From contig CANRDB010000008.1 of assembly GCA_947629315.1 (NCBI GenBank), forward strand, positions 1 to 52,163: a DNA stretch of 52,163 nucleotides. The letters run 5' to 3'. Source of the stretch: an uncultured Bacilli bacterium. GTDB lineage: Bacteria > Bacillota_I > Bacilli_A > RF39 > UBA660. A program made the translations under genes and the position numbers. The first letter of the stretch is position 1. Every line of letters starts with the position of its first letter. Shown here in pieces: positions 1 to 52,163 of this stretch. Below the pieces are notes generated by a model that saw nothing but the letters and a program-made list of their open reading frames with translations, had not been told where the DNA came from and made no database searches.

Positions 1-113
1 CAAAGTTTGTACAAAAAGAAAAGCCTAATTTCAACAAAAATTAAACTTTTTAATTTTTTTCATCTGTCAAACTCGGGATGTGGTAAGATACCATTATCAA
101 ATGGGTACAAAAT

Positions 114-142
114 AAAAATGCCGAATTTAGGCATTTTTTTTT
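114..142 (+). terminator. Intrinsic terminator upstream of cysS
   Basis: A nine-base-pair stem (AAAAATGCC pairing with GGCATTTTT) with a seven-base loop runs into a T tract. It closes a transcription unit that lies mostly to the left of the window. The bases before it (1-113) show no gene I can name. Confidence 0.75.
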
Positions 143-159
143 ATGAATGAATTATAATA

Positions 160-168
160 TGATATAAT
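160..168 (+). promoter_or_regulatory. Extended -10 promoter of cysS
   Basis: TGA directly precedes TATAAT, an extended -10 element, with no convincing -35 box. Transcription would start near 175, leaving an untranslated leader of under 20 bases. That leaves no room for a T-box riboswitch, which commonly precedes cysS in Bacillota. Confidence 0.6.
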
Positions 169-191
169 GAAATACGAAGGAAGTGATATTC

Positions 192-1577
192 GTGAGAATT
201 TTTAATACCCTCACACATAAAGTGGAAGAGTTTGTTCCTCATCATCCAGAAGAAGTGACGATGTATACTTGTGGACCAACCGTATACCATTTTGCCCATA
301 TTGGAAATTTAAGAACTTATATTTTTGAGGATATCTTAGAAAAGACATTAAAATATTTGGGATATTCTGTAAAACGATGTATGAATATCACGGATGTAGG
401 ACATTTATCTAGTGACTCTGATTCTGGAGAAGATAAAATGTTAAAAGGTGCCAAAAGAGAACATAAATCTGTTTTAGAAATCGCTGATTTTTATACGAAA
501 GCTTTTAAAAGGGATGTTGAAAAATTGAATGTTCGATGGCCAGATATCGTATCGCCAGCTACACAAAATATTGATACTTATATTGATATTATTCAAGTTT
601 TATTAGAAAAAGACTTAGCTTATATAGCAGGAGGAAATGTCTATTTTGATACGTCTAAATTAGAGGATTACTATGTACTTACGAACCATAAAGAAGATGA
701 GATGGTAGTTGGAGTAAGAGAAGGAGTAGAAGAGGATGCTAATAAGAGAAATCAGGCTGATTTTGTATTATGGTTTACCAAATCTAAGTTTGATTCGCAA
801 GAACTAAAATGGGATAGTCCTTGGGGATTAGGATATCCAGGATGGCATATTGAATGTTCTGGTATTAGTATGAAATATTTAGGAGAATATCTAGATATTC
901 ACTGTGGTGGAGTAGACAATATTTTCCCTCATCATACGAATGAAATTGCTCAATCAGAGGGATATTTAGGACATAAATGGTGTAATTATTGGGTACATGG
1001 AGAACATTTAAATGATCAAAGTGGAAAGATGAGTAAAAGTAAGGGAGAATTTTTAACTATTTCTCTACTAGAAGAAAAAGGATATGACCCTATTAGTTAC
1101 CGTTTTATGTGTTTAAATAGCCATTATCGCAAACCATTAGTGTTTAGTTATGAGGCATTAGATAATGCGAATGCAGCTTATCAAAAGTTACGAAAGAAAG
1201 TAAAAAATTTAGGAGTTGAAGTAGAGTCTACAGGTACGGAAGAGTGGAATGAACAGTTTAAAGAAGCCCTAGCGAATGATTTAAATACCTCTTTAGCGCT
1301 TACCGTTCTTTATGATGTATTGAAAAGTGATTTATCGAATGCTCAAAAGAGATATTTAGTGAGTGAATTTGATACGGTTCTTTCTTTAAATTTAGGAGAT
1401 CAACCAGAGAATGTTGTGGGAGAATTAGATACTTATATTCAAGAGAAAATAGAAGAGCGAAATGCAGCTAAGAAAGGAAAAAATTTTGCTTTAGCAGATG
1501 CTATCCGTAATGAATTATTGGAGGAAGGAATTGTGTTAAAAGATACTAGAGAGGGTACAATTTACGAGGTAAAATAA
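192..1577 (+). CDS. cysS: Cysteinyl-tRNA synthetase
   Basis: Class I aminoacyl-tRNA synthetase that charges tRNA-Cys with cysteine in the cytoplasm. The N-terminus reads like the family (RIFNTLTHK), followed by YTCGPTVY, the HIGH-type motif HIGN, the segment YPGWHIECSG, and KMSKSKGEF near residue 285. The C-terminal helical anticodon-binding part is present and the length of 461 residues is normal. I choose GTG at 192, nine bases inside a longer open frame from GTG 183, because AAGGAAGTGAT (from 177) is a good ribosome-binding site for it and the protein then starts where other CysS proteins do. A YugP-like gene follows after one base. Confident call. Confidence 0.96.
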   Translation: MRIFNTLTHKVEEFVPHHPEEVTMYTCGPTVYHFAHIGNLRTYIFEDILEKTLKYLGYSVKRCMNITDVGHLSSDSDSGEDKMLKGAKREHKSVLEIADFYTKAFKRDVEKLNVRWPDIVSPATQNIDTYIDIIQVLLEKDLAYIAGGNVYFDTSKLEDYYVLTNHKEDEMVVGVREGVEEDANKRNQADFVLWFTKSKFDSQELKWDSPWGLGYPGWHIECSGISMKYLGEYLDIHCGGVDNIFPHHTNEIAQSEGYLGHKWCNYWVHGEHLNDQSGKMSKSKGEFLTISLLEEKGYDPISYRFMCLNSHYRKPLVFSYEALDNANAAYQKLRKKVKNLGVEVESTGTEEWNEQFKEALANDLNTSLALTVLYDVLKSDLSNAQKRYLVSEFDTVLSLNLGDQPENVVGELDTYIQEKIEERNAAKKGKNFALADAIRNELLEEGIVLKDTREGTIYEVK

Positions 1578-1578
1578 T

Positions 1579-2262
1579 ATGAGATATGATATGGATACGA
1601 TTTTGACCGGTGCCTTTATTCTCGTTGTCATGCTGATTTCTTTGCATTCTTTTCTATCCTATCTGATGATGTGGCATCGTCTGTCGAAAGAAAAAAGTAA
1701 ACAAAATATTACGGGATGTGAAATCGCTCATGAGTTATTAGAACATGCTCATTTATCCCGTGTTTATGTGGTAGAGACGAAAGGGCTCCTTAGAAATTAT
1801 TATGATGCGAATAGAAAGGTCATTCGTCTTTCTTCAAAAGTTTTTAATGGTGATACCAGTGCTTGCTTATTATTAGCATCTTATGTAGCTGCGCATGCTA
1901 TTCAAGATAAAAAAGCAAATACCTCTTTAAAGATTCGGGATAAGGTAGAAGTGGTAATGCCCATTATCGCAGGTCTTGGTGTTTTAGCGTTTCTTGCTTC
2001 TCTTTTTACCATGAATCTTTACTATTGTCTATTATCATTGGGGATTCTCGCTTGTATTACCATATTTTATGGTATAACTTGGTATCTAGAGAAAGAGACG
2101 GCACAAATTGCTTTGGCTCATTTAATGGAAATAGAATGGGTGAAAGAAGGAGAGAAAGAAAAAATTCAAAAAGACTTAGAGACCTTGTCACTTGCGAGAC
2201 TCGGGTATGTTTTTCTTCTCTTCGTAGAAATCTTTGAGTATCTATTTCAGAAAGAGGATTAA
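1579..2262 (+). CDS. YugP-type membrane protease homologue lacking the HExxH motif
   Basis: A 227-residue protein with one N-terminal membrane segment (about 8-30) and two more in the second half (about 128-175). Residues 44-109 match the neutral zinc metallopeptidase family YugP: TGCEIAHELL, then NYYDANRKVIRLSSKVFNG, then the segment that should carry the zinc site. In the family that segment reads AAHEVGHAIQ; here it reads ASYVAAHAIQ (100-109), so the first His and the Glu of HExxH are Tyr102 and Val103. The reading frame is intact and the length is normal for YugP. It is probably a catalytically dead, retained paralogue. It starts one base after the cysS stop codon and is probably co-transcribed with cysS. 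The role is unknown. Confidence 0.75.
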   Translation: MRYDMDTILTGAFILVVMLISLHSFLSYLMMWHRLSKEKSKQNITGCEIAHELLEHAHLSRVYVVETKGLLRNYYDANRKVIRLSSKVFNGDTSACLLLASYVAAHAIQDKKANTSLKIRDKVEVVMPIIAGLGVLAFLASLFTMNLYYCLLSLGILACITIFYGITWYLEKETAQIALAHLMEIEWVKEGEKEKIQKDLETLSLARLGYVFLLFVEIFEYLFQKED

Positions 2263-2274
2263 ATCCTTTTTTTG

Positions 2275-2283
2275 TGTTATAAT
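2275..2283 (+). promoter_or_regulatory. Extended -10 promoter of truB
   Basis: TGT followed directly by TATAAT lies 15 bases before the truB start codon, just past the previous gene's stop codon and inside its trailing T-rich stretch. No clear -35 box is visible. Confidence 0.55.
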
Positions 2284-2298
2284 GAGTTTGGTGATGAT

Positions 2299-3171
2299 AT
2301 GAACGGTATTTTTTTCATTGACAAACCATCAGGTATGACAAGTAGAGAAGTAGTGGATACGATTATTAGAAAAACCGAAACGAGAAAAGTAGGACATACC
2401 GGTACTTTGGATCCGTTAGCGACGGGTGTATTGATTGTCTGCGTTGGCAAAGCAACGAAATTAGTGGATTTATTAACTTGTGAGGATAAAGAATATGAAG
2501 CACGAGTTTGTTTAGGAATGGAAACGGATACGTTAGATAAAGAGGGAACTATTCTTTATGAAGAATCAGTCCATTTGACAGAATCCCAAATCGATGAAGC
2601 TCTTTCTTCCTTGATAGGGAGTTATCAACAGGAAGTTCCTAAATATTCTGCTATCAGAGTGAATGGAAAAAAATTGTATGAGTATGCGAGAAATCAAGAA
2701 GAAGTTTTTTTACCAACAAGAGAAGTGACTATTTATCAATTAAAGAGAATTTCGCCCGTTATGGAAGAACAGGGGAAAGTATATTTTTCTATTCGTACGA
2801 AAGTAAGTAAGGGTACCTACATTCGTAGTCTTATTCGAGATATCGCCAGAAAACTTCATACTTATGGAAATATGGAAGAATTGCGGAGAATTCAACAAGG
2901 AACTTTTGCTATTGAGAATTGTATTCCTTTAGAAGACCTTCATTTATCTGATTTGCATCCCATTTCTTCTGTTCTTACGAATTTTTATACGGTTACCTGT
3001 AGTGATGAGTTGAAAAAAGAGGTATTAAATGGTAAAATATTAGAGAATATATATCATCAGGATAAGGTTGTTTTTAAAGATAGTGATGGCTTGGTTTTAG
3101 CAGTCTATCAAATATATGAGAAAGATCGCTTGATGATGAAACCACAGATTATGTTAGGAGGAGTGGAATGA
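2299..3171 (+). CDS. truB: tRNA pseudouridine-55 synthase
   Basis: Isomerises uridine 55 in the T-loop of tRNAs to pseudouridine. The opening GIFFIDKPSGMTSREVV is the family signature. The catalytic Asp lies in GHTGTLDPLATGVL, and KYSAIRVNGKKLYEYAR and KGTYIRSLIRD follow, giving a full pseudouridine synthase domain plus a short C-terminal extension. The frame is open further upstream to TTG 2272, but that stretch is the promoter. ATG 2299 has GGTGA just upstream and gives the expected N-terminus (290 residues). The stop codon overlaps the next start (ATGA), so the nucleotidyltransferase downstream is translationally coupled. Confidence 0.96.
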   Translation: MNGIFFIDKPSGMTSREVVDTIIRKTETRKVGHTGTLDPLATGVLIVCVGKATKLVDLLTCEDKEYEARVCLGMETDTLDKEGTILYEESVHLTESQIDEALSSLIGSYQQEVPKYSAIRVNGKKLYEYARNQEEVFLPTREVTIYQLKRISPVMEEQGKVYFSIRTKVSKGTYIRSLIRDIARKLHTYGNMEELRRIQQGTFAIENCIPLEDLHLSDLHPISSVLTNFYTVTCSDELKKEVLNGKILENIYHQDKVVFKDSDGLVLAVYQIYEKDRLMMKPQIMLGGVE

Positions 3172-4058
3172 CTTTAGTAATTATGGCTGCTGGTATGGGT
3201 AGTCGTTTTGGAGGATTAAAACAAATTGAACCAGTAGGGCCAAATGGAGAATTTATTATCGATTATTCGATTTATGATGCTATTAGGGCAGGATTTACCA
3301 AAGTAGTGTTTATTATCAAAGAAGAAAATTATGAATTATTTAAAAATACGATTGGTAAAAGAGTAGAGGGAAAAATTCATGTTGAATATGTTTTCCAGAA
3401 GAACGATAATGTTCCTAAACACATTACGATTCCAGAAAGTAGAGTAAAACCATTAGGAACAGGACATGCTATTCTTTGTTGTAAAGAGGTTGTGAAAGAA
3501 CCGTTCTTAGTCATCAATGCCGATGATTTTTATGGTTATCAAGGATATCAAGATGCTGCCAATTATTTTAAGACGGTTCCAAAAAGTAGAGAATATGCTT
3601 TGTTAGGATATCAATTAAAAAATACTTTAACAGAAAATGGTTCTGTAAAAAGAGGTATTTGTGAAATTGAGGATGGTTATTTGACAAAGTTAATCGAGTC
3701 TAGTGTGGAGAGAACAGATGGAGTTATGGTAGCTACTCCTTTAGATGGCACAGATTCTTTTGTGGCTCCCGAAAATTGTAGAGCTTCTATGAATATGTTT
3801 TTGTTCACACCAGATATTTTTGAGATATTAGAAAAAGAATTTCAATTATTTTTAGAGAATTCTAATGATTTGGAACGTGCAGAATTTTTAATACCAGAAG
3901 TTGTTTTTCAACAGATACAAAAAAAGAATATTCGTTGTCGTGTGATTGATACGAGTGCGGTATGGAAAGGCATTACGTATGCATCCGATTTACAAGAATT
4001 AAAGGATTATATAAAAGGGTTAATAGATAAAGGAGAATATCCAGAGAATCTAGAATAG
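3168..4058 (+). CDS. NDP-sugar nucleotidyltransferase family protein
   Basis: Nucleotidyltransferase of the sugar-1-phosphate type, expected to join an NTP to a sugar or alditol phosphate in the cytoplasm. The N-terminal motif MAAGMGSRFGGLKQ is the nucleotide-binding loop, LGTGHAILCCKE is the usual second motif, and INADDFYG carries the metal-binding Asp. A glucose-1-phosphate-type C-terminal part follows. The 296-residue length fits the stand-alone enzyme without a hexapeptide-repeat domain. The start overlaps the truB stop by four bases and the gene has AGGAGG ahead of it. The exact substrate cannot be read from the sequence, and no pathway partner lies next to it. Confidence 0.82.
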   Translation: MTLVIMAAGMGSRFGGLKQIEPVGPNGEFIIDYSIYDAIRAGFTKVVFIIKEENYELFKNTIGKRVEGKIHVEYVFQKNDNVPKHITIPESRVKPLGTGHAILCCKEVVKEPFLVINADDFYGYQGYQDAANYFKTVPKSREYALLGYQLKNTLTENGSVKRGICEIEDGYLTKLIESSVERTDGVMVATPLDGTDSFVAPENCRASMNMFLFTPDIFEILEKEFQLFLENSNDLERAEFLIPEVVFQQIQKKNIRCRVIDTSAVWKGITYASDLQELKDYIKGLIDKGEYPENLE

Positions 4059-4066
4059 GTGATATT

Positions 4067-5914
4067 ATGTTTACAAATTTATCCATCTTTCCGCAGGAAA
4101 AGGAGACTTATCATCAAACCGTCCAAGAGATTATGAATACGGTCACGGATGAGGAAGAGAGAAATAAGAAGTTAGAGGAAGCACAAGAAAAATTCAAAGG
4201 ACAAGTACGAAAGTATCTTCCGTCTGCCTTAGATGTGATTAAGACGACTTTTCAATGTCAGTATTCTATTTATAAGGTAGGAAAAGATTTTGATGCGAAT
4301 TTTCATGTAGTGGAAACGAACGTTAGAAAGAGTAAGTCAGAAGTTTTAGCGGAAATGGAACAATTGAAAGCACAGGCAGCTTCGATGACACTGAATAATG
4401 AACAAATTACAAAGATTAATTTAGCGATGGATGTATTACTTACTTATAGTGATGATGTTGAAGAAGAGAAGGATGAGACGAGAACTTTTGCGTTAGAAAA
4501 ATCGAAAGTAATCGCTAGTAGTATTGTAGAGACCCCAACGAGAGAGAATAATGCTTTTGAACCTGCACCAGCAGATGTACAACCAAATTTCAATCCTTAT
4601 GCGAATCAACCTGTGGTATTGGAGGATGGTTTCTCTCGACCTTCTTATGATGATAAAGGAATTTCTAATCCTTTTGCTTCTTTATATGGAGAGACACCAT
4701 CTACTCCTCAACCAAGTACTAATGCACCAGTCGAGAATCCTTCTTTGAATAATAATAATAATAATACGGGAGACTTGTCTATTTTTGGAGTAGGTCCTAC
4801 TAGTGGGGAAACTGCTAACTATACTTTTGTACCACCCACTCCTACACCTACGGCATCCCCATCTCCTATGGAACCAAATATGGTATCACAACCGATGCCT
4901 AATGGAATGATGAATAATTCTTCGAATATGGGTATGATGACTCCTCAAAATTATATGTCTTCTTCCCCTATGATGGGGCAATCTATGATGTCACAACCAG
5001 GAATGATGAATCAACCTATGATGAATCAACAGGGTATGATGACTCCTATGATGGCTCCTATGAATAATGGGATGAATCCCATGATGAATGGAATGCCTAA
5101 TACGGGAATGATGGGACAACCGATGATGGGGCAAACTCCTCAAAATATGCCTCAAAATTCTGTACAACAGGGGGTTCCCCTGGATAGAAGACCACTAAAA
5201 GATCCTAATAATGAGGTGGATAAAGATACCACTTCTTCTAGAATATTATCTGGTTTAGTGCAGATGCCTCTTACTTGGTTAATCATTTCTGTTTTGAGTT
5301 GTGCAGTGATGATTGTGTTATCGAAAACGGGATTGTTGACGAAAATAACAGACTTTTTCGGAGATTTTTATCCATGGATTTTAAGAGTGATGTTTTGTGT
5401 GATTGCATTCTTAGGAGCCTCTTCGTTTGTCGATTTAGTTGCTTCTAAAACGAAACAAGTTTTTAAATATATGGTAGCAGCGCTTTGCCTATTTGTGGGA
5501 ATGTATTATGCGGTTACGTTAGCAGCTCCTCATGTGATTCCTTCCATCTTTTCTGCTTTAGATTTAGAATTAGTACTCTATAGTACCCTTTATTATACGT
5601 TATCTACTTTATACGGTTGTTTAATAGGTACATTAGCGTTATTTGGTTCTATTCTTCGCAATGAAACGAATCCTAATGTACGGATGAATCTATTTGAATG
5701 GGTAGGAGTATTGTGGTTATTATATGCTTTAGTAATACCGACGATAGAATCTGTGATGGCGATATTCTCTCAAGAGTCTCTCTTAGAGAGCATTGCGTTC
5801 CTTTATGATTATGCGCATAGTAATGAAATTATCATGGGTGTCAGTTTCGTTTTACCAATATTAATGTTTATTTTGAATGCTTTTTCAAAGAGAAAGGTTA
5901 GGAGTAGTGTATGA
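4067..5914 (+). CDS. Unknown membrane protein with Met/Asn/Pro-rich linker
   Basis: Not recognised. The 615-residue protein has three parts. Residues 1-145 are soluble and charged, probably helical. Residues 155-385 are a low-complexity linker rich in Asn, Pro, Gln, Ser and Met, with many short repeats of the type QPMMNQ or GMMTP. Residues 400-615 form a membrane domain of about six segments, ending in basic KRKVRSS. There is no signal peptide, so the tail and linker are probably cytoplasmic. AGGTGAT precedes ATG 4067. The stop overlaps the next start (ATGA at 5911), which pairs it with the equally unknown membrane protein that follows. A similarly composed free-standing protein lies at 36275-36841. 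Confidence 0.8.
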   Translation: MFTNLSIFPQEKETYHQTVQEIMNTVTDEEERNKKLEEAQEKFKGQVRKYLPSALDVIKTTFQCQYSIYKVGKDFDANFHVVETNVRKSKSEVLAEMEQLKAQAASMTLNNEQITKINLAMDVLLTYSDDVEEEKDETRTFALEKSKVIASSIVETPTRENNAFEPAPADVQPNFNPYANQPVVLEDGFSRPSYDDKGISNPFASLYGETPSTPQPSTNAPVENPSLNNNNNNTGDLSIFGVGPTSGETANYTFVPPTPTPTASPSPMEPNMVSQPMPNGMMNNSSNMGMMTPQNYMSSSPMMGQSMMSQPGMMNQPMMNQQGMMTPMMAPMNNGMNPMMNGMPNTGMMGQPMMGQTPQNMPQNSVQQGVPLDRRPLKDPNNEVDKDTTSSRILSGLVQMPLTWLIISVLSCAVMIVLSKTGLLTKITDFFGDFYPWILRVMFCVIAFLGASSFVDLVASKTKQVFKYMVAALCLFVGMYYAVTLAAPHVIPSIFSALDLELVLYSTLYYTLSTLYGCLIGTLALFGSILRNETNPNVRMNLFEWVGVLWLLYALVIPTIESVMAIFSQESLLESIAFLYDYAHSNEIIMGVSFVLPILMFILNAFSKRKVRSSV

Positions 5915-7197
5915 TTGTTGTAATTGCCAATAAATTAAAGGATGTTGTTGATCAAAGTGAAATTGTATCGATGGATTATCAATGTGCTGTTGGACAACAT
6001 ACGGCATATGATTGTGTTAATTCTATTCGAGATTTAGAGATTGACTATTTGATTCTCGATATTACGGCTTTAAAAGATGCTTTAGAAATTGCGGCTTGGA
6101 AAGAGTTAAAGAATTTCTTTGAACCAACGAAGACGGTAATTTTGTTGGAGGCTTCTAAATCGTATTCTAATGTGGACTTTTTGTCGATGTTAATTACGAT
6201 GGGATATTATAACTTTGCTAAAACGCCAGATGATTTGGTACGATTACTAGAACATCCAAATACATATCAAGATGTTGCCAAATATCAACAGATGGCTATC
6301 TCTATGGAAGAGAAAAAAGAGAACGCTAAAGAGAAAATTGATGATTACCAAGAGAGAATATTAGAAACACAAGATATGATGCAAGATTACATGAAAAGAT
6401 ATCAAGAGGGAGAAATAGATGAAAATGGAAAACCCAATCCTTTTCCACTACAATTGAAGACAGGTCTTTTTGTACTTCCAATCTTGACGTTGTTATCAAC
6501 AGCCATCTTTTATCTATTAGAGTTATTCTTACCAAAAATAGTTGATTATGAAAATCCTATTGGTCAAAATTTATTTGGCGATTATTTCCATATTGGAATG
6601 AGTACGCTAACGATGTTAGGTCTCTTTATCGCTTTTGTCATTTTTTCAATTTATTTTGTATTTTTGAATTCTGAAATTTCTAAGAATCAAATGATGAGAG
6701 GAAAATTTATTGTTATTCCTTTTGCAATTTATACGGCATTGATGATTTCAGAATATTATCTATTGGGTGTTTTTTCTCATATATACGATTGGATGATGGT
6801 AGTATCGATTGAAGATAAAGCTTATTTAATCCATGACTTATATGGATATAGTAGAAATGTAGCAACGATGGCGATAATGGTGTTTTATTTCTATATCCTA
6901 GTAAACAATTCTAAAGTTTTACGATTTGAGACAGATTTAAGTCAAAAGATGACTATTTTTGAAAAATTATGGGCAATTGATTTAGCAGGATTATTGTTGA
7001 TTCCTTTAGCGCATGATGTCATTGCTTCGTTAGCGCCAAATAGTTATTTTGAGACATTGATTAATACGGTTTATGATAAACCATTTGTTCTTATTTTATT
7101 ATCTGCTATCGAAGTATTCTTAACAGTCATTATCATAATTCATACGAAGTTTAAAAAAGAAAAACAATATACCGAATTAAAAGAGGAAGATTTGTAA
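5911..7197 (+). CDS. Unknown membrane protein with receiver-like N-terminal domain
   Basis: A 428-residue protein without a family name that I can assign. Residues 1-115 alternate beta strands and helices like a receiver or CpaE/TadZ N-terminal domain (MIVVIAN; YLILDIT; KTVILLEAS; YNFAKTPDDLVRLL). A charged coiled-coil stretch covers about 120-170. Six hydrophobic segments follow from about 185 to 415, and the tail is charged. The start overlaps the stop of the preceding membrane protein, so the two are coupled and may form a complex. The receiver-like reading is inference; the acidic phospho-acceptor pocket is not evident. A strong terminator follows immediately. Confidence 0.78.
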   Translation: MIVVIANKLKDVVDQSEIVSMDYQCAVGQHTAYDCVNSIRDLEIDYLILDITALKDALEIAAWKELKNFFEPTKTVILLEASKSYSNVDFLSMLITMGYYNFAKTPDDLVRLLEHPNTYQDVAKYQQMAISMEEKKENAKEKIDDYQERILETQDMMQDYMKRYQEGEIDENGKPNPFPLQLKTGLFVLPILTLLSTAIFYLLELFLPKIVDYENPIGQNLFGDYFHIGMSTLTMLGLFIAFVIFSIYFVFLNSEISKNQMMRGKFIVIPFAIYTALMISEYYLLGVFSHIYDWMMVVSIEDKAYLIHDLYGYSRNVATMAIMVFYFYILVNNSKVLRFETDLSQKMTIFEKLWAIDLAGLLLIPLAHDVIASLAPNSYFETLINTVYDKPFVLILLSAIEVFLTVIIIIHTKFKKEKQYTELKEEDL

Positions 7198-7210
7198 GTC
7201 TTCCTCTTTT
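7179..7210. terminator. Bidirectional terminator between convergent genes
   Basis: A perfect 12-base-pair stem (AAAAGAGGAAGA with TCTTCCTCTTTT, loop of eight bases) spans the stop codons of both convergent genes, with A/T-rich flanks on each side. It can end transcription from the left operon and from lexA. Confidence 0.85.
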
Positions 7211-7826
7211 ATATTTTTCGATATAAGCCAATGGCTTTTCCTAAGATAAATACATTATCTAGAATAATAGGTGCCATGGTATCATTTTCTGGTTGTAAAC
7301 GAAAATGATTCTGTTCTTTATAGAATGTTTTTAAAGTAACTTCATTATCTTCTGTCATGGCTACGACGATTTCTCCATTGCGAGCAGTATTTTGTCTTTC
7401 GACAATAATGATATCCCCATCATGAATGCCCGCATTGATCATACTTTCTCCACTTACCTTGAGTGTAAATACTTCCTTATCTTTAGGAATTAGGTAAGCC
7501 GGTAATGAGAAAAATTCATCTGGGTTTTCAATGGCTTCAATAGGACTTCCAGCTGTTATTTTTCCTAATAATGGTACATCGATGACGGTCTCATTTTTAG
7601 GAATAAACTCATTATCGACCATTAGTTCAATCGTTCTGTTTTTATTATTTCCTTTTTTAATATATCCTTTTTCTGCTAGACCATCTAAATGTGCTTGAAC
7701 GGTAGCAGGGGAAGATACATGTAAGGCATTAGCGATTTCTCTCACAGTAGGTGGGTATCCGTGAGATACCATGTATTCTTTGACATACTGTAAAGTATCT
7801 TGTTGCCTTTTGGTTAATTTATCCAT
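7209..7826 (-). CDS. lexA: SOS repressor LexA
   Basis: Transcriptional repressor of the DNA-damage response; RecA filaments trigger its self-cleavage. Residues 1-65 form the winged helix-turn-helix (RQQDTLQYVKEY; PTVREIANALHVSSPATV). The cleavage bond is Ala92-Gly93 in KITAGSP. The catalytic dyad is Ser128 in SGESM and Lys166 in EVTLKTF. The 205-residue length matches Bacillus LexA. I start at the Met before DKLTKRQQ rather than at an upstream Met: the frame would otherwise run through the promoter, and AAGGAGG sits before this start. A LexA-type operator overlaps its own promoter, so it is likely autoregulated. Confidence 0.97.
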   Translation of the reverse strand: MDKLTKRQQDTLQYVKEYMVSHGYPPTVREIANALHVSSPATVQAHLDGLAEKGYIKKGNNKNRTIELMVDNEFIPKNETVIDVPLLGKITAGSPIEAIENPDEFFSLPAYLIPKDKEVFTLKVSGESMINAGIHDGDIIIVERQNTARNGEIVVAMTEDNEVTLKTFYKEQNHFRLQPENDTMAPIILDNVFILGKAIGLYRKI

Positions 7827-7851
7827 ACTTTCCTCCTTATAGATTACTATC

Positions 7852-7891
7852 ATTGTATCAAAGAAAAATGTAAATGTCAAACATTTGTTTG
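7852..7891 (-). promoter_or_regulatory. lexA promoter with LexA operator
   Basis: On the minus strand TTGACA (plus positions 7875-7880) and TACAAT (7852-7857) are separated by exactly 17 bases. A palindromic SOS box, CAAACATTTGTTTG on the plus strand (7878-7891), overlaps the -35 box. It resembles the Bacillus LexA site CGAAC-N4-GTTCG with relaxed outer bases, consistent with weaker autoregulation. Confidence 0.8.
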
Positions 7892-7910
7892 TAATTTGTA
7901 AGAAAATATC

Positions 7911-7939
7911 TTGACACGAATATTTGTTCGTGTTAGAAT
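7911..7939 (+). promoter_or_regulatory. SOS promoter with LexA operator in the spacer
   Basis: TTGACA (7911-7916) and TAGAAT (7934-7939) are 17 bases apart. The inverted repeat ACACGAA-N6-TTCGTGT (7914-7933) overlaps the end of the -35 box and fills the whole spacer. Its core CGAATATTTGTTCG is a close match to the Bacillus LexA consensus. LexA bound here would block polymerase completely. Confidence 0.85.
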
Positions 7940-7965
7940 AAAACCAGAATGAAGGAGGTATGTAT

Positions 7966-8115
7966 ATGGAATATGTAAAGAATTTTTGGAGGGATAACTA
8001 TATGTTTATTCTTTTAGTCACTATTTTATTAGGAATATTAATGATTGGTACTTGGCATACGGATAAAATGGATATGTCGCAGGTGGGAGAGTCAAGTGAC
8101 TCTTTATTAATTTAG
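7966..8115 (+). CDS. SOS-induced 49-residue membrane peptide (YneA/SosA position)
   Basis: A small protein opening MEYVKNFWRDN, then one membrane segment (about 12-30), then a short polar tail ending SSDSLLI. GAAGGAGG lies just upstream of ATG 7966, and the only promoter is the LexA-controlled one 27 bases before it. In Bacillus and Staphylococcus the gene divergent from lexA and upstream of tkt encodes a single-span SOS inhibitor of cell division (YneA or SosA). This peptide has the same place, regulation and topology but no LysM domain, and it is shorter than either. I infer an SOS cell-division inhibitor; I see no sequence similarity strong enough to transfer the name. Confidence 0.75.
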   Translation: MEYVKNFWRDNYMFILLVTILLGILMIGTWHTDKMDMSQVGESSDSLLI

Positions 8116-8122
8116 AAAGATT

Positions 8123-8131
8123 TGATATAAT
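8123..8131 (+). promoter_or_regulatory. Extended -10 promoter of tkt
   Basis: TGA followed by TATAAT, 25 bases before the tkt start and 7 bases after the SOS peptide's stop codon. It gives tkt an SOS-independent promoter, although read-through from the SOS promoter remains possible because no terminator separates them. Confidence 0.55.
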
Positions 8132-8156
8132 GCTATATAGAATAGGAGTCTGAAAT

Positions 8157-10139
8157 ATGAATGATGGTATGATAATATCCAATATAAAAGGATTAGGAAT
8201 TGATATGATTGAGGAGGCAAAATCAGGACACCCTGGAATTGTTTTGGGAGCAGCTCCCATTCTGTATACTCTTTATAAAAATCATATGAAGGTAAATACT
8301 TGTGATCCCAATTGGGTGAATCGTGATCGATTTGTCATGTCTGCTGGACATGGTTCTGCTTTATTGTATGCGACTCTCTATATGGTAGGATATGGTCTTA
8401 CGATAGATGATTTAAAGTCTTTTCGTAGAATTGGTTCGAAAACACCTGGACATCCGGAGGTAGGAACAACTCCTGGAGTGGATTGTTCGACGGGACCTTT
8501 AGGACAGGGGCTAGCGAATGCTGTAGGATTGGCTTTAGGGGAGAAATTACTAGAAGAACGATACCGTTTAAATCCTACTCGCAGTTTGATTGATTATCAT
8601 GTCTATGCCCTTGTGGGGGATGGAGATTTAATGGAAGGGGTTTCCTATGAAGCTGCTTCTTTTGCTGGTACTCTCAAATTAAATAACTTGATTGTTTTAT
8701 ATGATTCCAATGATGTTAGTTTAGACGGACCTATTCAAAAGACTTTTCAAGAGAATGTACGGGATCGTTTTAAAGCGATGGGATGGGAGACTATCCTAGT
8801 CAAAGAGGGAGATAAAGTGGAGGATATAGATAAAGCCATCCATCGTGCAAAGAAGTCTGATTTACCAACCCTCATTGAAGTGAAGACAAAGATTGGACAA
8901 GGTTCCCTTTTAGAAGGACAACATACGGTTCATGGAAAAGTTTTGACGGAAGAAGATGTCTCTCAATTGCGGATGCGTTTAGGACTACCGAATCAAGCTT
9001 TCTATGTCAATGAAGAAGAGGCTGCGAAATTAAGGGGACATATTGCGAGCCGAGTGAATGATTCCTATATGGCTTGGACGAAAAATTATCAAGAATATAC
9101 TTCTTTCGTAGGAGAGGAAGGCAAAATGTTGATAGATGGACTTTTCCATAACCAGTTAACGTACAATGTTTTTGATATCGGATTAGAGTGGAGAACACAT
9201 ACCAAGGAAGCCTTACGAGATACGAATGGAAAAATATTAGAAGAATTAGGAAAAAGAATTCCTCTTTTGGTAGGAGGAAGTGCGGATGTCGGTACGACAA
9301 CGAAGACGTATGTTTCAGAGTATTTAGATGTCAGTGCGGATTCGTTCCGTGGAAATAATATTTGGTTTGGTGTGAGGGAACATGCCATGGGAGCGATTTT
9401 AAATGGGTTAGCGCTTTCTCATTTAAGACCTTACGGTTCTGCTTTCTTGAGTTTTGCAGATTATATGAAACCACCAATGCGAATGGCTGCTCTGATGAAA
9501 CTTCCTGTTACTTATCTTTATACACATGATTCGATTGTGATTGGACCAGATGGTCCGACTCATCAACCAATTGAACAGTTGGCGATGTTAAGAGCTATTC
9601 CCAATATGAAAGTTTATCGTCCTGCGGATGCGAAAGAATTGTTAGGATGTTGGCAAATGATTTTGGATTCTAAAGAAAATCCGAGTGCTTTGGTGTTAAC
9701 CCGTCAAGAAGTAGAAGTGTTGGAAGAGACAGATTCTTCGCGGACGATGAAAGGTGGATATGTTGCTCTTGCGGAACAATCTCCTTTAAAATTGATATTA
9801 GTAGCGACGGGTTCAGAGGTACAGACGGCTAAGAATTTAGCGCATGAATTTATTCGTAGTGGTGAATTAGGAGTTCGTGTGGTCAGTATGCCTTGTTTAG
9901 AGCAATTTCAAGAGCAATCCTTAGAATATCAGAATAGCATTCTTCCTCCGGGTGTTTTTCGCGTAGTGATTGAAGCGGGAATTGCTTCAGGATGGGAAAG
10001 TGTTATCACGCATCCAAAATATATGATTGGTCTTTCAACATTTGGCTATAGTGGAACGAAAGATGAAGTATTGGAGGCTATGAATTTTAGTTATTCTAAA
10101 ATTAGAGAAAGATTATTTGAACTATTGAAACCACAATAG
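8157..10139 (+). CDS. tkt: Transketolase
   Basis: Thiamine-diphosphate enzyme that moves two-carbon units between ketose and aldose phosphates in the non-oxidative pentose phosphate pathway. Key segments are SGHPG, RDRFVMSAGHGSALLYA, the thiamine-diphosphate motif GDGDLMEGVSYEAASFAG, the pyrimidine domain WFGVREHAMG, and THDSIVIGPDGPTHQPIEQL with its active-site His residues. At 660 residues it has normal length and all three domains. AGGAGT precedes the start. It follows the SOS peptide and precedes yneF, as in Bacillus subtilis. A terminator hairpin is built from its last codons. Confidence 0.96.
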   Translation: MNDGMIISNIKGLGIDMIEEAKSGHPGIVLGAAPILYTLYKNHMKVNTCDPNWVNRDRFVMSAGHGSALLYATLYMVGYGLTIDDLKSFRRIGSKTPGHPEVGTTPGVDCSTGPLGQGLANAVGLALGEKLLEERYRLNPTRSLIDYHVYALVGDGDLMEGVSYEAASFAGTLKLNNLIVLYDSNDVSLDGPIQKTFQENVRDRFKAMGWETILVKEGDKVEDIDKAIHRAKKSDLPTLIEVKTKIGQGSLLEGQHTVHGKVLTEEDVSQLRMRLGLPNQAFYVNEEEAAKLRGHIASRVNDSYMAWTKNYQEYTSFVGEEGKMLIDGLFHNQLTYNVFDIGLEWRTHTKEALRDTNGKILEELGKRIPLLVGGSADVGTTTKTYVSEYLDVSADSFRGNNIWFGVREHAMGAILNGLALSHLRPYGSAFLSFADYMKPPMRMAALMKLPVTYLYTHDSIVIGPDGPTHQPIEQLAMLRAIPNMKVYRPADAKELLGCWQMILDSKENPSALVLTRQEVEVLEETDSSRTMKGGYVALAEQSPLKLILVATGSEVQTAKNLAHEFIRSGELGVRVVSMPCLEQFQEQSLEYQNSILPPGVFRVVIEAGIASGWESVITHPKYMIGLSTFGYSGTKDEVLEAMNFSYSKIRERLFELLKPQ

Positions 10140-10149
10140 TTCTTTTTTT
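10119..10149 (+). terminator. Terminator overlapping the tkt 3' end
   Basis: GAACTATTG pairs with CAATAGTTC (nine base pairs, six-base loop), followed by seven T. The stem includes the last six codons and the stop codon of tkt. Confidence 0.88.
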
Positions 10150-10232
10150 GTAGTCTTTTACATAGAATAAATTAAGTCTTGTATTTTTAGCCATTCTTTA
10201 GTAAAATAAAACATATGAAAGGACTGATGATT

Positions 10233-10451
10233 GTGGGTCTATTAGTAGATTTACTACAAGTATTCGTAGGAATTCTAATCGGTGGTGTAATTGGTTTTTT
10301 TGTCGCACGGAAATACATGCAGAAATACTTAAAAAAGAATCCACCAATTAATGAACAAATGATTCGTACCATGATGATGCAGATGGGAAGAACACCAAGT
10401 CAAAAACAAGTGAATCAAATGATGAAAGCAATGGCTAAGTATATGGACTAG
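10233..10451 (+). CDS. yneF: YneF family (UPF0154) membrane protein
   Basis: Small single-span membrane protein of unknown function, conserved across Bacilli. The N-terminal membrane segment is followed by [19 protein letters not shown] and a Met/Gln-rich helix with [13 protein letters not shown], both hallmarks of the family. I start at GTG 10233: AAAGGA (10218-10223) is nine bases upstream and the product is then 72 residues, the length of Bacillus YneF. The frame is open from ATG 10215, and ATG 10227 sits too close to the Shine-Dalgarno site. Its place after tkt matches Bacillus. Confidence 0.9.
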
Positions 10452-10461
10452 CCATTTTTTT
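10431..10461 (+). terminator. Terminator overlapping the yneF 3' end
   Basis: ATGGCTA pairs with TAGCCAT across an 11-base loop, followed by T residues. The left arm is coding and the right arm contains the stop codon. Confidence 0.75.
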
Positions 10462-10475
10462 ATGGGAGGAATACT

Positions 10476-11681
10476 TTGAAACTTTCAAAATTAAAAGAGA
10501 TAATAGGGGCAACGGGAGAGATTAGAGAGGATAGGGAGTTTGCTCATGTCCAAATGTCTAGCCAGGAGATGGAACCAAATGATGTCTTTTTAGTGTATGG
10601 AAAAGGAATTTCCTACGTGACGGATGCGATTCAAAAAGGGGCTATCGCTATCATTACGGAAGAGAATATTACCAGTTCGGATTGTTGCATCTTAAGGGTA
10701 GGAAAAGTATTGGATGCTTTAGGAAAGTTAGGCCGATATTACCGAGAACAATTTCAGGGGAAAGTGATTGCGATTACTGGAAGTAATGGCAAAACAAGTA
10801 CGAAAGAAATCTTAAGGTTTTTACTTTCCTTTGATTATCACGTACTCGCGAATGTAGAAAGTGAAAACAATCATATAGGGGTTCCAAAAACATTATTACA
10901 ATTAGATCGTTCTTATGATTTTGTCGTATTAGAACTAGGAATGAATCATGCAGGAGAGATTTCCTATCTATCCCATATTGCCAGACCGGATATTGGGATT
11001 ATTACAAATATTGGAACAGCCCATATAGGAAATTTAGGAAGTAAAGAGAATATTTTAAAAGCAAAATTAGAATTATTAGAAGCAAATCCGCAAATGGAGT
11101 TATTTGTAAATGGGGAAGATGAATATCTAAAAAAAGTAAAAGCAACATTGGTGTATCCTGAATATGCATCATATGGTACCGTTCCTGCCATCGATGTTTC
11201 GTTAGCGGGAAAAGTATGTGAGTATTTGGGATATGATTCTAAAGAAATTAATCGAAGACTTTCTTCTTTTAAAGGAGTTCACTCACGGATGCAATGGATT
11301 ACAGTAGGGGATAAAACCATTGTGGATGATGCCTATAATGCTTCTTTAGAATCCTTTCGGTTCGCACTTCAAATTCTCAGCCAATATCCGAATCGAAAAA
11401 TTATTATTTTAGGAGATTTCTTAGAACTGGGAGAATATAGTTCTACCATTCATCTACAATTAGGAGAAGAAGTTCAAAAATATGAGAATATCGTACTCAT
11501 GACTTATGGAGAAGAAACATCCATTTTAAAGAATCAACCTCATTTTTATCAACTAGAAACCTTAAAAGAATATCTATCGCATTTTCCTTTTGAGTCAGGG
11601 GATATCATTTATTTAAAAGCTTCTCACAAAATAGGTCTTTCTAAACTAGTTCCTTATTTGAAGACCACTTGTATTTTTTAA
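10476..11681 (+). CDS. murF: UDP-MurNAc-tripeptide--D-Ala-D-Ala ligase
   Basis: Last cytoplasmic amino-acid ligase of peptidoglycan precursor synthesis; it adds D-Ala-D-Ala to the UDP-MurNAc tripeptide. The ATP-binding loop is ITGSNGKTSTKEI (about residue 105-117), followed by ESENNHIGVPKTLL, ELGMNHAGEI and ITNIGTAHIG. The C-terminal domain has DDAYNASLESF and ILGDFLELGEYS. At 401 residues it is slightly shorter than the 450 or so usual for MurF, mainly because the segment between the central and C-terminal domains is brief. The start is TTG 10476 with GGGAGGA at 10464-10470. The promoter of the next operon overlaps its 3' end. Confidence 0.93.
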   Translation: MKLSKLKEIIGATGEIREDREFAHVQMSSQEMEPNDVFLVYGKGISYVTDAIQKGAIAIITEENITSSDCCILRVGKVLDALGKLGRYYREQFQGKVIAITGSNGKTSTKEILRFLLSFDYHVLANVESENNHIGVPKTLLQLDRSYDFVVLELGMNHAGEISYLSHIARPDIGIITNIGTAHIGNLGSKENILKAKLELLEANPQMELFVNGEDEYLKKVKATLVYPEYASYGTVPAIDVSLAGKVCEYLGYDSKEINRRLSSFKGVHSRMQWITVGDKTIVDDAYNASLESFRFALQILSQYPNRKIIILGDFLELGEYSSTIHLQLGEEVQKYENIVLMTYGEETSILKNQPHFYQLETLKEYLSHFPFESGDIIYLKASHKIGLSKLVPYLKTTCIF

Positions 11682-11696
11682 AATTTGTGGTACAAT
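11669..11696 (+). promoter_or_regulatory. Promoter of the six-paralogue array
   Basis: TTGTAT (11669-11674) and TACAAT (11691-11696) are separated by 16 bases, and TGG directly before the -10 makes it extended. It overlaps the last four codons of murF. It is the only clear promoter for the downstream array. Confidence 0.7.
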
Positions 11697-11699
11697 AAG

Positions 11700-11753
11700 T
11701 TCATTGTTTTGTCAATGAATACGTATCTTAGGAAAAGATTACTTTTCCTTTTT
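11700..11753 (+). promoter_or_regulatory. Leader hairpins with terminator-like attenuator
   Basis: Two hairpins lie between the array promoter and its first start codon. The first pairs TTCATTG (11700-11706) with CAATGAA (11713-11719). The second pairs AGGAAAAG (11730-11737) with CTTTTCCT (11742-11749) around ATTA and runs into T residues to 11753, as an intrinsic terminator does. A second TTCATTG (11752-11758) could compete for CAATGAA. This looks like an attenuator but could simply insulate the array from murF transcription. Confidence 0.55.
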
Positions 11754-11779
11754 CATTGAGAGAATGGAAAGGGGTTCTT

Positions 11780-12409
11780 ATGAGCAAATACTATTATTAC
11801 GGCTTTCGGGGTACTAATCTTACAAAGATTTGTTCACAATTATTAGAAATTATATCTTCTGAGGCGATTAAGCCAAAACGTTCTCTCGGGTTTACAGTAG
11901 CGAATGGTTATAATGGTCTAGACTATGTCAGTATCTGTCAGAAAAAAACGGATGGAGAATATCAAAGACGTATTCAAGAGGGGTATTTATCTGCTTACAG
12001 TTGGTATATTCATAATCATTTTTGTTTTATTATTTCAGAGAATGTAAAAGCAATTACGCCTGAGTTGGTTTCTGTTTTTCATTTTCAAAGTATTCAGGAC
12101 TTTGTTCAACATTGTTTTCACGATCTAGATGAGCGGTATAGTGATATGTTTGATGAGTATCAAGTGAAAGGAGAAATTCCTCTTTCTAAGATAGTAGGAA
12201 TTGGTATTCCCACTACGGAAATAGAGACTCGTCAAGAAGAAGAGATTCAAGATTCTCTTATGCAATTATTGAATGCTGCCCAAGAAAAAGAATGGGATGT
12301 TGTGGATACTAGTGATTTTCACTTTGTCGACCAATATGAGAGTCTAAAAGAAACAGGAAAAGAGAAAGTATATCAGATTTCTCGTGGAAAGAGGAATTTA
12401 GATGAGTAA
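11780..12409 (+). CDS. Paralogue array member 1, ART-like unknown
   Basis: First of six tandem copies of an unnamed soluble family. 209 residues. Shared landmarks: N-terminal YYYYGF (the family His is Tyr here), SSEAIKPKRSL, GYNGLDYVSICQK, NHFCFIISEN, then RYSDMFDEYQVKGEIPLSK with IVGIGIP, and VVDTSDFHFVDQYE near the end. The block from DEYQ to GIGIP resembles the catalytic-Glu strand of DarT-type ADP-ribosyltransferases; this is inference. There is no signal peptide or membrane segment. ATG 11780 is preferred over upstream TTG 11756 because GGAAAGGGG lies just ahead and the other copies begin at the same point. It overlaps copy 2 by eight bases. Confidence 0.8.
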   Translation: MSKYYYYGFRGTNLTKICSQLLEIISSEAIKPKRSLGFTVANGYNGLDYVSICQKKTDGEYQRRIQEGYLSAYSWYIHNHFCFIISENVKAITPELVSVFHFQSIQDFVQHCFHDLDERYSDMFDEYQVKGEIPLSKIVGIGIPTTEIETRQEEEIQDSLMQLLNAAQEKEWDVVDTSDFHFVDQYESLKETGKEKVYQISRGKRNLDE

Positions 12410-13001
12410 GTATTACTATCATGGAATTACGGATAATACAAAGGGCTTATCTGTGATGTATGGTATTTTTAAAGAGGGTGCGATTAAGTGCCGAAAACAT
12501 CTATGGAAAGAACAGTATAAACCTTATGGGGGATATAATGGTATTTATTATGTCAGTGTCTGTCAAAAATTAGAAGAAGGGGTATCGGGAGAACAAGCTT
12601 ATCGGTGGTTTATTCAAAATCGATTTTGTTTAATTTTAGAGGAAAATTTACCGGCTATTAAGACGATTACGTTAGGGAGTCATCTATCTATTGAACAACA
12701 CTTAAAATTATTGAAAGAAGTAAGTTCTCTATCCGAAAATCGTTGTAGTGATTTAGTAGATGAGTGGCAGGTAAAAGGGGATATTCCTCTTTCTTCTGTC
12801 GTGGGCATTGGTTTACCGGTAAGACAAATTTTTCGGGATGGATTAGTGAAACAAAGGAAAGACTTTTATCGACTTTTAAAAATCATCAAGATGGCTCATT
12901 CTCTTCATATCGATATTGTGGATAGTAGTCAACCAAATTTTGCCGAACGATATGAGAGTCGAACGGATAAACGAGCTAGGAAGGTCAAGAAATATGAATA
13001 A
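12402..13001 (+). CDS. Paralogue array member 2, ART-like unknown
   Basis: 199 residues with the full family pattern: SKYYYHGI, FKEGAIKCRKHL, GGYNGIYYVSVCQK, NRFCLILEEN, CSDLVDEWQVKGDIPLSS with VVGIGLP, and IDIVDSSQPNFAERYE, then a basic tail (KRARKVKKYE). It keeps both the N-terminal His-Gly and the DEW glutamate, so it is a candidate active copy if the transferase idea is right. Its ATGAGTAA start overlaps the stop of copy 1, with a ribosome-binding site (GGAAAGAGG) inside copy 1's end. It is soluble, with no targeting signal. Confidence 0.8.
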   Translation: MSKYYYHGITDNTKGLSVMYGIFKEGAIKCRKHLWKEQYKPYGGYNGIYYVSVCQKLEEGVSGEQAYRWFIQNRFCLILEENLPAIKTITLGSHLSIEQHLKLLKEVSSLSENRCSDLVDEWQVKGDIPLSSVVGIGLPVRQIFRDGLVKQRKDFYRLLKIIKMAHSLHIDIVDSSQPNFAERYESRTDKRARKVKKYE

Positions 13002-13518
13002 GTGTTATTATTATGGAATTCAAAATGATGAGGAGTTAGAGACGGTTTATCAGATATTGACAACAGGTGGAATTAAAAGTGAACAATTATTAAACCGTAA
13101 TAAAAAGGGCTCTTCATGTGGGAAGAATTATATTTCAATTTGTCAAAAGGAGTCTCCATCGAAAAAAAATTCAAACAATGCTTTTGATCAGTATATTCAG
13201 GGAAAGTATTGTTTCATTTTATCAGATATGATTCCTATTTTACCACTAGAATCAGATGTCGAAGAACTACCATTAGACTGCTACCGAGTACTAGGAGAAA
13301 TCTCTCTTGATCAGATGATGGCAATCGGTATTCCTAGTCTAGAAATGAAAAGAATTCAAGAGGTTGGCTCTATCGAAGAACGAGAAATATTAGAGACGAT
13401 TCAAAGACTTACAGAGTCATTAAGATTAGAGATTGTGGATAGTAGTGCGAAAAATTTTGAGGAACATTATGAAAAAGGGTTCAAGAAAAATAAAAGTAAA
13501 ATAAAAAATAGGGGGTAA
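12994..13518 (+). CDS. Paralogue array member 3, shortened and divergent
   Basis: The shortest copy (174 residues). N-terminal NKCYYYGI replaces the family His with Tyr. YISICQK and YCFILSD are kept, but the long middle loop is contracted and the DEWQVKGEIP block has become LDCYRVLGEIS, so the conserved Glu is lost. AIGIP and IVDSSAKNFEEHYE are retained, as is a Lys-rich tail. Both candidate catalytic residues are missing, which suggests a regulatory or decaying member. The start is ATG 12994, overlapping copy 2's stop (ATGAATAA); a longer upstream frame runs through copy 2 and is not used. Its reading frame is intact. Confidence 0.75.
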   Translation: MNKCYYYGIQNDEELETVYQILTTGGIKSEQLLNRNKKGSSCGKNYISICQKESPSKKNSNNAFDQYIQGKYCFILSDMIPILPLESDVEELPLDCYRVLGEISLDQMMAIGIPSLEMKRIQEVGSIEEREILETIQRLTESLRLEIVDSSAKNFEEHYEKGFKKNKSKIKNRG

Positions 13519-13523
13519 GACTA

Positions 13524-14177
13524 GTGAGTTATTTTTGGGGACATAGTAAATGTTATTTACATGGAGTGCGTCCTACACAAGCCGGTAGAGTCATTGATAA
13601 ACTCTATCAAATTTTTGTCGACCAAGAAATTAAGACAAAAGATAAATTAAACTATGAACGAGATTATGGATTCAATGGAAAATATTATGTGAGTGTTTGT
13701 CGGAAGATGCCCGTTTTCTCTCATTTTTTTGCCTCTTATTGTTCTGCTTATTATGGGTTTGTGAGAAATCATTTTTGTTTTATGATGAGAGATTGCATGA
13801 AAGTTGTTTCAACGTCAACGATTACAGTGGAACAGTATTCGGAGAATATAGAGTATTATAAAATATTGAAAGAAAAGTATCCAATGGAGAGAATTAGCGA
13901 TATGTATGATGAGTTTCAAGTATATGGGTCTATTCCTTTTTCAGAAGTGATTGCTTTTGGCATACCTATTAAACATCTAAATGATTATTTGGAATCGAAA
14001 GAGGATTGGGAAAAATTTCGGGAAGTTCTGGCTATGGCAGAGGCTTTAGGACTGGATCTTGTCGATAGTAGTGCATTTGGTTATGTTGAGAAATATGAAT
14101 GGGCTAAAAAGGTTCATAAAAATGTGAATGGAACAAAAGTATTAAAGAAAATTGCGAAAACATATAAGGGGGATTAG
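13524..14177 (+). CDS. Paralogue array member 4, ART-like unknown
   Basis: The longest copy (217 residues), with five extra residues before the family start (SYFWGHSKCYLHGV). Landmarks are QEIKTKDKL, YGFNGKYYVSVCRK, NHFCFMMRD, RISDMYDEFQVYGSIPFSE with VIAFGIP, and LDLVDSSAFGYVEKYE, followed by a Lys-rich tail. It keeps the His-Gly and the DEF glutamate. The start is GTG 13524 with GGGGG (13511-13515) eight bases upstream, five bases after the stop of copy 3. This junction differs from the ATGAGTAA overlaps elsewhere in the array. Confidence 0.78.
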   Translation: MSYFWGHSKCYLHGVRPTQAGRVIDKLYQIFVDQEIKTKDKLNYERDYGFNGKYYVSVCRKMPVFSHFFASYCSAYYGFVRNHFCFMMRDCMKVVSTSTITVEQYSENIEYYKILKEKYPMERISDMYDEFQVYGSIPFSEVIAFGIPIKHLNDYLESKEDWEKFREVLAMAEALGLDLVDSSAFGYVEKYEWAKKVHKNVNGTKVLKKIAKTYKGD

Positions 14178-14178
14178 G

Positions 14179-14769
14179 ATGGAACAATTTTATTATCATG
14201 GTATCCAAGAGGGGGCGGATGGAATTATGACGATGCTTCGCATTTTAAAGTCAGAATCTATCCAATCGAAACGATTACTTCAATATGCGAGTGAGGGAGG
14301 ATTTAATGGTTTGGATTACGTTAGTGTGTGTAAATGGAATCCAAAGGATATGGTCAAAAAAGATTCCTCTTTCCCAATTTGGATTCAAAATCATTTTTGT
14401 ATGATTCTCTCTCAGAATACTCCTGCTACTAAGACCAATTATTTACCAGGAGGAAGAGATTTATCGCAATCCGATTTAAAGGCCTTTTTAGATACGCATC
14501 GTTATGAGCGATATAGTGATGTAGCAGATGAATGGCAAGTGAAAGATGAGATTCCAAGTGAGTACTGGGTTGGAGTTGGGTTACCAACCAAGTGGATTTT
14601 AGAAGAAATTTCTCATCATCTAGATCGAACCCATTTATTAGCGCTAAAAGAGTTATTAGAAGTAGCGAATGCTTTAGGACTTGATTTAGTCGATAGTAGT
14701 CGTCCACATTTTGTCGAAGAATATGAAAAGCAGTATGCTTTGAAAGGAAAGAAATATCGTTATGAGTAA
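14179..14769 (+). CDS. Paralogue array member 5, ART-like unknown
   Basis: 196 residues: EQFYYHGI, KSESIQSKRLL, GGFNGLDYVSVCKW, NHFCMILSQN, RYSDVADEWQVKDEIPSEY with WVGVGLP, and LDLVDSSRPHFVEEYE. It keeps the His-Gly and DEW residues. I place the start at ATG 14179, one base after copy 4's stop codon, with AAGGGGG at 14166-14172. The longer frame from 14152 lies inside copy 4 and adds a non-family leader. Its stop overlaps the start of copy 6 (ATGAGTAA). It is soluble, with no signal sequence. Confidence 0.8.
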   Translation: MEQFYYHGIQEGADGIMTMLRILKSESIQSKRLLQYASEGGFNGLDYVSVCKWNPKDMVKKDSSFPIWIQNHFCMILSQNTPATKTNYLPGGRDLSQSDLKAFLDTHRYERYSDVADEWQVKDEIPSEYWVGVGLPTKWILEEISHHLDRTHLLALKELLEVANALGLDLVDSSRPHFVEEYEKQYALKGKKYRYE

Positions 14770-15364
14770 GTATTTTTATCATGGAGTACGGGGAGTCTTT
14801 TTAGAGGATATTCTAGATACCGTCCTTTCAATCTTACACGATGGGAGAGTGAAGACGAAAGGTCAATTAAATAGTACCAATAAGTATGGCTTTAATGGTA
14901 TGGAGTATATCAGTTTATGTCGGAAAGAAAAGAACCGAGAATATAGAAGACGAAGAGGAGAAGCAACGGCTTATACCAACTATATTTATGATGAGTTTTG
15001 TTTTATCTTTCGCGATACTATCCGAGCTGAAAAAACGATGAACTGTGATTTTTTATCTACGATATCTGCTTTTTATGAATTACTTCAGAAATACCCAGAT
15101 GAGAGAATTAGTTTACTGTTTGATGAGTGGCAATTCAAAGGAGCACTTCCGTTAACGGAGTGTATAGGAATAGGTATTCCTTTAGAACATATTGAAAAAG
15201 ACAAAGATAGTGTCACTTTAAAGAAATTAAAACAAGTTCTTTTGTTAGCCGATGCCCTTGGTATCGATATTATCAATAGTAGTGATCCCTATTTCATTGA
15301 AAAATATGAAATGCGAAAAAAATGGAATTGCCAAAAAAGAATAGTAATTGACCCTAAATTATAG
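14762..15364 (+). CDS. Paralogue array member 6, ART-like unknown
   Basis: Last copy, 200 residues: SKYFYHGV, HDGRVKTKGQL, YGFNGMEYISLCRK, DEFCFIFRD, RISLLFDEWQFKGALPLTE with CIGIGIP, and IDIINSSDPYFIEKYE. It keeps the His-Gly and DEW residues. It starts inside copy 5's stop (ATGAGTAA) with GAAAGGAAAG upstream. Only 25 bases separate it from tgt, and that gap holds a TATAAT for tgt but no terminator, so array transcripts may run into tgt. Confidence 0.8.
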   Translation: MSKYFYHGVRGVFLEDILDTVLSILHDGRVKTKGQLNSTNKYGFNGMEYISLCRKEKNREYRRRRGEATAYTNYIYDEFCFIFRDTIRAEKTMNCDFLSTISAFYELLQKYPDERISLLFDEWQFKGALPLTECIGIGIPLEHIEKDKDSVTLKKLKQVLLLADALGIDIINSSDPYFIEKYEMRKKWNCQKRIVIDPKL

Positions 15365-15370
15365 TATAAT
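15365..15370 (+). promoter_or_regulatory. -10 element of tgt
   Basis: TATAAT lies 19 bases before the tgt start codon, immediately after the array's last stop codon. No good -35 box sits 16-18 bases upstream, so the element is only moderately supported. Confidence 0.4.
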
Positions 15371-15377
15371 GCAATAA

Positions 15378-16505
<1,128 letters not shown>

Positions 16506-16508
16506 GAT

Positions 16509-17339
16509 ATGGGGAGAATAGAGGTAAAGAAGTACGAAGTAGAAGGAATGGATAAGACAATTCTCTTACTTTCTGATATCCATTATTGGGATGAGAAAGA
16601 AAAGAATACTTTAAGAGAACTCTATCGAATGTTAGAAACAACAGAATATGATTATCTATGTATTGCCGGAGATTTGCTAGATTGTGGTACTGTTTCTGAT
16701 GAAGAGTGGTTATTACAATATATCAAGTCATTAGGGAAACTATCGAAAGTAGTGATAGGAATTGGTAATCATGAGTTGGTGAAAGAAAAAAGTGGAAAGG
16801 TTTATGGCTTTCCAGAAGAGTTCTATCAGAACTTGCAAAAATTACGGAATGTTCATGTATTAGATAATGATTCTTTTGTCGATGGACTAATCCGTTTTAT
16901 AGGAGTCACTTTACCAGTCGATTATTATTATCATTATCATGAAAATACTTCTTACTTTATCAAATATGTAAATCGTATTTTTCCAGAGCCTTTTCTGGAT
17001 AAGAAATATAATATTCTTCTTTGCCATACCCCGATTCCTTTTCGGAATACTGATGTTTTTGATAAGACTATGCTTTTAAAAACAGTACCGTTAATACTTT
17101 GTGGTCATATGCATGGAGGAATGATGCCTACCATTCTTAGACCGCTTGCGAAAGGAAGAGGACTCATTGGACCTTTTCATACTGTTTTTCCATCTTTAGC
17201 ATATGGAAAAAAGGTAAGGGATGGTCATACGATTATTATATCTACTGGAGTTACGAAAGTTTCACAGTGTCATACCCTTTCAAGACTCAATCCTCTTTTT
17301 ACGAAAGAAGTAACGATTATTAAGGGAAAAAAGGAATAA
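16509..17339 (+). CDS. Calcineurin-like metallophosphoesterase
   Basis: Two-metal phosphoesterase with the full set of family motifs: LLSDIHYWD (D-x-H), AGDLLDCG (GD), GNHE, CHTPIPF, and GHMHGG near the C-terminus. A YkuE-like fold is likely, but the N-terminal membrane anchor found in some relatives is absent, so it is probably cytoplasmic or peripheral. It is 276 residues long, starts three bases after the tgt stop, and is therefore in one operon with tgt. The substrate cannot be deduced; lipid-linked phosphoesters and nucleotides are both common in this superfamily. Confidence 0.88.
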   Translation: MGRIEVKKYEVEGMDKTILLLSDIHYWDEKEKNTLRELYRMLETTEYDYLCIAGDLLDCGTVSDEEWLLQYIKSLGKLSKVVIGIGNHELVKEKSGKVYGFPEEFYQNLQKLRNVHVLDNDSFVDGLIRFIGVTLPVDYYYHYHENTSYFIKYVNRIFPEPFLDKKYNILLCHTPIPFRNTDVFDKTMLLKTVPLILCGHMHGGMMPTILRPLAKGRGLIGPFHTVFPSLAYGKKVRDGHTIIISTGVTKVSQCHTLSRLNPLFTKEVTIIKGKKE

Positions 17340-17360
17340 ATGATTATTTCTTTTCTTTTT
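17330..17360. terminator. Terminator between convergent genes
   Basis: A ten-base-pair stem including one G-U pair (AAAGGAATAA with TTATTTCTTT) around an ATGA loop, followed by a pyrimidine-rich tract. It overlaps the stop codon of the phosphoesterase and the end of the convergent membrane-protein gene. Confidence 0.6.
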
Positions 17361-17712
17361 TTCTAGAAATACCAATCATTCCTCCTACCATGGAAAGGAC
17401 TAGTAAGATTCCGTAGTAGCCTAAATTTTTGATAGCAAACATTTGGTAAAAAGCATAGTTGAAAAGAAAGAGAAGAAAGACGAGTATTCCACCTAGTTCT
17501 AGACCAGCTAGAAAACCTTTTTGATGACAGGATTTTCCTTGTAGATAAGAACCTACGATCATAGAAAGAAAAGAAATAAAAAATTTACTAATGGTAAGAC
17601 TAGTACCTTTTAAGACATCAAGATAACTGAGAATGGTAATGAGAAAACCACCGATGATAAAAATCGCTATCGATAGCAAGATATGAATACCCAACGTTTT
17701 CCATTTAATCAT
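17344..17712 (-). CDS. Small four-span membrane protein, TIGR04086-like
   Basis: A 122-residue integral membrane protein with four hydrophobic segments (roughly 8-30, 40-58, 68-90 and 96-114) and a basic C-terminus (SRKKEKK). The pattern of four helices with conserved glycines (GLELGG; GGMIG) resembles the TIGR04086/YrzE family of Bacillota, whose role is unknown. GGTGAT precedes the start codon. It converges on the phosphoesterase and stands alone. The family assignment is tentative. Confidence 0.65.
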   Translation of the reverse strand: MIKWKTLGIHILLSIAIFIIGGFLITILSYLDVLKGTSLTISKFFISFLSMIVGSYLQGKSCHQKGFLAGLELGGILVFLLFLFNYAFYQMFAIKNLGYYGILLVLSMVGGMIGISRKKEKK

Positions 17713-17824
17713 GTTATCACCTAATTTACTCTATGATAGGGAAGTACCAAATATTCCTTGACTAACAATCTTTCCTATCCTATAATAAATAACAGAATGG
17801 GAAATACAATATAGTGGTGAGAAC

Positions 17825-18139
17825 ATGAAAAAAGAATGGTGTAAAATCGCAGGAAAGAGTTTGGGGGCAGTTGTCATTCTAGGAATGATTGCTTGGTTGC
17901 TTTGGCAACATCAATCCATTCAAAAGTATACGGTTCATTTTGATTCAGTAGGTGGAACCAAAGTTCCTTCCCAAAAAGTACAGAAAGAAGAAACTGCCCA
18001 AAAGCCAAGTAATCCCGTAAGAGAGGGATATCTCTTTTTAGGGTGGTATTATCAAGAGGAGTTATTTGATTTTCATACTCCAATAAAAGAAAATATCCAA
18101 TTAGTAGCACGATGGCAAAAGATAGATGGCAACCGTTAG
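17825..18139 (+). CDS. Membrane-anchored single InlB-repeat protein (short)
   Basis: 104 residues: an 11-residue N-terminal tail, one membrane segment (about 12-29), then one extracellular InlB/Listeria-Bacteroides repeat. The repeat is recognised by YTVHFDSVGGTKVPSQKV, the central KPSNPVREGYLFLGWYYQEE, and FDFHTPIKENIQLVARW. Such repeats form small beta-grasp modules in surface proteins. GGTGAG precedes ATG 17825. It is the first and smallest of three adjacent genes with the same tail-membrane-repeat design. Function unknown; probably outward-facing on the cell surface. Confidence 0.85.
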   Translation: MKKEWCKIAGKSLGAVVILGMIAWLLWQHQSIQKYTVHFDSVGGTKVPSQKVQKEETAQKPSNPVREGYLFLGWYYQEELFDFHTPIKENIQLVARWQKIDGNR

Positions 18140-18152
18140 GTGCCATTTTTTG
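18126..18152 (+). terminator. Terminator overlapping the 3' end of the short InlB-repeat gene
   Basis: ATGGC pairs with GCCAT, with an inner ACC/GGT extension after a bulged A, followed by six T. The stop codon lies inside the hairpin loop. Confidence 0.75.
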
Positions 18153-18167
18153 TTTTCTGGCCATCTC

Positions 18168-18197
18168 TTGCACTTTTCTAATTATTTATGTTACAAT
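18168..18197 (+). promoter_or_regulatory. Promoter of the second InlB-repeat gene
   Basis: TTGCAC (18168-18173) and TACAAT (18192-18197) are 18 bases apart, and TGT directly precedes the -10. The start codon follows 36 bases later. Confidence 0.65.
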
Positions 18198-18233
18198 GAT
18201 ACTAACACAAGCAAAAATGGAAGGGGGGAGAGT

Positions 18234-18641
18234 ATGACCAAGAAAAAGACCAAGACCGATAAGAAACCGATAGAGTCCAAAAAAGAGGTTCCATCAAAGG
18301 TAGAGGAGCCAAAAGAAAAGAATTTGTTCCATAAAGGCATTTTGGCTGTTACGATTGTTACCTTATTAATCGTTGCTATTGCCATTCTACTATTGGTAAA
18401 AGCTTGTGCTAGCAAGGAATATACGGTTACCTTTTATGCAGACAATGGTAGTGAAAACTTTTCTATTAAGGTGGGTAAGAATGGAAAAGTAGAACAACCA
18501 GAGAATCCTGTTAAGGAAGGATATCGTTTTGTAGGTTGGTACTACAAGGATGAACCATTTGATTTCAGCTTAGAAATAACAGAAGATATGAAATTAGAGG
18601 CTCATTGGGCAAAAGGTGGCGTTATTATTCAAACTTCCTAA
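18234..18641 (+). CDS. Membrane-anchored single InlB-repeat protein (medium)
   Basis: 135 residues: a Lys/Glu-rich cytoplasmic tail of about 38 residues, a membrane segment (about 39-60, ending LLVKACAS), then one InlB repeat (YTVTFYADNGSENFSIKV; NPVKEGYRFVGWYYKDE; MKLEAHW). GGAAGGGGGGAG lies ahead of ATG 18234; the open frame further upstream passes through the promoter and is not used. It shares its architecture with the genes on either side and differs mainly in tail length. A Cys follows the membrane span here and in the third member, where it could carry a thiol or lipid contact, but no lipobox is present. Confidence 0.85.
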   Translation: MTKKKTKTDKKPIESKKEVPSKVEEPKEKNLFHKGILAVTIVTLLIVAIAILLLVKACASKEYTVTFYADNGSENFSIKVGKNGKVEQPENPVKEGYRFVGWYYKDEPFDFSLEITEDMKLEAHWAKGGVIIQTS

Positions 18642-18884
18642 GCATATACTTTCTTAGTATGATAATGATTACTATGGAGCAGGAGGGATTTCTTGACAAT
18701 GGATTTTTTTCCTTTTCAAGGATATCGACAAATGTTTACAAATAGTGATTATTAGGCAGAATATCCATTGACGAAAAACCACATTTGTGATAAACTGTTG
18801 TTGTCACAATAAGGTAGGAATGTTAAGTGTGACATGTCTATGCGTTAATGATAGAAGCCAAAAGAATAAAGAAAGGAAGGTAGT
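18642..18884 (+). other. 243-base intergenic region with promoter and inverted repeat
   Basis: The longest gap in the window. It holds a promoter for the downstream Big_2 protein: TTGACG (18768-18773), 17 bases, then TAAACT (18791-18796) preceded by TGA. The leader is about 80 bases, unusually long here, and contains the inverted repeat TGTCACA (18802-18808) / TGTGACA (18828-18834). A 19-codon frame with AGGAGGG ahead (ATG 18699 to 18755) is possible but unproven. Confidence 0.5.
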
Positions 18885-20444
18885 ATGGAGGAAGAAAACA
18901 AAAAAGATGTTGAACTAGATGAAGTATCTGACCTTGAGGAAGATATGGAACTAGATGAGACAGAAAAAGAAGACAAAAAAGAGGATGACAAGAAAGAGTC
19001 AAAAGAAAAAGAAGACAAAGAAGATAAAGAAGACGATGAAGAACCTGAAGAGAAAAAAGAAAAGAAATCTTCCAAGAAAAAAGATGATGATGACGATTTA
19101 GAGGAAGATGAGGAAGGAACTGGTTCTCTAGTTGGAAAAATTATTCTTGCTCTTATTGTTATCGCGGTTATTGTTGTTTTACTATTAAGAAGCTGCGGAA
19201 ACACGGCAACTTATGAAATTACATTTGATACGAATGGTGGTTCTCCAGTAAGTACGTTAAAAGTAAAGAAAGACGGAACAATTACAAAACCAGCTGATCC
19301 AACAAAAGAAGGTTATGTCTTTGATGGTTGGTATTATAATGATGAGAAATTTGATTTTAGTACCAAAGTAACCAAAGATATGAAGTTGGATGCTAGATGG
19401 ACGGAAGCAGCCAATGCTGCTGTTGATGGTGTGACTTTAAATCAAGAGGAGATTGCTTTAGAGCCAGGTAATACAGCAACATTAATTGCAACGGTATCCC
19501 CTGAGGATGCAAAAAACAAATCATTAACATGGACTTCAAGCGATGAGGGAATTGTAACAGTTGATGAAAATGGTAATATTACTGCTGTAAAAGCAGGAAC
19601 TGCTACAATTACTGTAACTACCGAAGATGGAGGATATACAGCCACTTGTACTGTTAAAGTTCAAAAAGGAGTTGTAGCCGTAACTGGAGTTAGCTTATCT
19701 GGAACCTCTATAGAAGTAGCCACTGGCTATACTGCAACCTTAAAAGCTACTATTAAACCAAGTGATGCAACGAATAAAACCTTAACATGGACGAGTAGTG
19801 ATACTTCTATTGCAAGTGTTAATAGCAAAGGTGTTGTAACTGGTAAGAAAGAAGGAACTGTTACTATTACTGTTAAAACAGCTGATGGTGGTTATACAGC
19901 AGAAATTAAAGTAACTGTTAAAAATCAACCAGTAACAGGCGTATCTATTAGTGGTGGTAAGAGTACTATGACTGTTGGAGATAAAGGTACTTTAAAAGCT
20001 ACTATTAAACCAAGCAATGCTACCAATAAGAAAGTAACATGGAAAAGTAATCACAATGATATCGTTTCTGTAGATTCTAAAGGTAACATTAAGGCTTTAG
20101 CACCAGGAACTGCTACTATTACCGTAACAACGGATGATGGTCAAAAAACAGCTACATTCAAAATTACTGTTAAAGAAAAACCATCTACTTACACAATTAC
20201 TTTTACAGCCTTAAAAGATGCGTTAGGTAATATTAATCAGTACGAAATATACGTTACAAAAGATGGTAAACAGTTTGAAGAATATACAAGTATTACCTAT
20301 AATGGAAATACAAGACCATTTAAACAATCTAACAAAGTGGATGTTAAATATGTAGATACATCTAAAAAGACGGCGACTATTAATCTTAAAGATGGAAGTA
20401 CAGTAAAAGTCACTAATATAAAATATACAAGTAAAAATATATAA
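18885..20444 (+). CDS. Membrane-anchored InlB-repeat plus triple Big_2 surface protein
   Basis: 519 residues. Residues 1-83 are an extremely charged Lys/Glu/Asp tail, presumably cytoplasmic. Residues 84-106 span the membrane. An InlB repeat follows (YEITFDTNGGSP to MKLDARW, about 109-168). Three bacterial Ig-like Big_2 domains come next, each with the pattern VTGVSLSG, TLKATIKPSDATNK, LTWTSSD and GTATITVTT (about 172-258, 260-345 and 346-425). The C-terminal 90 residues are beta-rich and unassigned. There is no LPxTG motif, so the protein is held by its N-terminal span. It looks like an extended version of the two preceding genes and probably acts in adhesion or wall contact. GGAAGG precedes ATG 18885. 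Confidence 0.88.
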   Translation: MEEENKKDVELDEVSDLEEDMELDETEKEDKKEDDKKESKEKEDKEDKEDDEEPEEKKEKKSSKKKDDDDDLEEDEEGTGSLVGKIILALIVIAVIVVLLLRSCGNTATYEITFDTNGGSPVSTLKVKKDGTITKPADPTKEGYVFDGWYYNDEKFDFSTKVTKDMKLDARWTEAANAAVDGVTLNQEEIALEPGNTATLIATVSPEDAKNKSLTWTSSDEGIVTVDENGNITAVKAGTATITVTTEDGGYTATCTVKVQKGVVAVTGVSLSGTSIEVATGYTATLKATIKPSDATNKTLTWTSSDTSIASVNSKGVVTGKKEGTVTITVKTADGGYTAEIKVTVKNQPVTGVSISGGKSTMTVGDKGTLKATIKPSNATNKKVTWKSNHNDIVSVDSKGNIKALAPGTATITVTTDDGQKTATFKITVKEKPSTYTITFTALKDALGNINQYEIYVTKDGKQFEEYTSITYNGNTRPFKQSNKVDVKYVDTSKKTATINLKDGSTVKVTNIKYTSKNI

Positions 20445-20470
20445 TAAAAAATAACAAAAAGGATTTTGTG

Positions 20471-20504
20471 AAGAATGGTGATAGTAATTTTATTCATCAT
20501 TCTT
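20471..20504 (+). other. Intergenic hairpin without T tract
   Basis: AAGAATGGTGA pairs with TCATCATTCTT (11 base pairs, one G-U) around a 12-base loop, in the gap before the 1049-residue secreted protein. No T tract follows, so it is more likely an mRNA-processing or stability element than a terminator. No other promoter for the downstream gene was found. Confidence 0.4.
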
Positions 20505-20535
20505 TGCAAATCTAAAATATAGAAAGGAAAAGAAT

Positions 20536-23500
20536 ATGATAAAGAAAACAAGCAAATTATTGCTGTTAGCGGTCGCAACATTCTTTATAGCAATCGTACC
20601 AACCTTTGCTATGGAATTGTCATATGAAGAATTAGAAAAAATAATTTTAAAATATGAACCAGATGCTGAAAGTGCTTATGTCATTGGAGAGTATGTATTT
20701 ACTTCTGCTCATACATTATTGCCACAAGACTATATGTTAGCAGCAAGAACAATCAAAGTCGATGAAGCAGTTGATGGACATACAGACCAAGATGCTATTT
20801 TTGGTAAAATGACCATTCACTTCCTTGATGGAGAATTTAATGATGATGGAGAAACAACAGGATTTACCATTGAAGATAATAAAGTAGGAACAACAAAAAT
20901 TACAGAGAGTTCAACATTCAATGTTTCCTATGTGGATTATAATCCAATTCAACTTGATTCCTCATTATCTGTAAGTGTTGAAACTTCTGAACAAATGGTA
21001 GAGGATTTAAAAAAGTATAACTATGATGTTGTTCTTGATAGTCAAGAAAATATCGCAGCTGTACCAAGTAAGGATGACCCTAGAACCATTAAGTTATCTG
21101 GTACAGTTCATCATATTGAAGACTTAGATAACTGGGCGAAAGACAAACAAACAGGATATTATGTTGCTTTTGAAGTAGTAATCCCTGAAGAATATGATGG
21201 TCAAGCAAAATGGTGGTTTGGGGTTAATCCTAGTCATCAAATGACCCATGACAAGAAAAATTATGCTGTTTACAACATTGATAAAGATGCTGCTGAGAAA
21301 ACATTTGAAATTTGGGTAGATTTTGATGGAGATGGAACAACATACGAACCAACTTGCTATGTATTTGATTATTCAGATATTGAGTTTGTAGCGCAAGTAT
21401 CAATGGGTAAAATCAGTGATGTAGATCAAACTCTAAAAGATGTATATTCAAAGAATTTTAAAATTGATACGAATGATTTCTTGACAATTGATGAAAGTTC
21501 TAGTAAGCATTATAGTATTACAGGAAACATTCATTATAATCCGGAAGTAACATTTAGTACTGAAAAGGATGAATTAACAAATTATTACATTCCAGTTGCT
21601 TTTGAAATTGATAAAAATTTTGCTCAAACTGCAACAATCACTATATCAAAGCATGGTAAGACAAAGACTGCTGCTTTTAAAGATGTAGCTGATAACGGAG
21701 ACAAAAATATTATTGCACTTTTATTCGCAGTATCACCAGATGATCAGGATAAAACATTTACGATTACTATTGATTTAGATGGTGATGATACGAATTATGC
21801 ACCAACAGATTATGTATTTGATTATTCTAAAGCGGTTTTCTTAGAAAAACCAGAAGCAGAAGTAAGTGCTACAGGTAAAACAGAAAACAAAGAAACTTAT
21901 GCTAGTGTTATGGAAACTTTTGAGTTCGAAGGAAATCAAGAAACGTTAGATATTGCTGTTGAAGGAGATACTATTACTTTAACTGGTGAACTAGTTAATA
22001 AAGAATATAAGTTTAATGGTGCAGGACAAGCAGGAGTTGATGGATATTATTTCCAATATGTAATTGAAATTAGCGGTGATGCTGCTTCAAGTTCTATTAC
22101 GATTCCAACTGGTCCAGATACAACGAAAAAAATTCCTTATGAAGATTATGATTTCCAAGATAAAAATGGTGTAAGTGGTATCGTTGTTCTTCATAAATTA
22201 AATCCAGGCGATGGAGATAAATCATTTACAGTTACTGTTGATTTAGATGGTGATGGAGAACCAGATAAGACTTATACATTTAATTATGGCGCTTTGGAAT
22301 TAGGTAAAAATTCCGCTGTTTCTGTAGCAGTGAGTGCTGATAGTATAGATAGTACTGATAAAGAAACTTTTAAAGGTTGGGGATTCCCAGAGGAAGCATT
22401 AAAATTAACAACAATTGAAAACAATGTTATTTCTGGTACTATTCCTTATGTAGAAAACATTTCAAGTAGTGCTTTCACTGGAGAAGATGTTACTGGAAAC
22501 TATATGATTTATACGATTCAGTTAAAAGATGCTAATACAGAAGGTAATGCTGAAGTAAAATTACAGTGTACAAGTGGTAGCGAATGTGTTGACGGTTGGA
22601 AAATAGTTAAGCCAACTGCTAAGGAAGACCTTTCTATTCTTCACAGTATCAAAGTTAACGAGGACGGTTCTATTGATGACATTGTTGCTTATGTTGACTT
22701 AGATGGATTTAGTAATAATCCTCAAGATGGTGTTGCAGGTATTGCTTTAGAACCTGGAGCTGTATACTTACCTTATGAAATTAGATTAACTTTTGCTGAA
22801 GATATTACCGTACAAAAGAAACCAGATGGACATGATTCAATTCCAACGGAAATGGCTAAAGAAGCTGCCCAAGGTATCAAAGATAGTTATAATTATGAGG
22901 AACCAAAGGATCAGAACGTAACGGTATCTTATAGTGAAAATACGATTACCATCTCTGGTAAAGCTGCTAGAAATACAAAAGTTACGGGATGGGGTGGAGA
23001 GACTTCTGGATATTATGTTCCATTCTCATTAAAATTTGATGCAATATATAAAGATATTACGATTCAAATGCCAAGAAATAAGAATCTAGCAACTTACGAC
23101 AATTTTGATACCGAAGACGAGATTGGTGTATTATTCCAAATTTGGCCAAATGGTGATAGTAAAACTGCTGAAATAACTGTCGATTTGGATGGGGAAGGAA
23201 CGGAATATGAACCATATAAAATAACAGTAGATTATTCTGGTGTTACGTTCTTGTCAGATGACATGACTGTGAAAGCACTTCCTGAATCATCTAAGGCTAG
23301 TTTTGAAGCTTGGATGGTTAAAAAAGGATATACAGACTATAAATATAATGATACATTTGCTTTTGAAGAAGGCGAAGATCATCGTATAAAGGTTACCGGT
23401 CAATCTAAAAAGGTAACAAAAGGTGATGCATCAGAATATCATTTAATTTATTTCCTTGCTTTTGATAAGAAGTATGAAGATATTACAATAACTATCGGAT

Positions 23501-23685
23501 CAACAAAACATACACAATCTGCTTTTGATACTGGTAGTGATGGTAAGTTCTTAACAGTTAATTCTGTTATCACTAAAGATTCTCCAAAAGAAGTTACAAT
23601 TGTTGTTGACTACGACGGTGAGAAAACGGTATATGAACCAACTACATATACACTTGATTTGACTGAAGTAACTTTTGAAGAGTAA
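20536..23685 (+). CDS. Large secreted protein with six ~150-residue repeats
   Basis: 1049 residues, with a signal peptide (MIKKTSK, then a hydrophobic core, probable cleavage after TFA near residue 26). The rest is extracellular and acidic. A motif of the type VDLDGDGTxYEP followed by a beta segment recurs near residues 261, 412, 568, 720, 882 and 1024, a period of about 150. Within each unit SGT, TGYYVPF and PGDxDKTFTITVDLDG-like strings recur. The D-x-D-G-D-G loop looks like a calcium-binding loop (inference). There is no LPxTG, membrane tail or SLH domain, so retention at the surface is unexplained. I do not recognise the family. AAAGGA precedes ATG 20536. Confidence 0.85.
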   Translation: MIKKTSKLLLLAVATFFIAIVPTFAMELSYEELEKIILKYEPDAESAYVIGEYVFTSAHTLLPQDYMLAARTIKVDEAVDGHTDQDAIFGKMTIHFLDGEFNDDGETTGFTIEDNKVGTTKITESSTFNVSYVDYNPIQLDSSLSVSVETSEQMVEDLKKYNYDVVLDSQENIAAVPSKDDPRTIKLSGTVHHIEDLDNWAKDKQTGYYVAFEVVIPEEYDGQAKWWFGVNPSHQMTHDKKNYAVYNIDKDAAEKTFEIWVDFDGDGTTYEPTCYVFDYSDIEFVAQVSMGKISDVDQTLKDVYSKNFKIDTNDFLTIDESSSKHYSITGNIHYNPEVTFSTEKDELTNYYIPVAFEIDKNFAQTATITISKHGKTKTAAFKDVADNGDKNIIALLFAVSPDDQDKTFTITIDLDGDDTNYAPTDYVFDYSKAVFLEKPEAEVSATGKTENKETYASVMETFEFEGNQETLDIAVEGDTITLTGELVNKEYKFNGAGQAGVDGYYFQYVIEISGDAASSSITIPTGPDTTKKIPYEDYDFQDKNGVSGIVVLHKLNPGDGDKSFTVTVDLDGDGEPDKTYTFNYGALELGKNSAVSVAVSADSIDSTDKETFKGWGFPEEALKLTTIENNVISGTIPYVENISSSAFTGEDVTGNYMIYTIQLKDANTEGNAEVKLQCTSGSECVDGWKIVKPTAKEDLSILHSIKVNEDGSIDDIVAYVDLDGFSNNPQDGVAGIALEPGAVYLPYEIRLTFAEDITVQKKPDGHDSIPTEMAKEAAQGIKDSYNYEEPKDQNVTVSYSENTITISGKAARNTKVTGWGGETSGYYVPFSLKFDAIYKDITIQMPRNKNLATYDNFDTEDEIGVLFQIWPNGDSKTAEITVDLDGEGTEYEPYKITVDYSGVTFLSDDMTVKALPESSKASFEAWMVKKGYTDYKYNDTFAFEEGEDHRIKVTGQSKKVTKGDASEYHLIYFLAFDKKYEDITITIGSTKHTQSAFDTGSDGKFLTVNSVITKDSPKEVTIVVDYDGEKTVYEPTTYTLDLTEVTFEE

Positions 23686-23696
23686 GTTTGCAATTG

Positions 23697-23728
23697 AAAA
23701 ATAGTATGATTGATTCATACTATTTTTT
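23697..23728. terminator. Terminator after the large repeat protein
   Basis: ATAGTATGA pairs with TCATACTAT around TTGAT, flanked by four A and five or more T that extend the stem. It can act in both directions. Confidence 0.88.
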
Positions 23729-23788
23729 GTGTTTCAATCATATTGAATAGTGTAACGATAAAAATTCATAGAATTATTCTATTGGATA

Positions 23789-23797
23789 TGTTATAAT
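23789..23797 (+). promoter_or_regulatory. Extended -10 promoter of the thioredoxin-like gene
   Basis: TGT followed by TATAAT, 18 bases before the start codon of the exported thioredoxin-like gene, with AGGAGG between them. Confidence 0.6.
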
Positions 23798-23815
23798 TAC
23801 CTATAGGAGGTTTTT

Positions 23816-24361
23816 ATGAAGAAGTTAGCAGTTACTTTATTAATCATGATTTTATCATTACCTATTATGGTGAATGCAGTTGTTTGGGGTTCTGCTGCTC
23901 CAGATAATATTAATGTATATATTTTTACGAGTGATTCTTGCAAGTCGTGTAATGAAACCGTTCAATATCTAGAAGATTTAAAAGAAAAAACTGCCCGTGT
24001 TGTTGTTTATGAAATGGATAGTGCAGAAAATCAAGAGTTACTTGATCAAGTAAAAGAAAACTTAGAAATTAAGAATAAGAAATTACCTTTGGTGATTATT
24101 GGAACGAATTACTTTAAGGGAAATGAGAAAGAATTAGAAAAAGGAATTCAAGCTTATTTAGATAGGGATGAACATTGTGATTTAATTGAGACAATACAAA
24201 CTAATGGAGATATCCAAAAGTGTATTCAAGAAAATGAGGGTATCTATGAGCAACCGAAAGAAGGATCTAGTTTCGTATTTGTTGCAGCAATTGTAGTTGC
24301 TATTATTGCTATCGCTGCCATTGTTGTGATTGTGGTAAAGAAAAAGTCTAAAAAAGCATAA
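23816..24361 (+). CDS. Exported, C-terminally anchored thioredoxin-like protein
   Basis: 181 residues: an N-terminal signal peptide (to about residue 21), a thioredoxin/glutaredoxin-like domain with the redox pair Cys42-Lys-Ser-Cys45 after the strand INVYIFTSD, a conserved LPLVIIG strand with the usual Pro near residue 93, and a C-terminal membrane anchor (about 155-175) followed by KKKSKKA. Cys122 and Cys137 are further cysteines. It should act outside the membrane as a disulfide oxidase or reductase. The CxxC protein two genes downstream shares its layout. TAGGAGG precedes ATG 23816. Confidence 0.85.
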   Translation: MKKLAVTLLIMILSLPIMVNAVVWGSAAPDNINVYIFTSDSCKSCNETVQYLEDLKEKTARVVVYEMDSAENQELLDQVKENLEIKNKKLPLVIIGTNYFKGNEKELEKGIQAYLDRDEHCDLIETIQTNGDIQKCIQENEGIYEQPKEGSSFVFVAAIVVAIIAIAAIVVIVVKKKSKKA

Positions 24362-24363
24362 AG

Positions 24364-24386
24364 ATTGTACGATTCGTACAATTTTT
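24364..24386 (+). terminator. Terminator after the thioredoxin-like gene
   Basis: ATTGTAC pairs with GTACAAT around GATTC, followed by a T tract. It sits between the thioredoxin-like gene and the cysteine desulfurase promoter. Confidence 0.8.
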
Positions 24387-24405
24387 ATTTTTAAAATAAG
24401 GATTA

Positions 24406-24414
24406 TGTTATAAT
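24406..24414 (+). promoter_or_regulatory. Extended -10 promoter of the cysteine desulfurase gene
   Basis: TGT followed by TATAAT, 17 bases before the start codon. The predicted transcript would begin near 24421, almost at the ribosome-binding site AAGGTGAT, giving a very short leader. Confidence 0.6.
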
Positions 24415-24431
24415 AAGAAAAAGGTGATAGA

Positions 24432-25565
24432 ATGGTTTATTTAGATTATAGTGCGACTACTCCAGTCAATGAAGAGGTATTAAATAGTTTTTGTGAAGCA
24501 GCAAGGAGGTTTCCTGGAAATCCTAATTCTCTTCATCGGTTAGGAGTAGAAGCCAATCATATGATAGAGAAGTCGACTCATCAAATTGCTTCCATTATGG
24601 GTGTAAAAGAGGATGAGATTATTTATACGAGTGGTTCTAGTGAAGCAAATAATTTAGCTATTTTAGGAGTTGCTCATCGCTATTGCAATAGAGGACGTCA
24701 TATTATTACTACGGATTTGGAACATTCTTCGGTAAGGGAACCTATGAAAGCATTGATAGAGGAAGGCTATGAGGTTAGTGCTGTTCACTTAGATGATTCT
24801 GGTAAGGTAGATATAGAAAGTTTGAAAAGTTTGATACGTGAGGATACCATTTTAGTGAGTATTTGTGCGGTGAATAGTGAGTTAGGTATTCGTCAACCGA
24901 TAGAAGAAATGGGAATGTTCTTGAAACAGTATCCGAAGTGTTATTTTCATGTGGATATGACACAGGCGGTTGGTAAGGTTGCCATCTCCTTAGAGAATGT
25001 AGATCTTGCTTCTTTTGCCGCTCATAAGTTTTATGGATTAAAGGGAATTGGTGTGTTAGTAAAAAAGGAACATATGGAGTTAACCCCAATGATTTATGGA
25101 GGAAAGAGTACGACGAAGTATCGTAGTGGCACACCAGCGCTCCCACTGATTGTTTCGATGGCGAAAGCTTTACGTCTTGCGACAACAGATTTGGATAAGA
25201 AGTATGAAAGAGTTTTAGAAATGAATCAGATTTTGAGAAGTTTTTTTGAAAAGTATGAATCGGTTCATATCAATAGTCCGAAAGATGCGATTCCCCATAT
25301 TTTAAATATTAGTGTAGTAGGAGTAAAGCCAGAAACCATGTTACATGCGTTAGAAGAGAAGGATGTTTTTATTTCTACGAAGAGTGCTTGTTCTTCTCAA
25401 CAGGCACAATCAGAATCTGTTTTAGCCGTTACCAAAAATAAAGAGTTTGCTTCTTCTAGTCTTCGGATTAGTATTTCCTATTTGACAACTAAGGAAGAAC
25501 TAGAGAAATTAGAAGAGGCATTTGATGAGTGTTATCAAAGATTAATTCAGTTAAGAAGTCATTAG
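24432..25565 (+). CDS. Cysteine desulfurase, NifS/IscS type
   Basis: Pyridoxal-phosphate enzyme that takes sulfur from cysteine for Fe-S clusters or tRNA thiolation. Landmarks: YLDYSATTPVNEEV at the N-terminus, TSGSSEANNLAI, EHSSV, the Asp in FHVDMTQAVGK, the PLP-binding Lys in FAAHKFYGLKGIG, RSGTPALP, and the persulfide Cys in TKSACSSQQ. At 377 residues it is complete. No scaffold gene (iscU, sufU) or thiolase partner (mnmA, thiI) is adjacent. It is flanked instead by two exported CxxC proteins. The start ATG 24432 has AAGGTGAT. Confidence 0.93.
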   Translation: MVYLDYSATTPVNEEVLNSFCEAARRFPGNPNSLHRLGVEANHMIEKSTHQIASIMGVKEDEIIYTSGSSEANNLAILGVAHRYCNRGRHIITTDLEHSSVREPMKALIEEGYEVSAVHLDDSGKVDIESLKSLIREDTILVSICAVNSELGIRQPIEEMGMFLKQYPKCYFHVDMTQAVGKVAISLENVDLASFAAHKFYGLKGIGVLVKKEHMELTPMIYGGKSTTKYRSGTPALPLIVSMAKALRLATTDLDKKYERVLEMNQILRSFFEKYESVHINSPKDAIPHILNISVVGVKPETMLHALEEKDVFISTKSACSSQQAQSESVLAVTKNKEFASSSLRISISYLTTKEELEKLEEAFDECYQRLIQLRSH

Positions 25566-25579
25566 GAAGTTAGGTAGTT

Positions 25580-26686
25580 ATGAAAAAATATGTTGTATTT
25601 TTGTTGTTATTGGTTTTCATTCCCAGTAGTGTAAAGGGGATAGTGTCTACCGATGAACCAAATTCCAATCATCCCATCACTATTTACTTTTTCCATCGAG
25701 AAGGATGTTCACATTGTGAGGAAGAACAAGAATGGTTAGAGGAGTTTGTGAAATCTTCTTCTTATATTCAAGTAGAGAAGTATGAAGTGACTGAGAATAA
25801 ACAATTGGTTGGTAAGGTACGAAAGAAGTTTGGAATCAAGAATAAATATGTGCCACTCACGGTGATTGGAGACGAATATTTTATTGGTTATAATAAAGAT
25901 ATTCAAGAGAAAATTAAGAAGCAATGTCAAGAGGATATCGTGAGAGAAGATTATGTTGATGTAGTATCTAAGGTAAAACAAGAGGCGGATTTGCGCAATT
26001 ATTCGATGATTAGTGTTCCTATGTTAGGAATTGTATTAGGTCTCATTAGTGGTTTTAACCCATTCTTTCTTTGGACATTCGCATTTTTCATAATGACTTT
26101 AGGTAGGAAAAAAGAGTCTAAAAATACGGGTGTTTTAGGAAGTTTATTTCTATTAGGAAGCGGTGTTTTAGCGATGCTTGGGATGCTTCTTTGGTATGGC
26201 ATAGGAACTGTGTTTTCCATTCCTGTTTTCTATGTTTTCATCGCCATGATTGCTTTGGGATTAGGAATTCTAAAGATTAGTTCGGTAGTACGGAAGAAAA
26301 GTGGTAAAAAAAGAAGTCGTCTCTTAGTGATTCGACAAATGGATCGATTGGGTTCTAAGGATGTTTCCCTTCCAGATTTTTTAATCCTTATTTTATTAGT
26401 GGGAGGTCTTCTAGTCATAGAACAATATGGTATTAGTTTGTTCTATGCTCAAATCGTTCGTATGAGTTTTGAGAAAATAGGAATCTCTCTTATCATGCTC
26501 GCAAGTTATGTCATTTCTTTTTTAATCCCACCATTTCTATGTTATGGGAAAATGCTTCGTAAGGGGAAAAATATAGAATTTCCTAAAAAGTTTGTACCTT
26601 GTATGACAGTTCTCGATGGATGTCTTCTTCTAGTACTTGGACTTTTTATTTTATTTCAACCGACTTGGATTATTTTTCCTTATTAA
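25580..26686 (+). CDS. Exported thioredoxin fused to CcdA-like membrane domain lacking its Cys
   Basis: 368 residues. A signal peptide (about 1-20) leads into a thioredoxin-like domain with Cys43-Ser-His-Cys46 and a KYVPLTVIG strand. From about residue 146 there are six or so membrane segments related to the CcdA/DsbD electron-transfer family, normally recognised by a GFNPC motif in the first helix. Here the motif is GFNPF (158-162), so the thiol that passes electrons is replaced by Phe. Remaining cysteines lie in IPPFLCYG and FVPCMTVLDGC. It may be a modified relay or an anchored thioredoxin with a dead channel. It follows the desulfurase by 14 bases and is probably in the same operon. Confidence 0.82.
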   Translation: MKKYVVFLLLLVFIPSSVKGIVSTDEPNSNHPITIYFFHREGCSHCEEEQEWLEEFVKSSSYIQVEKYEVTENKQLVGKVRKKFGIKNKYVPLTVIGDEYFIGYNKDIQEKIKKQCQEDIVREDYVDVVSKVKQEADLRNYSMISVPMLGIVLGLISGFNPFFLWTFAFFIMTLGRKKESKNTGVLGSLFLLGSGVLAMLGMLLWYGIGTVFSIPVFYVFIAMIALGLGILKISSVVRKKSGKKRSRLLVIRQMDRLGSKDVSLPDFLILILLVGGLLVIEQYGISLFYAQIVRMSFEKIGISLIMLASYVISFLIPPFLCYGKMLRKGKNIEFPKKFVPCMTVLDGCLLLVLGLFILFQPTWIIFPY

Positions 26687-26708
26687 ATTTGTCAACTCTA
26701 GAAATTTT

Positions 26709-26732
26709 AAAAGCCATGTATTGGCTTTTTTT
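26709..26732 (+). terminator. Terminator after the thioredoxin/CcdA-like gene
   Basis: AAAAGCC pairs with GGCTTTT around a seven-base loop, followed by further T. Confidence 0.85.
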
Positions 26733-26780
26733 GGGTTTTGTGATAACATGATAGTAGAAATAATAGAATAGGAGATAGTT

Positions 26781-27593
26781 ATGGAACAGTCAAAAGGAAA
26801 GAATGGACAATTAGGATTAATTTTGTTATTAGTTTTAATGATTGCGTTTGTGATTTATCAGGTTGTTATTGCCCCTATGCTAAAGAAAGAAAAGCAGGAA
26901 ACATCCAATGTACAAGAAGAGACGGAAGAAGAGAAAATTGCTCGTATTTCTAGTGAGTTATATGAAGTTTTTGCTCTTTCTTTAGAAGAGGAAAGTGTCA
27001 TGACCGTAGCGGACCGTGAATATTTAAATGAAACGTTATCATTAGCGGATATGTCTGATGAAGTAAAATTGTATTTGGGATTTAAAAATATAGATTCTAA
27101 ATATATTATGAATGATGGTAGTTGGAGTTTAAAAGAAGCCGTAGCGAATGCGAATGGCAATTACTATTATAAAGGAAAATATGTGATGGTATCTGCTTTA
27201 GAGGAATCTATGAAAGAACTCTTTGGAGATATTCCTATCAATCATAAGACGATTACTTTAAATAATTCTCGTTATGTATATGATGAGGCACATGAACGGT
27301 ATGAACTATGGGATGTGAAGAAGAAAACAGAAAGTACAGAACAGAAGATTGCTTATAAAGAAGTAGTCAATAATGAAACAGATTTATATATCTATGAGTA
27401 TATCGCTTATACCGATTATGCGGATCCAGAAAATTTACAGACTCGTACTGTTCATAATACGAGTGTAGAAGTGGTCATTACGGAAGAGAATGTAAAAGAT
27501 TATTTGAATTATATGGATAAATATCGTTATATTTTTACAAAACAGAAAGATGGTAGTTATCTATTTACTTCTATTGAATATGTCGATGAATAA
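26781..27593 (+). CDS. Membrane-anchored protein of unknown function
   Basis: 270 residues with one N-terminal membrane segment (about 11-31) and an extracellular charged stalk (KEKQETSNVQEETEEEK), then a mixed alpha/beta domain. Recognisable local features are a helix ending ELFGDIP (about 150-155) and strands such as YIYEYIAYTD. I know no family for it. It stands alone between two terminators, with AGGAG ahead of ATG 26781, so it has its own transcript. A substrate-binding or wall-associated role is possible, but nothing in the sequence proves it. Confidence 0.75.
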   Translation: MEQSKGKNGQLGLILLLVLMIAFVIYQVVIAPMLKKEKQETSNVQEETEEEKIARISSELYEVFALSLEEESVMTVADREYLNETLSLADMSDEVKLYLGFKNIDSKYIMNDGSWSLKEAVANANGNYYYKGKYVMVSALEESMKELFGDIPINHKTITLNNSRYVYDEAHERYELWDVKKKTESTEQKIAYKEVVNNETDLYIYEYIAYTDYADPENLQTRTVHNTSVEVVITEENVKDYLNYMDKYRYIFTKQKDGSYLFTSIEYVDE

Positions 27594-27614
27594 GGTTTTT
27601 TGAAACCTTTTTTT
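27592..27614 (+). terminator. Terminator overlapping the stop codon at 27593
   Basis: AAGGTTT pairs with AAACCTT around TTTG, followed by T residues. The left arm starts within the stop codon. Confidence 0.82.
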
Positions 27615-27658
27615 CATGTTTTCTAGTCAGAAACATACATTGTATTGGGAGGTATGTA

Positions 27659-28876
27659 ATGAGTTTGAAAACATTTTGGAAAAACTATCGTTTTTCACTT
27701 CTTTTATTAATTTCTATATTTTTAGGAATGATAACAGGAGCTTTTATCAGTGATAAGACGATTTCCTTTTTATCACCATTTGGTCAAGTATTTGTGAATT
27801 TACTATTTACGATTGTAGTTCCTTTGGTCTTCTTTACAATTGCGAGTAGTATTGCGAATATGTCGAGTCGTAAGAGATTAGGAAAAATTTTTGGATACAT
27901 GTTGGTTGTCTTTGGAATCACCAGTTTTCTAGCTTGTATCTTTATGTTGATTGGAGTTTGGATTGTAGACCCTGTCGGACATGCTAGTATCGATTTAGTG
28001 GAAGGAGTAAAAAATGAAGTAGATTTAGGAAGTAGTATTGTCAATATGTTTACTGTAGGGGAATTTCAAGACTTACTCAATAAAAGTCATATGTTTCCAT
28101 TAATTATCTTCACCATCTTATTTGGACTTAGTATCAATTTATTAGGAGAAGAAGCAAATCCTGTACGAAAGACATTAGAGGTTTGTGCGAAAGCCTTTAT
28201 GAAGATGATTACTATCATTATGTATTATGCACCGATTGGTTTATTTGCTTATTTTGCTGTTTTAACCCATGATTATGGTCCTGCTATCATTGGCGAATAT
28301 GCGAAGAGTATGGTTTTTTATATTGTGATGGCTGTTTTATACTACTTTATTTTTTATCCAATCTATATTGCTATGGCGCGAGGAAGAGGAAGTATTCGTT
28401 CAACTTTAAAAAGAATGTTTTTACCAACAGCAACGGCCTTAGGAACTTGTTCTTCACTAGCGACATTACCAGCGAATTTAGAAGCTACTGCCGCTATAGG
28501 AGTAGAGAAGGATGTAAGGGAGGTTACTCTTCCGATTGGTGCTACGATGCATATGGAAGGATCGAGTATGGCATCCATTCTGAAAATAGCTTTTTTATTT
28601 AGTATTTTTGGAAGAAACTTTACTAGTATTTCTACTATTTTAGTAGCTATCGTCATTGCGGTTTTAAGTGGTGTTGTCATGTCTGGTATTCCTGGTGGTG
28701 GTTTGATAGGGGAACTATTAATCGTTACGTTATACGATTTTCCGCTTTCTGCCTTTCCGATTATCGCTACCATCGGATGGTTAGTAGATTCTCCAGCAAC
28801 TGCTTTAAATGCTGTAGGGGATATTCCAAGTACGATGATGATTTCTAAATTGGTAACTCGTTCTGAAAAGTATTGA
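27659..28876 (+). CDS. Dicarboxylate/amino acid:cation symporter
   Basis: Sodium- or proton-coupled uptake of acidic amino acids or dicarboxylates at the cell membrane (DAACS/GltP family). Landmarks: NLLFTIVVPLVFFTIASSI, FGLSINLLGEEANPVRK, the serine-rich hairpin TALGTCSSLATLPANLEA, IGATMHMEGSSM, and the second hairpin SGIPGGGLIGE. The cation-site region is DSPATALNAVGDIPSTMM. At 405 residues it has the common length, with eight helices expected. GGGAGGT precedes ATG 27659. The substrate cannot be told from the sequence. Confidence 0.93.
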   Translation: MSLKTFWKNYRFSLLLLISIFLGMITGAFISDKTISFLSPFGQVFVNLLFTIVVPLVFFTIASSIANMSSRKRLGKIFGYMLVVFGITSFLACIFMLIGVWIVDPVGHASIDLVEGVKNEVDLGSSIVNMFTVGEFQDLLNKSHMFPLIIFTILFGLSINLLGEEANPVRKTLEVCAKAFMKMITIIMYYAPIGLFAYFAVLTHDYGPAIIGEYAKSMVFYIVMAVLYYFIFYPIYIAMARGRGSIRSTLKRMFLPTATALGTCSSLATLPANLEATAAIGVEKDVREVTLPIGATMHMEGSSMASILKIAFLFSIFGRNFTSISTILVAIVIAVLSGVVMSGIPGGGLIGELLIVTLYDFPLSAFPIIATIGWLVDSPATALNAVGDIPSTMMISKLVTRSEKY

Positions 28877-28897
28877 CAAAATACTTTTCTTTTTTTC
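28866..28897 (+). terminator. Terminator after the symporter gene
   Basis: AAAAGTATT pairs with AATACTTTT around GACAA, followed by a long T tract. The left arm lies in the last codons of the gene. Confidence 0.85.
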
Positions 28898-28963
28898 TAA
28901 AAATTTCTTTTGGTCCTTGACTTCTGATTCTTTTTATGTCTTACTTATAATACAGGTGGTAGG

Positions 28964-29266
28964 ATGAATATCTATACGTTTACGAATCGAGAATGGAAAA
29001 CAGCCATGAGAGCATTCGGAAAATGTGTCTATGGAAGAATTGTCTTTTGTCTATCTTACAGTGTTTTTTTCATCAGTTTAGCAAGCTGGATTGTGAGTGT
29101 CGTTTGTTGCGTATTAGAACCCATGCTATGCTCTTTTTTAGCAGGTTGGTTATTCGTTTGGTTGGGATTTATTTTAGTGAGTTTTATTTTAGGAAATATT
29201 TATTTTTATCACCAATTAGTAAAATTTATTGAGACGACTGGAATAGAAAGAACTGAGGAACATTGA
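28964..29266 (+). CDS. Small two-span membrane protein
   Basis: 100 residues with two hydrophobic segments (about 25-45 and 52-80), a short basic N-terminus and a charged C-terminus ending in ERTEEH. The second reading frame in the same DNA is a shadow. GGTGGTAGG lies before ATG 28964. Its stop codon overlaps the start of the NlpC/P60 gene (TGATG), so the two are coupled and it may be a membrane partner for that wall hydrolase. I know no family for it. Confidence 0.72.
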   Translation: MNIYTFTNREWKTAMRAFGKCVYGRIVFCLSYSVFFISLASWIVSVVCCVLEPMLCSFLAGWLFVWLGFILVSFILGNIYFYHQLVKFIETTGIERTEEH

Positions 29267-30831
29267 TGGAGAAAAAAAGAAGATATTATATAATAGAGAT
29301 AGTGTTTTGGACTGTCGTTTGTTGTAGTGTTGACCTCTTTATCACTTATGGAACCATTCGTGAGGAACAGTCTTCTAAAAAAAGGGAGGAACCGCTTTCT
29401 TTTCAAATAGTGGATACCTCTAAAGACTGCCCAGAAGGATTAGAGGAAATCGCACGGGATGAAGAGTGGATTTACTATTTACCTTGTCAGAAGAGTGAGA
29501 ATATTTATATTGAGTTTTCTAATGGTGAGCGTTATCGTTTACGAGAAGCATTAGAAAAGGAAAAAGTAACGATAGAGGAATTATTGAAAAAAGAATTAGT
29601 ATTGGAAAAAGTACCTATTTCTACGGAACCAGATACTACCCAAAATTCTAATACCAATTCCAATACGAATAAAGAGCCATCGAAACCATCGACGAATTCT
29701 TCTACCAATCAAGAAAAACCATCTTCGAATCAAGAGTTTTCGATTGCTTCTGATACTACGTTACTACTAACAGAACAGGAAATTGAAAGTTATAACCAAA
29801 AAATTCGTAGTCGTACAAATCAAGCCTATGATGTAGAAAGGACTACCTCTTTGTCGAAGAAGCAAATTTTAGATTATATGAATGATTATACTCTTCCGAA
29901 ACTTCCCCAGTATCGTGGTAAAACAGCAATTACGAATAAGGATTTAGATACCATTTTAGAAAATCAAAATCGAGAGAAGGTAACTGATCAAAAATCCTTA
30001 CAAAGGGGAATTGTTGTGAAACGGACCAATTTAAAATCATTTCCGACTTCTCTTCATTTCTTTGATGAAAAAGGCGCTACAGACTTTGATAATCTGCAAG
30101 AGAGTGAACTTCATGTGAATACGCCACTTCTCATTCTCCACGAAAGTAAAGATCATGAGTGGTATTTTGTAATGACACCTTTCTATGTGGGATGGGTTCT
30201 AAAACAGGATATCGCAATCGCAACGGATGAGGATTATCGCTATTTTCAAAAGAATGACTCTTTCGTCGTGATTCTAGAACCGAAAATAAAAGTGGGAGAT
30301 ACTCTTTTAGATATGAGCGTGCAACTTCCTTATGTGGGGACACAATCTGGAAATTATCGAGTGATACTTCCAGTGAAATTGGCAAATGGACAAGTTGGTA
30401 AAAAAGAAGTGTCGATAGCACAATCTTCTGCTCACGTTGGATATCTTCCTTATACCAAACAGAATGTGTATCAACAAGCTATGAAGTACCAAGGAACTCC
30501 TTATCACTGGGGAGGTATGGATGAGGGAGTAGATTGTTCTAGTTATGTTGCGAATGTCTATCGTACGTTTGGTATTCAGTTTCCTCGAAATACTTCTAGT
30601 CAAAAGAGTAGTGTAGGAACCATCACTTCTTTAAAAGAAAAGACTACCAAAGAAAAACTTTCTCTTTTAAAGGGAAAAGAACCTTGCTTACTATATCAAG
30701 ATGGACACGTGATGCTTTATCTGGGAATGAAGAACAATCGACATTATATGATTCATGCTTCCGGTACGGAAATGAAAGTAGTTGTAACAGAATTAACGAC
30801 TTCTAGTAGTTATCTTAAAAAGATTGATTGA
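29266..30831 (+). CDS. Membrane-anchored NlpC/P60 cell-wall hydrolase
   Basis: 521 residues. An N-terminal membrane anchor (about 7-25) is followed by a Ser/Asn/Thr-rich low-complexity linker (NSNTNSNTNKEPSKP and beyond, about 120-160), an SH3-like region (about 230-310), and a C-terminal NlpC/P60 peptidase. The catalytic Cys lies in YHWGGMDEGVDCSSYV, the His in GHVMLYLG, and a further His in YMIHASG. It should cut peptide cross-links of peptidoglycan outside the membrane. I use ATG 29266, overlapping the previous stop codon, with GAGGA upstream; a TTG three bases earlier is less likely. Confidence 0.88.
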   Translation: MEKKRRYYIIEIVFWTVVCCSVDLFITYGTIREEQSSKKREEPLSFQIVDTSKDCPEGLEEIARDEEWIYYLPCQKSENIYIEFSNGERYRLREALEKEKVTIEELLKKELVLEKVPISTEPDTTQNSNTNSNTNKEPSKPSTNSSTNQEKPSSNQEFSIASDTTLLLTEQEIESYNQKIRSRTNQAYDVERTTSLSKKQILDYMNDYTLPKLPQYRGKTAITNKDLDTILENQNREKVTDQKSLQRGIVVKRTNLKSFPTSLHFFDEKGATDFDNLQESELHVNTPLLILHESKDHEWYFVMTPFYVGWVLKQDIAIATDEDYRYFQKNDSFVVILEPKIKVGDTLLDMSVQLPYVGTQSGNYRVILPVKLANGQVGKKEVSIAQSSAHVGYLPYTKQNVYQQAMKYQGTPYHWGGMDEGVDCSSYVANVYRTFGIQFPRNTSSQKSSVGTITSLKEKTTKEKLSLLKGKEPCLLYQDGHVMLYLGMKNNRHYMIHASGTEMKVVVTELTTSSSYLKKID

Positions 30832-30857
30832 TTGGTTGTGATTCAATAACGGTAAAA

Positions 30858-30896
30858 AAGGAAAAGTTACGAAAATGAGTACTTTTCCTTTATTTT
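30858..30896 (+). terminator. Terminator after the NlpC/P60 gene
   Basis: AAGGAAAAGT pairs with ACTTTTCCTT (ten base pairs) around a 13-base loop, followed by TATTTTT. Confidence 0.85.
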
Positions 30897-30909
30897 TGAA
30901 TCATAAGTT

Positions 30910-30918
30910 TGCTATAAT
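30910..30918 (+). promoter_or_regulatory. Extended -10 promoter of the GH13 gene
   Basis: TGC followed by TATAAT, 18 bases before the start codon of the alpha-amylase-like gene, with AGGAGAT between. Confidence 0.58.
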
Positions 30919-30936
30919 GATAATAGGAGATAGAAT

Positions 30937-31854
30937 ATGAGAATTATACATTTTTTTAACTGGCGCTTGCTAGATATTATTCCCGTGCTAGCAAAAGTAA
31001 AAGAACAGGGATTTGATGCGATTCAGATTAATCCTATTCAACCATTAAAGGAAGATGGGGTAAAGGAGTGGTGGATGTCTTACCAACCTATTGATTTTGC
31101 AATCGGTAATTATTTTGGAACAAAGGAAGATTTGATACAACTCTGCCTAGAAGCTAATCAACATGACTTACAAATATTCGCGGATGTTGTTATCAATCAC
31201 ATGGGAGCATCGGAAGAGGACGATTTGACTCCTCACGATAAAGTATCGGAAAAATTAAAGAGTAGGAAGGATTATTGGCGGGAAAGAGAAAGAGTTTACG
31301 ATTGGAATAATCGAGCGGAAGTTATTCATCGCTGTATCAATCTACCAGGATTAAATGTCTATCACCCTGAAGTAGAAGATATGATTGTTGATTTTTTAAA
31401 TGAATTAATTGATTGCGGTGTAGGGGGATTTCGGTTTGATGCTGCCAAATCGATTGGTCTTCCCAGTGAGGGATATCGTTTTTGGCCAAATATTATTTAT
31501 CGATTAAAAAAATATGGATTATTTTTATACGGGGAAGTGATTTTTGAAGAGCATAGAGAGATTATTGATGAGTATGCTGAATACATGAATGTGTTAGGAA
31601 ATTATGATGGAAGAAATCCATCTAAGATGGTCAAATTTGTCGAAAGTCATGATTCTTTCTTAAGCAATGATAGGTTAGGGTATATGAGAGGAATCCCTAG
31701 TGAACATATTGTTCATGGATATCAATCAATCGTTTCTAAGTATCCGAATACCTTATTCTATGTTCGACCTTGGGATAATACATGGCAGAGTGATAAGGTG
31801 AAGATTGCGCATATCCAAGATTATCGTCCAGAGGCCATAAAAAAATATGGATAA
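30937..31854 (+). CDS. Short alpha-amylase family (GH13) enzyme
   Basis: Glycoside hydrolase family 13 catalytic barrel of 305 residues. The four family regions are present in order: IFADVVINHMG, GGFRFDAAK (nucleophile Asp), YGEV (acid/base Glu) and VESHDS (third carboxylate). There is no signal peptide, so it acts in the cytoplasm. It is short for GH13: the C-terminal beta-sandwich domain is missing and the B domain is small, resembling minimal amylases. I see no frameshift. ATG 30937 is preceded by AGGAGAT. Starch- or glycogen-derived glucans are the likely substrate, but specificity cannot be read here. Confidence 0.9.
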   Translation: MRIIHFFNWRLLDIIPVLAKVKEQGFDAIQINPIQPLKEDGVKEWWMSYQPIDFAIGNYFGTKEDLIQLCLEANQHDLQIFADVVINHMGASEEDDLTPHDKVSEKLKSRKDYWRERERVYDWNNRAEVIHRCINLPGLNVYHPEVEDMIVDFLNELIDCGVGGFRFDAAKSIGLPSEGYRFWPNIIYRLKKYGLFLYGEVIFEEHREIIDEYAEYMNVLGNYDGRNPSKMVKFVESHDSFLSNDRLGYMRGIPSEHIVHGYQSIVSKYPNTLFYVRPWDNTWQSDKVKIAHIQDYRPEAIKKYG

Positions 31855-31874
31855 TCGAAAGATTATTCATATTT
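31851..31874. terminator. Terminator between convergent genes
   Basis: ATAATC pairs with GATTAT around a GAAA tetraloop and is followed by a T-rich stretch. It overlaps the GH13 stop codon and lies just past the end of the convergent zinc-ribbon gene. Confidence 0.65.
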
Positions 31875-32153
31875 TTATTCGACAACTTTGCAATGGCAAT
31901 ATTCACATACTAAATGCTTATTAGTAGGTGCTCCACAATGTGGACAATTCATAGGAAGATTTTCTTCTTTTTGACGTTCTGCTAAATCCATCATCTTTTC
32001 TTCATTTTTAATCTTCATATCCGTTGTTACAGAATTAATACCTTCACCAGCCATATTTCCAACGGCATTACCAACAGCATTTCCAATGGCATTTCCAGCA
32101 GCACGACTCATGCTTCCCATCGCATTGTTTAACATACGATCTAAGAGTCCCAT
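31875..32153 (-). CDS. Small glycine-zipper and zinc-ribbon protein
   Basis: 92 residues. Residues 14-36 form a glycine-zipper pattern (AGNAIGNAVGNAVGNMAGEG), a helix that tends to pack in membranes or oligomers. Residues 69-87 hold a zinc ribbon with two CxxC pairs (NCPHCGAPT and CEYCHC). A charged helix joins the two. AGGAGGC lies before the start codon, and an extended -10 (TGT TATAAT on the minus strand, plus 32182-32190) is upstream. Function unknown; the layout suggests a small scaffold or an adaptor at a membrane. Confidence 0.78.
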   Translation of the reverse strand: MGLLDRMLNNAMGSMSRAAGNAIGNAVGNAVGNMAGEGINSVTTDMKIKNEEKMMDLAERQKEENLPMNCPHCGAPTNKHLVCEYCHCKVVE

Positions 32154-32281
32154 CTTACAGCCTCCTTCAATTCTAGTATGATTATAACAAAAAAAGAATT
32201 TGAAATCTATATTTTTCCCATAAATTCTTTTTGGTTTACAGATTCCTCAAAAATATCTAGATTGCGATTTCACATTTCTAA

Positions 32282-32309
32282 AAAGAAAGATTGATTCTCT
32301 TTCTTTTTT
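32282..32309. terminator. Terminator-like hairpin without an upstream plus-strand gene
   Basis: AAAGAAAGA pairs perfectly with TCTTTCTTT (nine base pairs, seven-base loop) and runs into T. The gene to its left reads the other way, so no known plus-strand transcript ends here. A short untranslated RNA from the preceding 120 bases is possible but not supported by a clear promoter. Confidence 0.55.
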
Positions 32310-32310
32310 G

Positions 32311-32319
32311 TGATACAAT
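32311..32319 (+). promoter_or_regulatory. Extended -10 promoter of the AMP-ligase gene
   Basis: TGA followed by TACAAT, 25 bases before the start codon at 32345. Confidence 0.5.
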
Positions 32320-32344
32320 AACTCACATGTTAAGGAGAAGAACT

Positions 32345-34207
32345 ATGATTGGAAATTTAAAAGTTAATGAAGAGAAATTACGCGATTTGTATTTGCGAAG
32401 TCTTGCGCTTGGAGAGATACAAGGTCCCCCAACTGGTTATCCTACCGTTGATAAACCTTGGTTAAAATATTATGATGCAGAAGCCATTTTATATACGTTA
32501 CCACCTATGACGGTATATGAATATTTACTTCAAAGGAATCAACACCATATTGACCAGATTGCTCTCAATTACTTTCAACGGAAAATAACTTTTGGAGAAT
32601 TATTTCAAAACATTAATAATGTAACCAAAGCATTCCTAGAACAGGGCATTCAAAGAGGAGATATTGTTACCATTTCGATGCCAAATACACCAGAAGCAGT
32701 CTATATGTTTTATGCCCTAAGTAGAATTGGTGCGATTGCGAATATGGTTGACCCAAGAACGAGTGCGGAGGGGATTGCTGAATACTTAAAGGAAGCAGAG
32801 TCTAAAATGGCCGTTGTCATCGATGTGGCTTATGAAAAAATAGATAAGATTGCAGATGAGACGAAATTGGAAAAAATTATTTCTGTTTCTCCTTCTCATT
32901 CGTTACCACTCCCATTGAAGATGGCCTATCGTTTAAAAGATAAAATAGAAAAATCTAAAAACAAACCTCATTATCAACATACCCCTATGTCATGGGAAGA
33001 ATTTTATGAAATAGGAAAAAAATCTGTGCGACTAGTGAAGCCTTATCGAATTAATCGAACTGTTTTTGAACCAAATCAACCATTAGTCATTGTTCATACG
33101 GGAGGAACAACAGGAATTCCTAAGGGAGTACAACTTTCTAATGAGAACATTAATGCGGTTGCTTATCAAAGTGTATTAACGGGAATTGATATGCAAAGAC
33201 AGCATAATTGGTTAGACATTATGCCACCATTTATTGCCTATGGAGTAGGAATGGGATTACATTTACCACTAACGATTGGTATGGAAACTATTTTGATTCC
33301 TCAATTTGATCCAAAAAAATTTGATTTATTAATTGATAAATATCGTCCTATTCATATGGTAGGAGTTCCGTCTTACTGGGGAACTATTATTAAGAGTAAA
33401 AAGTTGAAAAATCAAGATTTATCGTATATGATTGCTCCTACCGTTGGGGGAGATGCTATGGATATCCAGTTAGAACAAGATGCCAATGAATTTTTAAGAC
33501 AACATAAATGTAACTATCCAATCACCAAAGGCTACGGTATGACCGAAGTTTGTGGTGGAGTTGCGGGAACAGTGGTTGCGAACAATGAAATCGGTAGTGT
33601 CGGTATTCCATTTACGGAAACTACGATTGGTATTTTTGATGAAACGACGGGAAAAGAATTACCGTATTATCAACCAGGAGAGGTTTGTATCACGGGGCCT
33701 AATGTCATGTTAGGATATTTCAAAAATGAAGAAGCTACCAAAGATATTATGCGTACGCATGAAGATGGGAAAGTTTGGATTCACTCTGGGGATATCGGTT
33801 ATATGACAGAAAATGGAAACTTATTTATCGTCGATCGCATCAAACGATTAATTATCCGTTATGATGGATTTAAAATATTCCCATCTTTAATTGAAAAAGT
33901 CATTATGGAATCTGGCTTGGTCAAAGCTTGTAAAGTAGTTGGTATGCCAGATATCGAACATAGTCAAGGAAAACTACCTTGTGCTTATATTCAAGTACCG
34001 GAACAGACTTCGTTATCGAATCGTGAAATAGAAGATCAACTAAGGGTATTATGTGATTGTAAACTTCCTGAATATGCCCAACCAAAGAGATTTCAATTCA
34101 TTTCTGAATTTTCTCTTACTCCTGTTGGCAAAATTGATACGTTAAAATTAGAAAATGAGATTCGTGAAGAAGTTCAAAGAGAACAAAAAACTTATCGAAA
34201 AGTTTAA
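32345..34207 (+). CDS. AMP-forming acyl-CoA synthetase-like ligase
   Basis: Member of the ANL superfamily, which activates carboxylic acids with ATP through an acyl-adenylate. Motifs: VHTGGTTGIPKGVQLSNENI (phosphate loop), KGYGMTEVCGG (A5-type motif), VWIHSGDIGYMTENGNLFIVDR (A7-type), and the C-terminal PVGKIDTLKLE with its catalytic Lys. The C-terminal swivelling domain is complete. 620 residues. A fatty or other organic acid is the probable substrate. ATG 32345 (AAGGAGAAG ahead) is used; an open frame from 32291 would pass through the promoter. It is monocistronic, closed by a strong terminator. Confidence 0.87.
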   Translation: MIGNLKVNEEKLRDLYLRSLALGEIQGPPTGYPTVDKPWLKYYDAEAILYTLPPMTVYEYLLQRNQHHIDQIALNYFQRKITFGELFQNINNVTKAFLEQGIQRGDIVTISMPNTPEAVYMFYALSRIGAIANMVDPRTSAEGIAEYLKEAESKMAVVIDVAYEKIDKIADETKLEKIISVSPSHSLPLPLKMAYRLKDKIEKSKNKPHYQHTPMSWEEFYEIGKKSVRLVKPYRINRTVFEPNQPLVIVHTGGTTGIPKGVQLSNENINAVAYQSVLTGIDMQRQHNWLDIMPPFIAYGVGMGLHLPLTIGMETILIPQFDPKKFDLLIDKYRPIHMVGVPSYWGTIIKSKKLKNQDLSYMIAPTVGGDAMDIQLEQDANEFLRQHKCNYPITKGYGMTEVCGGVAGTVVANNEIGSVGIPFTETTIGIFDETTGKELPYYQPGEVCITGPNVMLGYFKNEEATKDIMRTHEDGKVWIHSGDIGYMTENGNLFIVDRIKRLIIRYDGFKIFPSLIEKVIMESGLVKACKVVGMPDIEHSQGKLPCAYIQVPEQTSLSNREIEDQLRVLCDCKLPEYAQPKRFQFISEFSLTPVGKIDTLKLENEIREEVQREQKTYRKV

Positions 34208-34211
34208 AAAG

Positions 34212-34240
34212 AAATAGTAGAAAAAAATTTCTACTATTTT
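34212..34240 (+). terminator. Terminator after the AMP-ligase gene
   Basis: AAATAGTAGAAA pairs with TTTCTACTATTT (12 base pairs) around AAAA, followed by T. Confidence 0.85.
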
Positions 34241-34287
34241 AATTTGCTATTTTATTGTATAATAAAACTATAGGGTAGGTGATTTCC

Positions 34288-36192
34288 ATGGTAGTTGGTG
34301 TTACCATCATCATTACTAGTTTTGTTTATTGTAGTATTATTTCTCTTTTTTATTGGTCAAAGAAGAAACCAAAGAACATTGAAAACCGTATTTATGCTTT
34401 TTTAGTGATGGATACGTTATTGGGATTATTATTAGAATTAGGTTGTTGTTTTACTGTTTTATATGAGAAACAAATTCCTGTTCTCAATGAACTCGTCAAT
34501 CGTTGTTTCTTGCTTTGTATTTTACTATGGACTTTTCTTTTTACGTTCTATTCTTTAGTCACTTTATTTGAAAAAAATCCTCATATTCAAGCGAAGCATA
34601 ATCGATGGTTTTATATCATCTATAGTCTATTATTTGTGTTCTTTGCTTGTTTGATATGTGTGAGTAAATTAGAGTATTATCACGATAGTACTTATGTTTA
34701 TTCCTATGGAACGGCGGTTAGTTTCTTATACTTACCAATTATGATAGGACTTGTGGTAGATTTAATTTCTATCATGATCAATCAAAAGTATTTAAAGATC
34801 AAAAAGATTCTACCAATTATTTCGTTAATTGTCTGTTTGACGATTGTAGCGATTCTTAGAATCTTTAATCCAGGATTAATGCTTGTCAGTTCTTCTTTTG
34901 CTGTTATTACGATTATCATGTCCATTACGATTGAAAATCCGGATATGAAGATGATTAAACGACTCAATCTTGCTAAAGAAGCAGCAGAAAAAGCGAATCA
35001 TGCCAAATCCGATTTCTTATCGAATATGTCTCATGAGATTCGTACTCCATTAAATGCGATTGTTGGATTTAGTGAATCGATTTTAGAGGAAGAGTCTTTA
35101 GAGAACGCTAAAAACGATGCGAAAGATATTGTAATGGCTTCTCAAAACTTGCTTGAAATCGTCAATGGTATTCTAGATATTTCTAAGATAGAAGCGAATA
35201 AAATGGAAATTGTGGAGTCAGAATATTGTCTAAAAGAACATTTAGAGAATTTAGCGAAATTAATGATTCCGCGCATTGGCGAGAAACCAATCGAATTACA
35301 AACGAAGATTGCTTCCGATATACCAGATGTCCTTTATGGTGATATTGGAAAAATAAAACAGATTGTCATGAATATTTTAACGAATGCTGTAAAGTATACG
35401 GAACAAGGAATGATTACTTTGGAAGTAAACTGTGTTAATAGTGATACAGAAAGTAAGTTAGTAATCTCGGTAGAAGATACGGGTAGAGGAATTAAACCAG
35501 ATAAAATAGATAGTATTTTTCAAAAGTTTGAACGATTAGAAGAGGATCGTAATACTACCCTAGAAGGTACGGGATTAGGACTTGCCATTACAAAACGTCT
35601 AGTAGAAATGATGGGTGGTAAGATTATTGTTCAAAGTAAATATGGAGAGGGTTCTAAATTTACAGTTTATCTAAAACAAGCCATTCGTCATACCGTCCTT
35701 CCTAAAAAAGAATATCAAATGATGGAAAATTTCGATATGAGTGGTAGACGAATATTAGTAGTAGATGACAATAAGATTAATTTAAAAGTAGCAACAAGAT
35801 TATTGATGCCGTTTAAGGTAGAGGTAGAAGAGTGTGAGAGTGGTTTTGATTGTCTAGATAAAATTCAACAAGGAAAACAGTATGATTTAATTTTTATGGA
35901 TGATATGATGCCGAAAATGACTGGTACAGAAACTTTTCATCAATTACAAAAACTCCCTCAATTTCAAGTGCCTGTAGTCGTATTGACTGCGAATGCCATT
36001 GAGGGTATGAAAGAGAAGTATTTGAATGAAGGATTTTGTGACTATTTATCGAAACCAATTGATAAACAGGAATTAGAAAGAGTATTACGTAGAAGTCTTT
36101 CTACACCACTTTCTAGTCAAGAATCGATTTTTGAACCACTTCCAGAAGAATTGTATGATATGAGTAAACCTTTAGGGGATTTTTCCGAATAA
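34288..36192 (+). CDS. Hybrid sensor histidine kinase with receiver domain
   Basis: 634 residues. The N-terminal half (about 1-215) has seven or so membrane segments with no extracellular sensor domain, resembling 7TM-type sensors. A HisKA domain with FLSNMSHEIRTPLNAIVGF carries the phospho-His at 249. The ATPase has NILTNAVKYTEQG (N box), EDTGRGIKPDK (G1) and GTGLGLAITKRLVEMMGG (G2). A C-terminal receiver (about 487-605) has RILVVDDNKIN, the phospho-acceptor Asp538 in IFMDDMMPKMTG, and a Lys in LSKPIDK. No partner regulator is adjacent, so phosphate must pass to a protein encoded elsewhere. ATG 34288 has AGGTGAT just ahead; GTG 34279 is less likely. Confidence 0.92.
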   Translation: MVVGVTIIITSFVYCSIISLFYWSKKKPKNIENRIYAFLVMDTLLGLLLELGCCFTVLYEKQIPVLNELVNRCFLLCILLWTFLFTFYSLVTLFEKNPHIQAKHNRWFYIIYSLLFVFFACLICVSKLEYYHDSTYVYSYGTAVSFLYLPIMIGLVVDLISIMINQKYLKIKKILPIISLIVCLTIVAILRIFNPGLMLVSSSFAVITIIMSITIENPDMKMIKRLNLAKEAAEKANHAKSDFLSNMSHEIRTPLNAIVGFSESILEEESLENAKNDAKDIVMASQNLLEIVNGILDISKIEANKMEIVESEYCLKEHLENLAKLMIPRIGEKPIELQTKIASDIPDVLYGDIGKIKQIVMNILTNAVKYTEQGMITLEVNCVNSDTESKLVISVEDTGRGIKPDKIDSIFQKFERLEEDRNTTLEGTGLGLAITKRLVEMMGGKIIVQSKYGEGSKFTVYLKQAIRHTVLPKKEYQMMENFDMSGRRILVVDDNKINLKVATRLLMPFKVEVEECESGFDCLDKIQQGKQYDLIFMDDMMPKMTGTETFHQLQKLPQFQVPVVVLTANAIEGMKEKYLNEGFCDYLSKPIDKQELERVLRRSLSTPLSSQESIFEPLPEELYDMSKPLGDFSE

Positions 36193-36213
36193 TGTAAAGA
36201 ATTGTCTTTTCAC

Positions 36214-36233
36214 AAGAAAAATATTTCTTTTTT
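36214..36233 (+). terminator. Short terminator after the histidine kinase gene
   Basis: AAGAAA pairs with TTTCTT around AATA and is followed by T. The stem is short and AT-only, so it is moderately supported. Confidence 0.45.
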
Positions 36234-36274
36234 GAAAGAGAACTGTTATACTTAAGGTAGAAAGTAGGGGTATT

Positions 36275-36841
36275 ATGAATAATCCAGACGAGAATAATAT
36301 GGCTGCCAATATCTTTGGCAGTAATATATTAAGAGAAAATACAGAGAGTTTGATGAAAGAGGAAAATCCTACTTTGGATTTATTGAATGCGAAAGGAGAT
36401 TCCATGTCTTCTCCAGCACCTATGGTGACGGGCAATCCTACCTTGGATTTACTAAATCAAAGTACAGAGTCCATGGCGGTTAATCCTCCTGTTTTAAATG
36501 ATAATTCTAGTGGATTTATGAATCAGCCAGGAAGTGCACCTGTATCCGATAATGGATTTAACTTTATTCCTTTAAGAGCAGAAAGTGAGTCGTCTGTTCC
36601 AGCGAATCCAGTAGAGAACCCTTCCATGGGGATGATGACATCTCAACCAAACATGAATCCCAATTATGCACCTGTTTCCGGTACGTTTGTTAGTGAAAAT
36701 GTGTTTGGACAACCCACGCAAAATAATATGGGAACGATGAATCAATCCAACATGATGTCACAACCAGTTACTTCTTCTGGTATGGTTCAACAGAGTTTAG
36801 ATTCACTCTTCCCAGGAAATAATAATTCATTCCCACAATAA
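36275..36841 (+). CDS. Low-complexity Asn/Met/Pro/Ser-rich protein
   Basis: 188 residues, apparently disordered and soluble with no signal peptide or membrane segment. The motif NPTLDLLN occurs twice (around residues 31 and 54) and a related SLDSLFPGNN closes the protein, suggesting short linear docking motifs separated by flexible linkers. The rest (GMMTSQPNMNPNY, NNMGTMNQSNMMSQ) resembles the linker of the membrane protein at 4067-5914. AGGGG lies before ATG 36275, and an extended -10 (TGT TATACT, 36244-36252) is just upstream. It shares a terminator with the DUF192 gene. Function unknown. Confidence 0.7.
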   Translation: MNNPDENNMAANIFGSNILRENTESLMKEENPTLDLLNAKGDSMSSPAPMVTGNPTLDLLNQSTESMAVNPPVLNDNSSGFMNQPGSAPVSDNGFNFIPLRAESESSVPANPVENPSMGMMTSQPNMNPNYAPVSGTFVSENVFGQPTQNNMGTMNQSNMMSQPVTSSGMVQQSLDSLFPGNNNSFPQ

Positions 36842-36863
36842 AAGGAGGCTAGACCTCCTTTTG
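36840..36863. terminator. Bidirectional terminator between convergent genes
   Basis: AAAAGGAGG pairs with CCTCCTTTT (nine base pairs) around CTAGA. It covers the stop codons of the low-complexity gene and the DUF192 gene. Confidence 0.87.
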
Positions 36864-37172
36864 ATTGGAAAGATAGTCTCCCACTTGAAAGGAATTTTCG
36901 CCACTTGGAAATTCTAAAGTGGCTTTGACTTTTTTTCTTGGCCATAAAATCCGGTAGGCGGGAACTTGGGAAAAAGTGTGGAGAACTTCTCCCTGAGAAG
37001 AAATCATGACAACGTCGATTTTTGTTCTCATAAAAAAGGTATGGATGGAATTACAGTGAGGAAATAGAAGAACATTTTCGATAACCTTTTTCCCCATATT
37101 TCCTTTTAAGCGAGGCCAAAAATGACGACAGATAACGACTTCAAAGTCACGACTTTTTCCTTGTATTTTCAT
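36849..37172 (-). CDS. DUF192-like protein divergent from the pilus locus
   Basis: 107 residues. The family pattern is visible: RLKGNMGKKVIENVLLFP, then the core FFMRTKIDVVMISSQGEVLHTF, then APAYRI-type (VPAYRILWP) and VKATLEFPSG near the end. DUF192 proteins have unknown function and in many genomes lie near secretion or pilus genes. I see no signal peptide, though some relatives are exported. I start at the Met before KIQGKS rather than at one 13 codons upstream, since GGTGAAA is just ahead and the upstream stretch contains the promoter. Its promoter region overlaps that of the pilin gene. Confidence 0.72.
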   Translation of the reverse strand: MKIQGKSRDFEVVICRHFWPRLKGNMGKKVIENVLLFPHCNSIHTFFMRTKIDVVMISSQGEVLHTFSQVPAYRILWPRKKVKATLEFPSGENSFQVGDYLSNQKEV

Positions 37173-37181
37173 ATTTTCACC

Positions 37182-37233
37182 ACTCTTATTATAACACGTT
37201 CTCATTGACAAAACTAGGATTTCGAGATATACT
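37182..37233. promoter_or_regulatory. Divergent promoters of the pilin operon and DUF192 gene
   Basis: Rightward, TTGACA (37205-37210) and TATACT (37228-37233) are exactly 17 bases apart and drive the pilin gene. Leftward, an extended -10 TGT TATAAT lies on the minus strand about 15-20 bases before the DUF192 start, and its -35 region overlaps the rightward -35. The two units are likely co-controlled. Confidence 0.72.
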
Positions 37234-37256
37234 TATGAATAATTGGAGGAGGTCCT

Positions 37257-37445
37257 ATGAAGAGTAATCGTGGGCAAGCACTAGTAGAGTACCTTTTAAT
37301 TATTGTGGTCGTCAGTGTTCTTGCTATTGGTATTATTAAAATTTTGGGTGGATATGTAAAAGATAGTATGACGAAATCTTCCTGTGAGTTATTAGATAAA
37401 ACCTATGTAGAGGGAGAAACTCCAGGAGAGGGAAAATGTGAGTAG
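37257..37445 (+). CDS. flp: Flp-type class III pilin (Tad pilus major subunit)
   Basis: 62 residues. The leader KSNRG is followed by QALVEYLLIIVVVSVLAIGIIKI: the prepilin peptidase site after Gly, Glu at mature position +5, and a hydrophobic assembly helix are all as in Flp/Tad pilins. The short mature tail carries two Cys (KSSCELL and the penultimate GKCE), which could form a disulfide. GGAGGAGGT before ATG 37257 is the strongest ribosome-binding site in the region, fitting a major subunit made in excess. No prepilin peptidase gene is in the window. It is co-transcribed with the EF-Tu-like gene. Confidence 0.9.
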   Translation: MKSNRGQALVEYLLIIVVVSVLAIGIIKILGGYVKDSMTKSSCELLDKTYVEGETPGEGKCE

Positions 37446-37459
37446 GAAAGAGGATTTAA

Positions 37460-38230
37460 ATGAATGGAAATTATCAAATGATGGGGCAAGGAGGAACTAC
37501 CGCTCCAAAACAGAATACACATTCGAAAGTAGTGTGGGGGATAGTAATCCTTATCTTGTTGTTGGTAGTAATCGGACTTTTATGGTTCTTTTTAGGAAAA
37601 GATAAGAAAGAAGATTCTCAACCACAACCATCAGAATCAGAAGAAGATTATACAGAACACTATGATGAAAATGGACCATTTTTATTGGCTATTGAGGATG
37701 TTTTCAATGTTACGAATCAGGGAACTATAGTGACAGGAAAAATTGCTCGTGGAAAAGTAAAAGTGGGAGATAAAATGATTTTACTGGGAATGGGAAAAGA
37801 ACCAGTAGAAGTAGAAGTTTTGGCTATCGAAAAAGAACGAAAATTAATTGATAGTGCGGGTTATTTAGAAGAGATTGGAATGAGGGTATCCAATGTAGAG
37901 GTAAGTGATGTGGTGAGAGGACAAGTTCTCGTTGCACCAGGTTCTATGGAAGCTCACACCAACTTTGAGGCAAAAATAACTTTGTTACAAGATGAGGGGA
38001 AAGATATCACTCTTAAGACAAATACTAGTAGTTCACTATATTTTAGAACGACGGATGTTACCGGAAACATTACTTTCTCTGAAAATCGATTAGAGGCAAA
38101 AACGGGAGATACTCTTACCGTGACTATCCAGTTAGAGCAGTCGATGGCACTAGAGGTAGGAACTGTTTTCGCAATTCGTGATCATGGAAGAACAATTGGT
38201 CAAGGAAAGGTTATGAAAATAATCTCTTAA
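37460..38230 (+). CDS. Membrane-anchored EF-Tu domain II-III protein without GTPase domain
   Basis: 256 residues. A 23-residue tail, one membrane segment (about 24-46), an acidic linker (47-72), then two beta-barrel domains that match elongation factor Tu domains II and III. Domain II: FLLAIEDVFNVTNQGTIVTG, ARGKVKVGD, a RKLID motif, and RGQVLVAPGS. Domain III: HTNFEAKI, LYFRTTDVTGNITF, GDTLTVTIQL, and GTVFAIRDHGRTIGQGKVMKI. The GTP-binding domain and all its motifs are absent. The gene follows the pilin by 14 bases, so it is part of the pilus locus. By the loading of basic residues the barrels are probably outside the cell, though topology is not certain. Role unknown; a surface binding module is my inference. 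Confidence 0.88.
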   Translation: MNGNYQMMGQGGTTAPKQNTHSKVVWGIVILILLLVVIGLLWFFLGKDKKEDSQPQPSESEEDYTEHYDENGPFLLAIEDVFNVTNQGTIVTGKIARGKVKVGDKMILLGMGKEPVEVEVLAIEKERKLIDSAGYLEEIGMRVSNVEVSDVVRGQVLVAPGSMEAHTNFEAKITLLQDEGKDITLKTNTSSSLYFRTTDVTGNITFSENRLEAKTGDTLTVTIQLEQSMALEVGTVFAIRDHGRTIGQGKVMKIIS

Positions 38231-38259
38231 AAATGATAATAAAAAGTTATCATTTTTTT
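38230..38259 (+). terminator. Terminator after the EF-Tu-like gene
   Basis: AAAATGATAA pairs with TTATCATTTT (ten base pairs, seven-base loop), followed by T. It separates pilin and EF-Tu-like expression from the assembly genes. Confidence 0.85.
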
Positions 38260-38288
38260 GTGAATGGGTATCTTTTCTTCTCATTTTT

Positions 38289-38297
38289 TGATATAAT
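38289..38297 (+). promoter_or_regulatory. Extended -10 promoter of the Tad assembly genes
   Basis: TGA followed by TATAAT, 24 bases before the first tadE-like gene. It should drive 38322-44650, including murC. Confidence 0.6.
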
Positions 38298-38321
38298 GGT
38301 TTCAATAATAGGGGTGATAAG

Positions 38322-38660
38322 ATGAGAAATCATCGAGGGCAAGCGTTGATTGAGTTTTTACTCATTCTGCCAGTTCTATTTATGATTATGATGGCAGTCT
38401 TTGACTTTGGAAATATTTTGTATCATCAATATAAGATGGAAAATAAACTAGATTTTATTGTCGATTTATATCGCAATGATCAAGAAGAAGAACTAGAACA
38501 ATATCTTCAAGAGAATGACTTAGTGATGGATGTCGCACAGGAGAGTGCCTATGCAACTCTCTATATCAAACAAGAAATCCATATTTATACTCCAGGACTC
38601 AGTAAGATTTTAGGAAGTCCTTATCGGATTGATGCTACGAAGACAGTATATGAGGGGTAA
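38322..38660 (+). CDS. TadE-like pseudopilin 1
   Basis: 112 residues with the TadE signature NHRGQALIEFLLILPVLF: a prepilin-type site after Gly, Glu five residues into the mature part, and one N-terminal hydrophobic helix. The rest is a small outer domain. TadE-type proteins are minor pilins needed for Tad pilus assembly and have the same peptidase site as the major pilin. GGGGTGAT precedes ATG 38322. It is followed one base after its stop codon by a second related gene. No Cys are present. Confidence 0.85.
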   Translation: MRNHRGQALIEFLLILPVLFMIMMAVFDFGNILYHQYKMENKLDFIVDLYRNDQEEELEQYLQENDLVMDVAQESAYATLYIKQEIHIYTPGLSKILGSPYRIDATKTVYEG

Positions 38661-38661
38661 T

Positions 38662-39033
38662 ATGAATAATAAAGGACAGACATTAGTCTTATTTCTCTTT
38701 ATTCTTCCTATTTTACTAGTGATGTTTATTACTCTGTATCAATTAGGACATCTTCAACTGGAAAAGAAAGAACTAGAGAAAAGTATGGAAGAAGTGATTC
38801 GGTATGGTGTTGATTACTGGGGTACAGAGACTATCGAAGAAGATATGATTGTCATGTTTCAAAAAAGTTTTCCAAATATTTCTAGAGAAAATATAGCGAT
38901 TGAAGTAGAACAGGATAAAGTAAAGATGAGTGTATGGAAAGAATATAATCTCTCTTTCTGGAGGAAAGAGACAATTCACCTTTCCTATGAAGGGGAAAAA
39001 ATAGATGGAAAGGTCCAAATAGTAAAGGAATAG
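38662..39033 (+). CDS. TadE/TadG-like pseudopilin 2
   Basis: 123 residues beginning NNKGQTLVLFLFILPILL, the same prepilin-like layout as the preceding protein, but with Leu in place of the +5 Glu, a residue usually needed for pilin packing. A small charged outer domain follows. I place the start at ATG 38662, one base after the previous stop, with GAGGGG ahead; an alternative upstream Met lies inside the previous gene. It belongs to the Tad assembly operon. Confidence 0.78.
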   Translation: MNNKGQTLVLFLFILPILLVMFITLYQLGHLQLEKKELEKSMEEVIRYGVDYWGTETIEEDMIVMFQKSFPNISRENIAIEVEQDKVKMSVWKEYNLSFWRKETIHLSYEGEKIDGKVQIVKE

Positions 39034-39043
39034 GGGTTCAATT

Positions 39044-39796
39044 ATGAAAAAAGCAAGAATTTGTACAATTACTTCGGTTAAGGGTGGAACAGGTAAGACC
39101 ACTTTTACTCTTAATTTAGCAGCTACTTTAAAATTGATGAAGAAAAGAGTGTTAGTGATAGATTTGGATGTCGCAGCGGGAGATGTAGCGGCTCGTCTTG
39201 ATTTAGCGCATGAAAAAGATTTATACAATTGTTATGAGGATATTCGAAATCATACCTTTGAACAGATTGAGGATTATGTATATCCGTATACAGAGGGTAT
39301 CGATATTTTATCTGCACCAAAAGACCCTCGCTACGCTAGCAAAATTGAGACAGGTTTTCTTACATATCTCATTTCCAAGGTATCTTTAAAATATGATGTT
39401 ATTTTGATGGATACCAATCATATGCTCTCACCATTAAATTTAGTGGCATTCGATTATAGTGATCAAATTTTCTATATTATGAATAATGAGTGTATGAATT
39501 TAAAAGGAATGCGTACGATGTCTGCTATTTTTGAAGATATGGAATCTGATAAAATGGTTGTGGTATTAAATGATTCTACGAAGAAAACGACTGGGGAATA
39601 TACCATCAGCGATATGAAGAATTTGATGAAAAGAGAAGTGGATTATCGGATTCCACAATCATTCTATCAAAAGAAATATGATAAGTATGTCATGAATGGT
39701 GTGATTTTCTTACTAGATAAGAAAGTTCGAAAAGCATCTAGTCGGGCTGTAAAAGTATATCAATCGATAGCGAAAGGGCTATTAAAGGAGGATTAA
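39044..39796 (+). CDS. tadZ: TadZ/CpaE-like MinD-family ATPase
   Basis: 250-residue P-loop ATPase of the ParA/MinD superfamily. The deviant Walker A motif KGGTGKTT (about residues 14-21), VLVIDLDVAAGDVA (switch I/II region) and YDVILMDTNHML (Walker B-type) are in place. In Tad systems TadZ/CpaE places the pilus machine at the cell pole or membrane. The receiver-like N-terminal domain of many CpaE proteins is absent here. It follows the pseudopilins and precedes tadA by one base. AGGGG precedes ATG 39044. Confidence 0.88.
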   Translation: MKKARICTITSVKGGTGKTTFTLNLAATLKLMKKRVLVIDLDVAAGDVAARLDLAHEKDLYNCYEDIRNHTFEQIEDYVYPYTEGIDILSAPKDPRYASKIETGFLTYLISKVSLKYDVILMDTNHMLSPLNLVAFDYSDQIFYIMNNECMNLKGMRTMSAIFEDMESDKMVVVLNDSTKKTTGEYTISDMKNLMKREVDYRIPQSFYQKKYDKYVMNGVIFLLDKKVRKASSRAVKVYQSIAKGLLKED

Positions 39797-39797
39797 T

Positions 39798-41123
39798 ATG
39801 GGAAAGAAGTTTGTAGAAGAATTTGATGTTTCTCTAAAATCTGAGATGAATAGTCCGATGACAGACTATGAAACGTTTTCTAATAAAGAGTTGTTAGATG
39901 AACTTCGTAATAAAATTATTCAAGGACTTATTGATAAACATCTCAAAGACTCTGCTATGACATCTCTTGCTATTCGCGAAGAGGTAGATGATGTGTTAGA
40001 GGGCTATGATTTAAGTATCGTAGAGAGAAGTTATCTTTATAATTTAATCGACAATGAAGTAAATGGTAATGGACCCATTACAGAGTTATTGGAAGATAAA
40101 GACATTACAGAAATTATGGTCAATGGAAAAGATGAGGTCTATATTGAATTAGATGGTAAGTTAGTCAAAGATGAGAGTGTTTCTTTCATCAATGAAGAAC
40201 ATATTGTAAGAACAATTCAACGATTGATTCAACCATTAGGAAGAACGATTGATACGACTAATCCAATGGTAGATGCTCGCTTGCAAGATGGATCTCGTTT
40301 AAATGCTGTGTTACCACCATTATCTTTAAAGGGACCAGTTCTTACCATCCGCAAGTTTAAAAAAGAATTAGCGAATATAGATGATTTCTTAAGAAATGGA
40401 GCGCTTACTCCTTATATGGCAAGATTTTTAGAGGCTTGTGTGAAAGCTAAACTCAACATCTTAATCTGTGGAGGAACAGGAGCAGGAAAAACGACGTTAT
40501 TAAATATCCTATCTTCTTTCATTGGTAAAGATGAGAGAATTGTAACGATTGAGGATGCTGCAGAATTGAAATTGGAACAAGACCATGTGATTTCTCTAGA
40601 AACGAGAAATGCGAACTACGAAGGAGAAGGAGAAGTAACCGTTCGGGATTTAGTAATCAATTCTCTTCGTATGAGACCAGATCGTATCGTAGTGGGAGAG
40701 GTTCGTGGAAAAGAGGCTTTCGATATGTTACAAGCCATGAATACAGGACATGAAGGTTCCCTTACAACGATGCATGCGAATAGTCCACATGATGCTTTAA
40801 ATCGATTAGAGACAATGGTTTTAATGGCAGGTATGGAAATTCCTGTTCGGGCCATTCGCGAGTACATTCATGAAGCCATTGATATCGTCGTTCAAATTGA
40901 ACGGTTAACAGATGGACACCGAAGAGTGACGAGTATCTGTGAGGTATCTGGCATCGAAGATGGTATGGTAACGTTACACGAAATTTTTGCTTTCCATAAA
41001 CAGGGATTAACAGAAAATTTGGAGGTTAAAGGAGAATTTGTGTTAGAACCAGGAGTTCCTAACGTTTACGAGAAAATGAAAGCGATGGGAATTGAGGATT
41101 TGACAGATATATTTGGAGAATAG
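39798..41123 (+). CDS. tadA: TadA/CpaF pilus assembly ATPase
   Basis: 441-residue hexameric secretion ATPase that powers Tad pilus extension. The C-terminal half has Walker A GGTGAGKTT near residue 225, an Asp box DERIVTIEDAAELKL, Walker B-type RMRPDRIVVGEVRG, and the His box LTTMHANSP. The N-terminal domain (GNGPITELLEDKDITEIMVNG) is the usual one for CpaF. Its length matches the family. AAAGGAGG precedes ATG 39798. It is followed at once by the two membrane-platform genes. Confidence 0.96.
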   Translation: MGKKFVEEFDVSLKSEMNSPMTDYETFSNKELLDELRNKIIQGLIDKHLKDSAMTSLAIREEVDDVLEGYDLSIVERSYLYNLIDNEVNGNGPITELLEDKDITEIMVNGKDEVYIELDGKLVKDESVSFINEEHIVRTIQRLIQPLGRTIDTTNPMVDARLQDGSRLNAVLPPLSLKGPVLTIRKFKKELANIDDFLRNGALTPYMARFLEACVKAKLNILICGGTGAGKTTLLNILSSFIGKDERIVTIEDAAELKLEQDHVISLETRNANYEGEGEVTVRDLVINSLRMRPDRIVVGEVRGKEAFDMLQAMNTGHEGSLTTMHANSPHDALNRLETMVLMAGMEIPVRAIREYIHEAIDIVVQIERLTDGHRRVTSICEVSGIEDGMVTLHEIFAFHKQGLTENLEVKGEFVLEPGVPNVYEKMKAMGIEDLTDIFGE

Positions 41124-41135
41124 GAGGGGAACAAT

Positions 41136-42641
41136 ATGTTAGAAGATGATGGATATTATATAAGTTTGGCTAGCCATGAAGAGTTTACACGTGATGATAT
41201 CCCAATTGAATATCAACCAGGCGATGGTGTTACTAACTATTCTTATACCATTACGAAAGATGGCAAAAGTGGAGAGACCTTCTATATTCCAGATAACTCG
41301 CTAGAACGAATTGTTCTAGAGGAAACTGGAACGTATACGATTGAGTTTGTCAATGAGTATCAAGATGGTCATACGACAACTTTTAAAACGGGTATTTATA
41401 ACGTAGATAAGGAAGCACCTAGATTAGAGATTAAGAAGAACTCTTATCAAATAGAGGCTGGTTCTACCTTTAATGTGATGGGTGGAGTAAGAGCTACGGA
41501 TACCCAAAGTGGTAATTTAACTTACAAGGTAGAAACGAATGTCAAAGATATCGATTTTGATACGTTAGGAAAAAAAGAAGTTACCTATCGAGTAACGGAT
41601 GAAGCCGGTAACACGACGATGAGGACGATTGTCTTTGAAGTGGTACCAAGTAAAAGAGAAGAACTTTTATTAGGTGGCTGTGTTGTTATTGGTATTCTTG
41701 CTCTTCTTGTGTTATTAATTGTTCGTTATTATCGTACAATATTATTAGAGAAGAGAATTGGCCATTATTCTCTAGAACCAGTTGGAAAGAGAGGAAATTT
41801 CTTTGATCGGGTATTAGAGTTTAAAGATGGTATTGTGGAAGCATTCGCGAAACGATTAAGAAAATATAATAGTATAGTGTACTATTGTAAGCGATATGAA
41901 AAATATCAAATCGCCTTTATGGAGTCTTCCACTGTCAATTTCTTTGCTCAAAAGTTATTGATGAGTATTTTCTTCTTTGCGTTTGTGATGTTAGCATCGA
42001 CATTACGGTTAGAAGTACTAGATTTAACGGGAACTATTTTCGCGTTATTGCTAGGATTCTTCCTACCAGATCTCATCTACTTTATTCGTTATCGCTTTTA
42101 TCGAAATCATGTGGAAAATGATTTATTACAAGCGATTATCATTATGAATAATGCCTTTAAATCTGGTCATAGTATTCCACAAGCAGTTGAAATTGTCGCT
42201 CAAGAGTTGGAAGGCGATATTCATGAAGAGTTCGCTCGGATGCATAAAGAATTAAGTATGGGGTTATCGGTAGAAGAGGTATTCCGTCGCTTTGCACAGC
42301 GAATTGAAATTACAGAAGTAACGTATTTGACATCTTCTCTATCTATCTTAAACCGTACTGGTGGAAATATCATCAAAGTATTTAGTTCGATTGAGAAGAC
42401 ATTAATGAATAAGAAAAAACTTCGTTTAGAGATGAAAGCCTTAACGAGTAGTGCGAAATTAGTAAGTTACCTATTGATGGTTTTACCAGCACTCTTTGTG
42501 GTCGGTATTAGTTTCATTAGTCCAGACTATTTTCTACCACTCGTTAGTAACGTGATGGGGTGGTTAGTACTCATCGTGATTATCTTAGTATATTGTCTAT
42601 ATGTATATGCGGTAAGAAGAATTATGAAAGTAAGGATGTGA
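41136..42641 (+). CDS. tadB: TadB platform protein fused to Ig-like extracellular domains
   Basis: 501 residues. The C-terminal two-thirds is a normal TadB: membrane segments, then the T2SSF domain (NDLLQAIIIMNNAFKSG; AQELEGDIHEEFARMHKEL; YLTSSLSILNRTGGNI) and two more membrane segments. The first 178 residues are unusual: two Ig-like regions, the second of DUF5011/HYR type (DKEAPRLEIKKNSYQIEAG; VRATDTQSGNLTY; GKKEVTYRVTDEAGN), before the first membrane span (about 179-198). There is no signal peptide, and an in-frame stop lies just upstream, so the start is fixed at ATG 41136 by GGAGGGG. How the N-terminus reaches the outside is unclear. Confidence 0.88.
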   Translation: MLEDDGYYISLASHEEFTRDDIPIEYQPGDGVTNYSYTITKDGKSGETFYIPDNSLERIVLEETGTYTIEFVNEYQDGHTTTFKTGIYNVDKEAPRLEIKKNSYQIEAGSTFNVMGGVRATDTQSGNLTYKVETNVKDIDFDTLGKKEVTYRVTDEAGNTTMRTIVFEVVPSKREELLLGGCVVIGILALLVLLIVRYYRTILLEKRIGHYSLEPVGKRGNFFDRVLEFKDGIVEAFAKRLRKYNSIVYYCKRYEKYQIAFMESSTVNFFAQKLLMSIFFFAFVMLASTLRLEVLDLTGTIFALLLGFFLPDLIYFIRYRFYRNHVENDLLQAIIIMNNAFKSGHSIPQAVEIVAQELEGDIHEEFARMHKELSMGLSVEEVFRRFAQRIEITEVTYLTSSLSILNRTGGNIIKVFSSIEKTLMNKKKLRLEMKALTSSAKLVSYLLMVLPALFVVGISFISPDYFLPLVSNVMGWLVLIVIILVYCLYVYAVRRIMKVRM

Positions 42642-42645
42642 GAAG

Positions 42646-43323
42646 ATGGCTAGAAAGAAAAAAATGTCTAGTGTAGAAAAGTTAGATAAGCAAATTGCTT
42701 ATTTAGGAACTGCTAAATTTACAGCTGAGAAATTCTTATCGGTTCGTCTTTTGACGATGGTCATCTTTGCTTTTGCACTTTACTATTTTACCGATATTTC
42801 TTATTTTGTAATTCCTTTTCTTGCTATTGCCTATTACTATTTGTTATACTATGTAGTGATTACGGCACCTATTAAGAAGAGAAGTATGAGATTGGAACGG
42901 GATGCCTTAAACTTTTTTGAAGTGTTGACGCTTTCCCTAGAATCTGGTCGTAATTTAGAAAAATCATTAGAGATTACGGTCGAAAATGTATCATCCGAAT
43001 TAAGTGATGAGTTTCAAAAGGCTCTCACGGAAGTTCGTTATGGAAAAAGTTTAGTAGAAGCTTTAAAAGATATGAAAACAAGAATTCCATCAGAAACCAT
43101 TAACAATATTCTGTTAAGTATTACAGAAGCGAGTATATTTGGTAGTAGTTTACTAGAGAATATGTATGCACAAATTGAATTCTTACGGGAAAAACAAGTA
43201 TTGAATGTAAGAGAAAAATTAAATCAAATTCCCAACAAGATCAGTATTATTTCAGTGTTGTTTATGGTTCCTCTTATGTTGTTATTGATACTAGGACCAT
43301 TATTAGTACAGTATATAAGTTAG
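42646..43323 (+). CDS. tadC: TadC pilus platform protein
   Basis: 225 residues: two N-terminal membrane segments (about 36-75), a T2SSF cytoplasmic domain (DALNFFEVLTLSLESGRNLEKSLE; ELSDEFQKALTEVRYGKSLVEAL; LLSITEASIFGSSLLENM) and a C-terminal segment (ISVLFMVPLMLLLILGPLL). TadB and TadC together form the inner-membrane base of the pilus. It starts four bases after tadB. Its length is a little short for TadC but all parts are present. Confidence 0.92.
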   Translation: MARKKKMSSVEKLDKQIAYLGTAKFTAEKFLSVRLLTMVIFAFALYYFTDISYFVIPFLAIAYYYLLYYVVITAPIKKRSMRLERDALNFFEVLTLSLESGRNLEKSLEITVENVSSELSDEFQKALTEVRYGKSLVEALKDMKTRIPSETINNILLSITEASIFGSSLLENMYAQIEFLREKQVLNVREKLNQIPNKISIISVLFMVPLMLLLILGPLLVQYIS

Positions 43324-43333
43324 GAGAGTTCAA

Positions 43334-44650
43334 ATGAAATATTATTTGATAGGAATAAAAGGGGCAGGAATGAGTGCTCTCGCACTCTTACTTTCTGATT
43401 TAGGTTATGAAGTCATTGGTTATGACGATGCTAGCGAACACCGTTTTACAGAAGACCGCTTAAGAGAACGGGGAATTCCTATTTATAGTGAAGCGAATGA
43501 TGCTTTAGACAGTGATACTGTCGTAGTTCGCTCTCCTGCGATTCGGGATGATCATCCAGAAATGCAAAAAACATTCGACATGGGATTGCGAAATTATGAA
43601 TATCATGAAATGCTAGGAAGACTAACAAAGAAATTTGATACCATCTGTGTATCAGGGTGTCATGGTAAGACGACGACGACAGCTATGCTCGCTCACATTA
43701 TGAAAGAGTTAGATGGTTGTAGTTACATTATTGGGGATGGAAGAGGAGAAGCAAATCGCGAATCGAGAAGATTTATCCTAGAATCCTGTGAATATCGTCG
43801 CCACTTTTTAGCATACGAACCAGCTTATGTCATTATTACAAATATTGAGATGGATCATACAGATTACTATAAAAGTATGGATGATATGATTTTAGCGTAT
43901 CAAGAATTTGCTAATAAGGCTGATAAAATGGCTATTGTCTGTGGAGATGATCCTTATACACACATGTTAGAAATCAGCAAGCCTGTTTACTACTATGGTA
44001 TTTCTGATGATAATGATATCCAAGCAAAAAACATTGAATATCGCAATGATGGAACCAGTTTTGATGTCTTCATTGAAGAAGAATATTATGGACATTTCGA
44101 TTTACCACTCTACGGGAAACATATGCTTTTAAATGCTTTAGCGGCAATTGGTGTTTGTCACTATGAACGTTTAGAAGCGAAAGAAGTAGCGAAATCTTTA
44201 AAGACCTTTAAAGGGGCAGAGAGAAGATTTAAGGAAACCGTTGTTGGAAACAATGTATTGATTGATGATTATGCACATCATCCAACAGAAGTAAAAGTAA
44301 CCATTAAAGCTGCTCGTCAAAAATATCCAGATAAGAAGATTGTGGCAGTCTTTAAAGCCCATACGTTTTCAAGAGTACAAGAGTTTGCTAATGAATTTGC
44401 TAGTGCGTTATCGTTAGCAGATAAAGTATTTGTCATGGATATCAATTATGACCGAGAATTACCGGAAGATTATCCTGGTATCGATGCTTATACCATTATT
44501 AATAAGATAGAGGGTGCTGAATATATTGAGCAAGGGATGGCTGAAAAACTTCTTCCTTATGATAATGCGGTTATTCTATTTATGAGTAGTAAAGAGATTT
44601 ATCTTTTACAAGAAGAATATATGAATTTATTAAAAGAACAGCAATCTTAA
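43334..44650 (+). CDS. murC: UDP-N-acetylmuramate--L-alanine ligase
   Basis: First amino-acid ligase of peptidoglycan precursor synthesis; it adds L-Ala to UDP-MurNAc. The N-terminal UDP-binding loop is YLIGIKGAGMSALALLL, followed by the ATP loop CVSGCHGKTTTTAML, the segment IITNIEMDHTDYYKS, and the C-terminal DDYAHHPTEVK. It is 438 residues long and complete. It begins ten bases after tadC with AGGAGAG ahead and is the last gene before a terminator, so it appears to be transcribed with the pilus assembly genes. Confidence 0.95.
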   Translation: MKYYLIGIKGAGMSALALLLSDLGYEVIGYDDASEHRFTEDRLRERGIPIYSEANDALDSDTVVVRSPAIRDDHPEMQKTFDMGLRNYEYHEMLGRLTKKFDTICVSGCHGKTTTTAMLAHIMKELDGCSYIIGDGRGEANRESRRFILESCEYRRHFLAYEPAYVIITNIEMDHTDYYKSMDDMILAYQEFANKADKMAIVCGDDPYTHMLEISKPVYYYGISDDNDIQAKNIEYRNDGTSFDVFIEEEYYGHFDLPLYGKHMLLNALAAIGVCHYERLEAKEVAKSLKTFKGAERRFKETVVGNNVLIDDYAHHPTEVKVTIKAARQKYPDKKIVAVFKAHTFSRVQEFANEFASALSLADKVFVMDINYDRELPEDYPGIDAYTIINKIEGAEYIEQGMAEKLLPYDNAVILFMSSKEIYLLQEEYMNLLKEQQS

Positions 44651-44678
44651 ACTTCCGGTTGAAACTGGAAGTTTTTTT
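44649..44678 (+). terminator. Terminator after murC
   Basis: AAACTTCC pairs with GGAAGTTT around a ten-base loop, followed by T. It begins within the murC stop codon. Confidence 0.82.
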
Positions 44679-44740
44679 ATGGAACAAGGTTTTCTTTTTG
44701 TTTAAAATTTGATATACTTTGATTGATTGGCGGTGATGAT

Positions 44741-46051
44741 ATGAAAGAGAATAACAAAAGTTTACAGGGAAGTAGGGAAAAACAGTATGGAATTCACTTC
44801 CTCATGATTGGACTTCTATTGGCTCCAGGACTAGGATTATCTCTTCTAGTAGCTTCTCATAGTCATCGCTTGATAACGGACTGGTTGGAGAATTTCTGTA
44901 TGGCTTTGTTTGGAATTTCTATCGGATTAATTCTCGTCGGAGCTTATTATTATGGAAAGAATCAAAAAAGAGAAACTCTTCATCCTAAGAAACTTTGGTT
45001 CAAAGTTCTCTACACGTTTTTTATAATCATTTATGTAGTAGGGTGTACTTCCGTAGGCGTTCTCCTTTACGGACCTAATGTCACTTTTAAAGATTGGTTA
45101 GTTACGACGGCCATGGCTACCATGGATCATGAATACTATTGTCAGTGGTTTTATAATGATGCGGAAATAGAAGAAGTTTTTTCTAGAAACTTTTTGCAAG
45201 AACCAGAAGGTTCCACCGATGAAAGTTTAATTGATATCCGTCCTCCAGAAGCAGAACAATTAAAACCAGAGCATCAAGAACAGGTAGCCGAAATTGCTTA
45301 CGAAAACAAATATGAAAAGCAAATTTTGGATAGGGAAGAAGGAGCTATCTATCAAATTATTCGTTTTAAAGTAAATGGATGTAATGCTTATTTAGCAGTT
45401 ATTTATGAACCATCTAGGGTAAAAGTCGTTGTTACGAATCGACTTGGTAAGCAAGGACAGTATCTAGAGAAGATGGCACCTGCCTCTAAGGCATTAGTCG
45501 CTATTAATGGGGGAAGATTTTATGACCCTAAACATAGTAGTGCGGGAGGTCAACCAAAAGGAATTACCATTCAAAATGGAAAAGTATTAACGAACAATAC
45601 CTATGGAAAAGTAACATCAGGAGGTATTATTGGATTTACCGAAGAGGATAAACTGGTTTTACTATCGAAAGGTACAACGGCTAAACAAGCATTAGATAAG
45701 AAAGTACGAGATGCGTTATCTTGTGGACCTTTCTTGATTGTCAATGGAAAATCAGCTTACAGCAAAGGAAATAGTGGTTCAGGATATTCTGCTAAGACAG
45801 CAATCGGACAAAGACCAGATGGTATCGTATTGTTTTTAGTAGTCGATAGCAATTCTACGAGAACAAAAGGTGCGACGTATGCAGATATGACAGCGATTAT
45901 GGAAAACTATGGCGCTATCAATGCTGCTAGCTTAGATGGTGGAACATCTAGTGTCATGGTGGAAAAAGGAAAAGTAATCAATGACCCAATTGATGGGGAT
46001 CATAAACATCAGTCAAGACCAATTCCTACCGGATTTATAGTAGCTAAATAA
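44741..46051 (+). CDS. Membrane-anchored NAGPA-type phosphodiester glycosidase
   Basis: 436 residues. Two or three N-terminal membrane segments (about 15-125) precede an outer domain of the phosphodiester glycosidase (NAGPA) family: VAINGGRFYDP, SAGGQPKGITIQNGKVL, SCGPFLIVNGKSA, KTAIGQRPDGIVLFLVVD and AASLDGGTSSVM. These enzymes release sugars from phosphodiester-linked glycans and in Bacillota often act on wall polymers or exopolysaccharide. ATG 44741 is preceded by GGTGATGAT, and an extended -10 (TGA TATACT) is 22 bases upstream. It has its own terminator shared with rnhC. Confidence 0.85.
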   Translation: MKENNKSLQGSREKQYGIHFLMIGLLLAPGLGLSLLVASHSHRLITDWLENFCMALFGISIGLILVGAYYYGKNQKRETLHPKKLWFKVLYTFFIIIYVVGCTSVGVLLYGPNVTFKDWLVTTAMATMDHEYYCQWFYNDAEIEEVFSRNFLQEPEGSTDESLIDIRPPEAEQLKPEHQEQVAEIAYENKYEKQILDREEGAIYQIIRFKVNGCNAYLAVIYEPSRVKVVVTNRLGKQGQYLEKMAPASKALVAINGGRFYDPKHSSAGGQPKGITIQNGKVLTNNTYGKVTSGGIIGFTEEDKLVLLSKGTTAKQALDKKVRDALSCGPFLIVNGKSAYSKGNSGSGYSAKTAIGQRPDGIVLFLVVDSNSTRTKGATYADMTAIMENYGAINAASLDGGTSSVMVEKGKVINDPIDGDHKHQSRPIPTGFIVAK

Positions 46052-46081
46052 AAGAAGTAAGGCTCATTCTTACTTCTTTTT
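46050..46081. terminator. Bidirectional terminator between convergent genes
   Basis: AAAAGAAGTAAG pairs perfectly with CTTACTTCTTTT around a seven-base loop, overlapping both stop codons of the NAGPA-type gene and rnhC. Confidence 0.9.
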
Positions 46082-47023
46082 GGATTGACTTAAAATCTTT
46101 TCAGTATTTTTAAAATTGTATTTAGCAATTTCCTTTAATTTCTCTGGACCATATTTTTGAACAATTTGAATGCCCATCTCATCGACAGCGGTAGAAGCAC
46201 CTTTTGGTAGAAACAAATCTAGTTTTTGAGATAACTTTTCAAACTCTTTGAGAAAGATATAACGACTAATCAAAGAAGCGGCTGCTACTGCTAGAGACTT
46301 ATCTTCTCCTTTTGTGAGAAAGGTAATATGGCGATAAACTCGACTAGCACCTTGTAAATATCGAAAATAAGTATATGGTTTTGCAAACTCATCGACAATG
46401 ACATAATCGACTGGAGAAATTTCATCCGTTAACTCTAATAAGACTTTATTGTGTAAAATAGCCTTTAGTTTATTCATATTCATATCATCGCCATAACGTT
46501 CATTATATTCTTTGTTCGTTAAAATGACACTTTTATAGGGAATCTTTTTAATAATCTTTGGAACTAGTTCTTCGATTTTATCATCGGTTAACTTTTTAGA
46601 ATCCTTGACTCCTAATTCTTCTAGCCATGGAATATTTTCTTTTGCAACATAAGCACTAGTTACAACAATCGGACCAAAATAATCTCCTGTACCTACTTCA
46701 TCAGAACCAATACTACTAGCATGATAAATTTTAGGGTCGATAAAAACTTCCTTTTTTTCCTCTTTTGCCGTTTGTTCACTATTTTTGACATCTAATTTTT
46801 TAGTTGGATTTAAGTGCTTTTCACGTTCAATCCAAAGTTGGGCGGAAATATCCGCACTCATGCCTTGAAAAACAGCCTTTCCTGATTCATAAAGAGTTAC
46901 GACACAATCGGCATCATCAGCTTGAAAAATGGCATAGGGTGGAGTCTTCTCTCGTTTATATTCTTCGAAGAATTCTTGCATTTCTTGTTTTGTATTTTCA
47001 CTTACTTTTAAAGTAATTGTCAC
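46070..47023 (-). CDS. rnhC: Ribonuclease HIII
   Basis: Endonuclease that cuts the RNA strand of RNA-DNA hybrids. The catalytic core opens SIGSDEVGTGDYFGPIVV and continues with VKDSKKL, YVIVDEFAKP and AAASLISRYIF. The N-terminal domain of about 85 residues (KQEMQEFF; PYAIFQADDADCVVTLY; KAVFQG) is a TBP-like substrate-binding domain that marks HIII rather than HII. 317 residues. The start is GTG at 47023, with AGGAAGTGAT ahead and an extended -10 (TGT TACAAT) just upstream. It is the only gene of its unit. Confidence 0.94.
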   Translation of the reverse strand: MTITLKVSENTKQEMQEFFEEYKREKTPPYAIFQADDADCVVTLYESGKAVFQGMSADISAQLWIEREKHLNPTKKLDVKNSEQTAKEEKKEVFIDPKIYHASSIGSDEVGTGDYFGPIVVTSAYVAKENIPWLEELGVKDSKKLTDDKIEELVPKIIKKIPYKSVILTNKEYNERYGDDMNMNKLKAILHNKVLLELTDEISPVDYVIVDEFAKPYTYFRYLQGASRVYRHITFLTKGEDKSLAVAAASLISRYIFLKEFEKLSQKLDLFLPKGASTAVDEMGIQIVQKYGPEKLKEIAKYNFKNTEKILSQSKKK

Positions 47024-47102
47024 AGTATCACTTCCTAAAGGTATTGTAACATATTTTCCTAGAAATTGATACGGATAATCTCATTGCTTTTTTTAAGGAA
47101 TA

Positions 47103-47111
47103 TGATATAAT
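47103..47111 (+). promoter_or_regulatory. Extended -10 promoter of cvpA
   Basis: TGA followed by TATAAT, 23 bases before the cvpA start, with AGGAGGA between. Confidence 0.6.
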
Positions 47112-47134
47112 CAAAATAGGAATAGGAGGACTAT

Positions 47135-47836
47135 ATGAATATAGTAGATATTGTTATTATTTTGTTTTTAGTATTAGGCGCTATTGTGGGAGCGAAAAAG
47201 GGATTTACCAGTCAATTAGTGGATACGGTTGGAACGATTGCTATTATCGTTTTGTCGTTCTTATTAAAGGGAATGGTTTCCAATATTTTTTATGAATATC
47301 TTCCATTTTTTGAGTTTAGTGGAAAGTTAGAGGGGATTACTTCTTTAAATCTCTTATTATATGAGGTAATTGCTTTCGTATTATTAATTGCCATTTTCTC
47401 TTCCATTTTGAAAGTGATTAAATTAACTACTAGTGCTTTTGAACAATTATTAAAAATGACCATTGTTCTTGGCATTCCTTCCCAAATTTTGGGGGCGATT
47501 GTCGGTTTGATTCAAAATTTTATTTTGACGTTTGTAACTCTTTATTTTTTGAGTTTACCTGTATTCCATATGGATATCATCAAGGAATCTAGTCTATCTT
47601 CTAAAATATTAAATAGTACCCCTGGTTTAACGCAAATTTGTTCGGATTCTTTAGAAGTATTTGAGGATTTTGACCAATTGTTAGAAGAATACAAAGAGGA
47701 ACCTAACCGAGATATCGTTAACCAAGAAACTTTACAGTTATTGATTGAACGTCATATCGTCGATGAAAAGACGGCTAATGGATTAATTGCTAGAGGAAAA
47801 TTAAAGGGATTGCAAGCCATTATTCCGGAGGAATAG
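47135..47836 (+). CDS. cvpA: CvpA family membrane protein
   Basis: 233 residues with four membrane segments in the first 145 (opening NIVDIVIILFLVLGAIVGAKKGF, the family start), then a charged cytoplasmic tail. CvpA proteins are linked to colicin V secretion in E. coli but in Bacillota their job is unclear; envelope homeostasis has been suggested. The tail of about 80 residues is longer than in many relatives. It begins an operon with rsmE, which starts three bases after its stop codon. Confidence 0.85.
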   Translation: MNIVDIVIILFLVLGAIVGAKKGFTSQLVDTVGTIAIIVLSFLLKGMVSNIFYEYLPFFEFSGKLEGITSLNLLLYEVIAFVLLIAIFSSILKVIKLTTSAFEQLLKMTIVLGIPSQILGAIVGLIQNFILTFVTLYFLSLPVFHMDIIKESSLSSKILNSTPGLTQICSDSLEVFEDFDQLLEEYKEEPNRDIVNQETLQLLIERHIVDEKTANGLIARGKLKGLQAIIPEE

Positions 47837-47839
47837 ATT

Positions 47840-48553
47840 ATGCAGAGATATTTTGCGCAAGCCAAAAAAGGGGATACTTTCCTCTTGCGGGATGAAGATT
47901 ATCGACATATCAAAACTGTGATGAGGATGGATGAACACGATCGAATTGAGGTCGTCTATGAGAAAGAGGTCTATGTATGTACATTAGAATTTCTTTCCAA
48001 AGAAGTGTTGGTAAGAATTCAAGAACAAAAAGAGCAATCTTCTTTATCCGGTCCTAGAATGGTCTTGATTCTTCCTTTTTTAAAAGAACAGAAGATGGAT
48101 TGGATATTACAAAAAGGAACCGAATTAGGGGTAGATGAATTTATCTTTATTCCTATGCAACATTCTATGATAAAAATAGAACCTAATAAGGAGCAAGCAA
48201 AGTTAGAAAGATGGTCAAGGATTTGTAAAGAGGCTTCGGAACAATCCATGCAAATCCGTATTCCCAAAGTAAGAATTGAAAGGGAAATCGCGGCCTTAGA
48301 AACACTACCGGGATATAAATTACTCTGTAGTACGCAAGAAAAAGAAAAAACTATTAAAAATGTTTTGAAAAATATAAATATCTGTGATACAATAAACATG
48401 ATGATAGGTCCAGAGGGTGGATTCTCATCTGAGGAAGAAATATACTTTGAAAAAAAGGGGTTTACAAAAGTGAGTTTAGGAACGCAAATTATGAGAGTAG
48501 AGACTGTTCCCATCTTTTTATCAAGTATAATCCGTTATGAATATATGGAGTGA
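47840..48553 (+). CDS. rsmE: 16S rRNA m3U1498 methyltransferase
   Basis: SPOUT-family enzyme that methylates uridine 1498 of 16S rRNA using S-adenosylmethionine. Motifs: HIKTVMRMDEHDRIEV in the PUA-like N-terminal domain, LPFLKEQKMDWILQKGTELG, EQSMQIRIPKVR, and the knot MIGPEGGFSSEEE with LGTQIMRVETVPIFLSSI. 237 residues, complete. It lies between cvpA and an acidic membrane protein. The ribosome-binding site of the next gene is within its last codons. Confidence 0.94.
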   Translation: MQRYFAQAKKGDTFLLRDEDYRHIKTVMRMDEHDRIEVVYEKEVYVCTLEFLSKEVLVRIQEQKEQSSLSGPRMVLILPFLKEQKMDWILQKGTELGVDEFIFIPMQHSMIKIEPNKEQAKLERWSRICKEASEQSMQIRIPKVRIEREIAALETLPGYKLLCSTQEKEKTIKNVLKNINICDTINMMIGPEGGFSSEEEIYFEKKGFTKVSLGTQIMRVETVPIFLSSIIRYEYME

Positions 48554-48557
48554 TACG

Positions 48558-49871
48558 ATGGAAAAAATATTAGATACAATAGTCGGAAATAAAGTGTTAT
48601 TTATTGGCTTGTTGTTTGTTTTGGTTCTCATTTTTTTAATTTTAGTTTTTTCAATTGTGAAGAGTTTTCGTAAACAGAAAAAAATTCATATTTATGAAGA
48701 AGATTTAGATAAGAAAGAATTAGATCATGTGAAAGAGAAAAATGTCATTGATACTCCAGAACATGAGGAAGAAAAGAAAAAAGAAGAAGATTCTTCTATC
48801 AAAGAGGAACCTAGCAAAGTAGAAGAAGAAAAAGAGGAACATCATGAGGAAGAGACGACTCCTACTTTAGAAGAACCAAAAGAAGAAACAGAACCAGAAG
48901 AACCAGTAGTAGAGTTAGAAATTAGTCCAGAGAGAGTAGCAGAATTAGAGAGTCTCGATGAAAAGGAAATCGAGAAAAGAATTGATAAAGAACATGAAGA
49001 AGCTATTCAAGAGGCCATTCAAGAAAATCATAGTGATGTGTTAAAAGAAGCTTTGACAGAATTAAAAGAAAATAAGGAAATATCTCCAGAAGAAGTAGTT
49101 CGTCAATTTGAACAAGAGCAAGAAGCACAGTCTATTATCAGTTATCAAGAATTAGTGGATGTGGTTAAAAATCGGGATACGGACTATGAGGATGAGTTAG
49201 AATCAAAGCCTTTAGCGACAGTTTCTGATGTTTTACCAGAAGAACCAGTAGAAAAAGAAGATAGAAATCAAACGGTAGTGGATTTAATTGAAAAATTAGA
49301 ACAACCAAAAGTAGAGCCACCAAAAGAAGAAAAGATAGAAAAGGTAGAATCAATTCCTGAACTACCTGTAGAACCAGCAGAAGAGAATGTTCAAGTGGTA
49401 GAATCAATTCCAGAATTACCTACGAGTGGTATACCAGAGATTGTGGAGGAATCTCCTACACCAGTTGAAAAAATTGAAACGATTGATGTTCTTGCCAAAG
49501 AAAAAGAAGAATCTGAACGGGAAGCAGCCCGTCAAGCTGTAAGAGAGGCTTTACATAATATTCCAGACGATGGAAGATTTAAGAAAACAGAAGTCATTTC
49601 ACCAGTCTTTGGAAGAATGGAAACCAAGGAAGCCGAATATCCAACGGTTAAAAAATTTAATCATGAAGAAAATACTTCTTCTATTCAAAATATAGAAGAG
49701 TTGCCATCACTTCCAAAAAGTGATATGATAAAGCCTGAGGCAACGGAAAAAGTAGCATCTTTAGATGAACTAATAGAAAATGATAAAGAAAAAGAAGTGT
49801 CTAAGACAACGGATTTATCCAAGAATGAAGACCTTCTAAAAGCATTAAAAGATTTTCGTGATAGTTTATAA
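48558..49871 (+). CDS. Membrane-anchored acidic protein of unknown function
   Basis: 437 residues. One N-terminal membrane segment (about 12-32) is followed by a basic hinge (KSFRKQKK) and then a very long Glu/Lys/Val/Pro-rich region with near-repeats (VESIPELP twice, about 275-300), mostly disordered or coiled coil. The C-terminal 120 residues are less acidic (REALHNIPDDGRF; NIEELPSLPK; LLKALKDFRDSL). No family is recognisable; the plan recalls cytoplasmic scaffolds or divisome-associated proteins. ATG 48558 with GGAGTGAT ahead is chosen over ATG 48537 inside rsmE. Confidence 0.78.
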   Translation: MEKILDTIVGNKVLFIGLLFVLVLIFLILVFSIVKSFRKQKKIHIYEEDLDKKELDHVKEKNVIDTPEHEEEKKKEEDSSIKEEPSKVEEEKEEHHEEETTPTLEEPKEETEPEEPVVELEISPERVAELESLDEKEIEKRIDKEHEEAIQEAIQENHSDVLKEALTELKENKEISPEEVVRQFEQEQEAQSIISYQELVDVVKNRDTDYEDELESKPLATVSDVLPEEPVEKEDRNQTVVDLIEKLEQPKVEPPKEEKIEKVESIPELPVEPAEENVQVVESIPELPTSGIPEIVEESPTPVEKIETIDVLAKEKEESEREAARQAVREALHNIPDDGRFKKTEVISPVFGRMETKEAEYPTVKKFNHEENTSSIQNIEELPSLPKSDMIKPEATEKVASLDELIENDKEKEVSKTTDLSKNEDLLKALKDFRDSL

Positions 49872-49897
49872 GCCTAATCGTTAGGCTTATTTTTTTA
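49868..49897 (+). terminator. Terminator between the acidic membrane protein gene and mtaB
   Basis: ATAAGCCTAA pairs with TTAGGCTTAT (ten base pairs, loop TCG) followed by seven T. It overlaps the stop codon of the acidic protein. No separate promoter for mtaB is visible in the remaining 12 bases. Confidence 0.9.
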
Positions 49898-49909
49898 GGA
49901 AGTGATAAC

Positions 49910-51181
49910 ATGACTTTTCAAATTTGTACATTAGGATGTAAAGTAAATACTTATGAATCTAACGTGATGAAAGATACCCTAGAAAATGCAGGATATCAAG
50001 AACAACCAGAGGGGATAGCTGATATCTATATTATCAATACTTGTACCGTAACCGATACGAGTGCCCATAAATCTTTAAAGGTGATTAGACAGTGTATCCG
50101 TAAAAATCCACAGGCAATAATCATTGCTTGTGGGTGTATGACACAGATAGAACCTGAAAAAGCCAAAAAGGAGGGGATTTCTATCTTATTAGGAAATCAA
50201 TATAAGAGTCAGATTGTCTCTTTTATTGAACAGTATCAAAAAGAACATCAACCAATCGTTGCCATTTCTAATATGATGGAATGTTCTTTCGAGAATATGG
50301 TATTAAATAATTTTCAACGTACTAGAGCTTTTGTCAAGATCGAAGATGGTTGTGAAAATTATTGTTCTTACTGTATTATTCCTTATGCTAGAGGAAAAGT
50401 AAGAAGTAAGGATCCTCAAGATGCTTTAAAAGAAATACAGTTACTAGTGAACCAGGGGCATCATGAGATTGTATTAACGGGTATTCATACAGGACACTAT
50501 GGAGCAGATTTAGAACATTATAATTTTGCGATGCTTCTCAAAGAAATTGTGAAGATAAAAGGATTAGAACGGTTACGTATTTCATCTATAGAAATTACCG
50601 AGTTAGATGAGGAAGTATTAGATGTCATTCAGAATAATCCTATCATTGTTTCCCATTTACATGTTCCATTACAAAGTGGTTCGAATACTATTTTAAAAGC
50701 CATGAACCGTAAATATGATAAAGAATACTTTATCGATAAAATTGAAAAGATTAGAGCAATCCGACCAGATATCTCTATTACGACAGATATTATTGTTGGT
50801 TTTCCTGGTGAGACAGAAGAACTATTTGCAGAGACACTAGATACGGTCGATAAAATTCAGTTCGCTAAAATCCATGTTTTTCCATTTTCTTTACGGAAGG
50901 GTACGAAAGCGGAAGAATTACCAAATCACGTATCAGAAGAAATCAAAAAAGAGCGTGTTCATCGTTTGATGGAAAAGAGTAAAGAGTTAGAAATTGCTTA
51001 TATGGAAAAGTTTATCGGACAACCCATCACCTTTATTCCGGAAGTTTATCGAGATGGTTATGTAATTGGTCATACAGGTAATTATCTATTAGTGAAATGT
51101 TTGGGTTCTAAAGACTTATTACATCAATCAGTAGAAAGAACTCTAATGAAAGTAGAATATCCATATGTCATAGCAAATTAG
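49910..51181 (+). CDS. mtaB: tRNA t6A37 methylthiotransferase
   Basis: Radical-SAM enzyme that converts t6A to ms2t6A at position 37 of tRNAs. The N-terminal MTTase domain opens FQICTLGCKVNTYESN with a cluster-binding Cys, followed by NTCTVTDTS and CGCMTQ. The radical-SAM cluster is DGCENYCSYCIIPYARG, followed by LTGIHTGHYG and LQSGSNTILKAMNRKY. A TRAM domain lies at the C-terminus. 423 residues. AGGAAGTGAT precedes ATG 49910, right after a terminator. Confidence 0.94.
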   Translation: MTFQICTLGCKVNTYESNVMKDTLENAGYQEQPEGIADIYIINTCTVTDTSAHKSLKVIRQCIRKNPQAIIIACGCMTQIEPEKAKKEGISILLGNQYKSQIVSFIEQYQKEHQPIVAISNMMECSFENMVLNNFQRTRAFVKIEDGCENYCSYCIIPYARGKVRSKDPQDALKEIQLLVNQGHHEIVLTGIHTGHYGADLEHYNFAMLLKEIVKIKGLERLRISSIEITELDEEVLDVIQNNPIIVSHLHVPLQSGSNTILKAMNRKYDKEYFIDKIEKIRAIRPDISITTDIIVGFPGETEELFAETLDTVDKIQFAKIHVFPFSLRKGTKAEELPNHVSEEIKKERVHRLMEKSKELEIAYMEKFIGQPITFIPEVYRDGYVIGHTGNYLLVKCLGSKDLLHQSVERTLMKVEYPYVIAN

Positions 51182-51200
51182 TCATTTTGGTTAAAAAAAT

Positions 51201-51240
51201 AAAGAGATAAAAGTTGATTACACTTCTTTTATCTCTTTTT
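51201..51240. terminator. Bidirectional terminator between mtaB and pyrG
   Basis: AAAGAGATAAAAG pairs with CTTTTATCTCTTT (13 base pairs) around a 12-base loop, flanked by A and T tracts on both sides. Confidence 0.88.
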
Positions 51241-51257
51241 ATTGATTGAGCAATTGC

Positions 51258-52163
51258 TTATTTTTTATATTTTTTAGAGGCTCCAATAAAGGCATCAAAC
51301 AAAGGATGTGGTCTTGTTGGACGAGATTTAAATTCAGGATGGAATTGACAAGCCACAAAGAAAGGGTGTTTTGGATATTCGATTATCTCCACTAAATTGC
51401 TTGGTTCATTAACACCGGAAAATACTAGTCCCTTACTCTCTAATTCTTCTTTATATCTATTATTAAATTCATAACGATGACGATGACGTTCTAGTATTTT
51501 AGAAGTACTATATATCTTATGGGTTAGGGTATCTTTTTGGATAGTACATTCATAATTTCCTAGACGTAATGTTCCTCCCATATTGATAATCGTTTTTTGT
51601 TCAGCCATTAAATCAATGACAGGATTTTTACATGTCTCACTAAACTCTCTAGAAGAAGCATCACTAATTCCACAAACATGGCGAGCAAATTCAATGACAG
51701 CTACTTGCATGCCCAAACATAATCCTAGATAAGGAATGTTTTTTGTTCTAGCATATTCACAAGCTTTTATTTTTCCTTCCACACCACGATTTCCAAAGCC
51801 ACCAGGAACGAGAATTCCTTTAGAATTTTTGAAAATTTCGTCCATATCACAGTTTTCTTTTTCTAATTTTTCAGAGTCAACCCAGTTAATATTTACTTTT
51901 AAATGATGTTTGTATCCGGCATGCTTTAATGCTTCCATAACGGATAAATAGGCATCATGTAACTCGATATATTTTCCAACTAGAGAAATTTCAATTTCAT
52001 TTTTCAGATTGTTCACGGTATCAATTAAATCTTCCCAATATTTTAAATGACTCTCTGTAATAGGTAATCCAAACTGTTCAAGAATAATATCTTCAATATG
52101 TTGTTTATGAAAATTAATTGGTATTTGGTAAATATTATTAACATCTACTGCTTCAATAATATT
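51258..52163 (-). CDS. pyrG: CTP synthase, C-terminal part (cut by window edge)
   Basis: Makes CTP from UTP, ATP and glutamine. The visible 301 residues cover the end of the synthase domain (IPINFHKQHIEDIILEQFG near the window edge) and the whole class I glutaminase domain. The latter holds SLVGKYIELHDAYLSV, GILVPGGFGNRGVEGK, the nucleophile Cys in YLGLCLGMQVAVIEFAR, DLMAEQKTIINMGGTLRLG, and the His-Glu pair in CQFHPEFKSRP. The frame is open to the last base, so the N-terminal part lies outside the window; an internal GTG at 52016 is not the start. It ends with a Lys-rich tail. Confidence 0.95.
   Translation of the reverse strand, partial: NIIEAVDVNNIYQIPINFHKQHIEDIILEQFGLPITESHLKYWEDLIDTVNNLKNEIEISLVGKYIELHDAYLSVMEALKHAGYKHHLKVNINWVDSEKLEKENCDMDEIFKNSKGILVPGGFGNRGVEGKIKACEYARTKNIPYLGLCLGMQVAVIEFARHVCGISDASSREFSETCKNPVIDLMAEQKTIINMGGTLRLGNYECTIQKDTLTHKIYSTSKILERHRHRYEFNNRYKEELESKGLVFSGVNEPSNLVEIIEYPKHPFFVACQFHPEFKSRPTRPHPLFDAFIGASKKYKK

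Follow-up and report, generated by a model that had tools for sequence, protein, structure and literature searches.

A membrane-anchored protein of EF-Tu domains II and III encoded between a pilin gene and its terminator in a Bacilli Tad locus

Gene order and transcription signals of the Tad locus

The window, i.e. the whole stretch of DNA analysed here (52,163 nt), carries a Tad pilus locus on its forward strand, in which the gene of a Flp-type pilin is followed by a gene for a membrane-anchored protein of EF-Tu domains II and III that has no GTPase domain (256 aa, 37460–38230; assigned from the open reading frame, Pfam, phmmer and an AlphaFold2 model). The pilin gene, flp (37257–37445, 62 aa), matches the Pfam model Flp_Fap with an E-value of 0.0013, which is below the cut-off, and has orthologues in the same place in the congeners G002 and G003 and in genomes of the bacterial family. 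Its promoter, TTGACA-17-TATACT (37205–37233), is identical in the window, G002 and G003. The EF-Tu gene has an ATG start with AGAGGA upstream and begins 14 bases past the flp stop codon, the spacing already given in the initial annotation of this DNA. It is followed by a hairpin and T-run terminator (38229–38259), the TATAAT of a separate tadE promoter (38292–38297), a tadE-like pseudopilin gene (38322–38660; PF07811, 2e-10), a tadF-like gene (38662–39033; named from its position and the GQTLVLF N-terminus of its product, with no Pfam match), a gene for a TadZ-like ATPase (39044–39796; AAA_31, 3e-17), the secretion ATPase gene tadA (39798–41123; T2SSE, 6e-60), tadB with an N-terminal Ig-like domain (41136–42641; PF00482, 3e-13, and PF16403, 5e-7) and tadC (42646–43323; PF00482, 3e-15). 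In TadB of the window, a surface-type Ig-like domain precedes the T2SSF domain, and TadB of G002 and G003 look alike in that region.

Gene order in the Tad loci of G002 and G003 is that of the window; a hairpin with a T-run (AATGATAA...TTATCATTTTTT) stands behind flp there, and tadE comes next, no gene intervening. In the window, this hairpin with its T-run sits behind the EF-Tu gene, and no hairpin was found after the flp stop codon. Because the EF-Tu gene lies exactly between the stop codon of flp and the terminator of flp, the two genes should share one transcript. Moreover, since the terminator that stands behind flp in the congeners now stands behind the EF-Tu gene, this gene appears to have become part of the pilin transcription unit in this lineage. 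A TATAAT in the same place ahead of tadE also occurs in the majority of 29 further Tad loci from the bacterial family.

An EF-Tu gene between flp and tadE was found in none of the 29 readable related Tad loci (two of which end within 100 bases of tadE), and a conserved Tad component is thereby ruled out. The nearest relative, G009, with a TadA 90% identical to that of the window, reads N in the stretch upstream of tadA (L132:5502-12001), so that its flp region falls outside the comparison. The initial annotation had tied the gene to the pilus genes. This link stands as a physical one in this genome, inside the interval between flp stop codon and terminator, but it does not extend to the family of anchored proteins described below, whose other members lie elsewhere. 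Judged by these comparisons, the pilus link is real in this genome and looks like a late, local event rather than a family mark.

Architecture of the protein and its relation to EF-Tu

The protein is laid out as a short Gln/Gly/Asn tail, one membrane helix, an acidic linker and two barrels. The helix (about residues 24–45; codons 37529–37594), located by hydropathy and in the predicted model, reaches a peak mean Kyte–Doolittle value of 3.2. Alignments place the linker at residues 46–72 (37595–37675), ending in the family motif YDENG, and the codons of domain II (37676–37939) and domain III (37940–38227) follow. Both barrels pass the Pfam cut-offs, PF03144 at residues 88–157 (E-value 7e-10, 39.6 bits versus 30.3) and PF03143 at residues 163–254 (E-value 4.4e-18, 66 bits versus 27). 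No Pfam match to a GTPase domain was found in the protein, and the residues before the barrels are those of tail, helix and linker. With phmmer against solved structures, EF-Tu is nearest (E-value 1.9e-40, residues 65–255), and the score with the EF-Tu model TIGR00485 is 147 bits, far below its cut-off of 522. The AlphaFold2 model shows the helix and two barrels, with barrel pLDDT mostly >90, and the PDB structures closest to it are all EF-Tu, many with an rmsd of 1.3–1.6 Å over ∼189 columns, the alignment input being EF-Tu rows from eight Bacteroidota records and thus favouring an EF-Tu-like outcome. The likeness to EF-Tu is far beyond chance.

Thus, Pfam, phmmer and the model bear out the earlier description of a membrane segment and acidic linker followed by EF-Tu domains II and III without GTPase domain, and the structure prediction that it had called for gives an EF-Tu-like two-barrel fold. 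Its wording ‘almost motif for motif’ is supported insofar as both domain models pass, but was overstated, as the domain III segment GGRHTPFF..YRPQF of EF-Tu is absent and identity to the tuf product of the same genome is 38% over domains II–III (38–40% for tuf of the genus). That genome also has an ordinary tuf directly after an EF-G gene, with an intact G domain and split over two contig ends; the window gene is separate from it and dedicated. In EF-Tu itself (TIGR00485; PF00009-PF03144-PF03143), the two C-terminal barrels have the same order and fold, whereas the window protein has anchor and linker in place of the GTPase domain.

A degraded tuf or a contig-break artefact is ruled out by the intact frame and by the normal tuf elsewhere in the genome, and recent foreign import is not favoured because the base composition of the gene is like that of its neighbours and of tuf. 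With regard to a phage or plasmid origin, tblastn in both collections aligned only the barrels, over ≤57% of the query, as in tuf, and a scan of viral contigs gave no match.

A family of anchored EF-Tu paralogues

Anchored proteins of EF-Tu domains II–III were found in 8 of ∼200 related genomes, as seven distinct complete members, one duplicate, one partial member and one with domain III only. The genome of the window (G000) encodes a second such protein of 292 aa on another contig (C25, L020:9598-10476, minus strand), which is very diverged, has a 13-residue insertion in domain III and lies away from Tad genes. In the same genus, G007 and G009 carry one anchored protein each (300 and 310 aa), and the remaining congeners with a domain III match have tuf only. 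Among 193 genomes of the bacterial family, extra domain III matches beyond tuf came from G195 (two identical copies), G188, G100, G178 (partial), G030 and G075, the last being a broken remnant. The G030 gene (L118:7365-7766) encodes a 133-aa protein in which a zinc ribbon is joined to EF-Tu domain III alone, without membrane helix. The identical genes of G195 (L115:6219-7148 and L115:12809-13738) lie in a repeated block with recombinase genes nearby, which suggests mobility.

In a profile search of 288 genomes of the order with the anchored proteins, the complete members that this sample contained (G195, G100, G188 and the two of G000) outranked every tuf; no further protein scored above tuf, and weaker second matches were seen in G241, G270, G290 and G291. 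Searches of the class and the phylum (395 and 392 genomes) gave no additional close members at 1e-94, a cut-off at which, according to a leave-one-out test, members diverged to the degree of the window protein would go unnoticed.

In a maximum-likelihood tree of the barrels, a single branch (100/97; all bootstrap trees) separates the seven anchored proteins from 52 EF-Tu sequences. The window protein, on a long branch, groups with the G007 protein (99/92), a grouping to be read with caution since the branches of the tree are long and its inner order is unsure. Two sequence marks further set the family apart, YDxxG immediately ahead of domain II and, within domain III, EVGTEF, where tuf has TEKPF and ENGTKF; these marks are only partly kept in the most diverged members. 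Its members have a tail, a single membrane helix, a linker, YDxxG (from which P0004 and P0006 deviate) and domains II–III, and P0005 is still near EF-Tu, with 68% identity to tuf. Several independent truncations of tuf are not favoured, because the anchored proteins lie on one side of the branch and share marks that tuf lacks, although long branches may meet. Our literature search found no description of an anchored EF-Tu domain II–III gene without G domain. Four members match weakly, in domain II, the tRNA-binding protein Pbp11 (NF041207), whose model length of 104 indicates a small protein containing a region like EF-Tu domain II. Pbp11 has neither domain III nor anchor, the matches reach 20–28 bits against a cut-off of 100, and the window protein gives none.

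Tad genes were found near no other member of the family, the second copy in the same genome included. The G009 gene adjoins an RNase J-like gene, with sortase-like and surface-protein-like genes a few kb away; the G007 gene adjoins genes of thioredoxin-like membrane proteins and the second G000 gene hydrolase-like and phosphoesterase-like genes; the G195 genes are surrounded by recombinase genes; and those of G188, G100 and G178 lie among genes of zinc-ribbon and Gln/Asn-tail membrane proteins (neighbours were named from reading the sequences, a minority with Pfam as well).

Orientation and putative function

Two members, P0005 and P0006, start with an N-terminal zinc ribbon, a domain expected inside the cell. 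In most members, paired Lys residues precede the helix and the linker that follows it is acidic or rich in Asn or Thr; in the window protein, which contains no Cys, a KDKK immediately behind the helix makes the positive-inside argument weaker. Two genes of G100 that lie close together, one for EF-Tu barrels (L117:8136-9062) and one for WG-like repeats (L117:12372-14117; weak Pfam match, below cut-off), have tail and helix identical at 63 of 84 protein and 194 of 218 DNA positions. The tail shared by these two genes is Gln-rich and the outer domains differ, a case of anchor shuffling. Furthermore, a search with the anchor region of the window protein retrieves a G004 protein that bears bacterial Ig-like domains. 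Such tail-plus-helix proteins, with Ig-like, WG-like or other outer domains, are not a named family; they have a like anchor, of nearly the same sequence in one genome, and other domains where the window protein has EF-Tu barrels. A shared tail and helix with swapped outer domains is as one expects of a common display anchor, and the presence of this anchor in WG-like and Ig-like proteins argues for barrels facing outward. Judged from charge and analogy, the barrels of the window protein most likely face outward.

Of 20 positions that are tRNA contacts in Thermus EF-Tu structures, the window protein keeps 8, no better than the 38% identity elsewhere in the barrels, and its changes include N285E, L289R, R330K, Q341S and G391H. 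With these 8 of 20 sites and the lost GGRHTPFF..YRPQ segment, the window protein has most likely given up tRNA binding. By the same comparison, P0005 keeps 18 and P0002 16 of the 20 contacts, and a nucleic-acid role may be possible for members still close to EF-Tu, e.g. P0005. Domains II and III form much of the tRNA site of EF-Tu, and together with the contacts kept in P0005 and P0002 this would suit a membrane protein whose barrels face the cytoplasm and keep tRNA or a translation factor close to the membrane. We regard this as improbable for the window protein, because of the five substitutions and the segment loss just named, the missing domain I, and an anchor common to outward-type domains.

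The fibronectin-binding regions of surface EF-Tu of Mycoplasma pneumoniae have been mapped to the beginning of domain II and the greater part of domain III (PMC5593925), and mycoplasma surface EF-Tu and its fragments bind host molecules (PMC5593925, PMC6822514). By this analogy, surface binding is the best guess for the window protein, and the predicted joint transcript with flp would imply deployment alongside the pilus; a surface-binding or pilus-associated role is thus plausible. The likeness lies in domains II–III as a possible outward binding surface, whereas the moonlighting protein (PMC5593925, PMC6822514) is the translation factor itself, without signal sequence, and the window gene is dedicated and its product anchored.

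The explanation that we prefer, at a rough probability of 0.45, is that a piece of EF-Tu has been reused as a surface domain, for attachment alongside the Tad pilus. An EF-Tu paralogue would have lost its GTPase domain and been mounted on the tail-plus-helix anchor that this bacterial family uses for several unrelated domains, probably with the tail inside the cell and an acidic or Asn/Thr-rich linker carrying the two barrels on the outside. The domains, the anchor and the single family can be read from the sequences, whereas the orientation is a probable one. The window protein cannot use GTP, and in this species the tRNA-contact surface seems no longer to be kept. By comparison with relatives, one copy in this lineage would have landed between pilin stop codon and terminator and be made together with the pilin, its likeliest function being that of a non-enzymatic surface binding module for attachment beside the Tad pilus. 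The proposal of a domesticated EF-Tu module was right in substance, as there is a dedicated, anchored family without G domain; as far as these genomes tell, the module was domesticated for display on the membrane, and only in this lineage did it become part of the pilin transcript. It counts against our explanation that the Tad linkage is unique to this genome among the members found. More tentative is a further step, that moonlighting has here been made permanent, in that a bacterial family has split off the C-terminal EF-Tu half and turned it into a dedicated binding domain displayed on the membrane, co-deployed in one lineage with pili for attachment.

The predicted production from the pilin transcript would equally suit an accessory of the pilus machine, whose barrels would help in assembling, stabilizing or guiding the Flp pilus at the membrane, and a single helix with an extracytoplasmic beta domain might be the build of such a part. 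We consider this unlikely, since the gene is missing from related Tad loci and its relatives are unlinked to Tad genes, so that the machine does not need the barrels. The same patchy distribution and scattered neighbourhoods, the recent doubling of the G195 copy among recombinase genes and the long branch of the window protein could point to a copy of a freely duplicating surface-protein family that came to lie behind flp by chance, with a function unrelated to pili. However, the frame is intact, the fold is well predicted despite >60% divergence from tuf, the position of the gene between stop codon and terminator is exact, and its base composition is native; chance placement is hence also an unlikely account. 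An EF-Tu shape without activity, facing outward, might moreover serve as a decoy against agents that attack EF-Tu, e.g. contact-delivered EF-Tu-binding toxins, and CdiA toxins are known to have EF-Tu as a partner (PDB 7vmc), but a copy as strongly diverged as that of the window would be a poor mimic, which makes this very improbable.

It has long been disputed whether EF-Tu at the cell surface has a genuine function there or has leaked from broken cells. A separate, anchored surface gene would allow a clean test, as it could be removed without touching protein synthesis. The family also shows reuse of a translation-machinery domain by its transfer onto a common membrane anchor.

Elsewhere in the window, six adjacent genes for similar sequences of ∼200–217 aa (YYYHGI..., NGLDYVSVC) resemble a tandem array of paralogues (11756–15364), the two genes tested giving no Pfam match. 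The gene at 18885–20444 encodes a likely surface protein of 519 aa, whose N-terminus is acidic and which contains a Listeria-Bacteroides repeat and three Big_2 domains.
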